From NCBI GenBank assembly GCA_964017185.1, contig OZ024869.1:6532501-6596500 (forward strand): a DNA stretch of 64,000 bases, read 5' to 3'. Shown here one piece after another: positions 1 through 64,000 of this stretch (positions within the stretch are counted from its first letter, which is position 1; each line of letters starts with the position of its first letter). This DNA is from Rugalucina vietnamica (Eukaryota; Mollusca; Bivalvia; Lucinida; Lucinidae). The notes under the pieces were generated by a model. That model was not told the DNA's origin. It saw nothing but the letters and a program-made list of their open reading frames with translations, and ran no database searches. Both the position numbers and the translations under genes were made by a program.

Positions 1-1
1 G

Positions 2-721
2 TCGGATGACCCATTAACCCTTAAAATGTTAGGAAGCCTCATCATCAAAGGATTTCAACAGTATTTATTCGAGGAGTACAATGGTGATCATTGCAGTATT
101 TGTCTACTTAACGTCACGATGATTTCAAATGTAGACGCAAATCATTTAAAAAATGCATCGAGCTTCATGTTCACAAATCAAACAAATGATACTGAACACA
201 CTTATATCAACCAATCAAACGCACAGCACGCGTTTATTTTTCGGATAGTTCAAACAACGTCCGCAAAATGTCAGTTGGAAGGACTGCACCACCAGTTTTC
301 AGGCCTGACAGGGAATGTCCTACCAGGCATTATCAACGGGGAAGTTGAAATGCATTTAAAATATCATGTTTACAATGAGGAAGAATTGGGGACAGCGTCG
401 GAAGTCATACTGAAAACATCTGCAATCCCCGACTGTAACCATAATTCAGCGTATTTTATTCGCGGAGAAAAATCAGTTTGTCCAAAGATTGGTATAAAAT
501 ATTCCGAATTTTCTGAATATCTAACAGAGACGAACCAGGAAGCCATTGAATCGTTATTTACAAACAACCAAACAGAGACTGATATTTGTCTTGATGATTA
601 CTATGAAAGACTTAATTCTGTTGTTTTACAAGACGTATCCGGTGGTCGCATTCCATTCTGTGGTACCATTCGATTGTTCCATGCCGTGTTGGTTGTACCG
701 ATACTTATTTTTGCCATGTAG
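2..721 (+). CDS. Last exon of unrecognised secreted or GPI/TM-anchored protein (5' partial)
   Basis: The frame is open from base 2 and ends at TAG 719-721, giving about 239 residues. The ATG at base 26 is probably internal, because the frame continues upstream to the window edge. The protein has at least six N-x-S/T sequons (NVT, NAS, NQT, NDT, NQS, NQT), which suggests an extracellular glycoprotein. Several Cys occur, and the C-terminal 17 residues after FCGTIRLF are hydrophobic and end the protein. That fits a GPI signal or a tail without a cytoplasmic domain. I recognise no family. A short stretch of this exon is duplicated at 2706-2750. Being the terminal exon of a longer gene is inferred from the missing start. 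Confidence 0.6.
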   Translation, partial: SDDPLTLKMLGSLIIKGFQQYLFEEYNGDHCSICLLNVTMISNVDANHLKNASSFMFTNQTNDTEHTYINQSNAQHAFIFRIVQTTSAKCQLEGLHHQFSGLTGNVLPGIINGEVEMHLKYHVYNEEELGTASEVILKTSAIPDCNHNSAYFIRGEKSVCPKIGIKYSEFSEYLTETNQEAIESLFTNNQTETDICLDDYYERLNSVVLQDVSGGRIPFCGTIRLFHAVLVVPILIFAM

Positions 722-779
722 TATAATTATATTTACTGATCTATATGGAACGCCAAAGCTGTCTGGTGGTAAGGAATAA

Positions 780-1065
780 AAACATTTGATTCATAATCGT
801 CATTATATCCGGCTCACGTTTGATTATATGTTGTATAGTGTGCATTATATAATGAGAAAAGTCCATTATATGTTGGACCAGGTTCTTTATATTATGAAAA
901 CTTTCATTATATGATGAGTAAACATCTTTATATTATGGTAGACTTACATTATATGATGAGTAAACAACATTATATGATGAGTAAACATCTTTATATTATG
1001 GTAGACTTACATTATACATGTTATATGCTGATACAACCTCATTATATTATGTATGTTTCTCATTA
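780..1065. repeat. Degenerate AT-rich minisatellite (CATTATATGATGAG words)
   Basis: The word CATTATATGATGAGTAAACA recurs between stretches of TTTATATTATGGTAGACTTA. This forms a degenerate unit of about 42 bp around 900-1010, with looser ATTATAT words on both sides. The same word style resumes at 2088-2190 beyond the mariner-type element, so the satellite predates that insertion. No coding potential is seen. Confidence 0.7.
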
Positions 1066-2087
1066 TACGTAGGCTGTCCGGAAAGTTTTGAGACTGTGTC
1101 TATAACTCAGTAACTTCTTAAAGGAATCTATTGAAATTTTTCCCAGGAACATGGCAATATATTATGAAGTATTGCTGAGAATTTCAAAAGAATAGCTTAT
1201 CCGGAACCTATTCATTTAATCATTTTAGTTTCGGCATGTCAGTACTCTCGGAGCACTTTGACGTCAACAACGTCACGTCCCTTACAATTTTCTAGATTTT
1301 TCCATCCAATCTGATGCCTTTTAGAGTGCCTTCAAGTCTATTCGGCACTAACACTTGATTGTAATTATGTTATATTTGATTATTCTGAGAACAACAGTTT
1401 ATTCTATTTTAAATGCCATACGCCAGATCTCATGTAGCCGGCTCCCAATTACATTGCACCGATTTTAAGTTTGTTACTTTTGTCCTCCAACATTAAATTG
1501 TATGTTGGCCTTCCCCAAATTATCTGCATCCTTTCTAAAATCTTGCCTATAGCAAACAAGAAATGAAAAAACACATGCTTAATTTGATTTAGCAAACAAA
1601 AATTTTGAGTATCTTGAGGACTAATTTCGGCATGCATACAGTCTTTGGTAGTAAGGCGCTGCTCCGTGCATTGCTTTAACGTCGCGTTTTTATCTAGCAT
1701 TTAGATTGACATGAACACTTCCGTAAGCTATAGCAACAATGTTATCGATCGGAACACCTTGAAATTTCTCGAACTATTTCAACAGATGATGTAGTGACAT
1801 CATGCAAGTTGCTTCTGCTTTGAAGAGCCAAATTCCCTATTCGTGCTAATTTGTTTTGTTGTCTCAAGTATTTTGAAAACGTCAAATTCAAAGTGCTCCG
1901 AGAAGCACTACATTGGTTGCCTTGGAGACGAATATCTCCAACAATATTCATTTTTCGACTCTATTTTTTTTTTTTCAAAGTTCCACACAAAACATTTATC
2001 TCTTCATCGGTATGTATTTTATTGTAAAGCATACAAATGACTTTGAGATACAGACACAGTCTCAAAACTTTCCGGACAACCCTCGTA
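1066..2087. mobile_element. Mariner-type non-autonomous element (about 1.02 kb)
   Basis: Left end TACGTAGGCTGTCCGGAAAG pairs with the right end, which reads TACGAGGGTTGTCCGGAAAG on the other strand. The match continues through TTTTGAGACTGTGTC. The ends begin at TA, the mariner/Tc1 target. Subterminal sequence also folds: CTCGGAGCACTTTGA near 1247 pairs with its complement near 1885. The element interrupts an AT satellite that resumes on the far side. I found no intact transposase; the internal frames are short and unconvincing. Confidence 0.75.
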
Positions 2088-2190
2088 TTATGGGCTATTG
2101 TCTTTATATGCATCAAGTTGATTATATGGTTCGATAACTTCATTATATGCGCAAACTTCATTATAGTGGAAATTTGCAGTTTCTGCCGTT
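2088..2190. repeat. Continuation of AT-rich minisatellite
   Basis: Words such as TTATATGCATCAAG, GATTATATGGTTCG and CATTATATGCGC resume right after the mariner-type right end. They match the satellite at 780-1065. Confidence 0.55.
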
Positions 2191-2593
2191 TCATTGAGGA
2201 TATTGAAATTTTGTTTTTACATAAATGTTTATTGAGTAGTCCTCCCCGTTTTAGGCAACTTTTGTCAAAATCGCTTTATTCGTTTGGTTGCTATAGCAAC
2301 GTAAAGGGTAAATTTTCGAAAAAGTATTCAAAAGTTTTCTTCTCAGAAGCTGTAAGGTGGATGAAGCTGAAACTTTGCATACATGCTTATGATATTAGCC
2401 TCTACAAAGTTTGTGTTTTTTATTGTCCTTGTCCAACTCCATTGACTTATAAGACGAAAAGCGGAAAATTGCAATTTCTGCCATTTCGCTTGAAATATTT
2501 GAGTTTTGTTTTTACGTAAATCTTTGTTGACCAGTCCTCCATAATTGCGTAATTATTTTGGTTGCTATAACAACGTAAGGGTGAATTCCAGTG

Positions 2594-2646
2594 ACTGTAC
2601 TTGTTTACTCTCAGGTGAGCGATCGTTGCCCTTGGACTACTTGTTA
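2594..2646 (+). mobile_element. Orphan tail of HINE-like element, tail type B
   Basis: ACTCTCAGGTGAGCGATCG followed by TTGCCCTTGGACTACTTG is the plus-strand version of the tails that open the minus-strand copies at 41200 and 59593. No head or body precedes it. It is a truncated remnant. Confidence 0.6.
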
Positions 2647-2705
2647 GAACATTTTCTGAGCTCTATGCAAGACAACAGCTTAATTCACATATTAAGGTAC
2701 CAAAA

Positions 2706-2750
2706 ACAAAACAGAGACTGATATTTGCTGTGATGATAACTATGATTGAC
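2706..2750 (+). pseudogene. Fragment duplicating the exon at 2-721
   Basis: ACAGAGACTGATATTTG and the following GATGATNACTATGA closely match 572-610 of the upstream last exon. The copy has an indel, and the frame breaks soon after. It looks like a decayed partial tandem duplicate. The following 2751-3150 shows no gene I can support. Confidence 0.5.
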
Positions 2751-3150
2751 TTATTTAAATTTCGTCTCAAGTTTAACAATATGCATGGACATGTGTTGTT
2801 TGTACAGCCATGGATTAGAGTTTTACTGAGCTTTTGCAAGAAAACTATAATTATTTGAGATTCTCAGTTACACTGGGTGCTTCCTTGGTCCCGATATAAA
2901 AAGGTTTTGTTTGACTTTTTGGCACCGGATTTTTTCTACTACGTTAACAGAGTTAATCTCCACAAAACAGAGTCGGCAATAACATTAATTTCTCAATTGA
3001 TCACTTCTTAACAAATCAAATAAAAACTTACTATAAAATGGCATTCAAAGCACTATTTTAGGGCTTGAAATTTTTTTCAATGACGTCATAAATGAGAATC
3101 AAATCGAATCATTGACCAAAGTCTAGGAATTATTGTATTGGGCCATTTTT

Positions 3151-5281
3151 AGCTCACCTGAGCCGAAGGCTCACAAGGTGAGCTTATAGGATGGCCATGA
3201 TCCGGCGTCCGTCCGTCCGTCGTCCGTCCGTCCGTCGTCCACAATTTCAAAGATCTTCTTCTCTGAAACCACTTTGCCAATCAGGTTGAAATTTTATGTG
3301 GAGCCTCCTTGGGTAGTGGCATTGAAATATTGTTCGCGATATCTTGGTCACATGACCAAGATGGCCGCTACGCCCATATATGGTAAAAACCACTAAAAAT
3401 CTTCTTCTCCAGAACCGGTGGGCCGATTTCCACGAAACTTGGTATGTAGCATCGGGGACTTCAGCCCATCATAGTTTGATAAAATGATGACCCTTGGATG
3501 ACCTTGGCATATTTTACGGCAAGGTTAAATTTGGAAGCATAGGCTTTTACATGGGAAAAAGTGAAAACTATGCATTTTTTTGAAAACTATTGCAGCCTGA
3601 GGCCTGAAAAGTGGTAGATGCAAACAACTAATGGAGTAGATGAAGGTATGTGATTAATTTAGATCAAGGTCATCTCTTGACCTTGGTCAGTCTGTCATCC
3701 ATACACATTTTTCAAAGATCTTCTTCTCTGAAACTGCTTGGCCAATCAAAGTGAACTTTTATGTGGAGCATCCATGGATAGGGGAGACGAAAGATTGATC
3801 GCGAAATCCAGGTCACATGACCAAGATGGCCGCCACGCCCATATATGTTAAAAACCACTCAGAAATCTTCTTCTCCAGAACCGGCAGGCCGATTTTCATG
3901 AAACTTGGTATGTAGCATTTGGGACCCCAGCCCATCATAGTTTGACCAAATGATGACCATAGGATGACCTTGACCTATTTTGCGACAATGTCAATTTTGG
4001 AAACATAGGCTTTTACATGGGGAAAAAGTGAAAACTATGGATTTTTTGAAAACTGTTGCAGCCTGAGGCCTGAAAAGTGGTAGATGCAAACAACTAATGG
4101 AGTAGATGAAGGTATATGATTAATTTAGGTCAAGGTAATCTCTTGTCCTTGGCCAGTCTGTCATCCATACACACTTTTCAGAGATCTTCTTCTTTGAAAC
4201 TGCTTCGCAAGCCAAAGTGAAATTTTATTTGGAGCATCCATGGGTAGGGGAGACGAAAGTTTGATCGCGAAATCCAGGTCACATGACCAAGATGGCCACC
4301 ACGCCCATTTATGGTAAAAAACACTCAAAAATCTTCTTCTCCAGAACCGGCAGGCCGATTTTCATGAAACTTGGTATGTAGCATTTGGGACTCCAGTCCA
4401 TCATAGTTTGATCAAATGATGACCATAGGATGACCTTGACCGATTTTACGGCAATGTCAATTTTGAAAACATATGCTTTTTCATGGGAAAAGTGAAAACT
4501 ATGGATTTTTTGAAAACTGTTGCAGCCTGAGACCTGAAAAGTGGTAGATGCAAACAACTAATGGAGTAGATGAAGGTGTGTGATTAATTTAGGTCAAGGT
4601 CATCTCTTGACCTTGGCCAGTCTGTCGTCCATACACACTTTTCAAAGATCTTCTTCTCTTAAACTGCTAGGCCGATCAAAGTGAACTTTTATGTGGAGCA
4701 TCCATGGGTAGGGGAGACGAAAGTTTGATAGCGAAATCCAGGTCACATGACCAAGATGGCCGCCATGCCCAACTATGGTAAAAATCATAGTTTTACCATA
4801 TTGGCCGATTTACGCGAAACTTGGCATGTAGCATTTGGGACTCCAGCCCATCATAGTTTGTTGAAATGATGACCCTAGGATGACCTTGACCTATTTTACG
4901 GCAAGGTCAATTTTGGAAACATAGGCTTTTACATGAGAAAAGGCGAAAACAATGGATATTTTGGAAACTGTTGCAGCCCGAGACCTGAAAGTTGCTAGAT
5001 GCAGACAACTAATTGAGTCAATGAAGGTAAGTAATTAATGAAGGCCAAGGTCATTTCTTGACCTTGACCCAAGGTCATTTAAATATCAAAATTAAAATTA
5101 TGGTTTTCTCAGAAATCACTGGGTTTGGAAACTATTGCAGCCTGAGACCTGAAACTTTGCAGATGCAGACAACTTATGAAGTCAATAAAGGTGTGTGAGT
5201 ATTCAAGGTCAAGGTCATTTCATACTTAATACTCCAAGATCAGGCTTCAGGTGAGCGTTCTCAGGACCAATGGTCCTCTGG
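3151..5281 (+). mobile_element. HINE-like (non-autonomous Helentron) tandem element, copy 1
   Basis: The head at 3151 is AGCTCACCTGAGCC-GAA-GGCTCACAAGGTGAGCT, able to form a hairpin, followed by a GTCC-rich minisatellite at about 3206-3240. The body is roughly four to five tandem monomers of about 460 bp. Each carries GGTCACATGACCAAGATGGC and TGACCTTGACC blocks. The tail at 5247-5281 is CTCAGGTGAGCG, which is inverted relative to the head, then the palindrome AGGACCAATGGTCCT followed by CTGG. Subterminal inverted repeats, a 3' hairpin and internal tandem repeats match the Helentron/HINE layout. No Rep/helicase is present. Transposition class is an inference from structure. Confidence 0.7.
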
Positions 5282-5609
5282 TTTTGGAATGTTTGGTGAA
5301 AATAACATGACAATATCAAGAGGAAAACATAAGATACTGTCCATAGTGACTGTTTGACTGTAGTCCGTGTGTAGTCTGTTTTATTTGGAAACACTATTGA
5401 TAGACTTTTTCGTGACGTGATATATACGATTTCATTACACAAGGAAGTGAGAAAATAAATGACTAAATTGATTAACAACCCTTAACAAAAAGATATGAAG
5501 TCATAACGTTATTTGTGTGATGGTGATATTAATGTATTTTTATTCATCACCACCCATTTACCTTGATATTGTCATTCGTTCCATTTGTAAAGTGAATGAC
5601 ATGTGAGAC

Positions 5610-5813
5610 TTCGCATGATAAAACCAAAAATTTGGGTTTTTGACCAGGTCCAACACATACCGTCCTGTATAGTTACAGAAGAAGGCTAGAATCTTGAAAT
5701 TTGAAATTTAAGAAGAAGAGGAATTGTACTATCCGAGTAGCGAAAACCAAGACACTGATCAGCTGATCTGCGCCTTTGTTTTCGCCTAAGCATTTTGTTG
5801 ATGAAGCGGTTCA
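5610..5813. mobile_element. MITE-1, degenerate copy
   Basis: Shares the MITE-1 core of copies such as 6201-6436: a GTCC(G)ACAC..CC(G)GCCTGTA block, GAATTGTACTATCCGAGTAGCG, then CTGATCAG and CGCCTTTGTTTTCGCC. The ends are eroded. Confidence 0.6.
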
Positions 5814-6200
5814 TGTATAAACACTCGCATACATGCGTATATGTCTTTTCTGTTACCCAAGTGTCCCTTGAACAGCGTTTGTACATGTAGCAAAATGCAA
5901 TAAGCGAATACACGTGACTATAAAGAGAGCCAATCAAAGCATGCCTTCATCTGGGTCTGTTATTCACAAACTGAATACATGTACATGTATTACCGTATGA
6001 AGAAATGCTGCAAGTCGACAATGCACAAAGATCATAGGTTACTTCGTACTTGATTTGTTTAAAAGTTATGTGTTGTAGAGTAAGAGGACATAATTATGCC
6101 GCTCCAAACATTGACTCTTAGTTTACCAACCCAGGACTCCATTTCAAGACTCCACTCCATGACTCCAATTCATAGAATACACAGTGCATACAGTTATTTT

Positions 6201-6436
6201 TGAGCCGCATCGTGAGAAAAGCGGATTTTTGCCTAGGCGAAAACAAAGGCGCAGATCAGCTTCGCGGTAACCGCGAAGCTGATCAGCGCCTTTGTTTTCG
6301 CTACTCGGATAGTACAATTCCTCTTCTACTTAAATCCGAAATTTCAAGCTTCTAGATCTTTTCTGAGCTTGTACAGGCCGGTTTGTGTCGGACCTGGTCG
6401 GAAACCCCGAAGACCGGTTTTCTCGCGTCTCGGCTC
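6201..6436. mobile_element. MITE-1, about 236 bp, palindromic core
   Basis: Ends TGAGCCGCATCGTGAGAAAA and TTTTCTCGCGTCTCGGCTC are inverted repeats. The core GATCAGCTTCGCGGTAACC continues into its own complement, forming a perfect stem. The core is flanked by AAACAAAGGCG and CGCCTTTGTTT. This is the most abundant short element in the window. Confidence 0.8.
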
Positions 6437-6770
6437 TTTTGTAAAAAAGAAAAAGAAAACAATTATAACAAACTGGTGAATAATTGTTCTGTGCATAATT
6501 TTTGCAATTAGTTGCGACCTGTTTAAGCATAATGCAAAAAATAATGCGTAGAATATTCAGTGGACTATATTGCGCAGCCGATCAGCAAAACCACTTTCAA
6601 TTGAACGATGCCCTGCTTCGGAGTTCTAAAATTTCTTGAGTCTCTAGCAATATTCTCTGGTTGTATTGTCCGGGTTGTTTCTATCGTAAGCGAAACCGAA
6701 AAGACAGGTTTGCTCATGCCATTCTTAAATCTGAAAATGCCTCTTTAAAGTCTTTTACTGTTTGAATCTA

Positions 6771-8202
6771 TTAACGATATAAACCATTTACCACGTCCCA
6801 ATGATCCTTTATCCTCATTTTCCTCAAAGTTGACACAACCGATAATGTTACAGTAACAGATTCTATCAACGCTATCGGCGTCTGACATACAGACTCAGCT
6901 GACGTTTTACGCCTCGTTTGACGTCTTTTCTTACAAAACAAAGCCTTACAGTCTTGTCTAAAGGCGCGTCCGAAAAGGCTGTACAGTATAAAATTGACAC
7001 CGTGATTCAGATACCAAATAAAATTGAAGAAAGAATAAAGCCAAACAACAGCCTCGTCTCTGTTATTGACGGCACTGACGTAGCTCGGGACTAGACTGGA
7101 AATGGAATATGGTCCCACGGAGATACAATGAACCACACTGATGGCGATAACTCTCGCTGTCATTGACCTGGATGCGGAATTATCTCCTTGGTTTCCATGG
7201 TAACGGTCCATGATGTAGTTCCTGTTGCGACGTCGCATCGTTACTAACGCTGCGATGTTACACGTTGTAAGAATTATGAGAGGAACCGAGAAAATCAAAC
7301 CAAAGTCGAAAATCCAGAAACGCCATATTGTTTCGTACTTATACACAAATGAGCTGGAAGAAAATTGGCATGTTTCTAAAGATGACCTGTGTGTTCCGTT
7401 GAATTCTGATTGCCTCGTGGCCATCGCTGCATCCACCTTTTCACTAATAATGTCAAACATTCTGTCTGGGAAGCACGTGCTATTCATGTCAACAGGAACA
7501 ATATTTAGACCAACGGTCCACGGCAGTTCTAAGAGTAGACAAACCACAAAAAGACTACATATGGCATGTAAATGTTTCGACATTCGTTTGCCTTTCCATC
7601 GAACCGATCTGAACGGTTTACAAACGGCGATGGTTCGTTCGATCGTCACGAACACAATTAACCACGTTGACAATAGCGAGAAGAAAAATCCTGCTGGTCT
7701 CAACAGTTTACAGCAAACGACGTTCACGTCATATAAGCTGAACTTGAACAAATATTCGATGGCAAAAACCATTCCCGAGAAACACAAATTGCAGGAATCA
7801 GATATAGCTAGAGCAACAAGGTATGGTCCGCTCTGGTAGCCTCGACATCTTTCTCCTTTCGTCCAGATTAAAATGGACAGAATATTTCCTGCAAAACCAG
7901 TAATTATCGAGGTTATAGAACTTTTTATGTTCAACAACTTTGAGATTAAGAATTACCCTGCTCATAAATGTTAAATATCAACAATATTTTTAACATTTGG
8001 CAGCAGGAAAATTGATGTATTTGGTGATCTAAAGCTGAAATATTCATTCATTATACATATGGGCATTTTCAATATTTATGACCAATTCGATTTTCAGTTT
8101 CGGCTGAGTTGAGCATGAAAAAGTTTTACAACCTGCAAGTCCAGTAATTATTATAACACTCAAAACGATTCCACAGAGAATATTAAAGCCGTCTGTATTC
8201 AT
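6771..8202 (-). CDS. Class A (rhodopsin-like) G-protein-coupled receptor, two exons
   Basis: Exons are 8133-8202 and 6771-7888 on the minus strand, 1188 nt, encoding 395 aa. I chose the ATG at 8202. The long open frame has no ATG at its 5' end and begins with the intronic copy of a duplication. The protein has a short N-terminus and seven hydrophobic segments. TM1 is about residues 12-34 with GN at 24-25, and TM2 contains LALAISD. TM3 ends in ERT in place of DRY. TM4 has a PW pair. TM6 reads HCISVGPY without the usual Trp. TM7 is NHGVNFILYSLFG, a variant of NPxxY, followed by basic helix 8 with Cys. It should act in the plasma membrane as a ligand-gated GEF for G proteins, probably a peptide-type receptor, but the ligand is unknown. 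The splice joins GCA-G to GA-AAT within TM1. Confidence 0.85.
7889..8132 (-). mobile_element. MITE-G inside the receptor intron (intron boundaries given)
   Basis: The 244-bp intron holds a MITE of the family seen at 56722-56955. On the plus strand the left end is GAGGTTATAGAACTTTTTAT and the right end is AAAAAGTTTTACAACCT preceded by GGCTGAGTTGAGCATG. The flanks are near-identical 20-mers, CCTGCAAAACCAGTAATTAT at 7888-7907 and CCTGCAAGTCCAGTAATTAT at 8132-8151, with 18/20 matches. In sense the donor is GCAG|GTTGTA, within the MITE end. The acceptor TTTTGCAG lies in the duplicated coding sequence. CTATAAC, about 25 nt upstream of the AG, could serve as branch point. Confidence 0.75.
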
Positions 8203-8883
8203 TGTGACAAATTGCGGTGTGATGACCTAACTTGTGTTTTTATAAGAAAACATCTGGAAATGCTAGGACAGAGAAAAAGGTACACATTTTCGAAAGCAAA
8301 ATTCCCGAATAATTTCCAAATCGCTTACGTTTTATTCAATTGTCCAGTAGGAGAGTTCTTACAATATCTTTAGGATGCGGAAGAAATGACAGACAGTATA
8401 GACTGATCCGACAACCACATCCGACAAATACGGTTTACTAAAATGTACATTTTGTACCCAAGTATCAGATAATTTCTGTATCAAACCTAAGGCTCACAGA
8501 AACCCGAACTTTTGCAAATATGCAAATAAAGGTTAGTTTGCTATGAATACAATTTGTATATTTTCTACTCCCTAAATTTGAATTTGTCAGCCTCTTTAGT
8601 TCTGTTGTTGTACAAGCGGGTTTTCTATACCTTGGTCAAAATCCCGATACCGAGATGTTTTCTAGTGGCACAGATCAACGGATTTTTGTTCTTGGAAATA
8701 ATATTTTAGATGATTGTTTATCAATAAGAACACTTTATAATTGATAAATGTAAATAGATGACAGATGGCTGAAAAGGTTGTTGTTGAAAAACATTTTAAT
8801 CTATGGTCGAACGTACTCAGAAGTATAAAAAAGTGCGGACAAAGTAAAATGCGACGCTGCATGGGTAAAAACCATCAAGCCAT
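8203..8883. other. Upstream flank of receptor; no gene seen
   Basis: This AT-rich stretch should contain the 5' UTR and promoter of the minus-strand receptor. I see no clear TATA box, no long frame with family resemblance and no recognised repeat. Confidence 0.4.
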
Positions 8884-9157
8884 CAGGAAAACATGCCCGT
8901 GAAATGTATACCCCCTTATATCCCACATTTATATAGCAAAACAGGGGTATGCAGGGGTATACCTATTTTTCTTATTTTTTGCTCCAAAACATAGATTGTG
9001 GGTACTCGTTAGAACCGCCTCGCTGAGGCGGTTATAACGTGTACCGACAATCTATGTTTTGAGCAAAAATAAGAAAAATATCAAAATTTTTCTGATGAAA
9101 TTTTCAATTTTTGCTACTGAAAAAATTCTCTAATTGCATGGGCAAGTTTTCGTAATG
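8884..9157 (+). mobile_element. MITE-X, about 270 bp with long central hairpin
   Basis: The left end GGAAAACATGCCCGTGAAAT pairs imperfectly with the right end, CGAAAACTTGCCCATGCAAT on the other strand. The centre has CATAGATTGTGGGTACTCG, a GAACCGCCTCGCTGAGGCGG stem, and the complementary CCGACAATCTATG, giving a long hairpin. TATACCCC blocks fill the left third. The following 9158-9779 has no gene I can support. Confidence 0.75.
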
Positions 9158-9779
9158 GCGTCCTTCATGTAGTGGGCGATGTTCGTCCTAACAAAGACGG
9201 CAAAGCAAGTCTTGAAGCATCATCCTGCCTAAACACAGATCGTTATCAATATACGAGGGCTCTTGAAGAGAAAATTGTTTATCAGGCTTGGTCATGATGG
9301 TGAAAAATCAATGATTGTCAGTCAAAAACGAACAGAAAACCTAATTCAAACTTAAATATTGATGATAAACAAAGTAAGAGCAATCGATGATATGACTCAA
9401 GTAATGATAAATTCCAAGTCGAAAACATTTTATTTATGTTGACTTGTTGACACTTTCTGTTGTAGGAAGTTCATGTCCATGTCATGTCCGTGCCGGAACA
9501 ATTTTGATGTTTTTTAACTGCTTTGTTGGCGCTGAAAAACATGTTCGAATAATATTTCCTTAACAGTCTTTTCGTGGACAGTTTATCAATAATATATGGC
9601 TTAAGTTGCAGTTCTTGACATAACCCAGACTGAGACCGTATATGAATACTGTCTATACATCATTTTTCAGAAGCTGCATTTTCCAAAATCTCACTTTTCT
9701 GAAATACCACATGAAAAGTATGACCATGTCATCCTTTAGCAACCCAAAAGTCTTCAAATTTGCCGCAAAAGTTTTGAAA

Positions 9780-11170
9780 GCCTAGGTCACACTAGCACTT
9801 ACGGTCGCTGCGGACGCTGCGGATAGGGCTTCCGTATTTGTCCGTCCTGTCCGTAACGATTCGTATCACATACGTAAAAGTCCGTATCTGTACGTGCATT
9901 ATTTACAGGGCACGGAAGATCCGCAGCCAAGCTTTGATAATGGTCAAAAATCAGGCACGGATGAAAAACCCGTAATTGTCCGTATCTAATCGGTATCAAA
10001 ATCCGTATCTATTCCGTAACTAAACGTATTTTGTCGTAAGCATTTGCTGCGGATCGATACTGTTTCATATTCGGTTACGGTCTTTGTCGGCGTACAGTTA
10101 TGTGATGAAAAGTATACCGCTTACTCACTGAATCGCCCGTGCGTCCAATGCTCACAAATATGCACGTGCTTTCAATGTATTCCTTTAGCCAGTATGAAAA
10201 ATGGATTCCTCAGAAGGAGATTTTGCATTGCTTTTACTAGCTGAGAAGCAGCCTGCAATATCTAAAAAAAAACCTTGGAGAACCAACAAACGAACAAGCA
10301 AACACACAAATGTTACTCAAATTATAGTTTATGAGAAGTTATTTCCGTTGTTTTACGACTATCACTCGATTGATCAATCACTCGATCGATCCGTCAAGAT
10401 TCAATTAATCGATCGATCGCAATCGATCAATCACTTGATAGATCGATCGAAAGAATGATCACTCAATCGATCTATCACCCGATCGGTCTTGATCGATCAC
10501 TCGGTCAGTTAATCACTCGATCAATCAATTGATCTTTCATCGATCAATCAGTCTATCGATCGACCGGGAGATCGATCGCGATCGAGCAATAAATCGACCG
10601 ATCATTCGATCAAGCAATCAATCAATCAAAGCATATTATGTTCTATAATTTCGTCACATTCAGATACGGATGTTTCGTCCGTAACGAAATTTTGACTTTT
10701 TTCAAAATTTGGGCGCGGATTCTACGGACCCTGCGGATACAACACGTATAGCTACGGTCATATACGCATACGATGCGAATTGTTACGGATATAACGGATA
10801 GATACGTATGACTTGTCCGTAGCGTCCTTCGCATCCGTATGTGCTAGTGTGACTGTACTTTTACAATAAACAGCGGTTACTTAATTCACATCGCAGCGTT
10901 TTGTACGCAAGAGAGCGTAACAAATGCGTATCTGAAGGTGCATGTCCGTGCCTAAACGTAACAGATGGTATCGAAAGGTATGTAGACACGTTACTTTCCG
11001 TATGTATCCGAATATATTCGTAACTATACCGTATGAGTCCGTATTTAAAGGTAACTGTAATTACGTAAATTCATTAAGAACAGTTAGCCCCGCCCACTAA
11101 TTCCTGCGGATTGCTACGTTTAGTATCCGCAACTATCCGCATTGTACGTAATTGCTAGTGTGACCTAGGC
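9780..11170. mobile_element. TIR element GCCTAGGTCACACTAGCA, about 1.4 kb, compound
   Basis: GCCTAGGTCACACTAGCA at 9780-9797 is the exact complement of TGCTAGTGTGACCTAGGC at 11153-11170. A third end-like word, GTGCTAGTGTGACTG, lies at 10837-10851. This suggests two overlapping or nested units. The body is filled with degenerate TCCGTAT/ACGGATA words. I could not find a clear target-site duplication. No transposase is present. Confidence 0.65.
10360..10628. repeat. GATC/ATCGATCA cryptic microsatellite
   Basis: About 270 bp consist almost wholly of degenerate GATCGATC, CAATCGATC and ATCACTCGATC words. The stretch sits inside the element at 9780-11170. Confidence 0.8.
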
Positions 11171-11658
11171 ATAATAGAAGGAAATATGCCCATAAATTAT
11201 TTTGAATAGCCTTTTTGCAAGTGCAAAGGAGGTGATCTAAACACCTTAAAATTGAAAATCAAGCAAATCGGAATAATTTTAAGAGTCTGGCACTCAGCTA
11301 TGTATATATAAACTTTGTTTTGACTTGGTTTATATTAAAAGAAAAATAAACAATTTAGATTTTTGCCGAGGAAAATAGTTATTTCTCTAGCTGACATTCT
11401 TACAATGCAAATAGTCCTATTCGAATTTATTTTAGTGCATAAAATTTTATTTGGTAACCTATTTTCATTTTTGCGGCACTTTTTAAGGCAATATGGTGAC
11501 ATGTTCATATTTTTCTTGAAGTGTTTCAGAAAAGTTCTTGAAAAAGGCAGTTTCTGGAAGATGGCGTACAGACAGTAGATGGTTGATAAAGGAAGATGGA
11601 AGGAAGGTCCAATAAAACCATAATACTATACTGTGCCCTGTTCCAAGACGGCTTTATC

Positions 11659-11661
<3 letters not shown>
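11171..11661. other. Intergenic, no gene seen
   Basis: The sequence is AT-rich. The open frame at 11363-11578 has no recognisable family and T-rich composition, so I do not call it. Confidence 0.35.

Positions 11662-11715
<54 letters not shown>
11662..11715. repeat. (AG)n microsatellite
   Basis: About 26 uninterrupted AG dinucleotides. The Arg-Glu and Ser-Leu frames that cross it are artefacts. Confidence 0.95.
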
Positions 11716-11717
<2 letters not shown>

Positions 11718-12687
11718 TCCTTTGGACGTGAACAACCAAAATGCGTCCTTTGGCAGAAAAAAAATCAGCTGTGTCTTCTTCGATTTATCCCAGCTAATAT
11801 GACCAACTACGGAAAATGCATTTAGCAATCACAGTCCCGTCACGCTTATTAGAAAGCATCTAGGGTTAATGTACAGCTAATTCAAAACGAAGATCCATCT
11901 ACGTGGATTGGCTGTGTATCTACGTGGATTGGCTGTGTTTTAGCTTTTAGCTTTTCCTTAAAATAGCAAAAGGTAGGTTTGCCCACCTTCATGCTCAAAT
12001 TAATTTTCATCTGGTAGCTGTCGGTCAAGTTCGTGTCCGAAGTGAAGGTCAGATGAAACCCGAGTACTGTCCAAACATAGTCGGTGGAGCAGTGTGTCAG
12101 GTGCAAGCTTGTGTCATGGACAAACACCTGCTTTTGGGGCTTCTTTCAGTAATTATAAACATTTGGAATATACTGCAATAAAAATATAATTTTGCTGTAG
12201 AATAATTATAATATGACTAGCCAATAAATTTAATTTTACTGTTCAAAAACATCGACCCTGGTTCATATTTATTTATAATCAAATCTTAGACTTTTGAAAA
12301 GTACATTTTAATTTGGGACACCTGCTACCATCAACAGTTTAGTGATCATTACCTATAATATCTATCATTTGAGGAGATGTACCTCGATTTTGGTAAGTTT
12401 AAATCTTTTTCGTACTTTCAGTCGACCGACGTAGTATCTGAAAGCAGTAAAGCTACATTTCAAACTAGGTTAAAACTTAAGCATGCAGACTGTCGCAATA
12501 CTTTAAGACTGTTTTTCAATACATTTAGGATCACTGGGAATATAAATACCTTGATAGGATGAATCGTCCCGACATGGCTGTATGGCTGTTGAATGGGGGA
12601 TTTTAAAAGCAGATCAAACAACAAAAGTTCTGCATCATATTCTAGAAAGTGGTTTGATGCAATGACCGATTCAATTGTGAGTATATA
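11716..12687. other. Intergenic with a short tandem duplication
   Basis: ATCTACGTGGATTGGCTGTG occurs twice in tandem near 11895-11935. Otherwise I see no gene or known repeat. Confidence 0.4.
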
Positions 12688-12923
12688 TGAGCCGCTTCAT
12701 GGGAAAACCAACAATCTGCATATGCGAAAACAAAGACGCAGATCAGCTTCGCGGTAACCGCAAAGCTGATCAGCGCCTTTGTTTTCGCTACATGGATAGT
12801 ACATTTCCTCTTCTTTTTAAATCTGAAATTTCAAGATTCTAGCTCTTTTCTGTGACTGTACATGTCGGTTTGTGTCAGACCTGTTCGGAAACCACATTGT
12901 TGGTTTTCCCACGAGGTGGCTCA
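12688..12923. mobile_element. MITE-1
   Basis: Ends TGAGCCGCTTCATGGGAAAA and GGTTTTCCCACGAGGTGGCTCA are inverted. The core AGCTTCGCGGTAACCGCAAAGCT carries one mismatch in the stem. The TATCCG-type boundary block is also present. Confidence 0.8.
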
Positions 12924-13286
12924 ATTATACGTGTTTTTCCCAATGTAAAACATCACACAGTCCCTCCTCCCTCCCTGAATGATCGGTTTGCCTTTATAAA
13001 GCCAGGATGACCATTAGTAACCAACATGACAGGCATGTTCCAGTGCTTGCCTTATAGTGCGGAGCGCCAAGCATAGTAGCTTTAGTCATTTTCCTTGGTT
13101 TTACACATGTGGAAACTTTAACCCCAGCTTTTATATGTGTCTTTTATCTATGTGGTTAGCTGACGTTAGATTTTTTTTAATAAAATGATCGCAGTCTATA
13201 TTCGCGGAAACTACCGTTTTTCTCACATAATTTTGGTTTGAAGTTTACGTTCACCCAGTTTCTATCGTACATTTCTTTGCATTTTT

Positions 13287-15935
13287 AGCTCACCTGAGCC
13301 GTCAGGCTCACAAGGTGAGCTTATAGGATGGCCATGATCCGGCGTCCGTCCGTCCGTCCGTCGTCCGTCCGTCGTCCGTCCGTCCGTCCGTCGTCCGTCG
13401 TCCACCATTTTCAAAGATCTTCTTCTCTGAAACAGCTTGGCCAATCAAAGCCAAATTTTACATGAAGCATCTATGGGAAGGGGGAACCAATGTGTATATA
13501 AATAATCCAGGTCACATGACCAAGATGGCCGCCATGCCCATATATGGTAAAAACCCTTCAAAAATCTTCTTCTCCGGAACCACTGGATCGATTTCAACCA
13601 AACTTGGCATGAAGCATCGATGACTCAAGTACTACAATGTGTATATAAATCATGACCTTGTGGTGACCTTGACCTATTTTACGGCAAGGTCAACATAGGT
13701 CGCCTTTTCATTTGAATGGGAAAAATTGTTAAATTGTCATTTAAAGGAAAAATCTTGCAGAAAATGAGCAGTAGGACTGAATATTAATGATTCTGAAAAA
13801 AATTGGGCACCAGGGGCTCATCCGCCCCCACCCAGGGGCAATATACATGTATACTATCATAATATTCAAACATCTTCTTCTCTGAAACCGCTTGGCCAAT
13901 CAAAGCTAAATTTTACATGAAGCATCTATGGGAAGGGGGAACCAATGTGTATATAAATAATCCAGGTCACATGACCAAGATGGCCGCCATGCCCATATAT
14001 GGTAAAAACCCTTCAAAAACTCTCTTCTCCTGAACCACTGGACCGATTTCAATGAAACTTGGCATGAAGCATCGATGGCTCAAGTACTACAATGTGTATA
14101 TAAATCATGACCCTGTGATGACCTTGACCTTTTTTTACGGCAAGGTCAACATAGGTTGCCAATGCATTTGAATAGGGAAAACTTTTAAAATGTCATTTAA
14201 AGTGAAAGTCTTGCAGGAAATGGGCAGTAGGACAGAATATTAATGATTTTGACAAAAATTGGTCCCCAGGGGCTCATTTGCCCCCACCCCGGGGCAATAT
14301 ACATGTATATTACCATAATATTCAAACATCTTCTCCTCTGAAACCGCTTGGAGAATCAAAGCCAAATTTTATGTGAAGCATCTATGGAATGGGGGAATTA
14401 ATGTATATATAAATTATTAGCTCACCTGAGCCGTCAGGCTCACAAGGTGAGCTTATAGTATACCCATGCTCCGTCGTCCGTCCGTCCGTCGTCCGTCCGT
14501 CGTCCACCATTTTCAAAGATCTTCTCCTCTGAAACCGCTTGGCCAATCAAAGCCAAATTTTACATGAAGCATCTATGGGAAGGGGGAACCAATGTGTATA
14601 TAAATAATCCAGGTCACATGACCAAGATGGCCGCCATGCCCATATATGGTAAAAACCCTTCAAAAATCTTCTTCTCCGGAACCACTGGACCGATTTCAAC
14701 CAAACTTGGCATGAAGCATTAATGGCTCAAGCACTACAATGTATATATAAATCATGACCCTATGATGACCTTGACCTATTTTACGGCAAGGTCAACATAG
14801 GTCGCGAATGCATTTGAATGGGAAAAATTGTTAAATTGTCATTTAAAGGAAAAATCTTGCAGAAAATGAGCAGTAGGACTGAATATTAATGATTCTGAAA
14901 AAAATTGGGCACCAGGGGCTCATCCGCCCCCACCCCGGGGCAATATACATGTATATCTCCAGAATATTCAAACATCTTCTCCTCTGAAACCGCTTGGCCA
15001 ATCAAAGCGAAATTTTATGTGAAGCATCAATAGGAAGGGGTAACAAATATGTATATAAAAAATCCAGGTCACATGACCAAGATGGCCGCCATGCCCATAT
15101 ATGGTAAAAACCGTTCAAAAATCTTCTTCTCCAGAACCGGTTGACCGATTTCAACGAAACTTGGCACGAAGCATCGATGGCTCAAGCACTACAATGTGTA
15201 TATAAATCATGACCCTGTGATGACCTTGACCTATTTTACGGGAAGGTCAACATAGGTCACCAATGCATTTGAATGGGGAAAACTTTTAAAATGTCGTTTA
15301 AAGTGAAAGTCTTGCAGGAAATGGGCAGTAGGACTGGATATTAATGATTCTGAAAAAAAATTGGACCCCAGGGGCTCATGTGCCCCCACCCCGGGGCAAT
15401 ATACATGTATATTTCCATAATATTTAAACGTCTTCTCCTCTGAAACCGCTTGGCCAAACAAAGCCAAATTTTAAGTGAAGCATCTATAGAATGGGGGAAT
15501 CAATGTGTATATAAATAATCTAGGTCACATGACCAAGATGGCCGCCATGCCCATATATGGTAAAAACCCATCAAAAATCATCTTCTCTGAAACCAATAGA
15601 CTGATTTCAAGGAAACTTGGCGTGAGGCATCGATGGCTAAAGTACTCCAATGTATATATAAATCATGACCCTGTGATGACCTTGACCAAGTTTATGGCAA
15701 GGTCAACATGGGTTGCCTGTGCATCTGAATTGGGAAAACTGTTAAAATGTCATTTGAAGGAAAAAGCCAACAGGAAATTGGCAAATGGACAGAATATTGA
15801 AGATTCTGAAAAAAGAAAATGGCCCAAGGGCTTATCTGCCCCTGCACTGGAGTTAAAAACCATAATATTCAAACATGTTTATTGGTATATGCAGCTGATC
15901 TCAGGTGAGCGTTTACAGGACCATTGGTCCTCTGG
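13287..15935 (+). mobile_element. HINE-like element, copy 2, with an internal second head
   Basis: The head at 13287, AGCTCACCTGAGCCGTCAGG, is followed by GTCC minisatellite and two monomers. A second complete head and minisatellite begin at 14419, then three more monomers and one tail. The tail is CTCAGGTGAGCG, AGGACCATTGGTCCT, CTGG, ending at 15935. The body monomers of about 460 bp differ from copy 1 in containing CCACCCCGGGGCAATATACA. Two heads with one tail suggest a truncated copy abutting a complete one, or capture by tandem insertion. The 177-aa frame at 15505-16038 is a repeat artefact. Confidence 0.7.
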
Positions 15936-17171
15936 TTATAACATCCTTAACTTCAGCTCACGCACAGATCTTTGTCTTTTGACAGATCGTCTCATATATT
16001 CTTATGTAACGGTTTTGCCTCAAGTAAACCATGGCTAGATGTAGATGGTATCTTCCATACCAGCACACTCTTTATTAGCTCACCTGAGCCGAAGGCTCAC
16101 AAGGTGAGCTTATACACGCTATAGGACCTTGACCTTATGAGACGATTTTTTCGAGCAAACCAAAATGGCGGACAGGGGGATAAATAATTAAGACGCAGAC
16201 ATTTTTTCTTGATGTAAATTTAGTTTATTTTTACCTAGGGCAAACTTAAATACACAGGCATCTCGGTCTGTATATAGTTAATGTTAGTGCAAGCAGTTTT
16301 TGTTCAATGGAGTGGTATGCAGAAAATAAATGACACACAAAAGTGTTCGAGTGGCTTTGCTCATGTATGAAATTCGAAAGACAAATATCATAATATCATC
16401 CAAAAATTCAGTTAAATAATATTTATGTGTCGAAATAGGATTATTCCATTACACTTAGAACTCACAAACGCATATGAGGGCTACGCTGTAAAATTAATCA
16501 GAAAAACTACTGGTTTTAATCACTGTACAGACACATAAAGTTCTGAAATCGCGTGCGAAACAGTTCAGTATTTTTCGAGCAGTACTGAACGGGTATTTCG
16601 AGCACATATTTTACTTTGAACGGGTATTCTGAGTCCATTTCTGTACAGGTGTTTCGAGTACGTCAAGGTTGTATTTTGACCTTTGAATCATCAAAACTTT
16701 GTCATCACTTTTTATATGAAAGGTAGATCAGCTAGCTAACCTATGCTTCGATACACTTCGTGACCTCTCTCCACTTCCGTGTGGAGAGGTCTAACGGAAA
16801 ACCGATGGAAATATTCTGTCTATATGAAAGGCAGTTCTCAACTGCGGGAGATGTGCGAATTTTCCAAGCATTAGGCATGTCAACAGTAATTATTAGAAAA
16901 TATGTTTCTCGCTACCTCTCTGCTTTTATTGCGCTATTCACAATATTCCGTTTACCACACAGTATGACCAGAACTAGACGGAATATAGGATGGCTAGCTC
17001 CGGCGTACGTCCGTCCGTCGTCGTCCGTCCGTCCACAATTTCAAAAATCTTCTCTAAAACCACTTGGCCAATCAAAGCCAAATTTTATATGAAGCATCTA
17101 TAGAAAGGGGGAACCAATGTGTATATAAGTAATCAAGGTCACATGACCAAGATGGCCGCCATGCTCATATA

Positions 17172-17986
17172 CTTAAACGCAAAAGTTTCGCAACACATAT
17201 AAAACGCAAATTTCTTCCTATCCACTACAAAATTTCTTTCGGTGATAAATGGTATGGCAAGTCATGTTCTTTGTCTTCCATACAACATGAAAATCAGAAT
17301 GCTGCGGCGTATGGTTGCTGAGATAACGTCAAAACATTACGGTAACCCGTTTTTTAAAAGTCACGGGTACAATATCTTACATTGTATGCGAAAACAAACT
17401 TTTAAACCGATGTTTGTTTCCTATAGCAAAGAGGAAAACAAACGCAAATATCCAATTTTTACGCCTTGGTCGACGTTTATTACGTGTGTATGACGTGTTA
17501 AAGTTTTGACGTAATTGGCTGTTAATAGGCAAACGAATAGCAATAATCGAAATCTTTTAATGACATTTTGTAGCCCTCAGGGCATGGTACTAATGGCAAA
17601 AAGATCGCGTCCTGGTCAAGCAAAATGAGCATGTAATGGCTGTTTGAAAATAACACGCTGACGTCAACAAAGAAACGCATCAACTAAGAGTGCTGCTAAA
17701 CAAAAAAATCAAAACGTTTTTGTTGTTTTCTGATTGTACAGACGCCACGCTATCGATTGATGGTGTTTGCTTTTTATTCAAAATAAACATCCATATTTTA
17801 GACGCAAATTGTTAAAAAACACAAACGTCACATTAACGTCAGAACGAAAACATGCAATCAAATCATGTTTATGGCAAATCGTTACTCATTGTGTAGGGAC
17901 ATAAAATATATTTTCAAAAATAATTATACGCAGGCAATGTAGAAGAAAAAGAGAAAGTAAATTGTTGCGAAACTTTTGCGTTTAAG
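17172..17986. mobile_element. Tc1/mariner-type TIR element nested in copy 3
   Basis: The left end CTTAAACGCAAAAGTTTCGC is the complement of the right end GCGAAACTTTTGCGTTTAAG. TA stands on each side. Host CATATATGG is restored when the 815-bp insert and one TA are removed, so the target duplication is TA. No intact transposase is seen; the 83-aa frame at 17242 is not recognisable. Confidence 0.8.
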
Positions 17987-19156
17987 TATATATGGTAAAA
18001 ACCCTTCAAAAATCTTCTTCTCCGGAACTGGTTGGCCGATTTTTACGAAACTTGGCATGAAGCATCGATGACTCGAGTACTACAATTTGATTTAAATGAT
18101 GACCCTGTAATGACCTAGACCTATTTTACGACAAGGTCAACATAGGTCGCCTATGCATTTGAATGGGGAAAAACTATTTAAATGTAATTTAAAGGGAAAA
18201 ACTTGCAGAAAATGAGCCACAGGACTGAATATTAATGATTCTGAAAATAAATTGACCACAGGGTCTCATATGCCCCCACCCCGGGGCAATATACATGCAT
18301 ATTATCATAATATCCAAACATCTTCTTTTCTGAAACTATTTGGCCAATCAAAGCCAAATTTTATATGAAGCATCTATAGGAAGGGGGAATCAATGTGTAT
18401 ATAACTAATTCAGGTCACATGACCAAGATGGCCGCCATGCCGGACCGATTTCAACGAAACTTGGCATGAAGTATCGATGACTCAAGTACTACAATAAGTA
18501 TATAAATCATGACCCTGCGATGACCTTGACCAATTTTACGGCAATGTCAACATAGGTAGCCAGTGCATTTGAATGGGGAAAACTTTTAAAATGCCATTTA
18601 AAGTTAAAGTCTTGCAGGAAATGCGCAGTAGGACTGAATATTACTGATTCTGAAAAAATTGGTCCCCAGGAGCTCATATGCCCCCACCCCGGGGCACTAT
18701 ACATGTATATTTCCATAATATTCACAAATATTCTCCTCTGAAACCACCTGGCAAATCAAAGCAAAATTTTACGTGAAACATTTATAGGTGTATATAAATA
18801 ATCCAGGTCACATGCCCATATATGGTAAAAACCCTTAAAAATCTTCTTCTCCGAAACGATTTAAAGGAAACTTGGCATGAAGCGTCGATAACTTAAGTAC
18901 TACAACGTGTATATAAATTATGACCATGTTGTGACTTTGACCTATTTTACAACAAAAGGTCAACGTAGGTCGCCTATGCCTTTGAATGGGTAAAACTGTT
19001 AAAATGTCAGTTGAGGGGAAAAAAGACTTGCAGGAAATTAGCGAATGGACAGGATATTAATTATTATGAAACAAAAATGGCCCCAGGGCTTCATCTGCCC
19101 ATTTAGTCCCTTACTGGTGCTATTTCCCATATTCAAACATGTTTATTGGTAAATAT

Positions 19157-20072
19157 GTTCTGTGCAAAGTAGGAATCGGTGCAATTCCGGAATTGCACCT
19201 GTGCAAAGTAGGAATTCTCACTGTCCGCCGATTCTAGAATTGTACCGGACAAGTCTAGAATTGTACAAGGGAAATAGTGAGCTGATAAACTCTGTGCGCA
19301 AAGTAGGAATCGATTTGGACAAAGTAGGAATTCCTACTTTGAGCAAGGAATGAGCGGGACAATTTCAGAATTTCATAGATCATTGCTTAAAAATGGACAA
19401 AAAGGACATCAATAGGCATACAAGTAAAAATTGCACTGGGACAGAGCAAAGGAGAAAGCGCTGGCAAACCAAGATGTATGATCAGAGATGGATATGATGA
19501 TACTCAGTACATATTTTGAATCATGTCTATCACCAACATTTATATACACTTTGATGGCAAAACAGTGAACACTTACTGCAAACAAATCATTCCTTCCCTA
19601 ATTATGCATAATTAAATTCATTAGTTTGGTGGGTGAAGTAAATACACACTACGAGGATAAAAATAATAATAAAAAATAAAATAAAATAAAATTTTGATAA
19701 CTTTCTGTTTATAATGCACTAAAATAAACATTGACATGTCAGCAGAATCATGAAAATAAGTTCGAAACTACTTACATAAAATAAATTAAGTAATTTTACG
19801 TCGACCACACATGTATTTATGGTCTGCTTTTGGTTTGTTATTGTAACTTAAAACGTCCGGAAGAGATAATATTCCTACTTTGTCCCAAAATTCCTACTTT
19901 GCGCAAGGCAAATAATATATTCTTACTTTGTCCCGATTCCTACTTTGCGCACGGACAGTTCCGGAATCGAACCGTGCAAAGTAGGAATTCTTACTTTGTC
20001 CGACAAAGTGAGAATTCCTACTTTGCGCAGGTGCAATTCCGGAATTGTACCGATTCCTACTCTGCGCAGAAC
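19157..20072. mobile_element. Long-TIR element built of CAAAGTAGGAATTC words
   Basis: Left GTTCTGTGCAAAGTAGGAAT pairs with right ATTCCTACTCTGCGCAGAAC. The inverted match extends about 60 bp through the GGTGCAATTCCGGAATTGCACC region. ATAT flanks both ends, a probable target duplication. The word CAAAGTAGGAAT and its complement recur many times near both ends. It sits inside HINE-like copy 3. Confidence 0.7.
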
Positions 20073-20121
20073 ATATACAACAGATCTTAGGTGAGGCTTT
20101 ACAGGACCATTGGCCCTCTGG

Positions 20122-20868
20122 TTTCTTGTGTATAATACTATGATGAAACGCACAAATGATTTAGAGGTGATTTGAATGTGCATATTCTTGCCAATTTTTT
20201 GGTTTTTCCGCTAACGTTTTAAAACAAACGTCTAGAACGTAGTTTAATCAATATAGATTAATAGGTCTTCCGTTAAAACTAACGTTTTCTAATGTGTTCA
20301 TTTTGCGCACACCATTTCGCCCGCCGGCTGAATCTAGTAGGATTTATTTGAGTTTTCCTTTTTAAATTAATTAGTAAAATAATTACCTCATATAAATCTG
20401 GGAAAGGACTAGCAAGATAAGGCAGGCGCAGAGAGTTATAGCGGCTTTTAAATGGTGTATGTTATTTTTTTTTTTTTTTTTATTTATTTTTGTAGTTATT
20501 TGATTGTAATTATAGAGAAATGTTTCTGACCAGTGCACATCCATTGTGACTAAGTTACCAGTATTTGAAATATGATATTTATTGCATGGAGAAATTCGAT
20601 ACTTCTGAACAGAAGACATCACCAAGAGGAGTACCTTCGGCGAGCTAATTTTGGCACGGCTTAATATCAAAATGCCAATTGATTCACAATGTAGCACGCA
20701 GATCTTTGGGTAGGTAATTCATGGCTTTTAGTGCGCCATGGAAGTTTTCTTCGTGTCTTTTCTGTCGGCAAAAACGTGATTTCCTTTGCTTTCTTTCTCA
20801 TCCAACCAAGTCTCTGGACTTGGTCTTGTGTTGCACTTAGTCAGCTGCAAAATGCAATCGATACATAA
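20122..20868. other. Intergenic, poly-T tract, no gene seen
   Basis: A T run lies at about 20466-20482. The minus frame of 104 aa at 20383-20697 crosses this run and resembles nothing I know. Confidence 0.35.
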
Positions 20869-21139
20869 GGAAAACATGTCTGTGCAATGTATACCCCCGT
20901 ATACCCCACTTTTATATAGTAAAACTGGGGTTTGCAGGGGTATACCTATTTTTCTTATTTTTGCTCCAAAACATAGATTGTGGGTACTCGTTAGAACCGC
21001 CTCGCCGAGGCGGTTCTAACGTGTACCCACAATCTATGTTTTGAGCAAAAATAAGAAAAATATCAAAAATTTTCCAATGACATTTTCATTTATCATACTT
21101 GAAAAAAATCTCTGTATATTGCATGGGCGAGTTTTCGTC
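20869..21139 (+). mobile_element. MITE-X
   Basis: GGAAAACATGTCTGTGCAAT at the left and GCATGGGCGAGTTTTCGT at the right are imperfect inverted ends. The central hairpin arms are ACATAGATTGTGGGTACTCG and its complement around GAACCGCCTCGCCGAGGCGG. Confidence 0.8.
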
Positions 21140-21742
21140 ATGACTGTCTTGTTCTTTCTTCGATCAGCTTTGAGACATCGTGTACAGAGTATTGGCTTCT
21201 TTGTCTTGGGAAGGCCTCGCCTTGTTAAATTGAGAAATTACAAAATGAAATTCTGCTGACTCAGTCAATAGAGTATGGGCAATGCATTTGGATGGCAAAA
21301 ATGCCATATTCTGGATCGCCCTTGGAAGTAAACAATTTACTGCTTACATAATATCACGGCATTGCCGCTTTCTTAGGCGATCCACCATTGGTCCGAAATC
21401 GAGTACAGAGGCCCCACCTCAGGGGTCTTTGCTCCATGCTCACTCAAAAATAAAATAACCATTCTCCCCAGCTTCCTCAATGTTTTCCTCAACTCTCTGC
21501 TCCCTAGCATACCAAAAAGGTTTTGCTTGCTTCCCAGCTCCCTTGAAGTTTTTTTTTCAGTGCTCCCCATCTCCCTGTAAACTGATGATAAATGGCCCTT
21601 CTCCACAGCTCCCCTACACCACCGGTAGTCGCGCCCCGGTACACTGGTAAATACTCAGTAAGCTTGGCTTGGTTTGTGGCTAAGACAAAAGACAATTCAG
21701 TCCGCAAGACTCGATATACAGCTATATTTCTGAAAGAGAACA

Positions 21743-23995
21743 GTGCACAGAACAGACAGACAGATTGTCAGAGTGACAGAGACCATGTGTGGTGCGGACT
21801 GGTGGACAGATCATAGACTAGTCGTCAGCAAACTCAACCTAAGAATCCAGCCTGCGAGGCGACCTAAAGGCAAGAAAGCTCCTAAAAGACTGGATGTCTC
21901 AAAGCTGAATCAAGACAGCATGAGACAAGCTTTCTTAACGGACAACTGCAACCAACTGGAATCAATCAATCTCAGTTCAGAGAACCCCGAAGAAAACTGG
22001 ACAGTTTTTCATAAAACAGTTCATTCTTCACCGGCTACTACTTTAGGTCATCCATCTCGCAAACATCAAGACTGGTTTGATGAGAATGATTATAAAATTC
22101 AGAGGCTTCTTGAAGAAAAACACCGATTGCACAAGGCACATCAAGATGATAATAGCTCAGTATCCAAGAAAGCAGCCTACAAGCAATATTTGTAAGACAG
22201 TCCAGACCAAGCTTAGGGTCATGCAAGATTCCTGACTGAGGAAGAAAACAGAAGAAATTCAGTCTTTTGCGGACACATAGGACATGAAGAAATTCATGAT
22301 GCACTGAAAACCCTTTATGGCCCAATGAGTTTTGGAGCCACCACATTGCTCAGTGTAGATGGACAGATAAAGAGACTATCTTGAAAAGGTGGACAGAACA
22401 TTTCAATAGTGTGCTGAATCGACCATCAAGCATCAATGAGGATGCAATCGACAGACTTCCACAGATAGAGTGCAATGTTCTGTTAGATGAATTTCCAACC
22501 GTCATGGAAACAAGCAAAGCAGTTCAACAACTGTGATCTGGCAAAGCTCCAGGTGCAGATGCAATTCCTGCAGAAGTTTATAAGGTCGTATGGGGGGTGC
22601 TACATATGGCAGAGAAACCGACAGAGTTGTTTCACTGTATTTGGAGGAAGGAGGCTATCCAACAAGAATTTAAGGATGCATCCATAATCCACCTATACAA
22701 GCGGAAAGGAAACCCTGCAGTCTATGACAACCATAGAGGCATCTCCCTCCTATGCATTTCTGGGTAGATACTGGCAACAATTCTGTTGAACCGCCTGAAT
22801 GTTCATCTTGATCAGAAGGGACTTATCCCAGAAAGTCAATGTGGATTCAGGAAAGACAGAGCGACAACAAACATGATCTTCACAGCAAGACAGCTTCAGA
22901 AGAAATGCCAAGAACTGAATGTAGATCTATACATGACGTTTGTCGACCTTACCAAACCTTTTGACACAGTCGTGATGGACTCTGGAAAATCATGGCCCAG
23001 ATTCATAGCAACGGTGTGGCACTTTTACGATGGCATGCAAGCACGTGTGCAAAAACACCGCTCAGCATGATGTTTTCTGCCGTGCTCATGGATGCTTTTC
23101 AGGACAGTGACACAGGTTTTCAAATCAGGTACCGTTTTGATGGCAATATATTCAACCTTAGAAGGTTGAAAGCCAAACCTAGGTACAGACTGATGTGCTA
23201 GATGAGCTCCTCTATGCAGATTATATGGATAAGAATGCCAGCACAGAGGCAAAAATGCAAAGAGCCATGGATCACGTCTCACAGTCATGTGATAACTATG
23301 ATCGCACAATCAGCACAAAAGACAGAGGCTGTACACCAACCAGCATCTGGAAAACTGTACAATGAACCAACCATCACTGTGAATGGACAAAAACTGAAAG
23401 TTGTTGATAAATTCACCTACCTGGGAAGCACTCTCTCCAGAGCAGTGCACATTGATGATGAGGTCATTGCCAGAATTGCAAAAGCCAGTGTGGCATTCGG
23501 AGGACTCCTTGCAAATGTCTGGGAGCGTAATGGAATTAAACTTGACACCAAGCTGAATGTTTACAAGACTGCAGTACTGCCAACCCTCTTGTATGCATTT
23601 GAGACCTTGACAGTATGTCAGCGTCACTTAAGCTGTTTGAGAAAGCTGTTAACAATCAAGTGGCAAGACAAGATTCCAGACACGGAGGTCCTGAAGAAAG
23701 CAGGGATGCAAAGCATGCATACTGTCTTAAAGCTAGCACAGCTAAAAGCCTCTCTGAATGATTTCGACATACCATTGGGTCTTGGGAACAGACTGCACAG
23801 GAGCGATCAAAGTGACGAGGTCTCATCAATAAAGGAGCAGCTCCCTATGAAAAAGAGAATCTGTGAAGCTGAAAGAGAGCGCAGAGAACGCAAAGCCAAT
23901 ACCAATGGGTCACCAGCTGAATCCATGACATTGATTTGCTCTACTTGCAACCGACAGTTAGAATTGGCCTAGTAAGCCATCAAAGAACTCACCAA
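21743..23995 (+). pseudogene. Degenerate non-LTR (LINE) retrotransposon, endonuclease end plus reverse transcriptase
   Basis: Fragments in several frames are collinear with a LINE pol protein. GADWWTDHRLV, at about 21795, is the last endonuclease motif. SGKAPGADAIPAEVYK, at about 22535, is preceded by an in-frame TGA. ESQCGFRKDRATT and DLTKPFDTV lie at about 22830-22970. LLYADYMD, at about 23212, stands where YADD is expected, so the second catalytic Asp is Tyr. The C-terminal 256-aa frame at 23202-23972 contains FTYLGSTLS and ends CSTCNRQ. A frameshift separates it from IGLVSHQRTH, so a CCHH finger is split. Frameshifts, stops and the motif change make it inactive. I do not assign a clade. 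Confidence 0.85.
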
Positions 23996-24242
23996 CACAC
24001 ACGAGCCTATTCAAGAAATAATGATGGTCTTTCTCATTAGTGAGAGACGAACGACCATATTACTGCAATGACGAGGAAGTCCGGAGAAATCTCTTTGCCA
24101 CATTTTCAGTTAGAAGTCATTAAAGTACATTCTACGTGAGAAAACGAATGGACTAATGCATTATGACACAGCATGTACTTATCAAACTATACACTCAATC
24201 CCGCATTCACGGCATTGTACATAAAACACAAGTACAAGCTGA

Positions 24243-24297
24243 TGCCTTTTCCAGCTAGCAGGGCTTTCAGTTTTAGATCAATGCGCACAATTGGGCT
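24243..24297 (+). pseudogene. Fragment of heme peroxidase exon 3 duplicated upstream
   Basis: GCTAGCAGGGCTTTCAGTTT is identical to exon 3 of the peroxidase near 26633. ATGCGCACAA and a following GATTCA also match after a short gap. No splice sites or continued frame are preserved. Confidence 0.5.
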
Positions 24298-24782
24298 GAT
24301 TCAAAAAATGGCCTCGGTCCATTTAGACCCCAGTGAGACTGTTCCGTATGCATGGAAAATATCAAGTGATACACCAAAATAACAAGTACCCAGATGGGCC
24401 TGATCTGACAAGATTTCTATGATTTAACTTCATAAATAAAAAAGTTATGCAGCTATTTGATGCAAGGAGTGCAACATTTTTGGATGACGTTTTTCATTGA
24501 AGTCAAATTTGAAAGCTATCATACTGAATCAAATTAATGAATAGAAATTAAAGAGATACTAATGAACATTACAGCCACTCTCGTATTTTCAGATTTTTAT
24601 ATCACCGCGCGCAAATCAACTGGGGGTCAAAATGTAAGGAGCGTAAGATTTCAAGATTTTTGTTCAACAAATTTTTAATACTAGTGGTTGTCATCTTTTT
24701 TCTTACTGTTCATAATAAGCTCAGGCCCCCAATCAGTAAACACAACATTTGGTTTAGCTCTGTCCCTTGTTTACTTTTTTAT

Positions 24783-24785
<3 letters not shown>

Positions 24786-24828
<43 letters not shown>
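24786..24828. repeat. Poly-T tract flanked by a direct repeat
   Basis: About 42 T residues. AAAATGTAAGGAG(C/T)GTAAG occurs at about 24630 and 24832, flanking the tract. This may be a decayed retro-insertion. Confidence 0.6.
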
Positions 24829-24830
<2 letters not shown>

Positions 24831-25139
24831 AAAATGTAAGGAGTGTAAGATTTTTCCCCACTTTTCAGCTAATAAATCAACGAAACGCCATCATTTTTAT
24901 GAACCATCCCTCATATTTATTGAATCTCTTCAAAATATTATATAGAGGCATTACGGTACAAATATAACGCCAGCACTGGATTTATCTGCCAAATAACAGT
25001 TTTAGTGTTTTTTACCCAATGTCACACTTTGGGGCACTTTTTTCAAACTGACCAATTGTTTTTGAGAACTATCAAGATGATTAACGATATATTACCTAAT
25101 TGAATGTTTCCATTTACAGTACATAGGTTGTTACCAGGA

Positions 25140-28100
25140 ATGAAAGATAGTTGTCGCGTGACATTATGGACAAGTTGCCATTGGTTGATTTTACTATTTC
25201 TCCTGATGATGACAACGCACATGTCCTTGACGATGCCCGAACCACAGTGTATGAACATGTTTACAGAGGCGGAGAAACAATATTATAGTGGTAAGATAAG
25301 GAATTAAGCCAAATCCTCCATCGGTTTGGAAAAAATATCAGATAAGCGTTTGGTGTTATGTATGCTCGATATAATATTCCACCGAACCATAGTTAAAGCA
25401 CAGCAGTCAAACTATCCAAGGTGGTAGTGGAAGTATCATAATTATATGAGCCGCCTCATGGAAAAACCAACAATGTGGTTTCTGAACAGGTCCGACACAA
25501 ACCGGCCTGTACAGCTACAGAAGCAGGCTAGAAGCTTGAAATTTTGGGGCTAAGTAGAGGAGGAATTGTACTATCCGAGTAGCGAAACCGCGAAGCTGAT
25601 CAGCGCCTTTGTTTTCGCCTATGCAGATTGTTGGTTTTCCCATGGGGCGGCTCATATTATTATAAATGTTGTAGCACGTTCCAAACTCAAAGAGGAAGAA
25701 CACAAAATATCAAACTCAAAATGGTGAAAATACGTACATTGCGAATACAAGTAAATGATCAACATGATTTATCAATAGGTTGGATATCCTAATATTAAAG
25801 GTTGGGGGATATAGTCAATGTGGTAGAGCATGAAACTCTATGACGGGCATGGAATCTTGCGCGTCGCTTCTGTACTTTGGGTTTCAGAAATAAGGAAAGT
25901 ATAAATAACCACGAAAACAGGCAGTGCAAATCAGATGTTATGATTTTCGAGATTTTTTTAGCTTTAAAATGAAAAAAAAAATCAGCTGAATTTTTTTTTA
26001 TATTTTTCTTATTGTCGCTCAAAACAGAGCCGAGGCGGTTCTAACGAGTACCCACAATCTATGCTTTAGAGCAAAAATAAGAAAAATAGGTATACCCCTG
26101 CATACCCCAGTTTTACTATATAAAAGTGGGGTTCAAGGGGGTATACATTACACGGACATGTTTTCCTGGTGGTAAACCACAGATGTTGACTTTTTATTGT
26201 AGATCCCGAACACTGCAAAGCTAGTTCTCTGGACCAAATGTTGATATCGCATGGACATGCAATGCGGCATAAAACAATGTTTGTACAGAACTGGCTTGAA
26301 AACAACATGGTGTACGTTTATTTGAATATTGTTTTAAAATTAACGTTTGAAATTACTTTGTAACCCAGGGTCATTATGACTCGAGAATGGATGTTTCCGT
26401 CTGTGTGAATACTGGAACTATATTTGTATTATAATCACGTTAGTCGGCCTCTGAACCAGAGTTACTACGTAGCAACATGTGGTACAAACGTGCTGCATTC
26501 TGTTATAAACTGATTGACGAAGAATTTTTTTTTTTTATTTTTTTATCTCAACAGAGATTAATTGTTTGTTTTTGTTTTTCTACAGACCACAGGCTAGCTG
26601 TCCTTTTCAAAGTCATGCCGCTTTTCACAGTCAGGCTAGCAGGGCTTTCAGTTTAAGTCGCGCCCACAACATGCGCACAAGGCGGCAGATTCACGACTGT
26701 ATCGCTCCTGTCATCGAGTGTAACGCTAGCTACCCTTTCCGAGAACTCGACGGTCTATGTAACAACCTCGAGCACCCTTTATGGGGCGTGGCTGTGGGGC
26801 CACAGAGAAGACTGTTTCCCGCGGAATACGATGATGGTAGGTATCAAGGTATACAAAGTGGCGGCAATGATACGAGGATTCTGCAACGAATTTTATTCAT
26901 TTATTTTATTTACACAATATAACAACTGTGGTTGCCAACGGAAAAACGGTAAATTAATGAATTATCATTAAAACATAATATATATCAGTTTATATACATA
27001 TTACAACAAGTAAGGCTCACAGGTGAGCTTATAGTATACCCATGCTCCGGCGTCCGGCGTCGTCCGTCGTCCACAATTTCAAAGATCTTCTCCTCTGAAA
27101 CCGCTGGGCCAATCAAAGCCAAACTTCATGTGGAGCATCCTTAGGAAGGGGGAACGAAAGTTTATATAAATGGTTAAGGTCACATGACCAAGATGGCCGC
27201 CATGGCTATAAATAGAAAAACAAAACATTGAAAATCTTCTTCTCCAGAACCAGAAGGCCTATGATTTTGAAACTTGGCATGAAGCGTCAGGCAATGGAGC
27301 TCTACAAAGTATGTATAAATCGTGACCCTGGGATGACCTTGACCTACTTTACGGAAAGGTTAATTTAGGTCCCCATGCATTTGAATGAGAAAAAAATAGA
27401 AAAATGTCATTTAATGGCAGAAAACTTGCTAGAATTGAGCAAATGGACAGAAGATTTAAATTTATGAAAATTTTTGGGCCCAGTGGTTGTCTGCCCCTGC
27501 CCCGGGGCTACGTACATGTATATGACCATAATATTCAAACATCTTCTTCTCTGAAACCACTTGGCCAATTAAAGCCAAACTTTATGTGAAGCATCCTTAG
27601 TAAACGAAAGTTTGTATAAATGGTCAAGGTCACATTGCCAAGATGGCCACTATGGCTATTAATAGCAAACACCTTTAAAAATCTTCTTTTTTCAGAACAA
27701 GAAGGTCTATGATTTTGAAACTTGGCATGGGGCATCTGGGAATGGAGGTCTACAAAGTTTGTATAAATCATGACCCTGGGATGACCTTGACCTATTTTAC
27801 GGCAAGGTCAACTTAGTTCGCCCATGCATTTGAATGGGGAAAAATAGAAAAATGGCATTAAATGGCTGAAAACTTACTACAAATGAGCAAATGGACAGAA
27901 GATTTATGTTTATGAAAGTATTTTGGGCCCAGGGCGTTGTCTGCCCCCTGCCCCGGGGCTATATACATGTTTATGACCATAATATTCAAACATCTTCTCT
28001 GAAACCACATGGCCAATTAAAGCCAAACTTTATGTGGAGCATTGTTAGAAAGGGTGAATGAAAATTTGTATAAAAGGTCAAGTTCACATGACCAAGATGG

Positions 28101-30280
28101 CTGCAATGGCTATAGGTAGCAAAAACCTTTAAAAATGTTCTTTTTTTCAGAACCAGAAGGCCTATTATTTTGAAACTTGGCATGAAGCATCAAGGAATGG
28201 AGCTTTACAAAATTTGTATAAGTCATGACCCTGGGATGACCTTGACCTATTTTACGTCAAGGTCAACTTAGGTCCCACATGCATTTGAATGGGGAAAATT
28301 GTTAAAGTGGTTATTCTGACCCTGCCCTGGTGTTATATACATGTACATGTATATGATCATTCTAGTAAACACGTTTATTGATATATATATCTCAGGTCTC
28401 AGGTGAGCGTTAACAGGACCATTGGTCCTCTGGTTTTCGTTTAGTTATAGTTTTCCAGAAATTAAATTAAATTATATAAGATATATGTTTTATCTCGTGT
28501 CTTACTTTCATTTGGGTCTTGTTGTATACTCAGCTTCAATGAAAAGTCACCACCACTAAAGTTTCGATAGTTAATTTCTTTCAAAACATTTAATTTCATT
28601 CATGATTCTGGTCAACGGCAAACTGATTTTAATAACATGAAACGGTTCCACTAGACCTGGTGCTATGGTGCACGTGATGCACGTGGACTTTGTGATTCTC
28701 GAATTTTTCGAGAACTAGAAAGCCATATTTTCACAAGTCGTCATGCCTTCTCATTGTGAAAACATCACTAAATCAGTTTATAAATTTTTCAAACGGCTGG
28801 TGGAATAGAGGCCCTCACTTTTGGGAAGTACCCAAATTTTGCATTTCTCCATACATTTTAATGGACGCCTCTGACATTTGTCAAGGAGTGCGTATAATCT
28901 ATTCGGCAGTGATGAGTACCGTTTTCGATAGCCATGATGAATGACACTCTACATGTATGCTATAAAAATGAATGCAGAAGTATCGGTAGATAACTAGATA
29001 TACTCAGAATGAATCAAATATTGCCAAGTGTTAACTGAACCCGATTTATTTCTGGTAACTTTTCATTGATGCTAAGTATGTTTGATAAGCTTTGTTCATG
29101 GCACACAATAATTTACAAGTGTCCATATTTAGGACACTCGGAATCACGTACAAAGGGCACTGGAGGGAGCCCCCTGCCCAGCCCCCGGGCTATCAGTAAC
29201 TGTATACACAAGGCTGGCTCTAGGATGAAGTTTCATGACCGTTATTCCAGTATGATCATTGCGTTTGGACAGTTCTTTGCTCATGATGTTGCACTGACAG
29301 GAATGGCTAGCAGTAAGTACTTTGAGCCTTTCATGAGAAAACCAACCACAGGCGCTCGACGACTGGACTTTTTTTTTTTTTTTTTGCATTTTCACCCGTT
29401 TGGAGACCCTTACGATATGTTCATGCAATTATTTTACCTTTAAAACCTTTTCTATCAATCCTCAATCAACCCTCGTCTATGGGCTACTATATAGACAAGG
29501 TCGGAAACGCGGTGTCCTAGTTTAATTGGGGTCATGGGATTCCCCGCATCTCAAACTCGTACTTCACCCTTTACCGTTATTTCAATGCTGGGTGTCTACT
29601 TATGAGCGACTATGTAAAAGGTCTCACCCATTGCCTTCGTCAAAAATAAGCATAGTCGCCCGTAAACTTATATTTTATACCACCACCTGTCTACTTGGAT
29701 GGGATCCCGAATGTTTTTGTATGGTGACCTTTCGTTTCTAGAAATCAGTGGAAGGTCACTGTAAATATCGTATGAAAGAATCAATCCTACTGTATAATTG
29801 TATTGCATTGTTGCCATGACACTAGACCACAAAGTGTTTTGACTGGATATAAATCAAGCAACCTATGAAAACCAACGTAACACATATCACGTGCTGGCGT
29901 AACACGTCGTGTGACCAGTGTATTTATAGTAATGTCACGGCTAGATTGCCGATTTCATTCGGGATGTCCTCCAATTCTGTTGAATGCTTTAATTGTTAGT
30001 TTTTACGGGCGGTGGTGCTTATTTTGAATGAAGGCAATGGGCGAGACCTTTTACAAAGACACTCATGTGTTGACCGCCAGCATTGAAATAACGGTAAAGG
30101 GTGAAGTATGAGTTTGAGATGCGGGGAATCCCATGACCCCAATTAAACTAGGACACCGCGTTTCCGACCTTGTCTATATAGTAGCCCATAGACGAGGGTT
30201 GATTGAGGATTGATAGAAAAGGTTTTAAAGGTAAAATAATTGCATGAACATATCGTAAGGGTCTCCAAACGGGTGAAAAT

Positions 30281-30326
<46 letters not shown>

Positions 30327-30965
30327 GAGTCCAGTCGTCGAGCGCCTGTGAACCAACCGATCTTGGTTTCCGACCAGGTCTTACACAAACCGGCCTGTAC
30401 AGTCATAGAAGCAGCATAAAAGCTTGAAAGTTTGGATATAAGGAGAAGAGGGCTTGTACCGTCCTTGTAGCGAAAACAAAGACGCTGATCAGCTGTGCAT
30501 TTCACTTTACAACTGATCTGCGTCTTTGCTTTCACATTGGCAGATTTAATTTTTAAAGAAATGTCAAGTTCTTATACCCATTTCACAAAATTTGAGTCAC
30601 TTTCTGAATATCAGATTTTTGTGCAAATAGAACCCTACGAATATTATTTTGTGATGTGCAACCAAAGTAAAGACTGTATTGCATTTGTTTCTTCAGTCGA
30701 GAATGGTAAATATTCAACTCCCACATAACATCCTGCCATACAAAAATTAAACGTTTAAAATATTAACCATAATTTTAAAGCTCTAATAGATGGTGAATGT
30801 CAGAATAACCATGCATGTTTTGTTCTCTTCTAACATAATAACTATTGTGTTTCATATCTATCATATAATTATACACATTTAACCTCACTTAAATAATGCT
30901 GTTTCATGTGCATTATAAATTGGAATAGTCAAGACGAAATTGACAACACGAATTTAGATTAAGCA

Positions 30966-31001
<36 letters not shown>

Positions 31002-32229
31002 GAGGAATTTTTTTTTCCTATATCGAATCATCGATGCAATCCCGACAATTTTCTTTGGACAGGAAAGTCAATGTAAATCAACTGGCACCTACAGCCATTT
31101 TACTCAAAAGTGACTACTGCCAGGCAACTGGCACTAGTCATTAACTCGCTACTACCAGTTGACTGGCAGTAGCCCTTTCCCTTTTTTAATCATAGTTGGT
31201 GACACAAGTTAAAACTTTTCCTATCAATCTAATAAACGTGATAAATTTTCAGGCCCCGACGGAGAAGCCCTTGATTGCTGTGGTGTTGATAAAACAGAGT
31301 AAGTATACGATAGAGAATCAAACAAAAGCAATGACATTTTTTATCCTTTTTTTTTTTTTTTTTTTTTTTTGGGGGGGGGGGGTCCATTTTTGTTCTGACT
31401 GGTACATGCACTTCGTAGGTTCTAATTTGTTTTGTAAACGCTAGGAAAATTCTATAATTTCAGTTAGTAGGAATTTAAACATCCATTATATGTGTACGCT
31501 CAAAAACAGAGCCTCCAAAATGATTTTGAAAAGGGACAGCAATTTTAAGTTTCTAAATATTTAAAAAGTTAAGACTTAGTTGGTCTTCATTTCATTGGCA
31601 CCCTAAGCATGGGTCATTAAATTATGAAGATATCAATTATTTCAGTCCCGAATGTTTCCCTATAACCTTCAACTTCACGGACCGACATTTTCCTGGTGGC
31701 TGTATCGACTTTGCTAGGTCCATTTATGTCGACGATTGCAACGGTATGTTATACTAGAAAAATAGGACATACGCGTAAGTATCTGATGAAGATGGATACA
31801 TAAATGGACATAACCTATTATATGAGCCGCCTCGTGGGAAAACCAACAATGTGGTTTCCGAACAGGTTCGACTCAAACCGGCCTGTACAAGCACAGAAAA
31901 ATAGCTAGAAGTTTGAAATTTCGGAGGAATCGTACTATCCGAATAGCGAAAACAAAGGCACTGATCAGCTTCGCAGTTACTGCGAAGCTGATCTGCGCCT
32001 TTGTTTTCGCCTGTGCAGATTGTTGGTTTTCCCATGAGGCGGCTCAAAGATGCGTTTGACTGTTTTCAGTTTTAAAAGATGCATTTGTCTGATTTCAGTT
32101 TTAAAATGATTTTGACCTACATGCCCCGAGTAACAAAGATATTCTTAGACACGTTCAACCATGATCAAATACAAGTCAACTCCTTTTTTCCACTAAAATA
32201 TCGAACTCTCTCTCTCACACACACACACA

Positions 32230-32270
<41 letters not shown>

Positions 32271-35200
32271 CTTAGACTGTACAAGTGGCTCTCTTCTTGA
32301 GGTAAATATACCAGTATTCTCCTGTAGGTGTGAGGGATCAACTGAACCTTCAAACATCGTATATTGATGTGTCACAACTGTTTGGTGTAAGTGAAGCAGA
32401 TAAAGAATTGCTTTGGGACCCCACAACAGGTAAAGACTTTCAGTGTTATTCATGTCAAGACCGGAATTGCGACGAACAGATTTTCCCAGCGTTATCATAA
32501 TAGGATGAGTCCAATTCCATTTTAGGGACAATGAGGGATTTTGAATTTTTGTTTCATTTTTTCGTTGCAACTAAGCAAAGAATAGCTCCTGATATGGCAA
32601 CGTTTTCTTCCCATCTGGGACTATACTGTTTCCCTATGTCCCATAAACAGGATGCCAGGCTTATGGGTTAAGTTATAGAAAATACAAACCATTCTGAAAA
32701 CCTACGTCCACATGTTGTGACGGCAAAATTATCGCAGAATTTTTTTAGGCCAGATAATGTCTCCTGAAAATTGTCTAACACTGTTGATCCAAAGTGAAAC
32801 TTTTTAGGGATCTAATAATAACAAAATCCGCTGTTTTCCAAGGTTTTTCAACGTTTCATCTCTGTAGCTTGTTCCTGATTTAACGACCGTAATATCTTCT
32901 GTTTACATTCATTTACATCCCTGTCAAGCGTGTCAACTGTCTCACTGCAGCCGTCAATTAGTTCATTGATCAACATAAGAGAAGCATCTTTTAAAATGTA
33001 ACGTTGAAAATGTAACGTTTTTGAAACGTTGAAAAACCTTGGAAAACAGCGGATTATACACGTTCTTGAAGGCACGGATGTTGGCGTTGTGTTGTCAAAC
33101 GTAGTAAATGGGACATTTATACGTACACTTGATATTCTACGTCATACTGCAAAATCATCCAATTTCTTTCTTTGAAACTTTGGTAAAAACAAAACAAAGG
33201 ACATTAAAACTGGAAATTTAACGGTATTTTGTAGGCAAGCTTAAAGAGTCGAGCGGTAAATCTCTGTTGTACGATGAGACGGACAGCGGTTGTGACGTCA
33301 ATGCAACGGATCTGGAGGCTACTAAATGCTTCCTATCTGGTAAGCGGGAGCGTGGAATTGACGCATGATTGCTACTGGAGGTGCTGCTGCACGAAATGTT
33401 TCTTATCAGGGAGATTGAAATGAATGCTGATTTCTTGACACACTCGTTATTTTTGGCATATTAAAATGAAAATACAATGGAATGTAAGCCGATATGTCGG
33501 ACACCAAAACATGAATTTTATAATTCGAGTTGTTCTGAGGGCCGAATAAAACATGATAATATAGACTGAGCCGTCATTGAGAATCTACGTTGGGCAAGGA
33601 TAATGAAAATTAATGGGCATAATTATATTCCGCAACATTAGTTATTTTTCCAAAGGCTTTACGTTCCACGTAGTCAAGTCGCTAACATTGCTACATGTAT
33701 TAATGAATAGCGATATTCACAAACTTATTCTCGACTTCACTAGGCGACATCCGAGTAAATGAACAACCGGGCCTCATCAGCATGCATACCCTGTGGATGC
33801 GCGAATTCAACAGAATTGTGGGAGAACTACATGGTCTGAACCCTGCTTGGGATCCTGAACGTCTATACCAAACTGCGAGAAAAATCGTCGGAGCTCAGAT
33901 GCAACATGTTGTTTACAATGAGTGGCTACCTGCAGTCGTCGGTAGAAACACGATGAAAAGACATGGGCTTTCTCTGAACGAGGTTGGTATACAAATACCT
34001 ACCGCTAACCACGACAAATTTCTGGGTGTCGCTCTCAGTTTCATGGCGACAAAGTATACAAGCACTGGCGTTGGTTCAGATACATTGTCATGTGACTGTT
34101 AGGTACATTCGCACAAACGTTACATGGAAGCCTCGCACATGAACGTGAAGCAATCCTAAGAGCTTAAGACATCAAAGCAACGTCAGAATACCACTCAATC
34201 AAATTCCTCTTTAGCAAACAGAATAGCCCTAGATGGGACCCTGTGCTCTGCGGCGTCACTAAGGGGTATACTGTTTGCCTATGTTCCATAAAATGTATGC
34301 CAGGCTCGTACGAGTCAGAAGTTTTGACGGCAAACAACACTGTATATTTGTCTTTTTCGTGAATTTTCTTCAATAGCACGGACAGTTTGAAGATCCATAC
34401 GACCCGACTGTGGATGCCTCTGTACTCAACGCATTTTCTACTGCCGTTCTGCGGTTTGGACATTCATGCCTGCACAAAATGATAGGACAACTCGGGACTG
34501 AGTAAGTCAAATAAATAGTATACAGGTACTGTACAAAAAAAGAAGGCATGGGAATTGATACAATAAAATTTAAAACTCCAACTCTAGGCACCAGGCAGAA
34601 AAAATACAGCATTAAACATCACTACAAATGTTATAACCTATAAAAAGAGCTAGCCATCCAGCTAGCATCATTCAATTTCAAACACACGTACCAAGGTTAC
34701 GACTGAGTTAAACAGAGAGATAGACAGAATAAACAGAAAACATAAAGATACCTGTAGAGTCTGGATCTACATGAAGTTTAACAAAATTGCATTTAAGTTA
34801 AAAGCTATGTTGGAATGAATGTCAATTTCCATCGAACTTCTAGTTGCCTACTTTTCAACAGTCTTAATTTGTATTTCAAGTTGTACATTTCTATATGACT
34901 TTAAGACACAGACTAGCTAACGTTTTCTTGATCATGTTGAGATGTTCTTTTTGATGTAATTTAGATTTTTTTCTTCCTGTTTGAGGTCTGTGAGGAGAAA
35001 ATGTGAGTGGGTGTTATTTCTAAATAAATTATTAAATTTTACCAGTTATCAGGAAGTCGCCATGATGCCATTGGACGAAACGTTTTTCAAGACAAAGTAT
35101 ATCCATGACAACCACAAGGAACATGGTAGTTCCAACATTCTGAGGTGGCACTGTTCCACACCTAGTCCAATGTCAGATAGGTACAGTATATCCGAGCCAT

Positions 35201-38200
35201 GACATAAGAAAACTGGTTTTTGGGGTTTCCGACCAGTTCTGACACAAACAGGCCTGTGCAGTAACAGAAGAATACTACATGCTTGAAATTCCAAATTCAA
35301 GAAGAAGAGGGATTGTACTTTATGTGTAGCAAAAACAAAGGCACTGATCAGCTGTGCAGTTACCGCACAGCTGATCTGTATTTTTGTTTTTCGCACAGGC
35401 AAAATCAGTTTTCTCATGATTCGGCTCATCTGATATTGGGTAAATTAAGAGACTACTTTCTGATATTTATAACTTTTCATATAACTCCATAGACTGTTGT
35501 AGTTACTTATTCCAATCTGAATCTTCCAATGCCTAGCACTGGAATACGAACCCAGAGCAAACTGTTTATTCCTTCTCAAAGAGTCATGAAAATCATATAA
35601 AACATTTTCATACATCAACATAATGAAGCAGGGATATAATGGTTGCACATTACTGAGCATTACTCTAGTCATTCTTGGTCTAGAAACATTCTTTTCTAAG
35701 TGAAAAGTCATAACACTGTGCACACTGTCATTTGCAAAAGAAAAATAACTCACTAATAATGCCAAAACACAAATCTATGGAAATATTAAAAAATTAATCT
35801 ATGGAATTATTAAAAATACCTAATGAGAAATTTATGGTCTATATCTTCCAACTAAAGGATGCTTGAAGACTCTGTTCGAAACAACCTATTTCCTGATGAA
35901 AATGGTAGAGCTCTTGATTTGGCTTCCCTAAACATCCAGAGAGGTCGAGACCATGGACTGCCATCATATAACAAGTTCAGGTATAACCTTTTGCAACCAA
36001 ATGGACTTCACATTTTTACAGATATGTTGGGTAGAAGTCTGATAAAATTGACTCGACATCACATTACCATAGTGGTAGCTGTCGTCTTAGATGTGAAACA
36101 ACAAAATTTCAAACAAACATATTTCTACCTACTTGTAAATGCACTGCTGATTACATAGCAAATACTGATTTCTAGGGCTGATCTACATGTATCTGTATGT
36201 TTTTTTGTGAAAGTGGCATGTGGCAAGAGACATGCAAGCTTTATATAAATGCACAAATGTTGCAAAACAAGTGGCTGCTGTCTTCCAGCAAGGGTATGCT
36301 TGAAATCCACACTGTCATAATCAGATAAGCCTAGCATATAAGAAAAATACTGTATTCATTCTAATTAGCACAGCACACTTGACTTTTCAAAATAAAGGTA
36401 ACAAAATATCATTCTAATTCGCGTACATTATGAACAGAAACAGCACAAATACTGCTGAAACAACCAAGTCAAAAATATCAATGATGTTGTTATTATAAGT
36501 GTTCCATTTGTTACAAAATAATGTATGATCATTATAGGTTACGACTTATATGGTATTAATGTGAAAATATGGTGTTAAATACCAATATGCTAGTCGAGGA
36601 GTGTGCCCTTAAAGCACCTGGTTTTTTTTTTTTTTAAATGACTAGGGTTTGCGCATATTGGAGCATGTGTGCTAATTAGAACAAATATGGTAATCTGTTT
36701 TTATGCCATTTTTTTAGTAGTAAAAGAGGTGCTTTGTTTCAAATGTCTTACAGTGTTTCTGTTTTTTTTCCCCTAGAGAGTTCTGTGGCCTGCCAAAAGC
36801 TTATCACTTTGGCACAGGCTGGTACGGACTAGTTGACTTTGAGCCTGATGTGGCATGTTTGTTTAGAAAAATATACAAGTAAGTCAAGAATGCAGTTGAG
36901 TAAAGTAAACCAAGGCTTCATTTGTTTTTCTTAAGCCCCGTTTACACATTCACGATTTTCTCTACGATTCACCACGATTCACCCTGATTTCTCATGGTCA
37001 GAAAAATCGTGATGGATCGGGATAAATCGTGGCGAAAAGTGGAAATATTCAGCGTCACTACGATTCCAGTAAGAATGTCCACGATATAAGTACGGTGTCT
37101 GTAAGGTATCGCTACGAATCAATGACGATTCATGACAGCAATGCTACGGTCAATGAGGATTAACCACGGTGACACAAGGAATGCTCACGGTGCTTGTACG
37201 GTTCGATACGGTACTAGTACGATTCACAGCGGTAGCCGTCGTGGCCAATCGTGGAGCTCTGTAGCGAAACAGTGGATGATTCGTAGGACAATTGTACACA
37301 ATTCGTGGTGCATCGTGAGAGTTTGTGGTGTCAAGATTCCACAGTTTCTCTATGGAGCTCCACGATTGGCTACGATTTCTCACGAATAGCCGCAAATATA
37401 TCTACGGTATCTGAACAAATAAGCACGATTCCGCTATGGTTGCGCTACGAATTAGGCCTTGCCCAATAACCATCACGATTTGCCACGATACGCCACGAAT
37501 GTTTTAAACAGTTTAAAACTTCCGTAGCACTATTGTGGAGTTTCTTGAATCATCACGATTCATCAAGATTCACCATGATTCACCACGGTTCTTCTACAAG
37601 TCACCATGGTACACCACGGTACACAACAATTTTACAAATCGTGGCGAATCGTAGCGGCACCGTAGCCAAAAATCGTGAATGTGTAAACGGGGCTTTAGAG
37701 TTTGTAACATGCCCATAATGAAATTGGGCTTCAGTGTACTTGACAGCATATTTTAATAATACTGGGCAGAGTTGACCAGAACCAATGACAGCCTCGGTAA
37801 AAAAACAACTCCTGAACATACAATATAATGATACAGTAATTACATGTAATTCCAAGAGCCTTGAAAACCATCACAAACTTTATTCAATTTTCAGTCTAGC
37901 ATTACCTAAACTCCCCGTTTCAAGAAAAGCAGATGTGAGTTAACTCATTTAAGCCTGGCGTCCCTTTTATGAGACATAGGCAAACAGAATAGCCCCAGAT
38001 GTGACGCCGCAGAACGCGGCGTCCCATCTGAGGCTATTCTGTTTGCTTATAGAATTTTCATCGAAAAAATGAATGAAATTTAATTAAAAATCACTCCTGA
38101 CGCCCCTAAAGAAGAAAGTGGACTTATCCTAATGATAATGATTGGAAAATCCATTCGTCAAATATGGGTTAATGAAAGATATAAAGGTAGTGGTCAAGGA

Positions 38201-41200
38201 ACCATATTCAAAGGAAACCAGACTGCCTTTGATATTACATGTAATTGAAGAAGTGTTCCCATTAAAAAGGACAATATTTTCCTCTTTAGCTCCACTCATG
38301 ACATTGACCTCTGGACTGCCCTGGTGTCAGAGAAGAGACACTACAGTGAGATGTTAGGCCCAACTCAAAAATGCCTCATGGTGGAACAGTTTAAAAGGTT
38401 CAAACACGGTGATAGATTCTGGTATGAGAGAGATGACCCTGTCACTGGCTTTACCCTGGGTAATGCTATTTTATTTTTATTATTATTATTTAAGATGGAC
38501 CAAAATTATGTTTTCATGATAATTTCTTGCTTCTTTCTACAAACTTTTGATATTCTATTTCACTTATGAAAGGTTTCTGTTCTAGATTTTAAGAAAAGGA
38601 TCACTCAGTCAATGCCATAAATCATGTGTGACAGTACTGACCATATGTCAATGCTAAGAAACAGATTTATATGCCAAGAAACGGATTGTTTTAGTAGAAA
38701 TAACCATGTTAAGTAAAGAAGGCTAACAAAATGGAAATGCTGAAAAAAAATGTATTTCATTTTTTCAACCAACTGATAAACCAGAGGACCATTGGTCCTG
38801 AGAACGCTCACCTGAAGCCTGATCCTGCAGTATTAAGTCATCATGAAATGACCTTGACCTTGAATACTCACACACCTTTATTGAATTCATAAGTTGTCTG
38901 CATCTGCAAAGTTTCAGGTCTCAGGCTGCAATAGTTTCCAAACCCAGTGATTTATGAGAAAACCACAATTTTAATTTTGATATTTAAATGACTTTGGGTC
39001 AAGGTCAAGAAATGACCTTGGCCTTCATTAATTACTTACCTTCATTGACTCCATTGGTTGTCTGCATCTAGCAACTTCCAGGTCTCAGACTGCAACAGTT
39101 TCCAAAATATCCATTGTTTCCGCCTTTTCCCATGTAAAAACCTATGTTTCCAAAATTGACCTTGCTGTAAAACAGGTCAAGGTCATCCTATGGTCATCAT
39201 TTGATCAAACTAGGATGGGCTGGAGTCCCAAATGCTACATACCAAGTTTCGCGAAAATTGGCCTGCCGGTTCTGGAGAAGAAAATTTTTGAGTGGTTTTT
39301 ACCATATATGGGCGTGGCGGCCATCTTGGTAATGTGACCTGGATTTCGCGATCAAACTTTCGTCTCCCCTACCCATGGATGCTCCACATAAAATTTCACT
39401 TTGATTGGCCTAGCAGTTTCAGAGAAGAAGATCTTTGAAAAGTGTGTATGGACAACAGACTGGCCAAGGTCAAGAGATGACCTTGACCTACATTAATCAA
39501 ATACCTTCATCTACTCAATTAGTTGTTTGCATCTACCACTTTTCAGACATCAGGCTGCAATAGTTTTCAAAAAATCCATAGTTTTCACTTTTTCCCATGT
39601 AAAAGCCTATGTTTCCAAATTTGACCTTGCCGTAAATTAGGTCAAGGTCATCCAAGGGTCATCATTTTATCAAACTATGATGGGCTGAAGTCCCCGATGC
39701 TACGTACCAAGTTTCGTGGAAATCGGCCAACCGGTTCTGGAGAAGATTTTTGAGTGGTTTTTACCATATATGGGCGTGGCAGCCATCTTGGTCATGTGAC
39801 CTGGATTTTGCGATTAAACTTTTGTCTCCCCTACCCATGGATGCTCCACATAAAATTTCACTTTGATTGGCTCAGCAGTTTCAGAGAAGAAGATCTTTGA
39901 AAAGTGTGTATGGACGACAGACTGGCCAAGGTCAAGAGATGACCTTGACCTACATTAATCACATACCTTCATCTACTCCATTAGTTGTTTGCATCTACCA
40001 CTTTTCAGGCATCAGGCTACAATAGTTTTCAAAAAATCCATAGTTTTCACTTTTTCCCATGTTAAAGCCTATGTTTCCAAAATTGACCTTGCCGTAAATT
40101 AGGTCAAGGTCATCCTAGGGTCATCATTTTATCAAACTATGATGGGCTGGAGTCCCAAATGCTACATACCAAGTTTCATGAAAATTGGCCTGCCGGTTCT
40201 GGAGAAGAAGATTTTTGAGTGGTTTTTACCATATATGGGCGTGGCAGCCATCTTGGTCATGTGACCTGGATTTCGCAATCAAACTTTCGTCTCCCCTACC
40301 CATGGATGCTCCACATAAAATTTCACTTCGATTGGCCCAGCAGTTTCAGAGAAGAAGATCTTTGAAAAGTGCGAATGGACGACAGACTGGCCAAGGTCAA
40401 GAGATGACCTTGACCTAAATTAATCACATACCTTCATCTACTCTATTAGTTGTTTGCATCTACCACTTTTCAGGCCTCAGGCTGCAATAGTTTTCAAAAA
40501 ATCCATAGTTTTCACTTTTTCCCATGTAAAAGCCTATGTTTCCAACTTGGACCTTGCCGTAAAATAGGTCAAGGTCATCCAAGGGTCATCATTTTATCAA
40601 ACTACGATGGGCTGAAGTCCCTGATGCTACATACCAAGTTTCGTGGAAATCGGCCCACCGGTTCTGGAGAAGAAGATTTTTGAAGGGTTTTTACCATATA
40701 TGGGCGTGGCGGCCATCTTGGTCACGTGACCTGGATTTCGCGATCAAACTTGAAATGCCACTACCCAAGGAGGCTCCACATAAAATTTCAACTAGATCGG
40801 CCAAGCAGTTTTAGAGAAGAAGATCTTTGAAATTGTGGACGACGACGACGGACGGACGACGGACGGACGCCGGATCATGGCCATCCTATAAGCTCACCTT
40901 GTGAGCCTTCGGCTCAGGTGAGCTAAAAACTATTAACTGAATCAAAAATCATTAGAGTCATTCAAAATGGTTTCATGTATTGTTGTAGACCAATTAAACG
41001 AGATAAGAAAGATAACTATGTCAAGAATTATGTGTGACTGTACCGACAGTAATGCCATGCTTAGAAATGTCTTCTGGAGAAGAACTAAGTGAGTAGAAAT
41101 TATGCTCCTTACAGCATGTCAGTAATGTAACCTTATAACATCTGGCATTTTCCTTTGCTTCTTTAACCTGCGGCCAAATGACAACTAGCCTATTTAAGAA

Positions 41201-44006
41201 CAAGTAGCCCAGGGGCAACGATCGCTCACCTGAGAGTCAACAAGTACAGTCACTGGACAAAGTAATTGAGGTTTTTACCATATATGGGTATGGTGGCCAT
41301 CTTGGTCATGTGACCTTGAAACCCTACTTACATCAGCAGAAGAGCTCTTGTCTGGATTGTGTATCCTCTTTTCTGCCATTTTGGTTCAAATGAAAAAATC
41401 ATCTAACAAGGTCAGGGTCCTATAATGACCCCCTGGGTGGGGCCATATTTGACCCCAATTTGACCCCAGGGGCAAGATTGGCAGGATTTATGTAGAGCTC
41501 CACATGACAATGTTGTATATCAAATATACAAGCTTTGTGTCATGCTTTTGCAGAGAAGATTTTTTCATATATTTCCATTATAAGTCTATGGTAGATAATG
41601 ACATGCCTGGGGCGTGGCCTGTATGGACCCCAGGGGCACCGTTGGCAGCATTTATAAAGGAGAGGATTATACATTGGTCCACACAACATATGAAAGCTCT
41701 GGGCCATATGGTTTCGGAGAAGAAGATCTTTTTATGTTTTTCCCATGACGCCCCCGCGGCATGGCCCGTATGGACCCCAGGGGCACAGTTGGCAGGATTT
41801 ATAAAGATGACCACTATACATTGCTAAAAACAAAATATGAAAGCTTTGGGCCTTGTGGTTTCGGAGAAGAAGATTTTTTTATGTTTTTCCCATGACGCCC
41901 CTGGGGCGGGGCCCCTATGGACCCCAGGGGCACGGTTGACAGGATTTATAAAGAGGACCACTATACATTGCTACTGACAAAATATGAAAGCTCTGGGCCA
42001 TGTGGTTTCGGAGAAGAAGATTTTTTTATGTTTTTCCCACTGTAAGTCTATGGGAGCTAATGACCCCCGGGGCGGGGCCATTTTTGACCCCAGATGCATG
42101 ATTGGCAGGATTTATATGGAGGACCACTAAACATTGCTACATACAAAATATGAAAGCTTTGGGCCTTGTGGTTTTGGAGAAGAAGATTTTTTTATGTTTT
42201 TCCTATGACATCCCCGGGGCGGGGCCCATATGGACCCTAGGGGCACGGTAGGCAGGATTTATAAAGAGGACCATTATACATTGCTACACACAAAATATGA
42301 AAGCTCTGGGCCTTATGGTTTCGGAGAAGAAGATTTTTTAAAGTTTTTCCCATGACGCCCCCGGGTTGGGGCCGTATGGACCCCAGGGGCACTGTTGGCA
42401 GGATTTATAAAGAGGAACACTATATATTGCTACAAACAAAATATGAAAGCTCTGGGCCTTGTGGTTTCGGAGAAGAAGATTTTTTTATGTTTTTACCCAT
42501 GACCCCCCCGGGGCGGGGCCCGTATGGACCCCAGGGGCACGGTTGGCAGGATTTATAAAGAGGACCACTATACATTGCTACACACAAAATATGAAAGCTC
42601 TGGGTCTTGTGGTTTCAGAGAAGAAGATTTTTTTATGTTTTTCTCATTGTAAGTCTATGGGAGCTAATGACCCCCGGGGCGGGGCCATTTTTGACCCCAG
42701 AGGCATGATTGGCAGGATTTATATAAAGGACCACTAAACATTGCTACATACAAAATATGAAAGCTTTGGGCCTTGTGGTTTTGGAGAAGAAGATTTTTTT
42801 ATGTTTTTCCCATGACCCCCCAGGGCGGGGCCCGTATGGACCCCAGGGGCATGGTAGGCAGGATTTATAAAGAAGACCATTATACATTGCTACACACAAA
42901 ATATGAAAGCTCTGGGCCTTGTGGTTTCAGAGAAGAAGATTTTTTTATGTTTTTCACATTGTAAGTATGGGAGCTATCCGTTGCCATGGAAACCAGAGTT
43001 CTGATCCGACCTGGCCCAAATCCTATTACAGCCTTTCCCCCTCCTCAATGATGCTTTAGATAAAATTTGATCACGATTGGCCTTGTTGTCTTAGAGATAT
43101 TTGAGTTTGAAAATGTGGACGCACGGATGGACGGACGCAGACCGGATGGATGGACGCCGGCTCGACTACTGTACTATAAGCTCACCTTGTGAGCCTTCGG
43201 CTCAGGTGAGCTAATAATGCGCTAATATGTCAAAATGGACATTTTCAATAAGCAAATTCTTTTTCACTAATAATTCATCCTCGCAGAAATAAATTGCTTG
43301 TGAAAATAAACTGGTTTACCGTATCTGTATGAAAAAATCATTTTTGAATTTTTTGGTTGATTATACAAGGAATATTTGTATTAAGGTAACTAACCAGTAC
43401 AAATAAGTTTGTTTACAAGATTTGCAAGTCGGACTAGTCCTGTTGCTAGACTGAGACTAAGTCGACCATCCAACCATTTGTACAGAATTCCTCTTTTATT
43501 GACATGGTGTTCCTGGTCATTCTTTGACACAAACTGCCCGGATTAGACTGAGACCTGTATCTTTGCTGTCATACATGTACAACATCAGCCAGTACTTCTC
43601 TAACACCAATCTTCTCATTATGAAAACACACCCATGCAATATACAGAGATTTTTAATGTTGTAAAAAATGAAAAATTTCAGTAGAATTTTTTGGATATTT
43701 TTCTTATTTTTGCTCAAAACATAGATTGTGGGTACACGTTAGAACCGCCTCGGGGCGGTTCTAACAGAACCGCCTCGGCGGTTCTAACGAGTACCCACAA
43801 TCTATGTTTTGGAGCAAAAATAAAAAAATAGGTATACCCCCGCATACCCCAGTTTTTCTATATAAAAGTGGGGTTTAAGGGGGTATACTTTACACGGACA
43901 TGTTTTCCTGATGAACCTATATTCCAGGAGAAGCCATTTCAACAGAATGTACAGCTGTAGTGATCCAAGAATCAGGAAGATGGACCTCAGCAAGTGGAAA
44001 GAGTAA
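25140..44006 (+). CDS. Animal heme peroxidase, 16 exons, 704 aa, complete
   Basis: Exons: 25140-25290, 26203-26311, 26586-26836, 29133-29312, 31253-31298, 31646-31743, 32328-32429, 33235-33339, 33744-33982, 34377-34501, 35046-35180, 35858-35980, 36777-36878, 38290-38459, 40989-41088, 43928-44006. They sum to 2115 nt, with GT-AG ends and compatible phases throughout. ATG 25104 is an in-frame alternative start. The N-terminus has a hydrophobic stretch [10 protein letters not shown] (signal or anchor). Family landmarks in order: [25 protein letters not shown] with distal His221; [28 protein letters not shown] with Arg351 and Glu354; [16 protein letters not shown] with proximal His456; [10 protein letters not shown] with Asn539; GDRFWYER; and C-terminal [14 protein letters not shown]. 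It should oxidise substrates with H2O2 in the secretory or extracellular space. The family includes peroxidasin-like and chorion-type peroxidases, but the substrate cannot be read from sequence. Introns hold many transposons. Confidence 0.92.
25447..25655. mobile_element. MITE-1 in peroxidase intron 1
   Basis: Ends TGAGCCGCCTCATGGAAAAA and GGTTTTCCCATGGGGCGGCTCA are inverted. The palindromic core is partly deleted, leaving only the right arm CGCGAAGCTGATCAG. Confidence 0.8.
25912..26167 (-). mobile_element. MITE-X in peroxidase intron 1
   Basis: Reversed copy ending ACGGACATGTTTTCC, 34 nt before the exon 2 acceptor AG. One arm of the central hairpin is deleted. Confidence 0.75.
27012..28433 (+). 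mobile_element. HINE-like element, copy 4, in peroxidase intron 3
   Basis: The head is 5'-truncated and begins AAGGCTCACAGGTGAGCT. A short CGTCC minisatellite and about three monomers follow, each with the CAAGATGG block and GGATGACCTTGACC. The tail CTCAGGTGAGCGTTAACAGG runs into ACCATTGGTCCT and CTGG. It lies in sense with the host gene. The rest of intron 3, 28434-29132, shows nothing I recognise. Confidence 0.75.
29133..29312 (+). CDS. Heme peroxidase exon 4: distal histidine helix
   Basis: The exon encodes LPSPRAIS and [13 protein letters not shown]. Gln217, His221 and Asp222 (a Ca2+ ligand position in myeloperoxidase) are kept. The residue before His, Asp in most animal peroxidases where it forms an ester to heme, is Ala220. 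A MITE-1 copy begins 10 nt after the donor. Confidence 0.9.
29323..30545. mobile_element. MITE-1 split by a foldback element, peroxidase intron 4
   Basis: TGAGCCTTTCATGAGAAAAC precedes the inserted element. The rest of MITE-1 (CGACCAGGTC, CCGGCCTGTACAG, CTGATCAGCTG) resumes after it. Its right end is eroded. Confidence 0.7.
29347..30350. mobile_element. Long-TIR foldback element, 1004 bp
   Basis: CACAGGCGCTCGACGACTGG at the left is repeated inverted at the right. Near-identical arms of about 320 bp include poly-T/poly-A, TTGCATTTTCACCCG and CCCATTGCCTTC blocks. AACCAAC at 29340-29346 is repeated at 30351-30357 as a target duplication of 7 bp, possibly 8. Long arms resemble Mutator-like or foldback elements, but no transposase is present, so the class is uncertain. 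The central 350 bp is unique. Confidence 0.8.
30968..31000. repeat. (AG)n microsatellite, intron 4
   Basis: Uninterrupted AG repeats followed by GGAGGAGG. Confidence 0.9.
31349..31382. repeat. Poly-T / poly-G tract, intron 5
   Basis: A run of T passes directly into a run of about ten G. Confidence 0.85.
31823..32046. mobile_element. MITE-1 in peroxidase intron 6
   Basis: Ends TGAGCCGCCTCGTGGGAAAA and TTTTCCCATGAGGCGGCTCA are an almost perfect inverted pair. The core AGCTTCGCAGTTACTGCGAAGCT is a perfect stem with changed, compensated bases. Confidence 0.85.
32216..32269. repeat. (CA)n microsatellite, intron 6
   Basis: About 27 CA units with one TA interruption. Confidence 0.95.
32591..32672. 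mobile_element. Remnant of GCAAACAGAATAG palindromic element, intron 7
   Basis: CCCATCTGGGACTATACTG followed by CCTATGTCCCATAAACAGG and GCCAGGCTTA matches the right half of copies at 34190 and 37941. Confidence 0.5.
32825..33055. mobile_element. MITE, 231 bp, with an open reading frame between its TIRs
   Basis: AATCCGCTGTTTTCCAAGGT continues into TTTTCAACGTTTCA. Its exact complement closes the element at 33022-33055. Between the arms a minus-strand frame encodes a hydrophilic, heptad-like peptide ([19 protein letters not shown] and following). The peptide resembles part of a real coiled-coil protein and could be a captured exon. It lies in peroxidase intron 7. Confidence 0.7.
33744..33982 (+). 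CDS. Heme peroxidase exon 9: catalytic Arg and second heme-link Glu
   Basis: [11 protein letters not shown] supplies the catalytic Arg351 and Glu354. Gln355 stands where myeloperoxidase has its sulfonium Met. The exon continues through the conserved REFNRI and YNEWLP regions. The donor GAG|GTTGGT is weak. I chose it because phase 0 is needed to reach exon 10 and because it joins SLNE to HGQFEDPYD, as the family expects. Reading through instead gives a stop at 34102. Confidence 0.8.
34190..34322. mobile_element. GCAAACAGAATAG palindromic element, intron 9
   Basis: GCAAACAGAATAGCCCTAGA, then GCGGCGTC, then ACTGTTTGCCTATGTTCC and ATGCCAGGCTCGTACGAGT. The arms are diverged. Confidence 0.6.
34377..34501 (+). 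CDS. Heme peroxidase exon 10: proximal histidine
   Basis: Encodes [20 protein letters not shown] followed by GHS. His456 is the heme iron ligand. It lies 105 residues after Arg351 and 83 before Asn539, comparable to spacings in myeloperoxidase. Confidence 0.9.
35193..35429. mobile_element. MITE-1 in peroxidase intron 11
   Basis: Ends CGAGCCATGACATAAGAAAA and TTTTCTCATGATTCGGCTCA. The core AGCTGTGCAGTTACCGCACAGCT belongs to the GTGC-arm subtype. The left end is 12 nt after the exon 11 donor. Confidence 0.8.
36933..37695. mobile_element. TIR element AAGCCCCGTTTACACATTCA, 763 bp, intron 13
   Basis: AAGCCCCGTTTACACATTCA at the left pairs with TGAATGTGTAAACGGGGCTT at the right. Taking the TIR as AGCCCC..., TTA stands on both sides, the duplication typical of PIF/Harbinger-type elements. 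The body consists largely of degenerate CACGATTCACCACGATT words in both orientations. No transposase is present. Confidence 0.75.
37941..38060. mobile_element. GCAAACAGAATAG palindromic element, intron 13
   Basis: GGCAAACAGAATAGCCCCAG, then a GACGCCGCAGAACGCGGCGTC stem, then CTGAGGCTATTCTGTTTGC. This is the best preserved of three copies in the window. Confidence 0.7.
38781..40924 (-). mobile_element. HINE-like element, copy 5, in peroxidase intron 14
   Basis: Full-length reversed copy. The tail CCAGAGGACCATTGGTCCT is at 38781, the head ends at 40924 (GGCTCAGGTGAGCT), and GACGGACG minisatellite lies at 40840-40870. About four monomers match copy 1. Confidence 0.8.
41200..43212 (-). mobile_element. 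HINE-like element, copy 6, different body and tail, in peroxidase intron 15
   Basis: The head at the right end is identical in kind to copy 5. The tail at the left is type B, CAAGTAGCCCAGGGGCAACG then ATCGCTCACCTGAGAGTC. The body is a different tandem array of about 235-bp monomers with GGACCCCAGGGGCACGGTTG and GGTTTCGGAGAAGAAGATTT. Frames such as 41504-41827 are repeat artefacts. Confidence 0.75.
43622..43917 (-). mobile_element. MITE-X just before peroxidase exon 16
   Basis: The reversed copy runs from GAAAACACACCCATGCAAT to ACGGACATGTTTTCC. The central stem is expanded: GTTAGAACCGCCTCGGGGCG is followed by a second ACCGCCTCGGCGGTT unit. Confidence 0.8.
43928..44006 (+). CDS. Heme peroxidase exon 16: C-terminus
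   Basis: Encodes [19 protein letters not shown] and the stop TAA, matching the usual C..IP..DLS.W ending. It is joined from exon 15 by donor ACTAA|GTGAGT in phase 2. The acceptor ATTCCAG is only about 10 nt past the end of a MITE-X copy. Confidence 0.85.
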
Positions 44007-44031
44007 ACTTCAGAAATTGGAAAAGAAAATA

Positions 44032-44281
44032 TCTGGGCCCAGTTGTTCAAAACTAACGACGTCGTTAGTTAATGTTTCGTTAAAATTTCAAACATAAATA
44101 TTACAAATACACTGTTATTTTTTGTTGAAAAAATGTGAGAATCCTTTGCACCGCAAAGGATTCTCACATTTTTTCAACAACAAATAACAGTGTATTTGTT
44201 ACTTTAGCTGATATTTGCTTAACAAATTTATGTCTTAACGATATCGTTAAGCTAACAATGCTTTGAACAACTGGGCCCAGA
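44032..44281. mobile_element. Palindromic MITE, TCTGGGCCCAGTTGTTCAAA ends
   Basis: TCTGGGCCCAGTTGTTCAAA pairs with TTTGAACAACTGGGCCCAGA. The interior is a long hairpin around GAATCCTTTGCACCGCAAAG. It inserts 25 bp after the peroxidase stop codon, so it is probably in the 3' UTR. CTTCAGAAATTGG stands at 44008 and again at 44399. Confidence 0.8.
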
Positions 44282-44689
44282 AATAAGAAAAAGAATCATG
44301 TTAGTTGATAGAAAATTAGCAAACATATACTTTAAACAAACAAATATTTTATTTTTGGCCTCTCACTGTTGTTTTATTTCATTTCCAAGTCCATATGCTT
44401 CAGAAATTGGAGAAAAAAATCTATCATTTGAAATAATCAGGCAATATCTCATGATGATTGATTATAATTGGGACTACAGTGTATTTTATTTCTTCATAAA
44501 AAACCTATGTTGTGGGTGCCAGAAATGTCAATGCAAGTTTTTTATGAATAAGTAGTAAAAATATCCCTTACATCTTGCCTTCTGTCAGTACAAAATAAGC
44601 AAAAATATGTTTTATCTTTGGCATTTCACTCTGTCACTGTATTTGTTTTTTTGTTTTTTTTTTTTTTATTATTTTCAAGTGCCCTACAA

Positions 44690-44890
44690 TAGTCAATCTT
44701 TCATCTCGTTAGTGCAGTGGTGTCCGCTTCTGGAGCGGGAGGTTCAATCCCTTGGTGCGTAAAACCAAAGATATTAAAAATGGTACCACTGCCTAGCTTG
44801 CACTGTTGCATGCCTGTCACGTTGTTGAATAACATTCACCCGATTTAAAAAAGGCAAACCGCCCCCAAAACTGAGGAGGAGCATTATTTA
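44690..44890 (+). mobile_element. tRNA-derived SINE-like sequence
   Basis: GTTAGTGCAGTGGTGTCCGC looks like an A box and GGTTCAATCCC a B box, followed by GCCTGTCACGTTGTTGAATA. The 3' end is not defined. Confidence 0.45.
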
Positions 44891-44994
44891 GAACATTGCA
44901 TATTTTATCAAAATCTGACCAAAATCAGCATAATTTTAGTGCATATAGGTCTTCTAAAATAATGTCTAGACCACAGTACATGGATGAAGTCATA

Positions 44995-45230
44995 TGAGCC
45001 GCCTCATGGGAAAACCAACAATCTGCATAGGCGAAAACAAAGACGCAGATCAGCTTCGCGGTAACTGCGAAGCTGATCAGCGCCTTTGTTTTCGCTACTC
45101 GGATAGTACATTTCCTCTTCTACTTAAATCCGAAATTCCGAGCTTCTAGCTCCTTTCTGTGCTTGTACAGGCCGGTTTGTGTCGGACCTGTTCAGAAACC
45201 ACATTGTTGGTTTTCCCCCAAGACGGCTCA
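44995..45230. mobile_element. MITE-1
   Basis: Ends TGAGCCGCCTCATGGGAAAA and GGTTTTCCCCCAAGACGGCTCA. The core AGCTTCGCGGTAACTGCGAAGCT has one mismatch in the stem. CAT and AT words flank both ends. The interval 45231-45610 shows no gene. Confidence 0.85.
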
Positions 45231-45610
45231 TATGCAAATAGGAAACAGGTTGGAGCAAAACAAACATTTAACATGGTATAAATGGAAATGGTTTTTATTA
45301 AATTTCAAACTTTAACAAAATTAATGAAAAATGAAGTAATGAAAATGTTCTAAAGTTAAGACATGCACATCTATGTGGTAAATATTCTAATCATTTGTAC
45401 AATAACAGTAATCTCATTTCTAAAATTGACTGCATTCGAGGTTCATTTTTTAAATAGATCTTAAGTCTGTTTCATAGTGTGTGATAATGGTTTTTCGTAG
45501 ATATTTTACAACTGTTCAAATGTAGAAGAGATGTTTTCTTGGCACAATTAAGCATCTAGTTTGTTGCAAAATGTGCAACAAAGATTTTGAAAATCAGTTG
45601 ACAAATAAAA

Positions 45611-46643
45611 CCAGAGGACCAATGGTCCTGTAAACGCTCACCTGAGATCAGCTGCATATACCAATAAACATGTTTGAATATTATGGTATTTAACTCCAGT
45701 GCAGGGGCAGATAAGCCCTTGGGCCATTTTCTTTTTTCAGAATCTTCAATATTCTGTCCATTTGCCAATTTCCTGTTGGCTTTTTCCTTCAAATGACATT
45801 TTAACAGTTTTCCCAATTCAGATGCACAGGCAACCCATGCTGACCTTGCCATAAACTTGGTCAAGGTCATCACAGGGTCATGATTTATATATACATTGGA
45901 GTACTTTAGCCATCGATGCCTCACGCCAAGTTTCCTTGAAATCAGTCTATATACCATATATGGGCATGGGGGCCATCTTGGTCATGTGACCTGGATTTTT
46001 TATATACATATTTGTTACCCCTTCCTATTGATGCTTCACATAAAATTTCGCTTTGATTGGCCAAGCGGTTTCAGAGGAGAAGATGTTTGAATATTATGGA
46101 GATATACATGTATATTGCCCCGGGGTGGGGGCGGATGAGCTCCTGGTGCCCAATTTTTTTCAGAATCATTAATATTCAGTCCTACTGCTCATTTTCTGCA
46201 AGATTTTTCCTTTAAATGACAATTTAACAATTTTTCCCATTCAAATGCATTCGCGACCTATGTTGACCTTGCCGTAAAATAGGTCAAGGTCATCATAGGG
46301 TCATGGTTTATATACACATTGTAGTGCTTGAGCCATTAATGCTTCATGCCAAGTTTGGTTGAAATCGGTCCAGTGGTTCCGGAGAAGAAGATTTTTGAAG
46401 GGTTTTTACCATATATGGGCATGGCGGCCATCTTGGTCATGTGACCTGGATTATTTATATACACATTGGTTCCCCCTTCCCATAGATGCTTCATGTAAAA
46501 TTTGGCTTTGATTGGCCAAGCGGTTTCAGAGGAGAAGATCTTTGAAAATGGTGGACGACGGACGGACGACGGACGGACGGACGGACGACGGAGCATGGGT
46601 ATACTATAAGCTCACCTTGAGAGCCTGACGGCTCAGGTGAGCT
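45611..46643 (-). mobile_element. HINE-like element, copy 7
   Basis: Compact reversed copy of about 1 kb with tail CCAGAGGACCAATGGTCCT, about two monomers of the copy 2 type, GGACGACG minisatellite, and head GGCTCAGGTGAGCT. The 133-aa minus frame at 45556-45957 is an artefact shared with the repeat at 15.5 kb. Confidence 0.8.
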
Positions 46644-47312
46644 AAAAAGTTTTGTTCAAAAACATTTTTGAATAGGGAATCTCTTGGAAGGGAGGTAAAT
46701 GTTTTCCCGCAAAAATTTTAAATTCTAATTATTTAATTATGATTGCTCAAAATTATTATAATTTGACACAAATGACATACCTGAGACAAAATCTTCATGA
46801 TCAGGTAAAAATTCTAGAAAAATATGAATTTTCATGATCATCGATTATCTCCCTTGCCAATGCAAAATCCCTATGCAAAATTCATTTTGGCCATAAAAAA
46901 CTTTATTTGTTAACCGATTTTCAAAATTTTTGCAGGTCCTATTAGGACAAACTAAGATCAAGATTATGACATGAAAATAATTTTTCTGTCATCCCCCATA
47001 CAAAAATTTTCTGCGAAAAACCATTATCAGAGGCAAGTTTTTAGACAGTAGTAATGTCATTTGGTGTTAAGAGTTAATTTTTTTTAATTCAAATATGTGG
47101 AGGATTTACCACGATAAAAATACAAAATCTTGAAGGAATGTGCATTGCATACATGGTATTTGGTGGAATAGCTCTTTAAGGTGGTTACAGTAAATATTTT
47201 AGTTCTCATAAAAATTGTTTTAAAAATCACAATCATTCTCATACACAATAAATGTCTCTATAAACAATATAGATCATGAAAAAAATCTAATTGATTTCCG
47301 ATATAATTTAAA
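46644..47312. other. Intergenic, no gene seen
   Basis: AT-rich sequence with no convincing frame or named repeat. Confidence 0.35.
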
Positions 47313-47555
47313 TGAGCCACATCATGAGAAAATTGGATGTTTGCCTATGCGAAAACAAAGGCGCAGATCAGCTGTGCAGTAACTGCACAGCTGATCAGAA
47401 CCTTTGTTTTCGGTACATGTATAGTACAATTCCTCTACATGTACTTTCTAAATCCGAAATTTTAAGCTTCTAGCCTGCTTCTGTGATTGTACAGCCTGGT
47501 TTGCGTCAGACATGGTCGGATACCCCAAAGTCCGGTTTTCTCGCATCACGGCTCA
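47313..47555. mobile_element. MITE-1, GTGC-arm subtype
   Basis: Ends TGAGCCACATCATGAGAAAA and GGTTTTCTCGCATCACGGCTCA. The core AGCTGTGCAGTAACTGCACAGCT is a perfect stem. Confidence 0.85.
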
Positions 47556-48187
47556 AATGGCTTGGCTCAAACCGTCACTCGTATCTCGTTGTATAAGCGA
47601 TTCTTACGTTTCTATCCATGGACTTGTATTAGACATGGACCTGAGATGTGGGTTTCGGTTATACCTTTTTTCTTTCATTCGAAAGATTTTGCATTACGAT
47701 TAAGTGCATTATTTATTCTATAACCGGTATGAGTGTCGCGCTCCTTTTGGCAGTATCAACACAATACTCCCAACTATGACTATCACAACCACTGCGGAGG
47801 CTGGGGGTGTGGTTGGGTGCCTGTGGGGCCGGTTTGGGCCCGCCGGTGGCTTTGTGTTACTGATCGTTCCAGGTCGATACTTCTGTGGTGGTTCTTTTTG
47901 TTTTATGTCTTGGTGTTTGAAATTTTTTGTGCTGTTGGCGCCTTATGTGTGTTTTCATATTTTTAGTTAAGTTAAGGTAACTGAGTGGCCACCTATTGGG
48001 AAAATAGCTGCTCATTCGGCTTACGATATGTTTCATGGTATAAGTACCTGATTGTTAGTTTGGTTTTTTCCCACCTCGGTTTTTGGAGTGGGAGTCTTTT
48101 TCTGGTTGCGCCTTTTCCTGGTCTTTGCCTGCTTGTGCCTTTTTACTGATTGTTTGATTTTTTACTGGCTTCATCTGAGAAATAAAT
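47556..48187. other. Unassigned T/G-rich segment with overlapping open frames
   Basis: Two overlapping plus frames (47704-47970 and 47733-47966) and a third at 48052-48321 cover G/T-rich sequence unlike its AT-rich surroundings. The GGCTGGGGGTGTGGTTGGGT region is the most G-rich part. I recognise no family. It may be a fragment of an unlisted transposon. Confidence 0.35.
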
Positions 48188-48415
48188 GTGCCGTGTCACG
48201 AGAACACCAGCAATATGGTTTCCCAACAAGTTCTACACAAACCGAGCTGTACAAGCATAGAAGATGGCTAGAGGATGGAAATTTGGATTTAGAAAGTAGA
48301 GGAATAGTACTATTCGTGTAGCAAAAACAAAGGTGCTGATCAGCTTCGCAGTTACTGTGATCTGCGCCTTTGTTTTCGCACATGCAAAATGCTGGTTTTC
48401 TCATGATGAGGCTCA
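48188..48415. mobile_element. MITE-1, diverged
   Basis: GTGCCGTGTCACGAGAACAC and GGTTTTCTCATGATGAGGCTCA ends. One core arm, AGCTTCGCAGTTACTG, remains while the other is deleted. Confidence 0.7.
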
Positions 48416-48662
48416 AATACTGCAAGTAGCATCTCTAACTTATAAAGTCGTCACATAGTACCAGATAAAGGATGACAAACAGACAGAAAATGCAATAAAT
48501 TACCATATACAATGTATACTCCTAATCAAAAACATATAATAACAAGTACATTTTTGTCCAGTGAAGACAGTTGTTATTACAGACAAGGGAGCCACATCTT
48601 CGTTAGCTGTTCGGTGGCATCCGTTCCTAATTTTGAACATGACCAAGAATTGTTATCAGATG

Positions 48663-48733
48663 AAACAGACAAGGAATGAATCAAGTTTGGACAAGGAATG
48701 AATCAAGTTTTGTTAAGGAATGAATCAAGTTTG
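48663..48733 (+). repeat. Three tandem copies of about 23 bp
   Basis: ACAAGGAATGAATCAAGTTT is repeated three times with small changes. The flanking 48734-49335 shows no gene. Confidence 0.75.
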
Positions 48734-49335
48734 AAGTTTATGACACACCTTTGTTCAGAAATCCCACACCTTAATGCAACTTTTTTTTATAAATAGCCAG
48801 CTAAATGTCAGATTATAAACTGTTGAGAAACCACCCACCTTAAAAATTTTGATGTTCTCACACCAGTTGAACAATGTTGATATCCTGAAGAAAAAATAAT
48901 GGCTAAAAATAATGTCAGTTAAAAACTATAATGCACAATCTCTAATAGCACTAATCTCAAAGGGATAGATAGGTAAATAGCTGAAATCAAAATTTTCAAT
49001 TTGGGAGTTGTTTCATCAGCTTTACACTTAATAATCATGTTTGAAATGATGTTTATTTGGAGCCTTAATTTAATGCAATTTTGATATATCTCCCTAATGG
49101 ATATTTTCAATACAGTTATTCCTGTTCTTTTGTCAACATGGTAAATGTTAATCATAATGAAATTGGTTGCACCAAATTTTGGCTTTCAACAATAAAGAAA
49201 AGAAAAAAACAAACAAAATCAGCATTCTGACATAGCCACATCATTATTATTATTTGGAATAAGAGGATTTGGGGCACATAAATATTAAAGGGCTACATCA
49301 GAACAAGCATTTAAATCCTTAAAGCCCAAGTCCAT

Positions 49336-49405
49336 ATGAGCTGCATCATGAGAAAACCCTATTTGTTATGGTTGTCTTGACAACCATGCTATCAGCCCTT
49401 TTGTT
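49336..49405. mobile_element. MITE-1, truncated remnant
   Basis: TGAGCTGCATCATGAGAAAA end and CCCTTTTGTTTTC block only. Confidence 0.5.
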
Positions 49406-49719
49406 TTCCCTAAATATAAAGATTTCTCCCTCTTCATAAATCTGAAATTTGAAATTATTAGAAACCTGGAAGAACTTTTATTTTCATTATGCAGCAAATC
49501 TGACATCCTAAATCACTTTCAAATTCAGGAAAAATGTTATAATAATAGCCTGACATCTGAGGGCTTCAATGTATTCAATTACATTTTTTTCTGAATTCAA
49601 TAAAATGTTTTTGAAGTGTTGAATTTAATGTGTTAATGTCTAGATACTAGATGTTATCTTGGGTTTTATTGTCTATAATCTAAAAACAAGAAATACGACC
49701 AAAATTTAAACCAACAAAT

Positions 49720-49930
49720 GTGCTGCCTTTGAGAAAACCAACAATTTGCATAGGCGAAAACAGAGATGCGGATCACTGATCAGGGCCTTTGTTTTCACAT
49801 CTCGGAAAGTACAATCCCTCTTCTTAAATCCGAAATTTCAAGCTTCTAGCTGTTTTCTGTGGCTGTACAGCCCGATTTGTATTGGACCTGCTCGGAAACC
49901 ACATTGTTGGTTTTCTCACAAGATGGCTCA
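49720..49930. mobile_element. MITE-1, core deleted
   Basis: GAGAAAACCAACAATTTGCA at the left and ACATTGTTGGTTTTCTCACA at the right. The palindrome is reduced to GGATCACTGATCAGG. Confidence 0.75.
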
Positions 49931-50276
49931 AATATATTGTTCTATTGCAAACACCCTGTATATGCTGGAAACATAATTTTGTTTGTTTGAATTGATGCAT
50001 AATGTCCCAGTCAACAGCTTTGGTTCTGTTGGGACATTACCTCTATTTTATGGGACTGCATCCAAAACGTGCTTCAAATATAACCACCCAACTAAGCCAA
50101 TAAGGCTTATATGTATGGATGGTTTTACTTGAAACCATTTTTCCTGGGCAGGCTCAGACATGAGCGGTTAACCAGTAATCAGATGCTCAGTAGCATATAA
50201 GCTTTGCCTGGAGGCACAAGCAGCCCATCTATTTCTTTAGGCCCCAATGGGCAGGGGCCCATATTCCTACCCGACT

Positions 50277-50362
50277 GCCCTGGAAACATACTTGACCGCC
50301 CTGGAAACATATTTGACCACCCTGGAAACATATTTGACTGCCCTAGAAACATATTTGAACTA
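50277..50362 (+). repeat. Four tandem copies of a 21-bp unit
   Basis: CCCTGGAAACATATTTGACC recurs four times. Because 21 is a multiple of three, it keeps a 60-aa frame open at 50204-50386 with a seven-residue PGNIFD-type repeat. I do not call a gene. Confidence 0.75.
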
Positions 50363-50554
50363 CCTGGCTTTGGTTTTACAGCATAGATTACAGCTAAGAT
50401 AAGTCATTAAAAATTAAATATAATAATAAGGGTGGTGAAATATGATCCCAAGTTAGGCAGCAGTCAGGACTCAGTCGAGACCAATCTCATTTGTGCTGCA
50501 CAGCTTACTAAAGCTTATCTGTTTGTGACAAAAGACATGTATGATGCACACATA

Positions 50555-50790
50555 TGAGCCGCCCCATGGGAAAACCAACAATCTGCATAGGCGAAAACAA
50601 AGACGCAGATCAGCTTCGCGGTAACCGCGAAGCTGATCAGCACCTTTGTTTTCGCTACTCGGATAGTACAATTCCTCCTCTACTTAACTCCAAAATTTCA
50701 AGCTTCTAGCCTGCTTCTGTAGCTGTACAGGTTGGTTTGTGTCAGACCTGTTCGTAAACCACATTGTTGTTTTTTCCACGAGGCAGCTCA
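50555..50790. mobile_element. MITE-1
   Basis: Ends TGAGCCGCCCCATGGGAAAA and TTTTCCACGAGGCAGCTCA. The core AGCTTCGCGGTAACCGCGAAGCT is a perfect stem. The interval 50791-51628 shows no gene. Confidence 0.85.
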
Positions 50791-51628
50791 TATTTTTAAT
50801 AAGTACAAAGGGTGAGCAACTTTCAACCAACAATTGGTAACAAAAGTGCATAAATATGCCATAATCAGATGAAAATTTAAACATTTTAACAAATAAAAAC
50901 TATATGTGATACTGAAAAAAAAAAGAAGAAAATGTAAAGTTAACAATTATTTACACCAAATTTCCACACCAATTAAGCACCATAACTATATAACATGTAT
51001 TTCATTAAAATGGCAATGTCATAAAACTGGTATTCTACAGGCTGTGGCATATATGAGCTGTTTGTTGTATGACAAACCAATAAAATCATCTGTATTCAAT
51101 AGTAATGCAAACCAGCCTGTGCATTTTCCTAGTTTCATCAGTCTGCATGAAGAAAATTAAGGCCTTTGGCTAGTACTGTAAATTACAAAATTTCCGTGTG
51201 ACTTTTATTTCATGAATTTTAGTTAGTTCTGAACCGAAATCAATGATTTCTTAAACACTTTTGTTTTTATTAGCAAAATCATAGAATTAAGTTCCTGAGA
51301 ATGTTTACTAACTTACAAACTCACAGAACTGATAGAATACATATCAAAAACTGATACGACTGGGTGAATGGCTGGTCCTAGTCTTTCTGAACACACAGAT
51401 TAGACTGTTTTTGTCTTGAAGCAGCTAATGAGATATTTAAAAAATGTTCCACAATATACAGATGGTTATCAAACAGTGTAGACAAAATTCAGACTGTACA
51501 AACCACAAAGTTTAATTTTTCTGAAAATTTTGAACAAGTATGGACACTGTAAAGATCTTTCATGTACAAGTAATCGACATGTCAAATTAATTAAGTCAAA
51601 TAGCCCATTGGGTCACTGTGACACTGTT

Positions 51629-51802
51629 CAAAACATAACTGCACAGCTGAACAGTGCCTCTTTTGCCTCAAAGATAGTACAATGTCTCTTCTTCCTAAAT
51701 CTCAAATTTCAACTTCTAGCCTGTTTATGTGGCAGTACAGTCTGGTTTCTGTTGGACATGATTGGAAACCCAAATTGTTGCTTTTCTCATGCGAAGGCTC
51801 AT
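51629..51802. mobile_element. MITE-1, left-truncated
   Basis: Begins within the core (AACTGCACAGCTGAACAGTG) and runs to the right end TTTTCTCATGCGAAGGCTCA. Confidence 0.65.
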
Positions 51803-51932
51803 ATATATTTTTCTTTCCTCATTGAGGAAGATCAATGATCTGTATATAATACAGAAATAGTGCTTTAGGCTATAATAAAATAAAATATAAGCTATATCCA
51901 AAGAAACTCATATATGTCATATGCATACAACA

Positions 51933-52292
51933 ATAAGAGCTGTCGCAGGACAGCGTAGCTCGCCTGACTTGTGCTTTGCCACTAAATCTATTAAAATCTA
52001 TGACACATGACACTGACCTCAAGGTCACTTAGGTGGGTCATGATGGTACAGCATAAAACTTCAGACCAATATCTACCAACACACAAAGTATCAACTTAAT
52101 CCTTCTACATATTCCATATAGACTTATAAAAGTTCTAAGTCTGTGACCTTGAACTCAGGTGAGTCAAGATGGTACAGCATAAAACTTAAACTTTAACCAA
52201 AAACTTTAACATTTGAGCAACGCCGACGCTTACGCTAACGCCGATGCCAGGGTGACTGCAATAGCTCTTCCTGTACTTTCGTACAGCGAGCT
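51933..52292 (-). mobile_element. HINE-like element, second head family, about 360 bp
   Basis: In the minus sense the head is AGCTCGCTGTACGAAAGTAC, forming a CTGTACGAAAGTACAG hairpin. A CGGCGTTAGCG-type minisatellite (52220-52250) and a short body with AAGGTCACTTAGG follow. The tail is AGGCGAGCTACGCTGTCC, so GGCGAGCT/AGCTCGC are subterminal inverted repeats. The plan matches the AGCTCACC elements but the sequence does not. Confidence 0.6.
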
Positions 52293-52320
52293 AAAAACAG
52301 ACTATTTTACACATTTCAAA

Positions 52321-52550
52321 TGTGGCAGTCCCCATGGTTGAGCGGTTATGAGCGCTGTTTCTTAATCACTCCATCATCTCACCGCTGTGTCTGGTTGGGT
52401 TCGAGCCCCGCACTGGCCACATGTGAGACAAGCCAAGTTCTGCTTGCAGGTGTGCCAGGTGTTTTTTCTCGGGGTTCTCCCGTTTTTGCCCACCTACTGA
52501 TTGGCCCTTCTCATATGAGCTGAAATAATCTTGAAAGGGACGTTAAACTG

Positions 52551-52586
<36 letters not shown>
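52321..52586 (+). mobile_element. tRNA-derived SINE with poly-A tail
   Basis: A box TGGTTGAGCGGTTATGAGCG, B box GGTTCGAGCCCC about 50 bp later, a CTCGGGGTTCTCCCGTTTTT body block, GGGACGTTAAACTGAATTT near the end, then about 29 A. It is oriented plus. Confidence 0.85.
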
Positions 52587-52587
<1 letters not shown>

Positions 52588-52630
52588 ATTTCAAATGTGA
52601 TGAATATCTCCTTTGTCATGTGTGTTTTCT

Positions 52631-52796
52631 ATATAAGTAATAGTTATAGAATGGAGGAGAGGTCAATACGAAAATTATAGACCCGGCACGTGAACTTAAA
52701 GCCGACCGAGCGCAGCGAGGGAGGCTTTAAGTTCACGTGTCGGGTCTATGATTTTCGTATTGACCGATACCGACATTCTATAACTGACTTATATAT
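52631..52796. repeat. Large perfect-type palindrome, about 70-bp arms
   Basis: CACGTGAACTTAAAGCC and GGCTTTAAGTTCACGTG flank a short loop GACCGAGCGCAGCGAGGGA. Outward, GGTCAATACGAAAATTATAG and TTATAGAATG also find complements. It could extrude as a cruciform and may itself be a foldback MITE. Confidence 0.8.
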
Positions 52797-53782
52797 ACCG
52801 GCTCCTTTGTTTCGTTATAATAATTGCTGTTAATATTTAGACATCAAGCCGTTTAGCCTATTCCTGCGCAGCACATTTAGCCCAATTATATTCCGCTTAA
52901 GTTTCTTTCTCGTGACATGGCATAGTGGCTAAACTATCCCACGGACATAACGAGGAAACTAACGTACGGTGAACGATATTTACATTTCCTCGTGCATATA
53001 TGTACAAATAGAACCTTCGCAGTAATTTCCCTTTTAAATGTCCGTAAAACGCATTGCTTATGATTAACGCAAATAATTCAGTACCATTTAAGTATGATTT
53101 TGCATAACTGCATAATTTGCGTAAATTGGTGAGATAGTGTACTGGATCTGTTATGGGCTAATCTCCTTGCTTTAATGACAGAGGACCATTATTATGCCCG
53201 GCTGTTTTGGGGGGAAACAGCTGGTCAAAAATAACTGTGAAGTTTGTTCCTACTGCCAGGTTTTTCATTCACATCACACTAACCCTAACCTTCTACTAAC
53301 ATTGAAGCCAGGGAGCAAGAGCCATTTTCACACAGATATATGTTTCACAGAGATATATGCGACGATTCGCTTTGATATAACGTTTTGGGGAATTGTGAAA
53401 TAATGAAACTTTTTTTTTCTTAACATCTAAAAGGATTTCAAGCACTCTGTAAGAAAGAATTGTATTAAACGTTAGAAAGAATTCAAACAACGATTTGCTA
53501 GAAAAGCTTCCAATCAGTCTGGACGGCATTTAATGACTTTGAACACAGCGAAAATATTATTTTTGTGGTGCATCTGACCCATCACGTAATACCCTTTAGT
53601 TGAGTTTAATATAAAAGTCACCCGCCTAATATTAGCAAACGGTTGATAAGTTTCCCGCCGGATATTATACACCGGTGTATAATAAACGGCGGGAAACTTA
53701 TACACCTCCCGCCAAAACGTCCTTTGTTAAGTAGGCGTATATGTTAGTTAGAGACCTGCTCGAAACAAAGGAGCCAGTATAT
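52792..53782. mobile_element. TIR element GGCTCCTTTGTTTCG, about 990 bp
   Basis: TATATACCGGCTCCTTTGTT pairs with AACAAAGGAGCCAGTATATA at 53763-53782. A further palindrome, TTTCCCGCCGGATATTATAC with GTATAATAAACGGCGGGAAA, lies at about 53650-53698. No transposase is recognised. Confidence 0.6.
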
Positions 53783-53849
53783 AAATGTCTGTTAGATAAA
53801 TTCGGCTCTTACAGTTGTAGGTGCTCCATAGCATTTTCACATAAGTTTC

Positions 53850-53990
53850 AATTTGGTTATGACAATACTTCCCAGTCAACAATTTTTCAGTAATGTTGGG
53901 ACAGAGCCACTGCTTCTTGTGTGTTAACCAATTCTCTGTGAAGCTTTAAGTGTCTTGCTCAATAACACTACTATACACTGCATTTAAAAC
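53850..53990 (-). mobile_element. SINE fragment
   Basis: CCCAGTCAACAATTTTTCAG, GGGACAGAGCCACTGCTTC and GTGTCTTGCTCAATAACAC match the 3' half of the SINE at 58540. The tRNA part is missing. Confidence 0.55.
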
Positions 53991-54161
53991 CAAACATCCT
54001 TCTTATTTCAGCTTAAATTTCAAGAATCTTGCAATCTCACTGCCATAAGAAGTCTGGGTCACTAACATGTAAGACTAGATTTTCTTATGATAATGCTCAT
54101 ATTTTGAAAAATAAATTCAAAGTAACATTTGCATAAACAACCTGCCAGTAGATGAATCAAA

Positions 54162-54397
54162 TGAGCCGCCTCGTGGGAAAACCAACAATCTGCATAGGTG
54201 AAAACAAAGACGCAGATCAGCTTCGCGGTAACCGCGAAGCTGATCAGCGCCTTTGTTTTCGCTACTCGGGTTGTACAATTCCTCTTCTACTTCAATCCGA
54301 AATTTCAAGCTTCTATTTTTTTTCTGTTACTGTGCAGGCCGGTTTGTGTCAGACCTGTTCGAAAACCACATTGTTGGTTTTCCCACGAGATGGCTCA
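54162..54397. mobile_element. MITE-1
   Basis: Ends TGAGCCGCCTCGTGGGAAAA and GGTTTTCCCACGAGATGGCTCA. The core AGCTTCGCGGTAACCGCGAAGCT is a perfect stem. The 91-99-aa frames across it are artefacts. Confidence 0.85.
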
Positions 54398-54464
54398 AAT
54401 ATTACTGTCGTTTGTGAAAGCTTTTAAGTTAAGCATTCTGCTGCTTGTAGCGACTTGCTCATCA

Positions 54465-54757
54465 GGAAAACACGTCCGAGCAATTTATACCCCCTGAAAC
54501 CCCACTTTTATACAGCAAAAACTGGGGTATGAAGGGGCCCACAATCTATGTTTTGGAGCAAAAATAAGAAAGATAGGTATTATTTTTCTTATTTTTGCTC
54601 CAAAACATAGATTGTGGGTACTCGCCAAGGCGGTTCTAACGTGTATCCACAATCTATGCTTTGAGCAAAAATAAGAAAAATATCAACATTTTTCAGCTGA
54701 AAATTTACAATTTTTAAAGCTCAAAAAACCTGTTTATTGCATGGGCAAGTTTTTGTA
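54465..54757 (+). mobile_element. MITE-X, rearranged
   Basis: GGAAAACACGTCCGAGCAAT start and GCATGGGCAAGTTTTTGT end. ATCTATGTTTTGGAGCAAAA appears inverted a second time near 54545, so the hairpin arms are duplicated and part of the central stem is lost. Confidence 0.75.
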
Positions 54758-55178
54758 ATGTTGATAAACATCACCTACAACTAATAATCAAAGGATAAAA
54801 AAAGAAAATACATGTAAATGATTATGAAAACAAAAAAAAGCAAAATTTGTCATGTTTTCTGTATCATGAAACAGGCTAATTTCAAAAGAAAAAATGTCAT
54901 AAGCAACTTCTCAAACTATTATTTTTAGATATTGTTTAATAAACATAATTCCATGCAAAAATAAATTCTAAAAATGGAAATACATGCACAAAAGAAAAAC
55001 AATTATGACTAGGTTAAAGGACGTTAACAGGGCAATCTAATTCTAACTTTAAAGTAAATTACCGGTGACATGATAAAACTAGCACTTTTAACTATAAAGG
55101 TGCAGATCAGCTACGCATTTTCAGACTGATCAGCAGCTTTATTGACCCTATAATATGTTATCTCATGTTAACGTTTAA
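54758..55178. other. Intergenic with a MITE-1 core remnant
   Basis: AAAGGTGCAGATCAGCTACG and CTGATCAGCAGCTTTATTG at 55097-55144 are the eroded centre of a MITE-1. Nothing else is recognised. Confidence 0.5.
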
Positions 55179-56711
55179 CCAGAGGACCAATGGTCCTGTA
55201 AACGCTCACCTGAAACCTGAGATATATACTAATAAACTTGCATGACTAGAATTGTAATATTCATGTATACATATAACCCCAGGGCCGGGTAAGAGCAACC
55301 CCTGGAGTCAATTTCTTTTTCAAATCATAAAACTTCAGACCATTTGCCAATTAACTGCAAGTTTTGCCCTTCAAATGACATTTTAACAATTATCCCCATT
55401 CAAATGCATGGGGGACCTAAGTTGACCTTGCCGTAAAATAGGTCAAGGTCACCCAAGGGTCATGATTTATATAAACTTTGTAGAGTTTCATTGCCTGATG
55501 CTTCATGCCAAGTTTCAAAATCATAGGCCTTTTGGTTCTGGAGAAGATTTTTGAAGGTTTTTGCTATTTATAGCCATGGCGGCCATCTTGGTCATGTGAC
55601 ATTGACCATTTATATAAACTTTCATTCCCACCTCCTAACAATGCTCCTCATAAAGTTTGGCTTTGATTGGCCAAGCAGTTACAGAGAAGAAGATCTTTGA
55701 ATATCGCTGTAATGTACATGTATATTGCCCCGGGTGGGGGCAGACAGACCCCTGGGGTCCAAATTTTTTCAGAATCATCAATCTTAAGTCCATTTACCCA
55801 TTTCCTGCAAGTTTTTCCCTACAAATGAAATTTTAACACTTTTCCCCATTCAAATGCATGAGCGACCTATGTTGACCTTGCCGTAAAATAAGTCAAGGTC
55901 ATCCCAGGGTCATGATTTATATAAACTTTGTAGAGCTCCAGTCACTGATGCTTCACACCAAGTTTCAAAACCATTGGCCTTCTGGTTCTGGAGAAGAAGT
56001 TTTTTAAAGGTTTTTTCTATTTATAGCCATGGCAGCCACCTTGGTCATGTGACCTTGACCATTTATATAAACTTTCTTTCCCCCTTCCCAAGGATGCTCC
56101 ATATGAAGTTTGGCTTTGATTGGCCAAGCGGTTTCAGGGGAGAAGATGTTTCATTATTATGGAAATATACATGTATATAGCCCCGGGGCAGGGGCAGACA
56201 ACCCCCCAGGGGCTAAAATTTTCCATTAACATTAATCTTCTGTCCATTTGCCTATTCCCAGTAAGTTTTACCCATTAAATAGCATTTTACCATTTTTTCC
56301 CATTCAAATGCATTGGCTACCTAAGTTGACCTTGCCGTAAAATAGGTCAAGGTCATCCTAGGGTCATGATTTATATAAACTATGATGGGCCTACGTCCTC
56401 GATGCTACATACCAAGTTTCGTGGAAATCCGCCCACTGGTTATGGAGAAGAAGATTTTTAAAGGTTTTTGCTATTTATAGCCATGGCGGCCATCTTGGTC
56501 ATGTGACCTGGACCATTTATATAAACTTTCGTTCCCCCTTCCTAAGGATGCTCCACATGAAGTTTGGCTTTGATTGGCCAAGCGGTTTCAGAGGAGAAGA
56601 TCTTTGAAATTGTGGACGACGGACGACGGACGACGGACGGACGACGACGGACGGACGCCGGAGCATGGGTATACTATAAGCTCACCTGTGAGCCTTCGGC
56701 TCAGGTGAGCT
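55179..56711 (-). mobile_element. HINE-like element, copy 8
   Basis: The tail CCAGAGGACCAATGGTCCTG is at 55179, followed by about three monomers of the copy 4 type with TATTTATAGCCATGGCGGCC. GGACGACG minisatellite lies at 56615-56660 and the head GGCTCAGGTGAGCT ends at 56711. Confidence 0.8.
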
Positions 56712-56721
56712 AAAAAGGCCT

Positions 56722-56955
56722 GGCCCCAAGGTTATAAAAAAAATTTCATGCTCAACTCAGCTGAGACTAATATTTATCCTACATAAAAATGTTAAAATTG
56801 TTGGCATCTTTACATTTTTGTGCAGGATAAATTAGAGGCTTTGATGGTATAAACTTGAAATTTCAATTTATTTGGGCTACTTCGGCATTTATGACAAGTT
56901 CAAATATTATGCTCGGCTGAATTGAGTGTGAAAAAAGTTTTATAACCTCGGGGCC
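56722..56955. mobile_element. MITE-G, 234 bp (family found in the receptor intron)
   Basis: GGCCCCAAGGTTATAAAAAA at the left pairs with AAGTTTTATAACCTCGGGGCC at the right. The subterminal TCATGCTCAACTCAGCTGAG also pairs inward. It is 11 bp from the head of HINE-like copy 8. The interval 56956-57221 shows no gene. Confidence 0.8.
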
Positions 56956-57221
56956 ACGACAAGTTTTCTCAGTTTGCCATTCCCACTTTGCATTATCATG
57001 GCTCAGAGCTCAATATCATAGCTAAAAGATAAACCAACTCAAAATAAATCTTGTACCATTCCTATAGTGTAACACGAAAAGGTCTACTGGATCCAAGAAT
57101 TTTGGAATGTAGGCATTTACAACCTGATTTTCATAAGAACCTATCTAATGACAAAACCAACAAAATCACTGTGTCATCAGAATCAAAGCACATCAACCTC
57201 ATCAATCACTTACTAATACAT

Positions 57222-57453
57222 GTGGGCTGTGTCATGAGAACACCAACAATGTGGTTTACGAACAGGGCCGACACAAACTGAGCTGTTCAAGCACAGAACA
57301 TGGCTAGAGGCTGGAAATTTTGGATTTAGAAAGCAGAGGAATTGTACAACCCGTGTAGCGAAAACAAAGGCGCTGATCAGCTTTGCAGTTACTGCATAGC
57401 TGATCTGCGCCTTTATTTTCGCATATGCAAAATGTTTTTTCTAAACGCTGCTC
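57222..57453. mobile_element. MITE-1, diverged
   Basis: GGCTGTGTCATGAGAACACC start and a decayed GCTCA end. The core AGCTTTGCAGTTACTGCATAGCT keeps most of the stem. Confidence 0.75.
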
Positions 57454-57529
57454 ATGTATAACAGTCTCACAAGTCTTTTGAGCACAGTTAAAAAACTTAT
57501 TGAGTAACATCAAAAGAAAACAAGTCTAT

Positions 57530-57690
57530 AATGAGGGGTTTCTGAAAAGATCCGACACAAACCAGGCTATACAGAGGAAAGCTAGAAGCTTAATATTTAG
57601 TATTTAAAAGAATGTGATGGATTGTACTATCAACTTTGCTTTTTCTCACATATGCAAAAAGACAGTTTTCTTATGATGTGGCTGAAATTA
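57530..57690. mobile_element. MITE-1, badly decayed
   Basis: GATCCGACACAAACCAGGCT and GACAGTTTTCTTATGATGTGG blocks remain. Confidence 0.5.
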
Positions 57691-57810
57691 AACAGCTTTG
57701 TAACATTCTTACCTGATCAACACCTTTGTTGGATCAAATTTTATCAAGGCGCTGCTTACTAGTTGGCCCTGCTTACTAGTTAATTATCTTTCTATATAGA
57801 TTTTGTCATA

Positions 57811-58049
57811 TGAGCCGCGTCATGAGAGAATCGGATTTTTGCATATGCAAAAACCAAAGGCGCAGATCAGCTGTGCAGTAGCTGCACAGCTGATCAGCGT
57901 CTCTGTTTTCGCTAAACAGATAGTACAATCCCTCTTCTACTTATATCCAAAATTTTAAGCTTCTAGTCTACTTTTGTGACTGTACAGGCCTGTTCGTGTC
58001 TGACCTGGTCGGACACCCCGAAGACCGTTTATCTCACGTTACAGCTCAT
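57811..58049. mobile_element. MITE-1, GTGC-arm subtype, in acid phosphatase 3' region
   Basis: Ends TGAGCCGCGTCATGAGAGAA and TTTATCTCACGTTACAGCTCA. The core AGCTGTGCAGTAGCTGCACAGCT keeps the stem. Confidence 0.8.
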
Positions 58050-58071
58050 ATAACAACTACCGGTGAAATAT

Positions 58072-61000
58072 CATGCATTAGTCAACCTCTCCATCTTGTA
58101 TCCAGGGTTGTTCCTCTTATAGCTAATATACATCACCACATTGATGGCCAAGAGAATAAGTAGAAGCACTGCCAGTACAATCACCACAATCCATGCTGAA
58201 ATGAATCAAGACAAGCCATCATAACAGATGTACATTTTTTTACAACAGGGGCCAGTTGTTCAAAATTAACTACGTCGTTAGTTAAAGTTTCGTTAAAATT
58301 TCTATCATTAATATTACAAATACACTGTTATTTTTTGTTGAAAAAATGTGAGAATCCTTTGCACTGCAAAGGATTCTCACATTTTTTTCAACAAAAAATA
58401 ACAGTGTATTTGTTACTTTAGCTGATATTTGCTTAACAAATTTATGTCTTAACGATATCATTAAGCTAACAATGCTTTGAACAACTGGGTCCAGGGGTTT
58501 AAGTAACATACCATATTCATTCTTGTTTGTTTGTTTTTATTGAGGTTTAACGTCCCAATCAACAATTTTTCAGTCATGTCGGGACGGAGCCACCGCTTCC
58601 TGTGTATTAACCAGTACTTTAGGGAGTTAATGTGTCTTACTCAAGGACACAACACGATGACCCTTGTGGGGCTCGAACCCAGAACCTCTCCATTTGGAGT
58701 CCCAATGCTCATCCACTAGGCCACCACACACCTATCATATTCATTCTAGCACTCAAGCTCAAATAAGTGCACACTCTGGTCATTTTCAAAAAAACATCAT
58801 TAATTTACACCAATTTTACACATTAATACCATATTACCTGCATTAAAACTTAACCATAAATTATCAAACACTATTTTGCAACAATTGGAACACTTAAATG
58901 ACAACATCTTTAATATTTGTGACATGGTTATGATGTTTTCATTCATACTGCACACTTTTGTAAAGAACTAATACAAAATTTATGTTTTGTAAAAGTTACG
59001 ATTTACCATCCAAGTCATGAATTCTTGAGTCCATGTTGGGATTCAGCCAATGTTTCCCGGATACTTAATCAGTATGGGCAGTACAATGGGGGCTTTGTGT
59101 CTTGCTCAAGGGTACTACACAGCACAGGTAGGTTTCGAACCTCAGACCTCCCACACAGGTAACCGACGTTTTACCCCTAAGCTCTCCCACAATTATGGAC
59201 CAAGGTCACATTTATTGAGACTGTGCAGTAACTGCACAGCTGAGCAGCGCCTTTGTTTTCACTACATGGATAGTACAATTCCTGATTTTCTTATATTCGA
59301 AATTTCAAGCTTCTGGCCATCTTCTGTAGCTGCACAGGCTGGTTTGTGTCAGACTTGGTCAGAAACCCAGGACTGTTTTTCTCGCTCTTGGCCCAACTAT
59401 GAAGAGTCATTAATTTTTAATTCATTGCAAGGATCATTTTCAGTTGTTGTGGCTTACCTGTAGAGAACTTGTTACCAGTCTTCTGACTGGTCAAACCACA
59501 TTCCTTCAGCCAATCAGTGGGTATCACAGGTTTCGTTAACTTTATAAATGACTCCAGTGGACAGTTCTGCGTACAACCTATAGTTATAAAAAACAAGTGG
59601 TCCAAGGGCAACGAATGCTCACCTGAGAGTCAAGAAGTACAGTCATTGGACAAAAGAATAAGTAGGATTTTTACCATTTATGGACATGGCGGCCATCTTG
59701 GTCATGTGACCTGGAAACCTTAGTTACATCTACAGAATAGCTCGCCGAATTTCGAACTCATCCCAGATCTTATGGCTGTCCTTGTAGCATGAAAGAATGA
59801 ATGAGATCCGATAAAACATGTAGGTGCTAGAGTGATCACAACACTTAACAGCCATTTTCAAAATGCTCAGGGGCAGTTAACTCTCCAGTATATGGTCCAG
59901 TATTGCTGAATTTCAAACTCATCTGAGCTCTTATGGCTGTTCTTGTTACTTGCAAGAATGAAGAAGATCCAATCAGAAATGATGGCGCTAGAGCGTTCAC
60001 AACATCTTTCCCATTGTTAGTCATTGAGGATTTTTTCAAACACTCAAGGGCAGTTAACTCCCCATGCTTGAATCTTGCCGAATTTCAAACTCATGCGAGA
60101 TCTCATGGCTGTCCTTGTTACATGAAAGAATGAAGAAGATCCGATCAAAAATGTAGGTGCTAGAGTGTTCACAACACTTAACAGCCATTTTTCAAACACT
60201 CAAGGGCAGGTAACTCCGCAGTCTATGGTCGAAACTTGCTGAATTTCGAACTCATCAGAGATCTTACAGCTGTCCTTGTTGCCTGCAAAAATGAAGAAGA
60301 TCCCATTAGAAATGAAGGTGCTGGAGCGTTCACAACATCTTTCCCATTGTAAGTCTATGGGGATTTTTTCAAATGCTCAAGGGCAGCTAACTCCGCAGTC
60401 CATGGCCGAATCTCTCCGAATTTCGAACTCATCCAAGATCTCATGGCTGTCCTTGTTACATGAAAGAATGAAGAAGATCCAATCAAAAATGTAGGCGCTA
60501 GTGTGTTCACAACACTTAACAGCCATAATCCAAACGTTCAAGGGCAGGTAACTCTGCAATCTATAGTCGCATTTCGCTGAATTTCAAACTCATGCGAGAT
60601 CTTATGGCTGTCCTCCTGGCCTGCAAGAATGAAGAAGATCCTATTAGAAATGAAGGCGCTGGAGCGTTCACAACATCTTTCCTATTGTAAGTCTATGGGG
60701 ATTTTTTCAAACGCTCAAGGGCAGCTAACTCCGCAGTCCATGGTCAAATCTTGCCGAATTTCGAACTCATCCCAGATCTCATGGCTGTCCTTGTTACATG
60801 AAAGAATGAAGAAGACCCGATCAAAAATGTAGGTGCTAGAGTGTTCACAACACTTAACAGCCATTTTCCAAACGCTCAAGGACAGGCAACTCCGCAGTCC
60901 ATGGTCGAATCTTGCTGAATTTCGAACTCATGCGAGATCTTATGGTTGTCCTTGTTACCTGCAAGAATGAAGAAGATCTGATCAGAAATGAAAGCGCTGG

Positions 61001-62405
61001 AGTATTCACAACATGGTTATTGTAAGTCAATGGGGATTTTTTCAAACGCTCAAGGGCAGCTAACTCCGCAGTCCATGGTCGAATCTACCCGAATTTTTAA
61101 CTCATCCGAGATCTTATGACTGTCCTCATTACCTGCAAGAATGAAGAAGATCCTATCAAAAATGTAGGTGCTAGAGTGTTCACAACATTTTTCCCATTGA
61201 AACCCTATGGGAGCTATCTGTTGCCATGGAAACCAGAGTTCTGATCCGACCTGGTCCAAAACCTTATGCAACCTTTCCCCCACCCCAATGATACTTCTGA
61301 TAAAATTTGATTGCAATTGACTGACTAGTCAGATATTTGTTGTTGAAAGTGTTGATTGACGGACAGACGGACGCACGGACGCACGCACGCACGGACGGAC
61401 GATGGCTCGACTACCATACTATAAGCTCACCTTGTGAGGCTTCGGCTCAGGTGAGTTAATAAGACCATCAATATCAGTTCTCGTATAAAATTACTTTACA
61501 TATTACTGACAAACAGATGATCCAACTGACAAACAGATGATCCAAGCCAGCAGATAGGAGCTTAAATTATGTAAAAGCTATTTCTAATGTTTCAAATAAG
61601 AACAGATTAAAACTGCACTGTTCAGCCACTAATGGTTATTTTGACGTCTTAATTTACACTTTTTTTTAAACTTTTTGTTTGTTTTAGTTGGTTTACAGCT
61701 TAGCCTAGTACATTGTGATCATGTTGGGATGTTGCCTCCAATTTTGTGAGACTGAAAATTTGGGTGAAAAGGGGACTTACACTAATAATTCAGCCGTCTC
61801 GTGGGAAAACCAGCAATGTGGTTTTTGAACAGGTCCAACACAAACCCGGCTGTACAGCCACAGATGACAGCTAGAAATTTCGGATTTAAGACGAAGAGGG
61901 ATTGTACTATGCGTGTTGCGAAAAAAAAGGCGCTGATCAGCTTCGCAGTTACTGCAAAGCTGATCTGCACCTTTGTTTTCGCATATGCAGATTGTTGGTT
62001 TTCCCATGCGGCGGCTCATATGTTATTGATATAAAAGCCAACCACATTATAACACTATCTTTGGGGTCCATGGAAGTATTACATGTTATAAATGAAATGG
62101 TGTTATAATGAGGTTGTTTACAATAGACATATAGCAAAATAATCATTTTGGGAGCCATGACATGGCCATGTTATATCGATAATCACACTATAGTGAGGTA
62201 CATTACAATGAGGTTGAACTGTACCTGGTATTGTCAAAGGACTGATTGTATTTTGATCTGTAGTTGAGTTTTTGAAGAAAAGCTTGACAAAGTTGTTCCC
62301 TGTAGAATTCTGATGCAGTTCTAGTATCACCATTGCAGCGTATGGAGGACTGATGTTGTTGAAGACTTGTAGGGCGCTGAGTAGTGACGCTACTGTAGTG
62401 TCATG
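58072..62405 (-). CDS. Histidine acid phosphatase (lysosomal/prostatic type), last three exons, 5' partial
   Basis: Exons on the minus strand: 62225-62405, 59458-59577, and about 58072-58195. The first begins HDTTVASLLSALQVF, the conserved C-terminal His-Asp motif whose Asp is the proton donor of the branch-2 histidine phosphatase fold. It continues PPYAAMVILELHQ. The second has CTQNCPLESFIKLTKPVIPT then DWLKECGL, closely following ACP2/ACP3. The third encodes a membrane helix (WIVVIVLAVLLLILLAINVV) and a short basic tail with YKRNNPGYKMERL, as in lysosomal ACP2, which has a tyrosine-type sorting tail. Splice phases are 1 and 1. The N-terminal RHG motif lies right of the window. The last few codons and the stop are uncertain: TGA candidates lie near 58072 and 58048. 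A palindromic MITE and SINEs lie in the last intron, a HINE-like element in the previous one. Confidence 0.85.
58248..58492. mobile_element. Palindromic MITE, second copy of the 44.0-kb family
   Basis: GGCCAGTTGTTCAAAATTAA and TTTGAACAACTGGGTCC ends. Interior hairpin arms AATACACTGTTATTTTTTGT and complement surround GAATCCTTTGCACTGCAAAG. Very similar to 44032-44281. Confidence 0.85.
58540..58735 (-). mobile_element. tRNA-derived SINE (minus)
   Basis: In the minus sense, TGGCCTAGTGGATGAGCATT (A box) and GGTTCGAGCCCC (B box) lead to a GGGACGTTAAACC end; on the plus strand this reads GGTTTAACGTCCC. It lies in the acid phosphatase last intron. The following 58736-59014 shows no gene. Confidence 0.8.
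59015..59200 (-). mobile_element. tRNA-derived SINE (minus), diverged
   Basis: GGTTTCGAACCTCAGACCTC contains a B box in reverse. GTGTCTTGCTCAAGGGTAC matches the other SINEs. Confidence 0.65.
59217..59393. mobile_element. MITE-1, left-truncated
   Basis: Starts in the core at GTGCAGTAACTGCACAGCTG and runs to TTTTTCTCGCTCTTGGCCC. Confidence 0.65.
59593..61456 (-). mobile_element. HINE-like element, copy 9, third body type, tail type B
   Basis: The tail ACAAGTGGTCCAAGGGCAAC then GAATGCTCACCTGAGAGTC is at the left. GGACGCACG minisatellite lies at about 61363-61400 and the head GGCTCAGGTGAGTT ends at 61456. The body is tandem monomers of about 175-195 bp with CCGAATTTCGAACTCATCC and GGGCAGCTAACTCCGCAGTC. 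It lies in the acid phosphatase intron between exons at 62225 and 59577. Confidence 0.75.
61457..61790. other. Intron sequence, short tandem repeat
   Basis: ACTGACAAACAGATGATCCA occurs twice in tandem near 61504-61545. TGTTGGGATGTTGCCTCC near 61720 resembles SINE-associated sequence. Otherwise nothing is seen. Confidence 0.4.
61791..62018. mobile_element. MITE-1 in acid phosphatase intron
   Basis: CAGCCGTCTCGTGGGAAAAC and GGTTTTCCCATGCGGCGGCTCA ends. The core AGCTTCGCAGTTACTGCAAAGCT has one stem mismatch. Confidence 0.8.
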
Positions 62406-62510
62406 CTGAAAGAAATAAACTTGATTTAAACTGCTGCTACAGTCTATTAAAAATCTATTTGAGCTGCTGTACAGAAAAGCAACTAGAATTTGTTTTCTAT
62501 GTGAAAACTG

Positions 62511-63655
62511 ATGTCTCCCCCCTTTCTACGTGCATGTCCAAAATATGCAAGCAAGAGTTATAGTTCTTGTGCATCACATATCCTGTCGTTCTGTTTTTTA
62601 AGTGTACCAAGTTTCATTGAAATATCTCTTACGGTTTTCAAGTTATAGAGTGGGCACGAAATTGTATGGAAAATAATCAAAGGAAAATAACTCCAAAGAT
62701 ATGAAAGCAAGAGTAATGATTCTTGTGCATGAAACATCATCTCATCATGCTTTACCATGTACCATGTTTCATTGAAAAATCTCTAATGGTTTTTGAGTTA
62801 TAGAGCATGAAAAATAATCAAAGGGAAATAACTCCAAAGATATGCAAGCAAGAGTTATGGTTCTTGCATGACATATCATCTCATCGTGCTTTATAAATGT
62901 ACCAAGTTTCATTGAAATATTTCTTATGGTTTTCAAGTTATAGAGTGGACATGAAATTGTATGGAAAAATAATCAAAGGGAAATAACTCCAAAAATATGA
63001 AAGCAAGAGTTATAATTCTTGTGCATGACACATCGTCTCATCGTGCTTTATAAGTGTACCAAGTTTCACTGAAATTTCTCTTACGGTTTTCAAGTTATAG
63101 AGTGGACACGAAATTGTATGGAAAATAATCAAAGGGAAATTACTCCAAAGATATGCAATTAAGAGTTATGGTTCTTTAGCACTACACATCATCTCATCGT
63201 GCTTTATAAGTGTACCAAGTTTCATTGAAATATCTCTTACGGTTTTCGAGTTTTAGAGCGGACACGAAATTGTATGGAAAATAAACAAAGGGAAATAACT
63301 CATAAAATACTCAAGCCAGAGTTATGGTTCTTGTGCATGACAAATCGTCTGATCATGCTTAATTAGTGTACCAAGTTTTATTGAAAAATCTAAAACGGTT
63401 TTTAAATTATAGAGCAGACAGGAAATTGTATCGAAAATAATCAAAGGGAAATAACTCCAAAAATACTCAAGCTAGAGTTATGGGCATGACACATCGTTTC
63501 GTCGTGGTTTACAAGTATACCAAGTTTCATTGAAAAATCTTTAACGGTTTTCAAGTTATAGAGCGGACACAATTTGTGACAGACAGACAGACGGACGAAC
63601 AGACAGACGCACAGGGAAAAACAATATGTCTCCCGACCCTGAAGGGGGGAGACAT
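62511..63655 (-). mobile_element. HINE-like element, ATGTCTCCCCC head family
   Basis: In the minus sense the head is ATGTCTCCCCCCTTCAGGGT with a complementary CGGGAGACAT, then a GTCTGTCTGTCC minisatellite (63570-63615). About six tandem monomers of about 175 bp follow, with CCAAGTTTCATTGAAATATC and GGGAAATAACTCCAAAGATA on the plus strand. The far end carries ATGTCTCCCCCC at 62511, so GGGGGGAGACAT/ATGTCTCCCCCC are subterminal inverted repeats. It lies upstream of acid phosphatase exon 62225-62405. Confidence 0.65.
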
Positions 63656-63659
63656 AACA

Positions 63660-63851
63660 ATCTGCATATGCATCTGCATATAACTGCACAGCTGATCAGC
63701 ACCTTTGTTTTCTCTCCAAAGATAGTACAATGCCTCTTCTTTCTTAATCTAAAATTTCAAGGTTCTAGCTATATTTTCTGTGGCTGTACAGCCTGGTTTA
63801 TGTCAGACCTGGTCAGAAGCCCAGATTATTGGCTTTGTCACGCAAAGGCTC
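63660..63851. mobile_element. MITE-1, diverged
   Basis: ATAACTGCACAGCTGATCAG core arm, GATAGTACAATGCCTCTTC, and a GGCTTTGTCACGCAAAGGCTC end. It directly abuts the tandem element. The last 149 bases show no gene. Confidence 0.65.
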
Positions 63852-64000
63852 TATTTTCTCTTTTTCTCTCAGCATTGGCAGTATCTACACCAAAGCGTAT
63901 ATAAAATTGGCTATGTATTTTTCAAAGACAATCTAAATCATTCTATCTGTTCACTACCATTCACTATCTTGATTTCTCTGTATCAATCTGCTATTTCTAT

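What the first reader, a model, noticed from the sequence alone, without database searches (positions are those of the whole stretch)
7888..8151. Receptor intron that looks created by a MITE insertion with duplicated splice-site sequence
The single 244-bp intron of the GPCR is almost exactly a MITE-G copy plus one copy of a 20-bp duplication (18/20 matches: 7888-7907 and 8132-8151). Both duplicates encode I-I-T-G-[L/F]-A-G of TM1. The upstream duplicate gives the exon end GCAG, and the MITE terminus gives the donor GTTGTA. The downstream duplicate, now intronic, gives the acceptor TTTTGCAG, with CTATAAC in the MITE end a possible branch point. Splicing restores the uninterrupted TM1. Known introners in algae work this way with short target duplications. 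A 20-bp duplication is unusual for a cut-and-paste MITE, so a second mechanism (tandem duplication at insertion) may be involved.
Basis: partly seen in the sequence, partly recalled or inferred. Interest (0 to 1): 0.88.

Follow-up and report, generated by a model that had tools for sequence, protein, structure and literature searches.

The report
Receptor intron born from a transposon
In an animal receptor gene whose examined relatives have no intron at this spot, a short DNA transposon appears to have been patched into the code for the first membrane helix together with a 20-letter copy of the gene, so that the two copies now supply the cutting signals of a new intron.

Summary
A 20-bp direct repeat (18/20) brackets a diverged MITE inside a rhodopsin-type receptor gene on the minus strand: exon 1 8202-8133, intron 8132-7889, exon 2 7888-6771. 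Splicing would restore an uninterrupted TM1.

It looks like an intron gain. TM1 is unbroken in the DNA of the 27 paralogues examined, and in 26 of 28 protein hits, including the nearest full-length ones (82%, 79%). One 96% relative (or other haplotype) reads through the same MITE end.

It is not ordinary transposition. This MITE family targets CCWGG and duplicates 5 bp; two copies inside a repeat whose unbroken form is known fix that length. None of 105 other copies has a flank repeat above 15/20. The intron copy lacks both extreme tips and shares AGG with the target at the donor junction.

Best reading: an end-trimmed MITE was captured in break repair (or template switching), giving a ~17-bp duplication plus 3-bp AGG microhomology, which makes both splice sites in phase. 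The intronic repeat copy later gained two T's before the acceptor.

Splicing is inferred: no transcript was available, the donor is weak, and the only other carrier has a frameshift. Kind known; route and repeat length make it a new variant.

The parts
8133..8202 (-). Exon 1 of the receptor: ATG at 8202-8200, ends ...GGACTTGCAG; phase-1 junction
   Evidence: translation and ORFs; N terminus aligns with P0001, P0002, P0005, P0006
7889..8132 (-). Inferred intron, 244 bp, GTTGTA...TTTTGCAG
   Evidence: the junction restores TM1; CAG|GTTGTA has the strongest U1 pairing of the GTs in exon 1 plus intron, -7.2 kcal/mol against -14.0 for the consensus
6771..7888 (-). Exon 2: second half of TM1 to the stop, open throughout
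   Evidence: ORF 6771-7952; Pfam 7tm_1 and Srw on the joined protein
8132..8151 (-). Upstream (exonic) repeat copy ATAATTACTGGACTTGCAGG; Leu codon judged ancestral
   Evidence: the repeat finder; Leu also in P0001 and P0002
7888..7907 (-). Downstream (intronic) repeat copy ATAATTACTGGTTTTGCAGG; supplies the acceptor; A->T and C->T relative to the exonic copy
   Evidence: the repeat finder; Phe at this site in 0 of 26 protein hits with the motif, seen only in the read-through of P0004
7908..8134 (-). MITE body AGGTTGTAAAAC...CTATAACCTCG; both extreme tips missing; 44 of 220 sites and about 6 indels (counted by eye) from the family majority sequence
8132..8134 (-). AGG shared by the MITE tip (CGAGGTT) and the target (GCAGGAA): 3-bp microhomology that makes AG|GT
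7912..7918 (-). CTATAAC, branch-point-like, 24 nt before the acceptor, in the MITE's terminal inverted repeat
   Evidence: sequence; branch-point consensus is recalled
56729..56950 (-). Second copy of the same MITE family in the window
   Evidence: blastn 67%, E 3e-10; other genome copies 79-84% identical to it

Best explanation
The intron is a gain in a receptor family that otherwise lacks an intron here. SHOWN: it consists of one MITE copy minus its extreme tips, plus a second copy of 17-20 bp of the surrounding exon; the examined relatives lack it; the family normally makes a 5-bp CCWGG duplication. INFERRED: a ~17-20-nt staggered double-strand break in TM1 (or a replication template switch) was repaired with an end-trimmed MITE as filler. 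One junction closed on the shared AGG, and filling in the overhangs duplicated the exon stretch. Because AGG lies at both the MITE tip and the target, the event created CAG|GT (donor, T from the MITE) and GCAG|G (acceptor, from the duplicate) in the same phase, so removing exactly 244 nt leaves the protein unchanged. Later the intronic copy changed ACTT to TTTT, extending the pyrimidine run before the acceptor. The reading frame has been kept since, which implies that the intron is spliced.
For: Repeat and chance estimate. MITE identity and family size: 40 places scored of 1392 candidates; 1917 exact tips, 0 in the reversed control. Family target: the W of CCWGG is the same on both sides in 64 of 105 copies, complementary in 27, other in 14; expected agreement 0.43, seen 0.61, z 3.7. 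L023 and L077 sit inside a dispersed repeat whose unbroken form is at window 6381, which fixes the duplication at 5 bp. Best 20-mer flank match in other copies: at most 14/20 in 68 and 15/20 in 37, against 18/20 here. Absence in relatives: TM1 unbroken in DNA in 27 of 27 paralogues read, and in 26 of 28 protein hits. Presence in P0004, whose N terminus MSIKSSITSIIIGFAGN fits the MITE end plus the intronic repeat copy. Frame kept: 0 of 2000 simulated exon 2 sequences with 20% neutral change stay free of stops, and about 30 indels would be expected at the intron's rate, none being present.
Against: No transcript. The donor is weak at +3 to +6. No spliced protein of this species was among the 28 database hits. 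P0004, the only other carrier seen, has a frameshift near TM7: an assembly error or decay. A 17-20-nt stagger exceeds the 4-12 bp of the Daphnia exon repeats (PMC4202315 passages). Short direct repeats at intron ends are common in themselves: 26 of 100 random conserved Drosophila introns had repeats of 5 bp or more (PMC3296678 passages), and 213 of 213 introns had some in another survey (PMC11782384). A near-complete MITE body suggests that transposase freed it, which random filler does not explain. CTGG inside the repeat resembles the family's target, one and three bases off register. In 27 of 105 copies the W's differ as in an inverted repeat, so the 5-bp duplication is not clean in every copy. 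P0001 and P0002 are protein records whose DNA I could not read.
Confidence: 0.75

Rival explanations
1. Microhomology-mediated template switching (MMBIR or polymerase-theta type): copying ran through TTGCAGG, jumped at AGG into a MITE elsewhere, copied it, and returned 17-20 bp upstream. Same product without a staggered break. This is a variant inside the 0.75 of the best explanation.
For: AGG overlap at one junction; duplication plus templated insert in one step.
Against: A random switch would not be expected to copy the MITE almost exactly from tip to tip. No microhomology is visible at the return junction (sequence).
Confidence: 0.25
2. Canonical transposition of the MITE into CTGG within TM1, with later exchange of both element tips for target sequence by gap repair from the empty allele. 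The 20-bp repeat would then be a grown 5-bp duplication.
For: CTGG lies in the middle of both repeat copies and the family targets CCWGG. Transposase would explain the near-complete element.
Against: Needs two separate tip replacements. CTGG is 6 nt from AGG where normal copies have 5, and 7 nt from CCTCG where they have 4. By my estimate a CWGG 4-mer falls in a 20-bp stretch by chance about 13% of the time.
Confidence: 0.12
3. The gene is a pseudogene broken by the MITE, and the apparent splice sites are coincidence. (This concerns splicing, so it overlaps with the readings on origin.)
For: Weak donor; frameshift in P0004; the unspliced ATG frame stops at codon 53.
Against: The insert has diverged 20% with about 6 indels while exon 2 has no stop or frameshift; 0 of 2000 neutral simulations survive. 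Both substitutions in the intronic copy are to T before the acceptor.
Confidence: 0.1
4. The family, or an old subfamily of it, is an introner whose own transposition makes ~17-20-bp duplications.
For: The family's common tip reads GAG|GTTATA with TTATAAC at the other end, in both orientations, so it is pre-adapted to splicing with a flanking AG.
Against: 0 of 105 copies shows it; the copies nearest to the intron are ordinary members. Insertion at CCAGG with full tips would add 8 nt to the mRNA and break the frame (sequence reasoning). The 105 are a small, partly biased sample.
Confidence: 0.06
5. An ancient intron into which a MITE later jumped.
For: None found.
Against: The 27 paralogues read and the nearest homologues lack it; nothing of an older intron remains outside MITE plus repeat.
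Confidence: 0.02

Closest known systems
Introners (Gozashti et al. 2022, PMC9860276; passages seen)
   Same: A non-autonomous DNA element, in many families with inverted repeats, becomes an intron; one splice site can come from the element and the other from the duplicated target; mRNA length mostly unchanged
   Different: The passages speak of 3-9 bp duplications and of families with many introns; here one intron, 17-20 bp, tips lost, and the family's own 5-bp duplication absent
Daphnia neointrons by staggered break repair (PMC4202315; passages seen)
   Different: Their exon repeats are 4 to 12 bp; here 17-20 bp with a nearly whole MITE as filler
Transposon-born introns, such as the Doc intron of Drosophila (PMC3296678, PMC3443670; passages seen)
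   Same: A transposable element alone makes a new intron in an animal gene
   Different: Doc kept target duplications and added five residues; this one would add none and lacks the family's duplication
Direct repeats near intron borders (PMC11782384; abstract and part 1 of 2 of Results seen)
   Same: Direct repeats at both borders
   Different: Longest spliceosomal pairs in the table seen are 18 bp at 72 and 78%; here 20 bp at 90% with an identified insert

Membership tests
MITE family with tip NCCCGAGGTTATAAAAC | Short element (about 233 bp), terminal inverted repeats, many dispersed copies | tested here: met
   coding capacity not tested beyond the length
MITE family with tip NCCCGAGGTTATAAAAC | CCWGG 5-bp duplication and complete tips | tested here: not met
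   Family has it; the intron copy has neither
Intron gain by transposon insertion | Intron consists of a transposable element and is absent in relatives | tested here: met
Introner | Many sequence-similar introns in different genes | tested here: inconclusive
   Flanks of 31 copies joined, 186 frame readings, the 15 longest judged by eye only, no database search; genome search for CAGG tips did not complete
Introner | Intron bounded by the element's own target duplication | tested here: not met
   17-20 bp here against 5 bp in the family
[quoted passage not shown]
[quoted passage not shown]
   17-20 bp; range
Tandem genomic duplication at AGGT | Intron body is duplicated exon | tested here: not met
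   Only 17-20 of 244 bp are exon-derived
Functional spliceosomal intron | Spliced transcript | not testable with these tools
   No RNA data; GT-AG present, donor weak

The most novel reading that the evidence does not exclude
Precise intron birth in animals can go through repair rather than transposition: a MITE whose tip reads AGGTT is captured at a break in an exon that contains AGG. Microhomology at AGG plus the fill-in duplication automatically makes in-phase AG|GT and AG|G. With more than a thousand such tips in this genome, this could be a recurring source of new introns that leaves no standard target duplication and might be missed by introner screens.
Probability: 0.25. Interest if true: 0.78.

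Novelty: new variant of a known kind. Interest (0 to 1): 0.58.

Why it matters
Many gained introns have no traceable origin (187 in the Drosophila study, PMC3296678 passages). Here the insert, the ancestral exon, the duplication and the relatives without the intron can all be read from sequence. It gives a concrete test of whether break repair with transposon filler, rather than transposition itself, makes precise introns.

Tried and rejected
Ancient-intron reading: rejected by the paralogues read. Random repeat: rejected. 20-bp duplication as the family's habit: not seen in 105 copies. Other coding insertions of the MITE: flanks of 31 copies joined, no clear case by eye, not searched against any database. 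Whether P0001's N-terminal extension is translated 5' UTR, a sign of an unspliced record: only suggestive (180 of 5000 shuffles score as high); no sign for P0002 (4521 of 5000). Literature: no held paper contains introner, target site duplication, MITE and intron gain together; the listings of searches showed no MITE-born mollusc intron, but I saw titles and abstract starts only, and 40, 51, 59 and 60 list only part of their hits. Paralogue L085 has its own intron-like break in TM2; its only direct repeat is 12 bp (11/12) and not at the borders.

Rows dropped before counts: L044 (local duplicate of L043); L001-L008 (same places as the window and L009-L015); L124, L125, L140 (one end not found). 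The 68 copies include the window's second copy (as L048) and were the best matches to two queries, so they are biased. Of the 40 from contig 1, 39 are the first elements listed with an exact tip and L147 was chosen for its spacing; a few of the 37 used have one worn or rearranged end (such as L118, L131). Of 143 paralogue match rows only the 30 returned loci (self plus 27 distinct genes) were read.

Full report
Observation. The repeat finder returns one direct repeat in 7700-8400: 7888-7907 and 8132-8151, 18 of 20 identical, spacing 244. With window base composition the expected number of 18/20 matches over 961 registers is about 4e-6. On the minus strand, exon 1 (ATG 8202) reads MNTDGFNILCGIVLSVIIITGLAG, then ...GCAG|GTTGTA; exon 2 follows ...TTTTGCAG|GAAATATT and stays open to 6771. 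The joined protein is a 395-aa rhodopsin-type receptor (PF00001 8e-17, PF10324 3.8e-9). Without splicing, the ATG frame stops at codon 53.

The insert. It matches a second window copy (56729-56948, 67%) and a large family in the genome the window comes from (1.09 Gb). One search scored 40 of 1392 candidates: the window itself and 39 others at 73-76%. An exact 30-base tip occurs 1917 times, the reversed control 0 times. The intron copy differs from the majority sequence at 44 of 220 sites, with about six indels counted by eye; the 68 other copies differ by 3-15%. Those copies were picked by similarity, so this shows that the intron copy is old, not how old.

How the family normally inserts. In 105 copies with both ends (68, plus 37 of 40 from contig 1; L044 dropped), the usual ends are NCCCGAGG and CCTCGGGN, with CCWGG on both sides. 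The W agrees in 64 copies, is complementary in 27 and other in 14; expected agreement 0.43, seen 0.61, z 3.7. The test case is L023 and L077: they sit in a dispersed repeat whose unbroken form occurs in the window (exact at 6381), and the comparison gives a duplication of exactly CCWGG. One search listed three more: L013 and L113, similar but differing at W, and L018, a loose match. The best 20-mer flank match is 14 of 20 in the 68 and 15 of 20 in the 37; the 15 is at L115 and seems to be a neighbouring second MITE tip. So the intron copy is exceptional twice: it has a 17-20-bp repeat, and it lacks the last five bases of one tip and the last three of the other. AGG is common to tip and target at the donor side.

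Ancestry of the intron. Relatives in the same genome are 30-41% identical. The 27 distinct genes among the 30 returned loci all run through the intron position without a break in the DNA; in L085 this rests on a separate match to residues 1-76, and L101 is frameshifted after residue 39. The 113 lower-ranked match rows were not read. Of 28 database proteins, P0003 is the window's own downstream fragment, 26 read straight through TM1 (GxxGN motif), and P0004 does not: it begins MSIKSSITSIIIGFAGN, which fits the end of the MITE plus the intronic repeat copy in frame, with residues that match the window's own changes from the family sequence (P0004's DNA was not seen). P0003 and P0004 show that the collection holds unspliced readings, so the unbroken TM1 in P0001 (82%) and P0002 (79%) most likely reflects their DNA. 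Leu, not Phe, stands at the variable codon in P0001 and P0002, and Phe in none of the 26, so the exonic repeat copy is probably ancestral and the intronic copy changed A to T and C to T.

Is it spliced? Not shown. For: the frame outlived the insertion. Simulating 20% neutral change gives no stop-free exon 2 in 2000 trials, and about 30 indels would be expected at the intron's own rate, none being present. Against: the donor pairs with U1 at -7.2 kcal/mol against -14.0 for the consensus, though it is the best GT in exon 1 plus intron and in the top 1.9% of 2262 sampled GTs; P0004 has a frameshift near TM7; no spliced protein of this species was among the 28 hits.

Mechanism. The simplest account of the junctions is capture of a trimmed MITE at a staggered break, or an equivalent template switch, with AGG microhomology at one side. 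That the same AGG makes both splice sites in phase is read directly from the sequence. That repair was the route is inference. Daphnia exon repeats are 4-12 bp (PMC4202315, passages) and some known introner families have 3-9 bp duplications (PMC9860276, passages), so the length here is outside both. Short repeats at intron ends are common in themselves (PMC3296678 passages; PMC11782384 part of Results); the case rests on the length, the register with the MITE ends and the relatives.

Verdict. A well-resolved de novo intron of transposon origin; a new variant of a known kind. Confidence is high (about 0.9) that the intron derives from the MITE by gain, and moderate on the route: about 0.5 for break capture and 0.25 for template switching, together the 0.75 given above.

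Noticed in passing
L085:871-1521: A paralogue (C4:52579285) has a separate GT-AG intron-like break within TM2 (LSFS|DTINL) that, by eye, contains a dispersed repeat also present near window 6150-6450. Other paralogues read appear to lack it, so it may be another transposon-born intron; the search for its repeat copies did not complete.
   Followed up: partly
window 5638, 6381, 25480, 30368, 35227 and others: A dispersed repeat with GGTTTCCGACCWGGTCYGACACAAACCGG carries the palindrome GACCWGGTC, a target of the MITE; 18 window sites at up to 4 mismatches.
   Followed up: partly
window 8975-9060: Inverted repeat around AACCGCCTCGCTGAGGCGGTT with longer arms (AAAACATAGATTGT / ACAATCTATGTTTT), seen by eye: another MITE-like element beside the receptor gene.
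   Followed up: no
L009-L077: The family's majority tip reads GAG|GTTATA with TTATAAC at the other end, in both orientations: a latent donor and branch point in most copies.
   Followed up: partly
L027, L115: Adjacent copies of the MITE, with a second tip directly beside the first.
   Followed up: no
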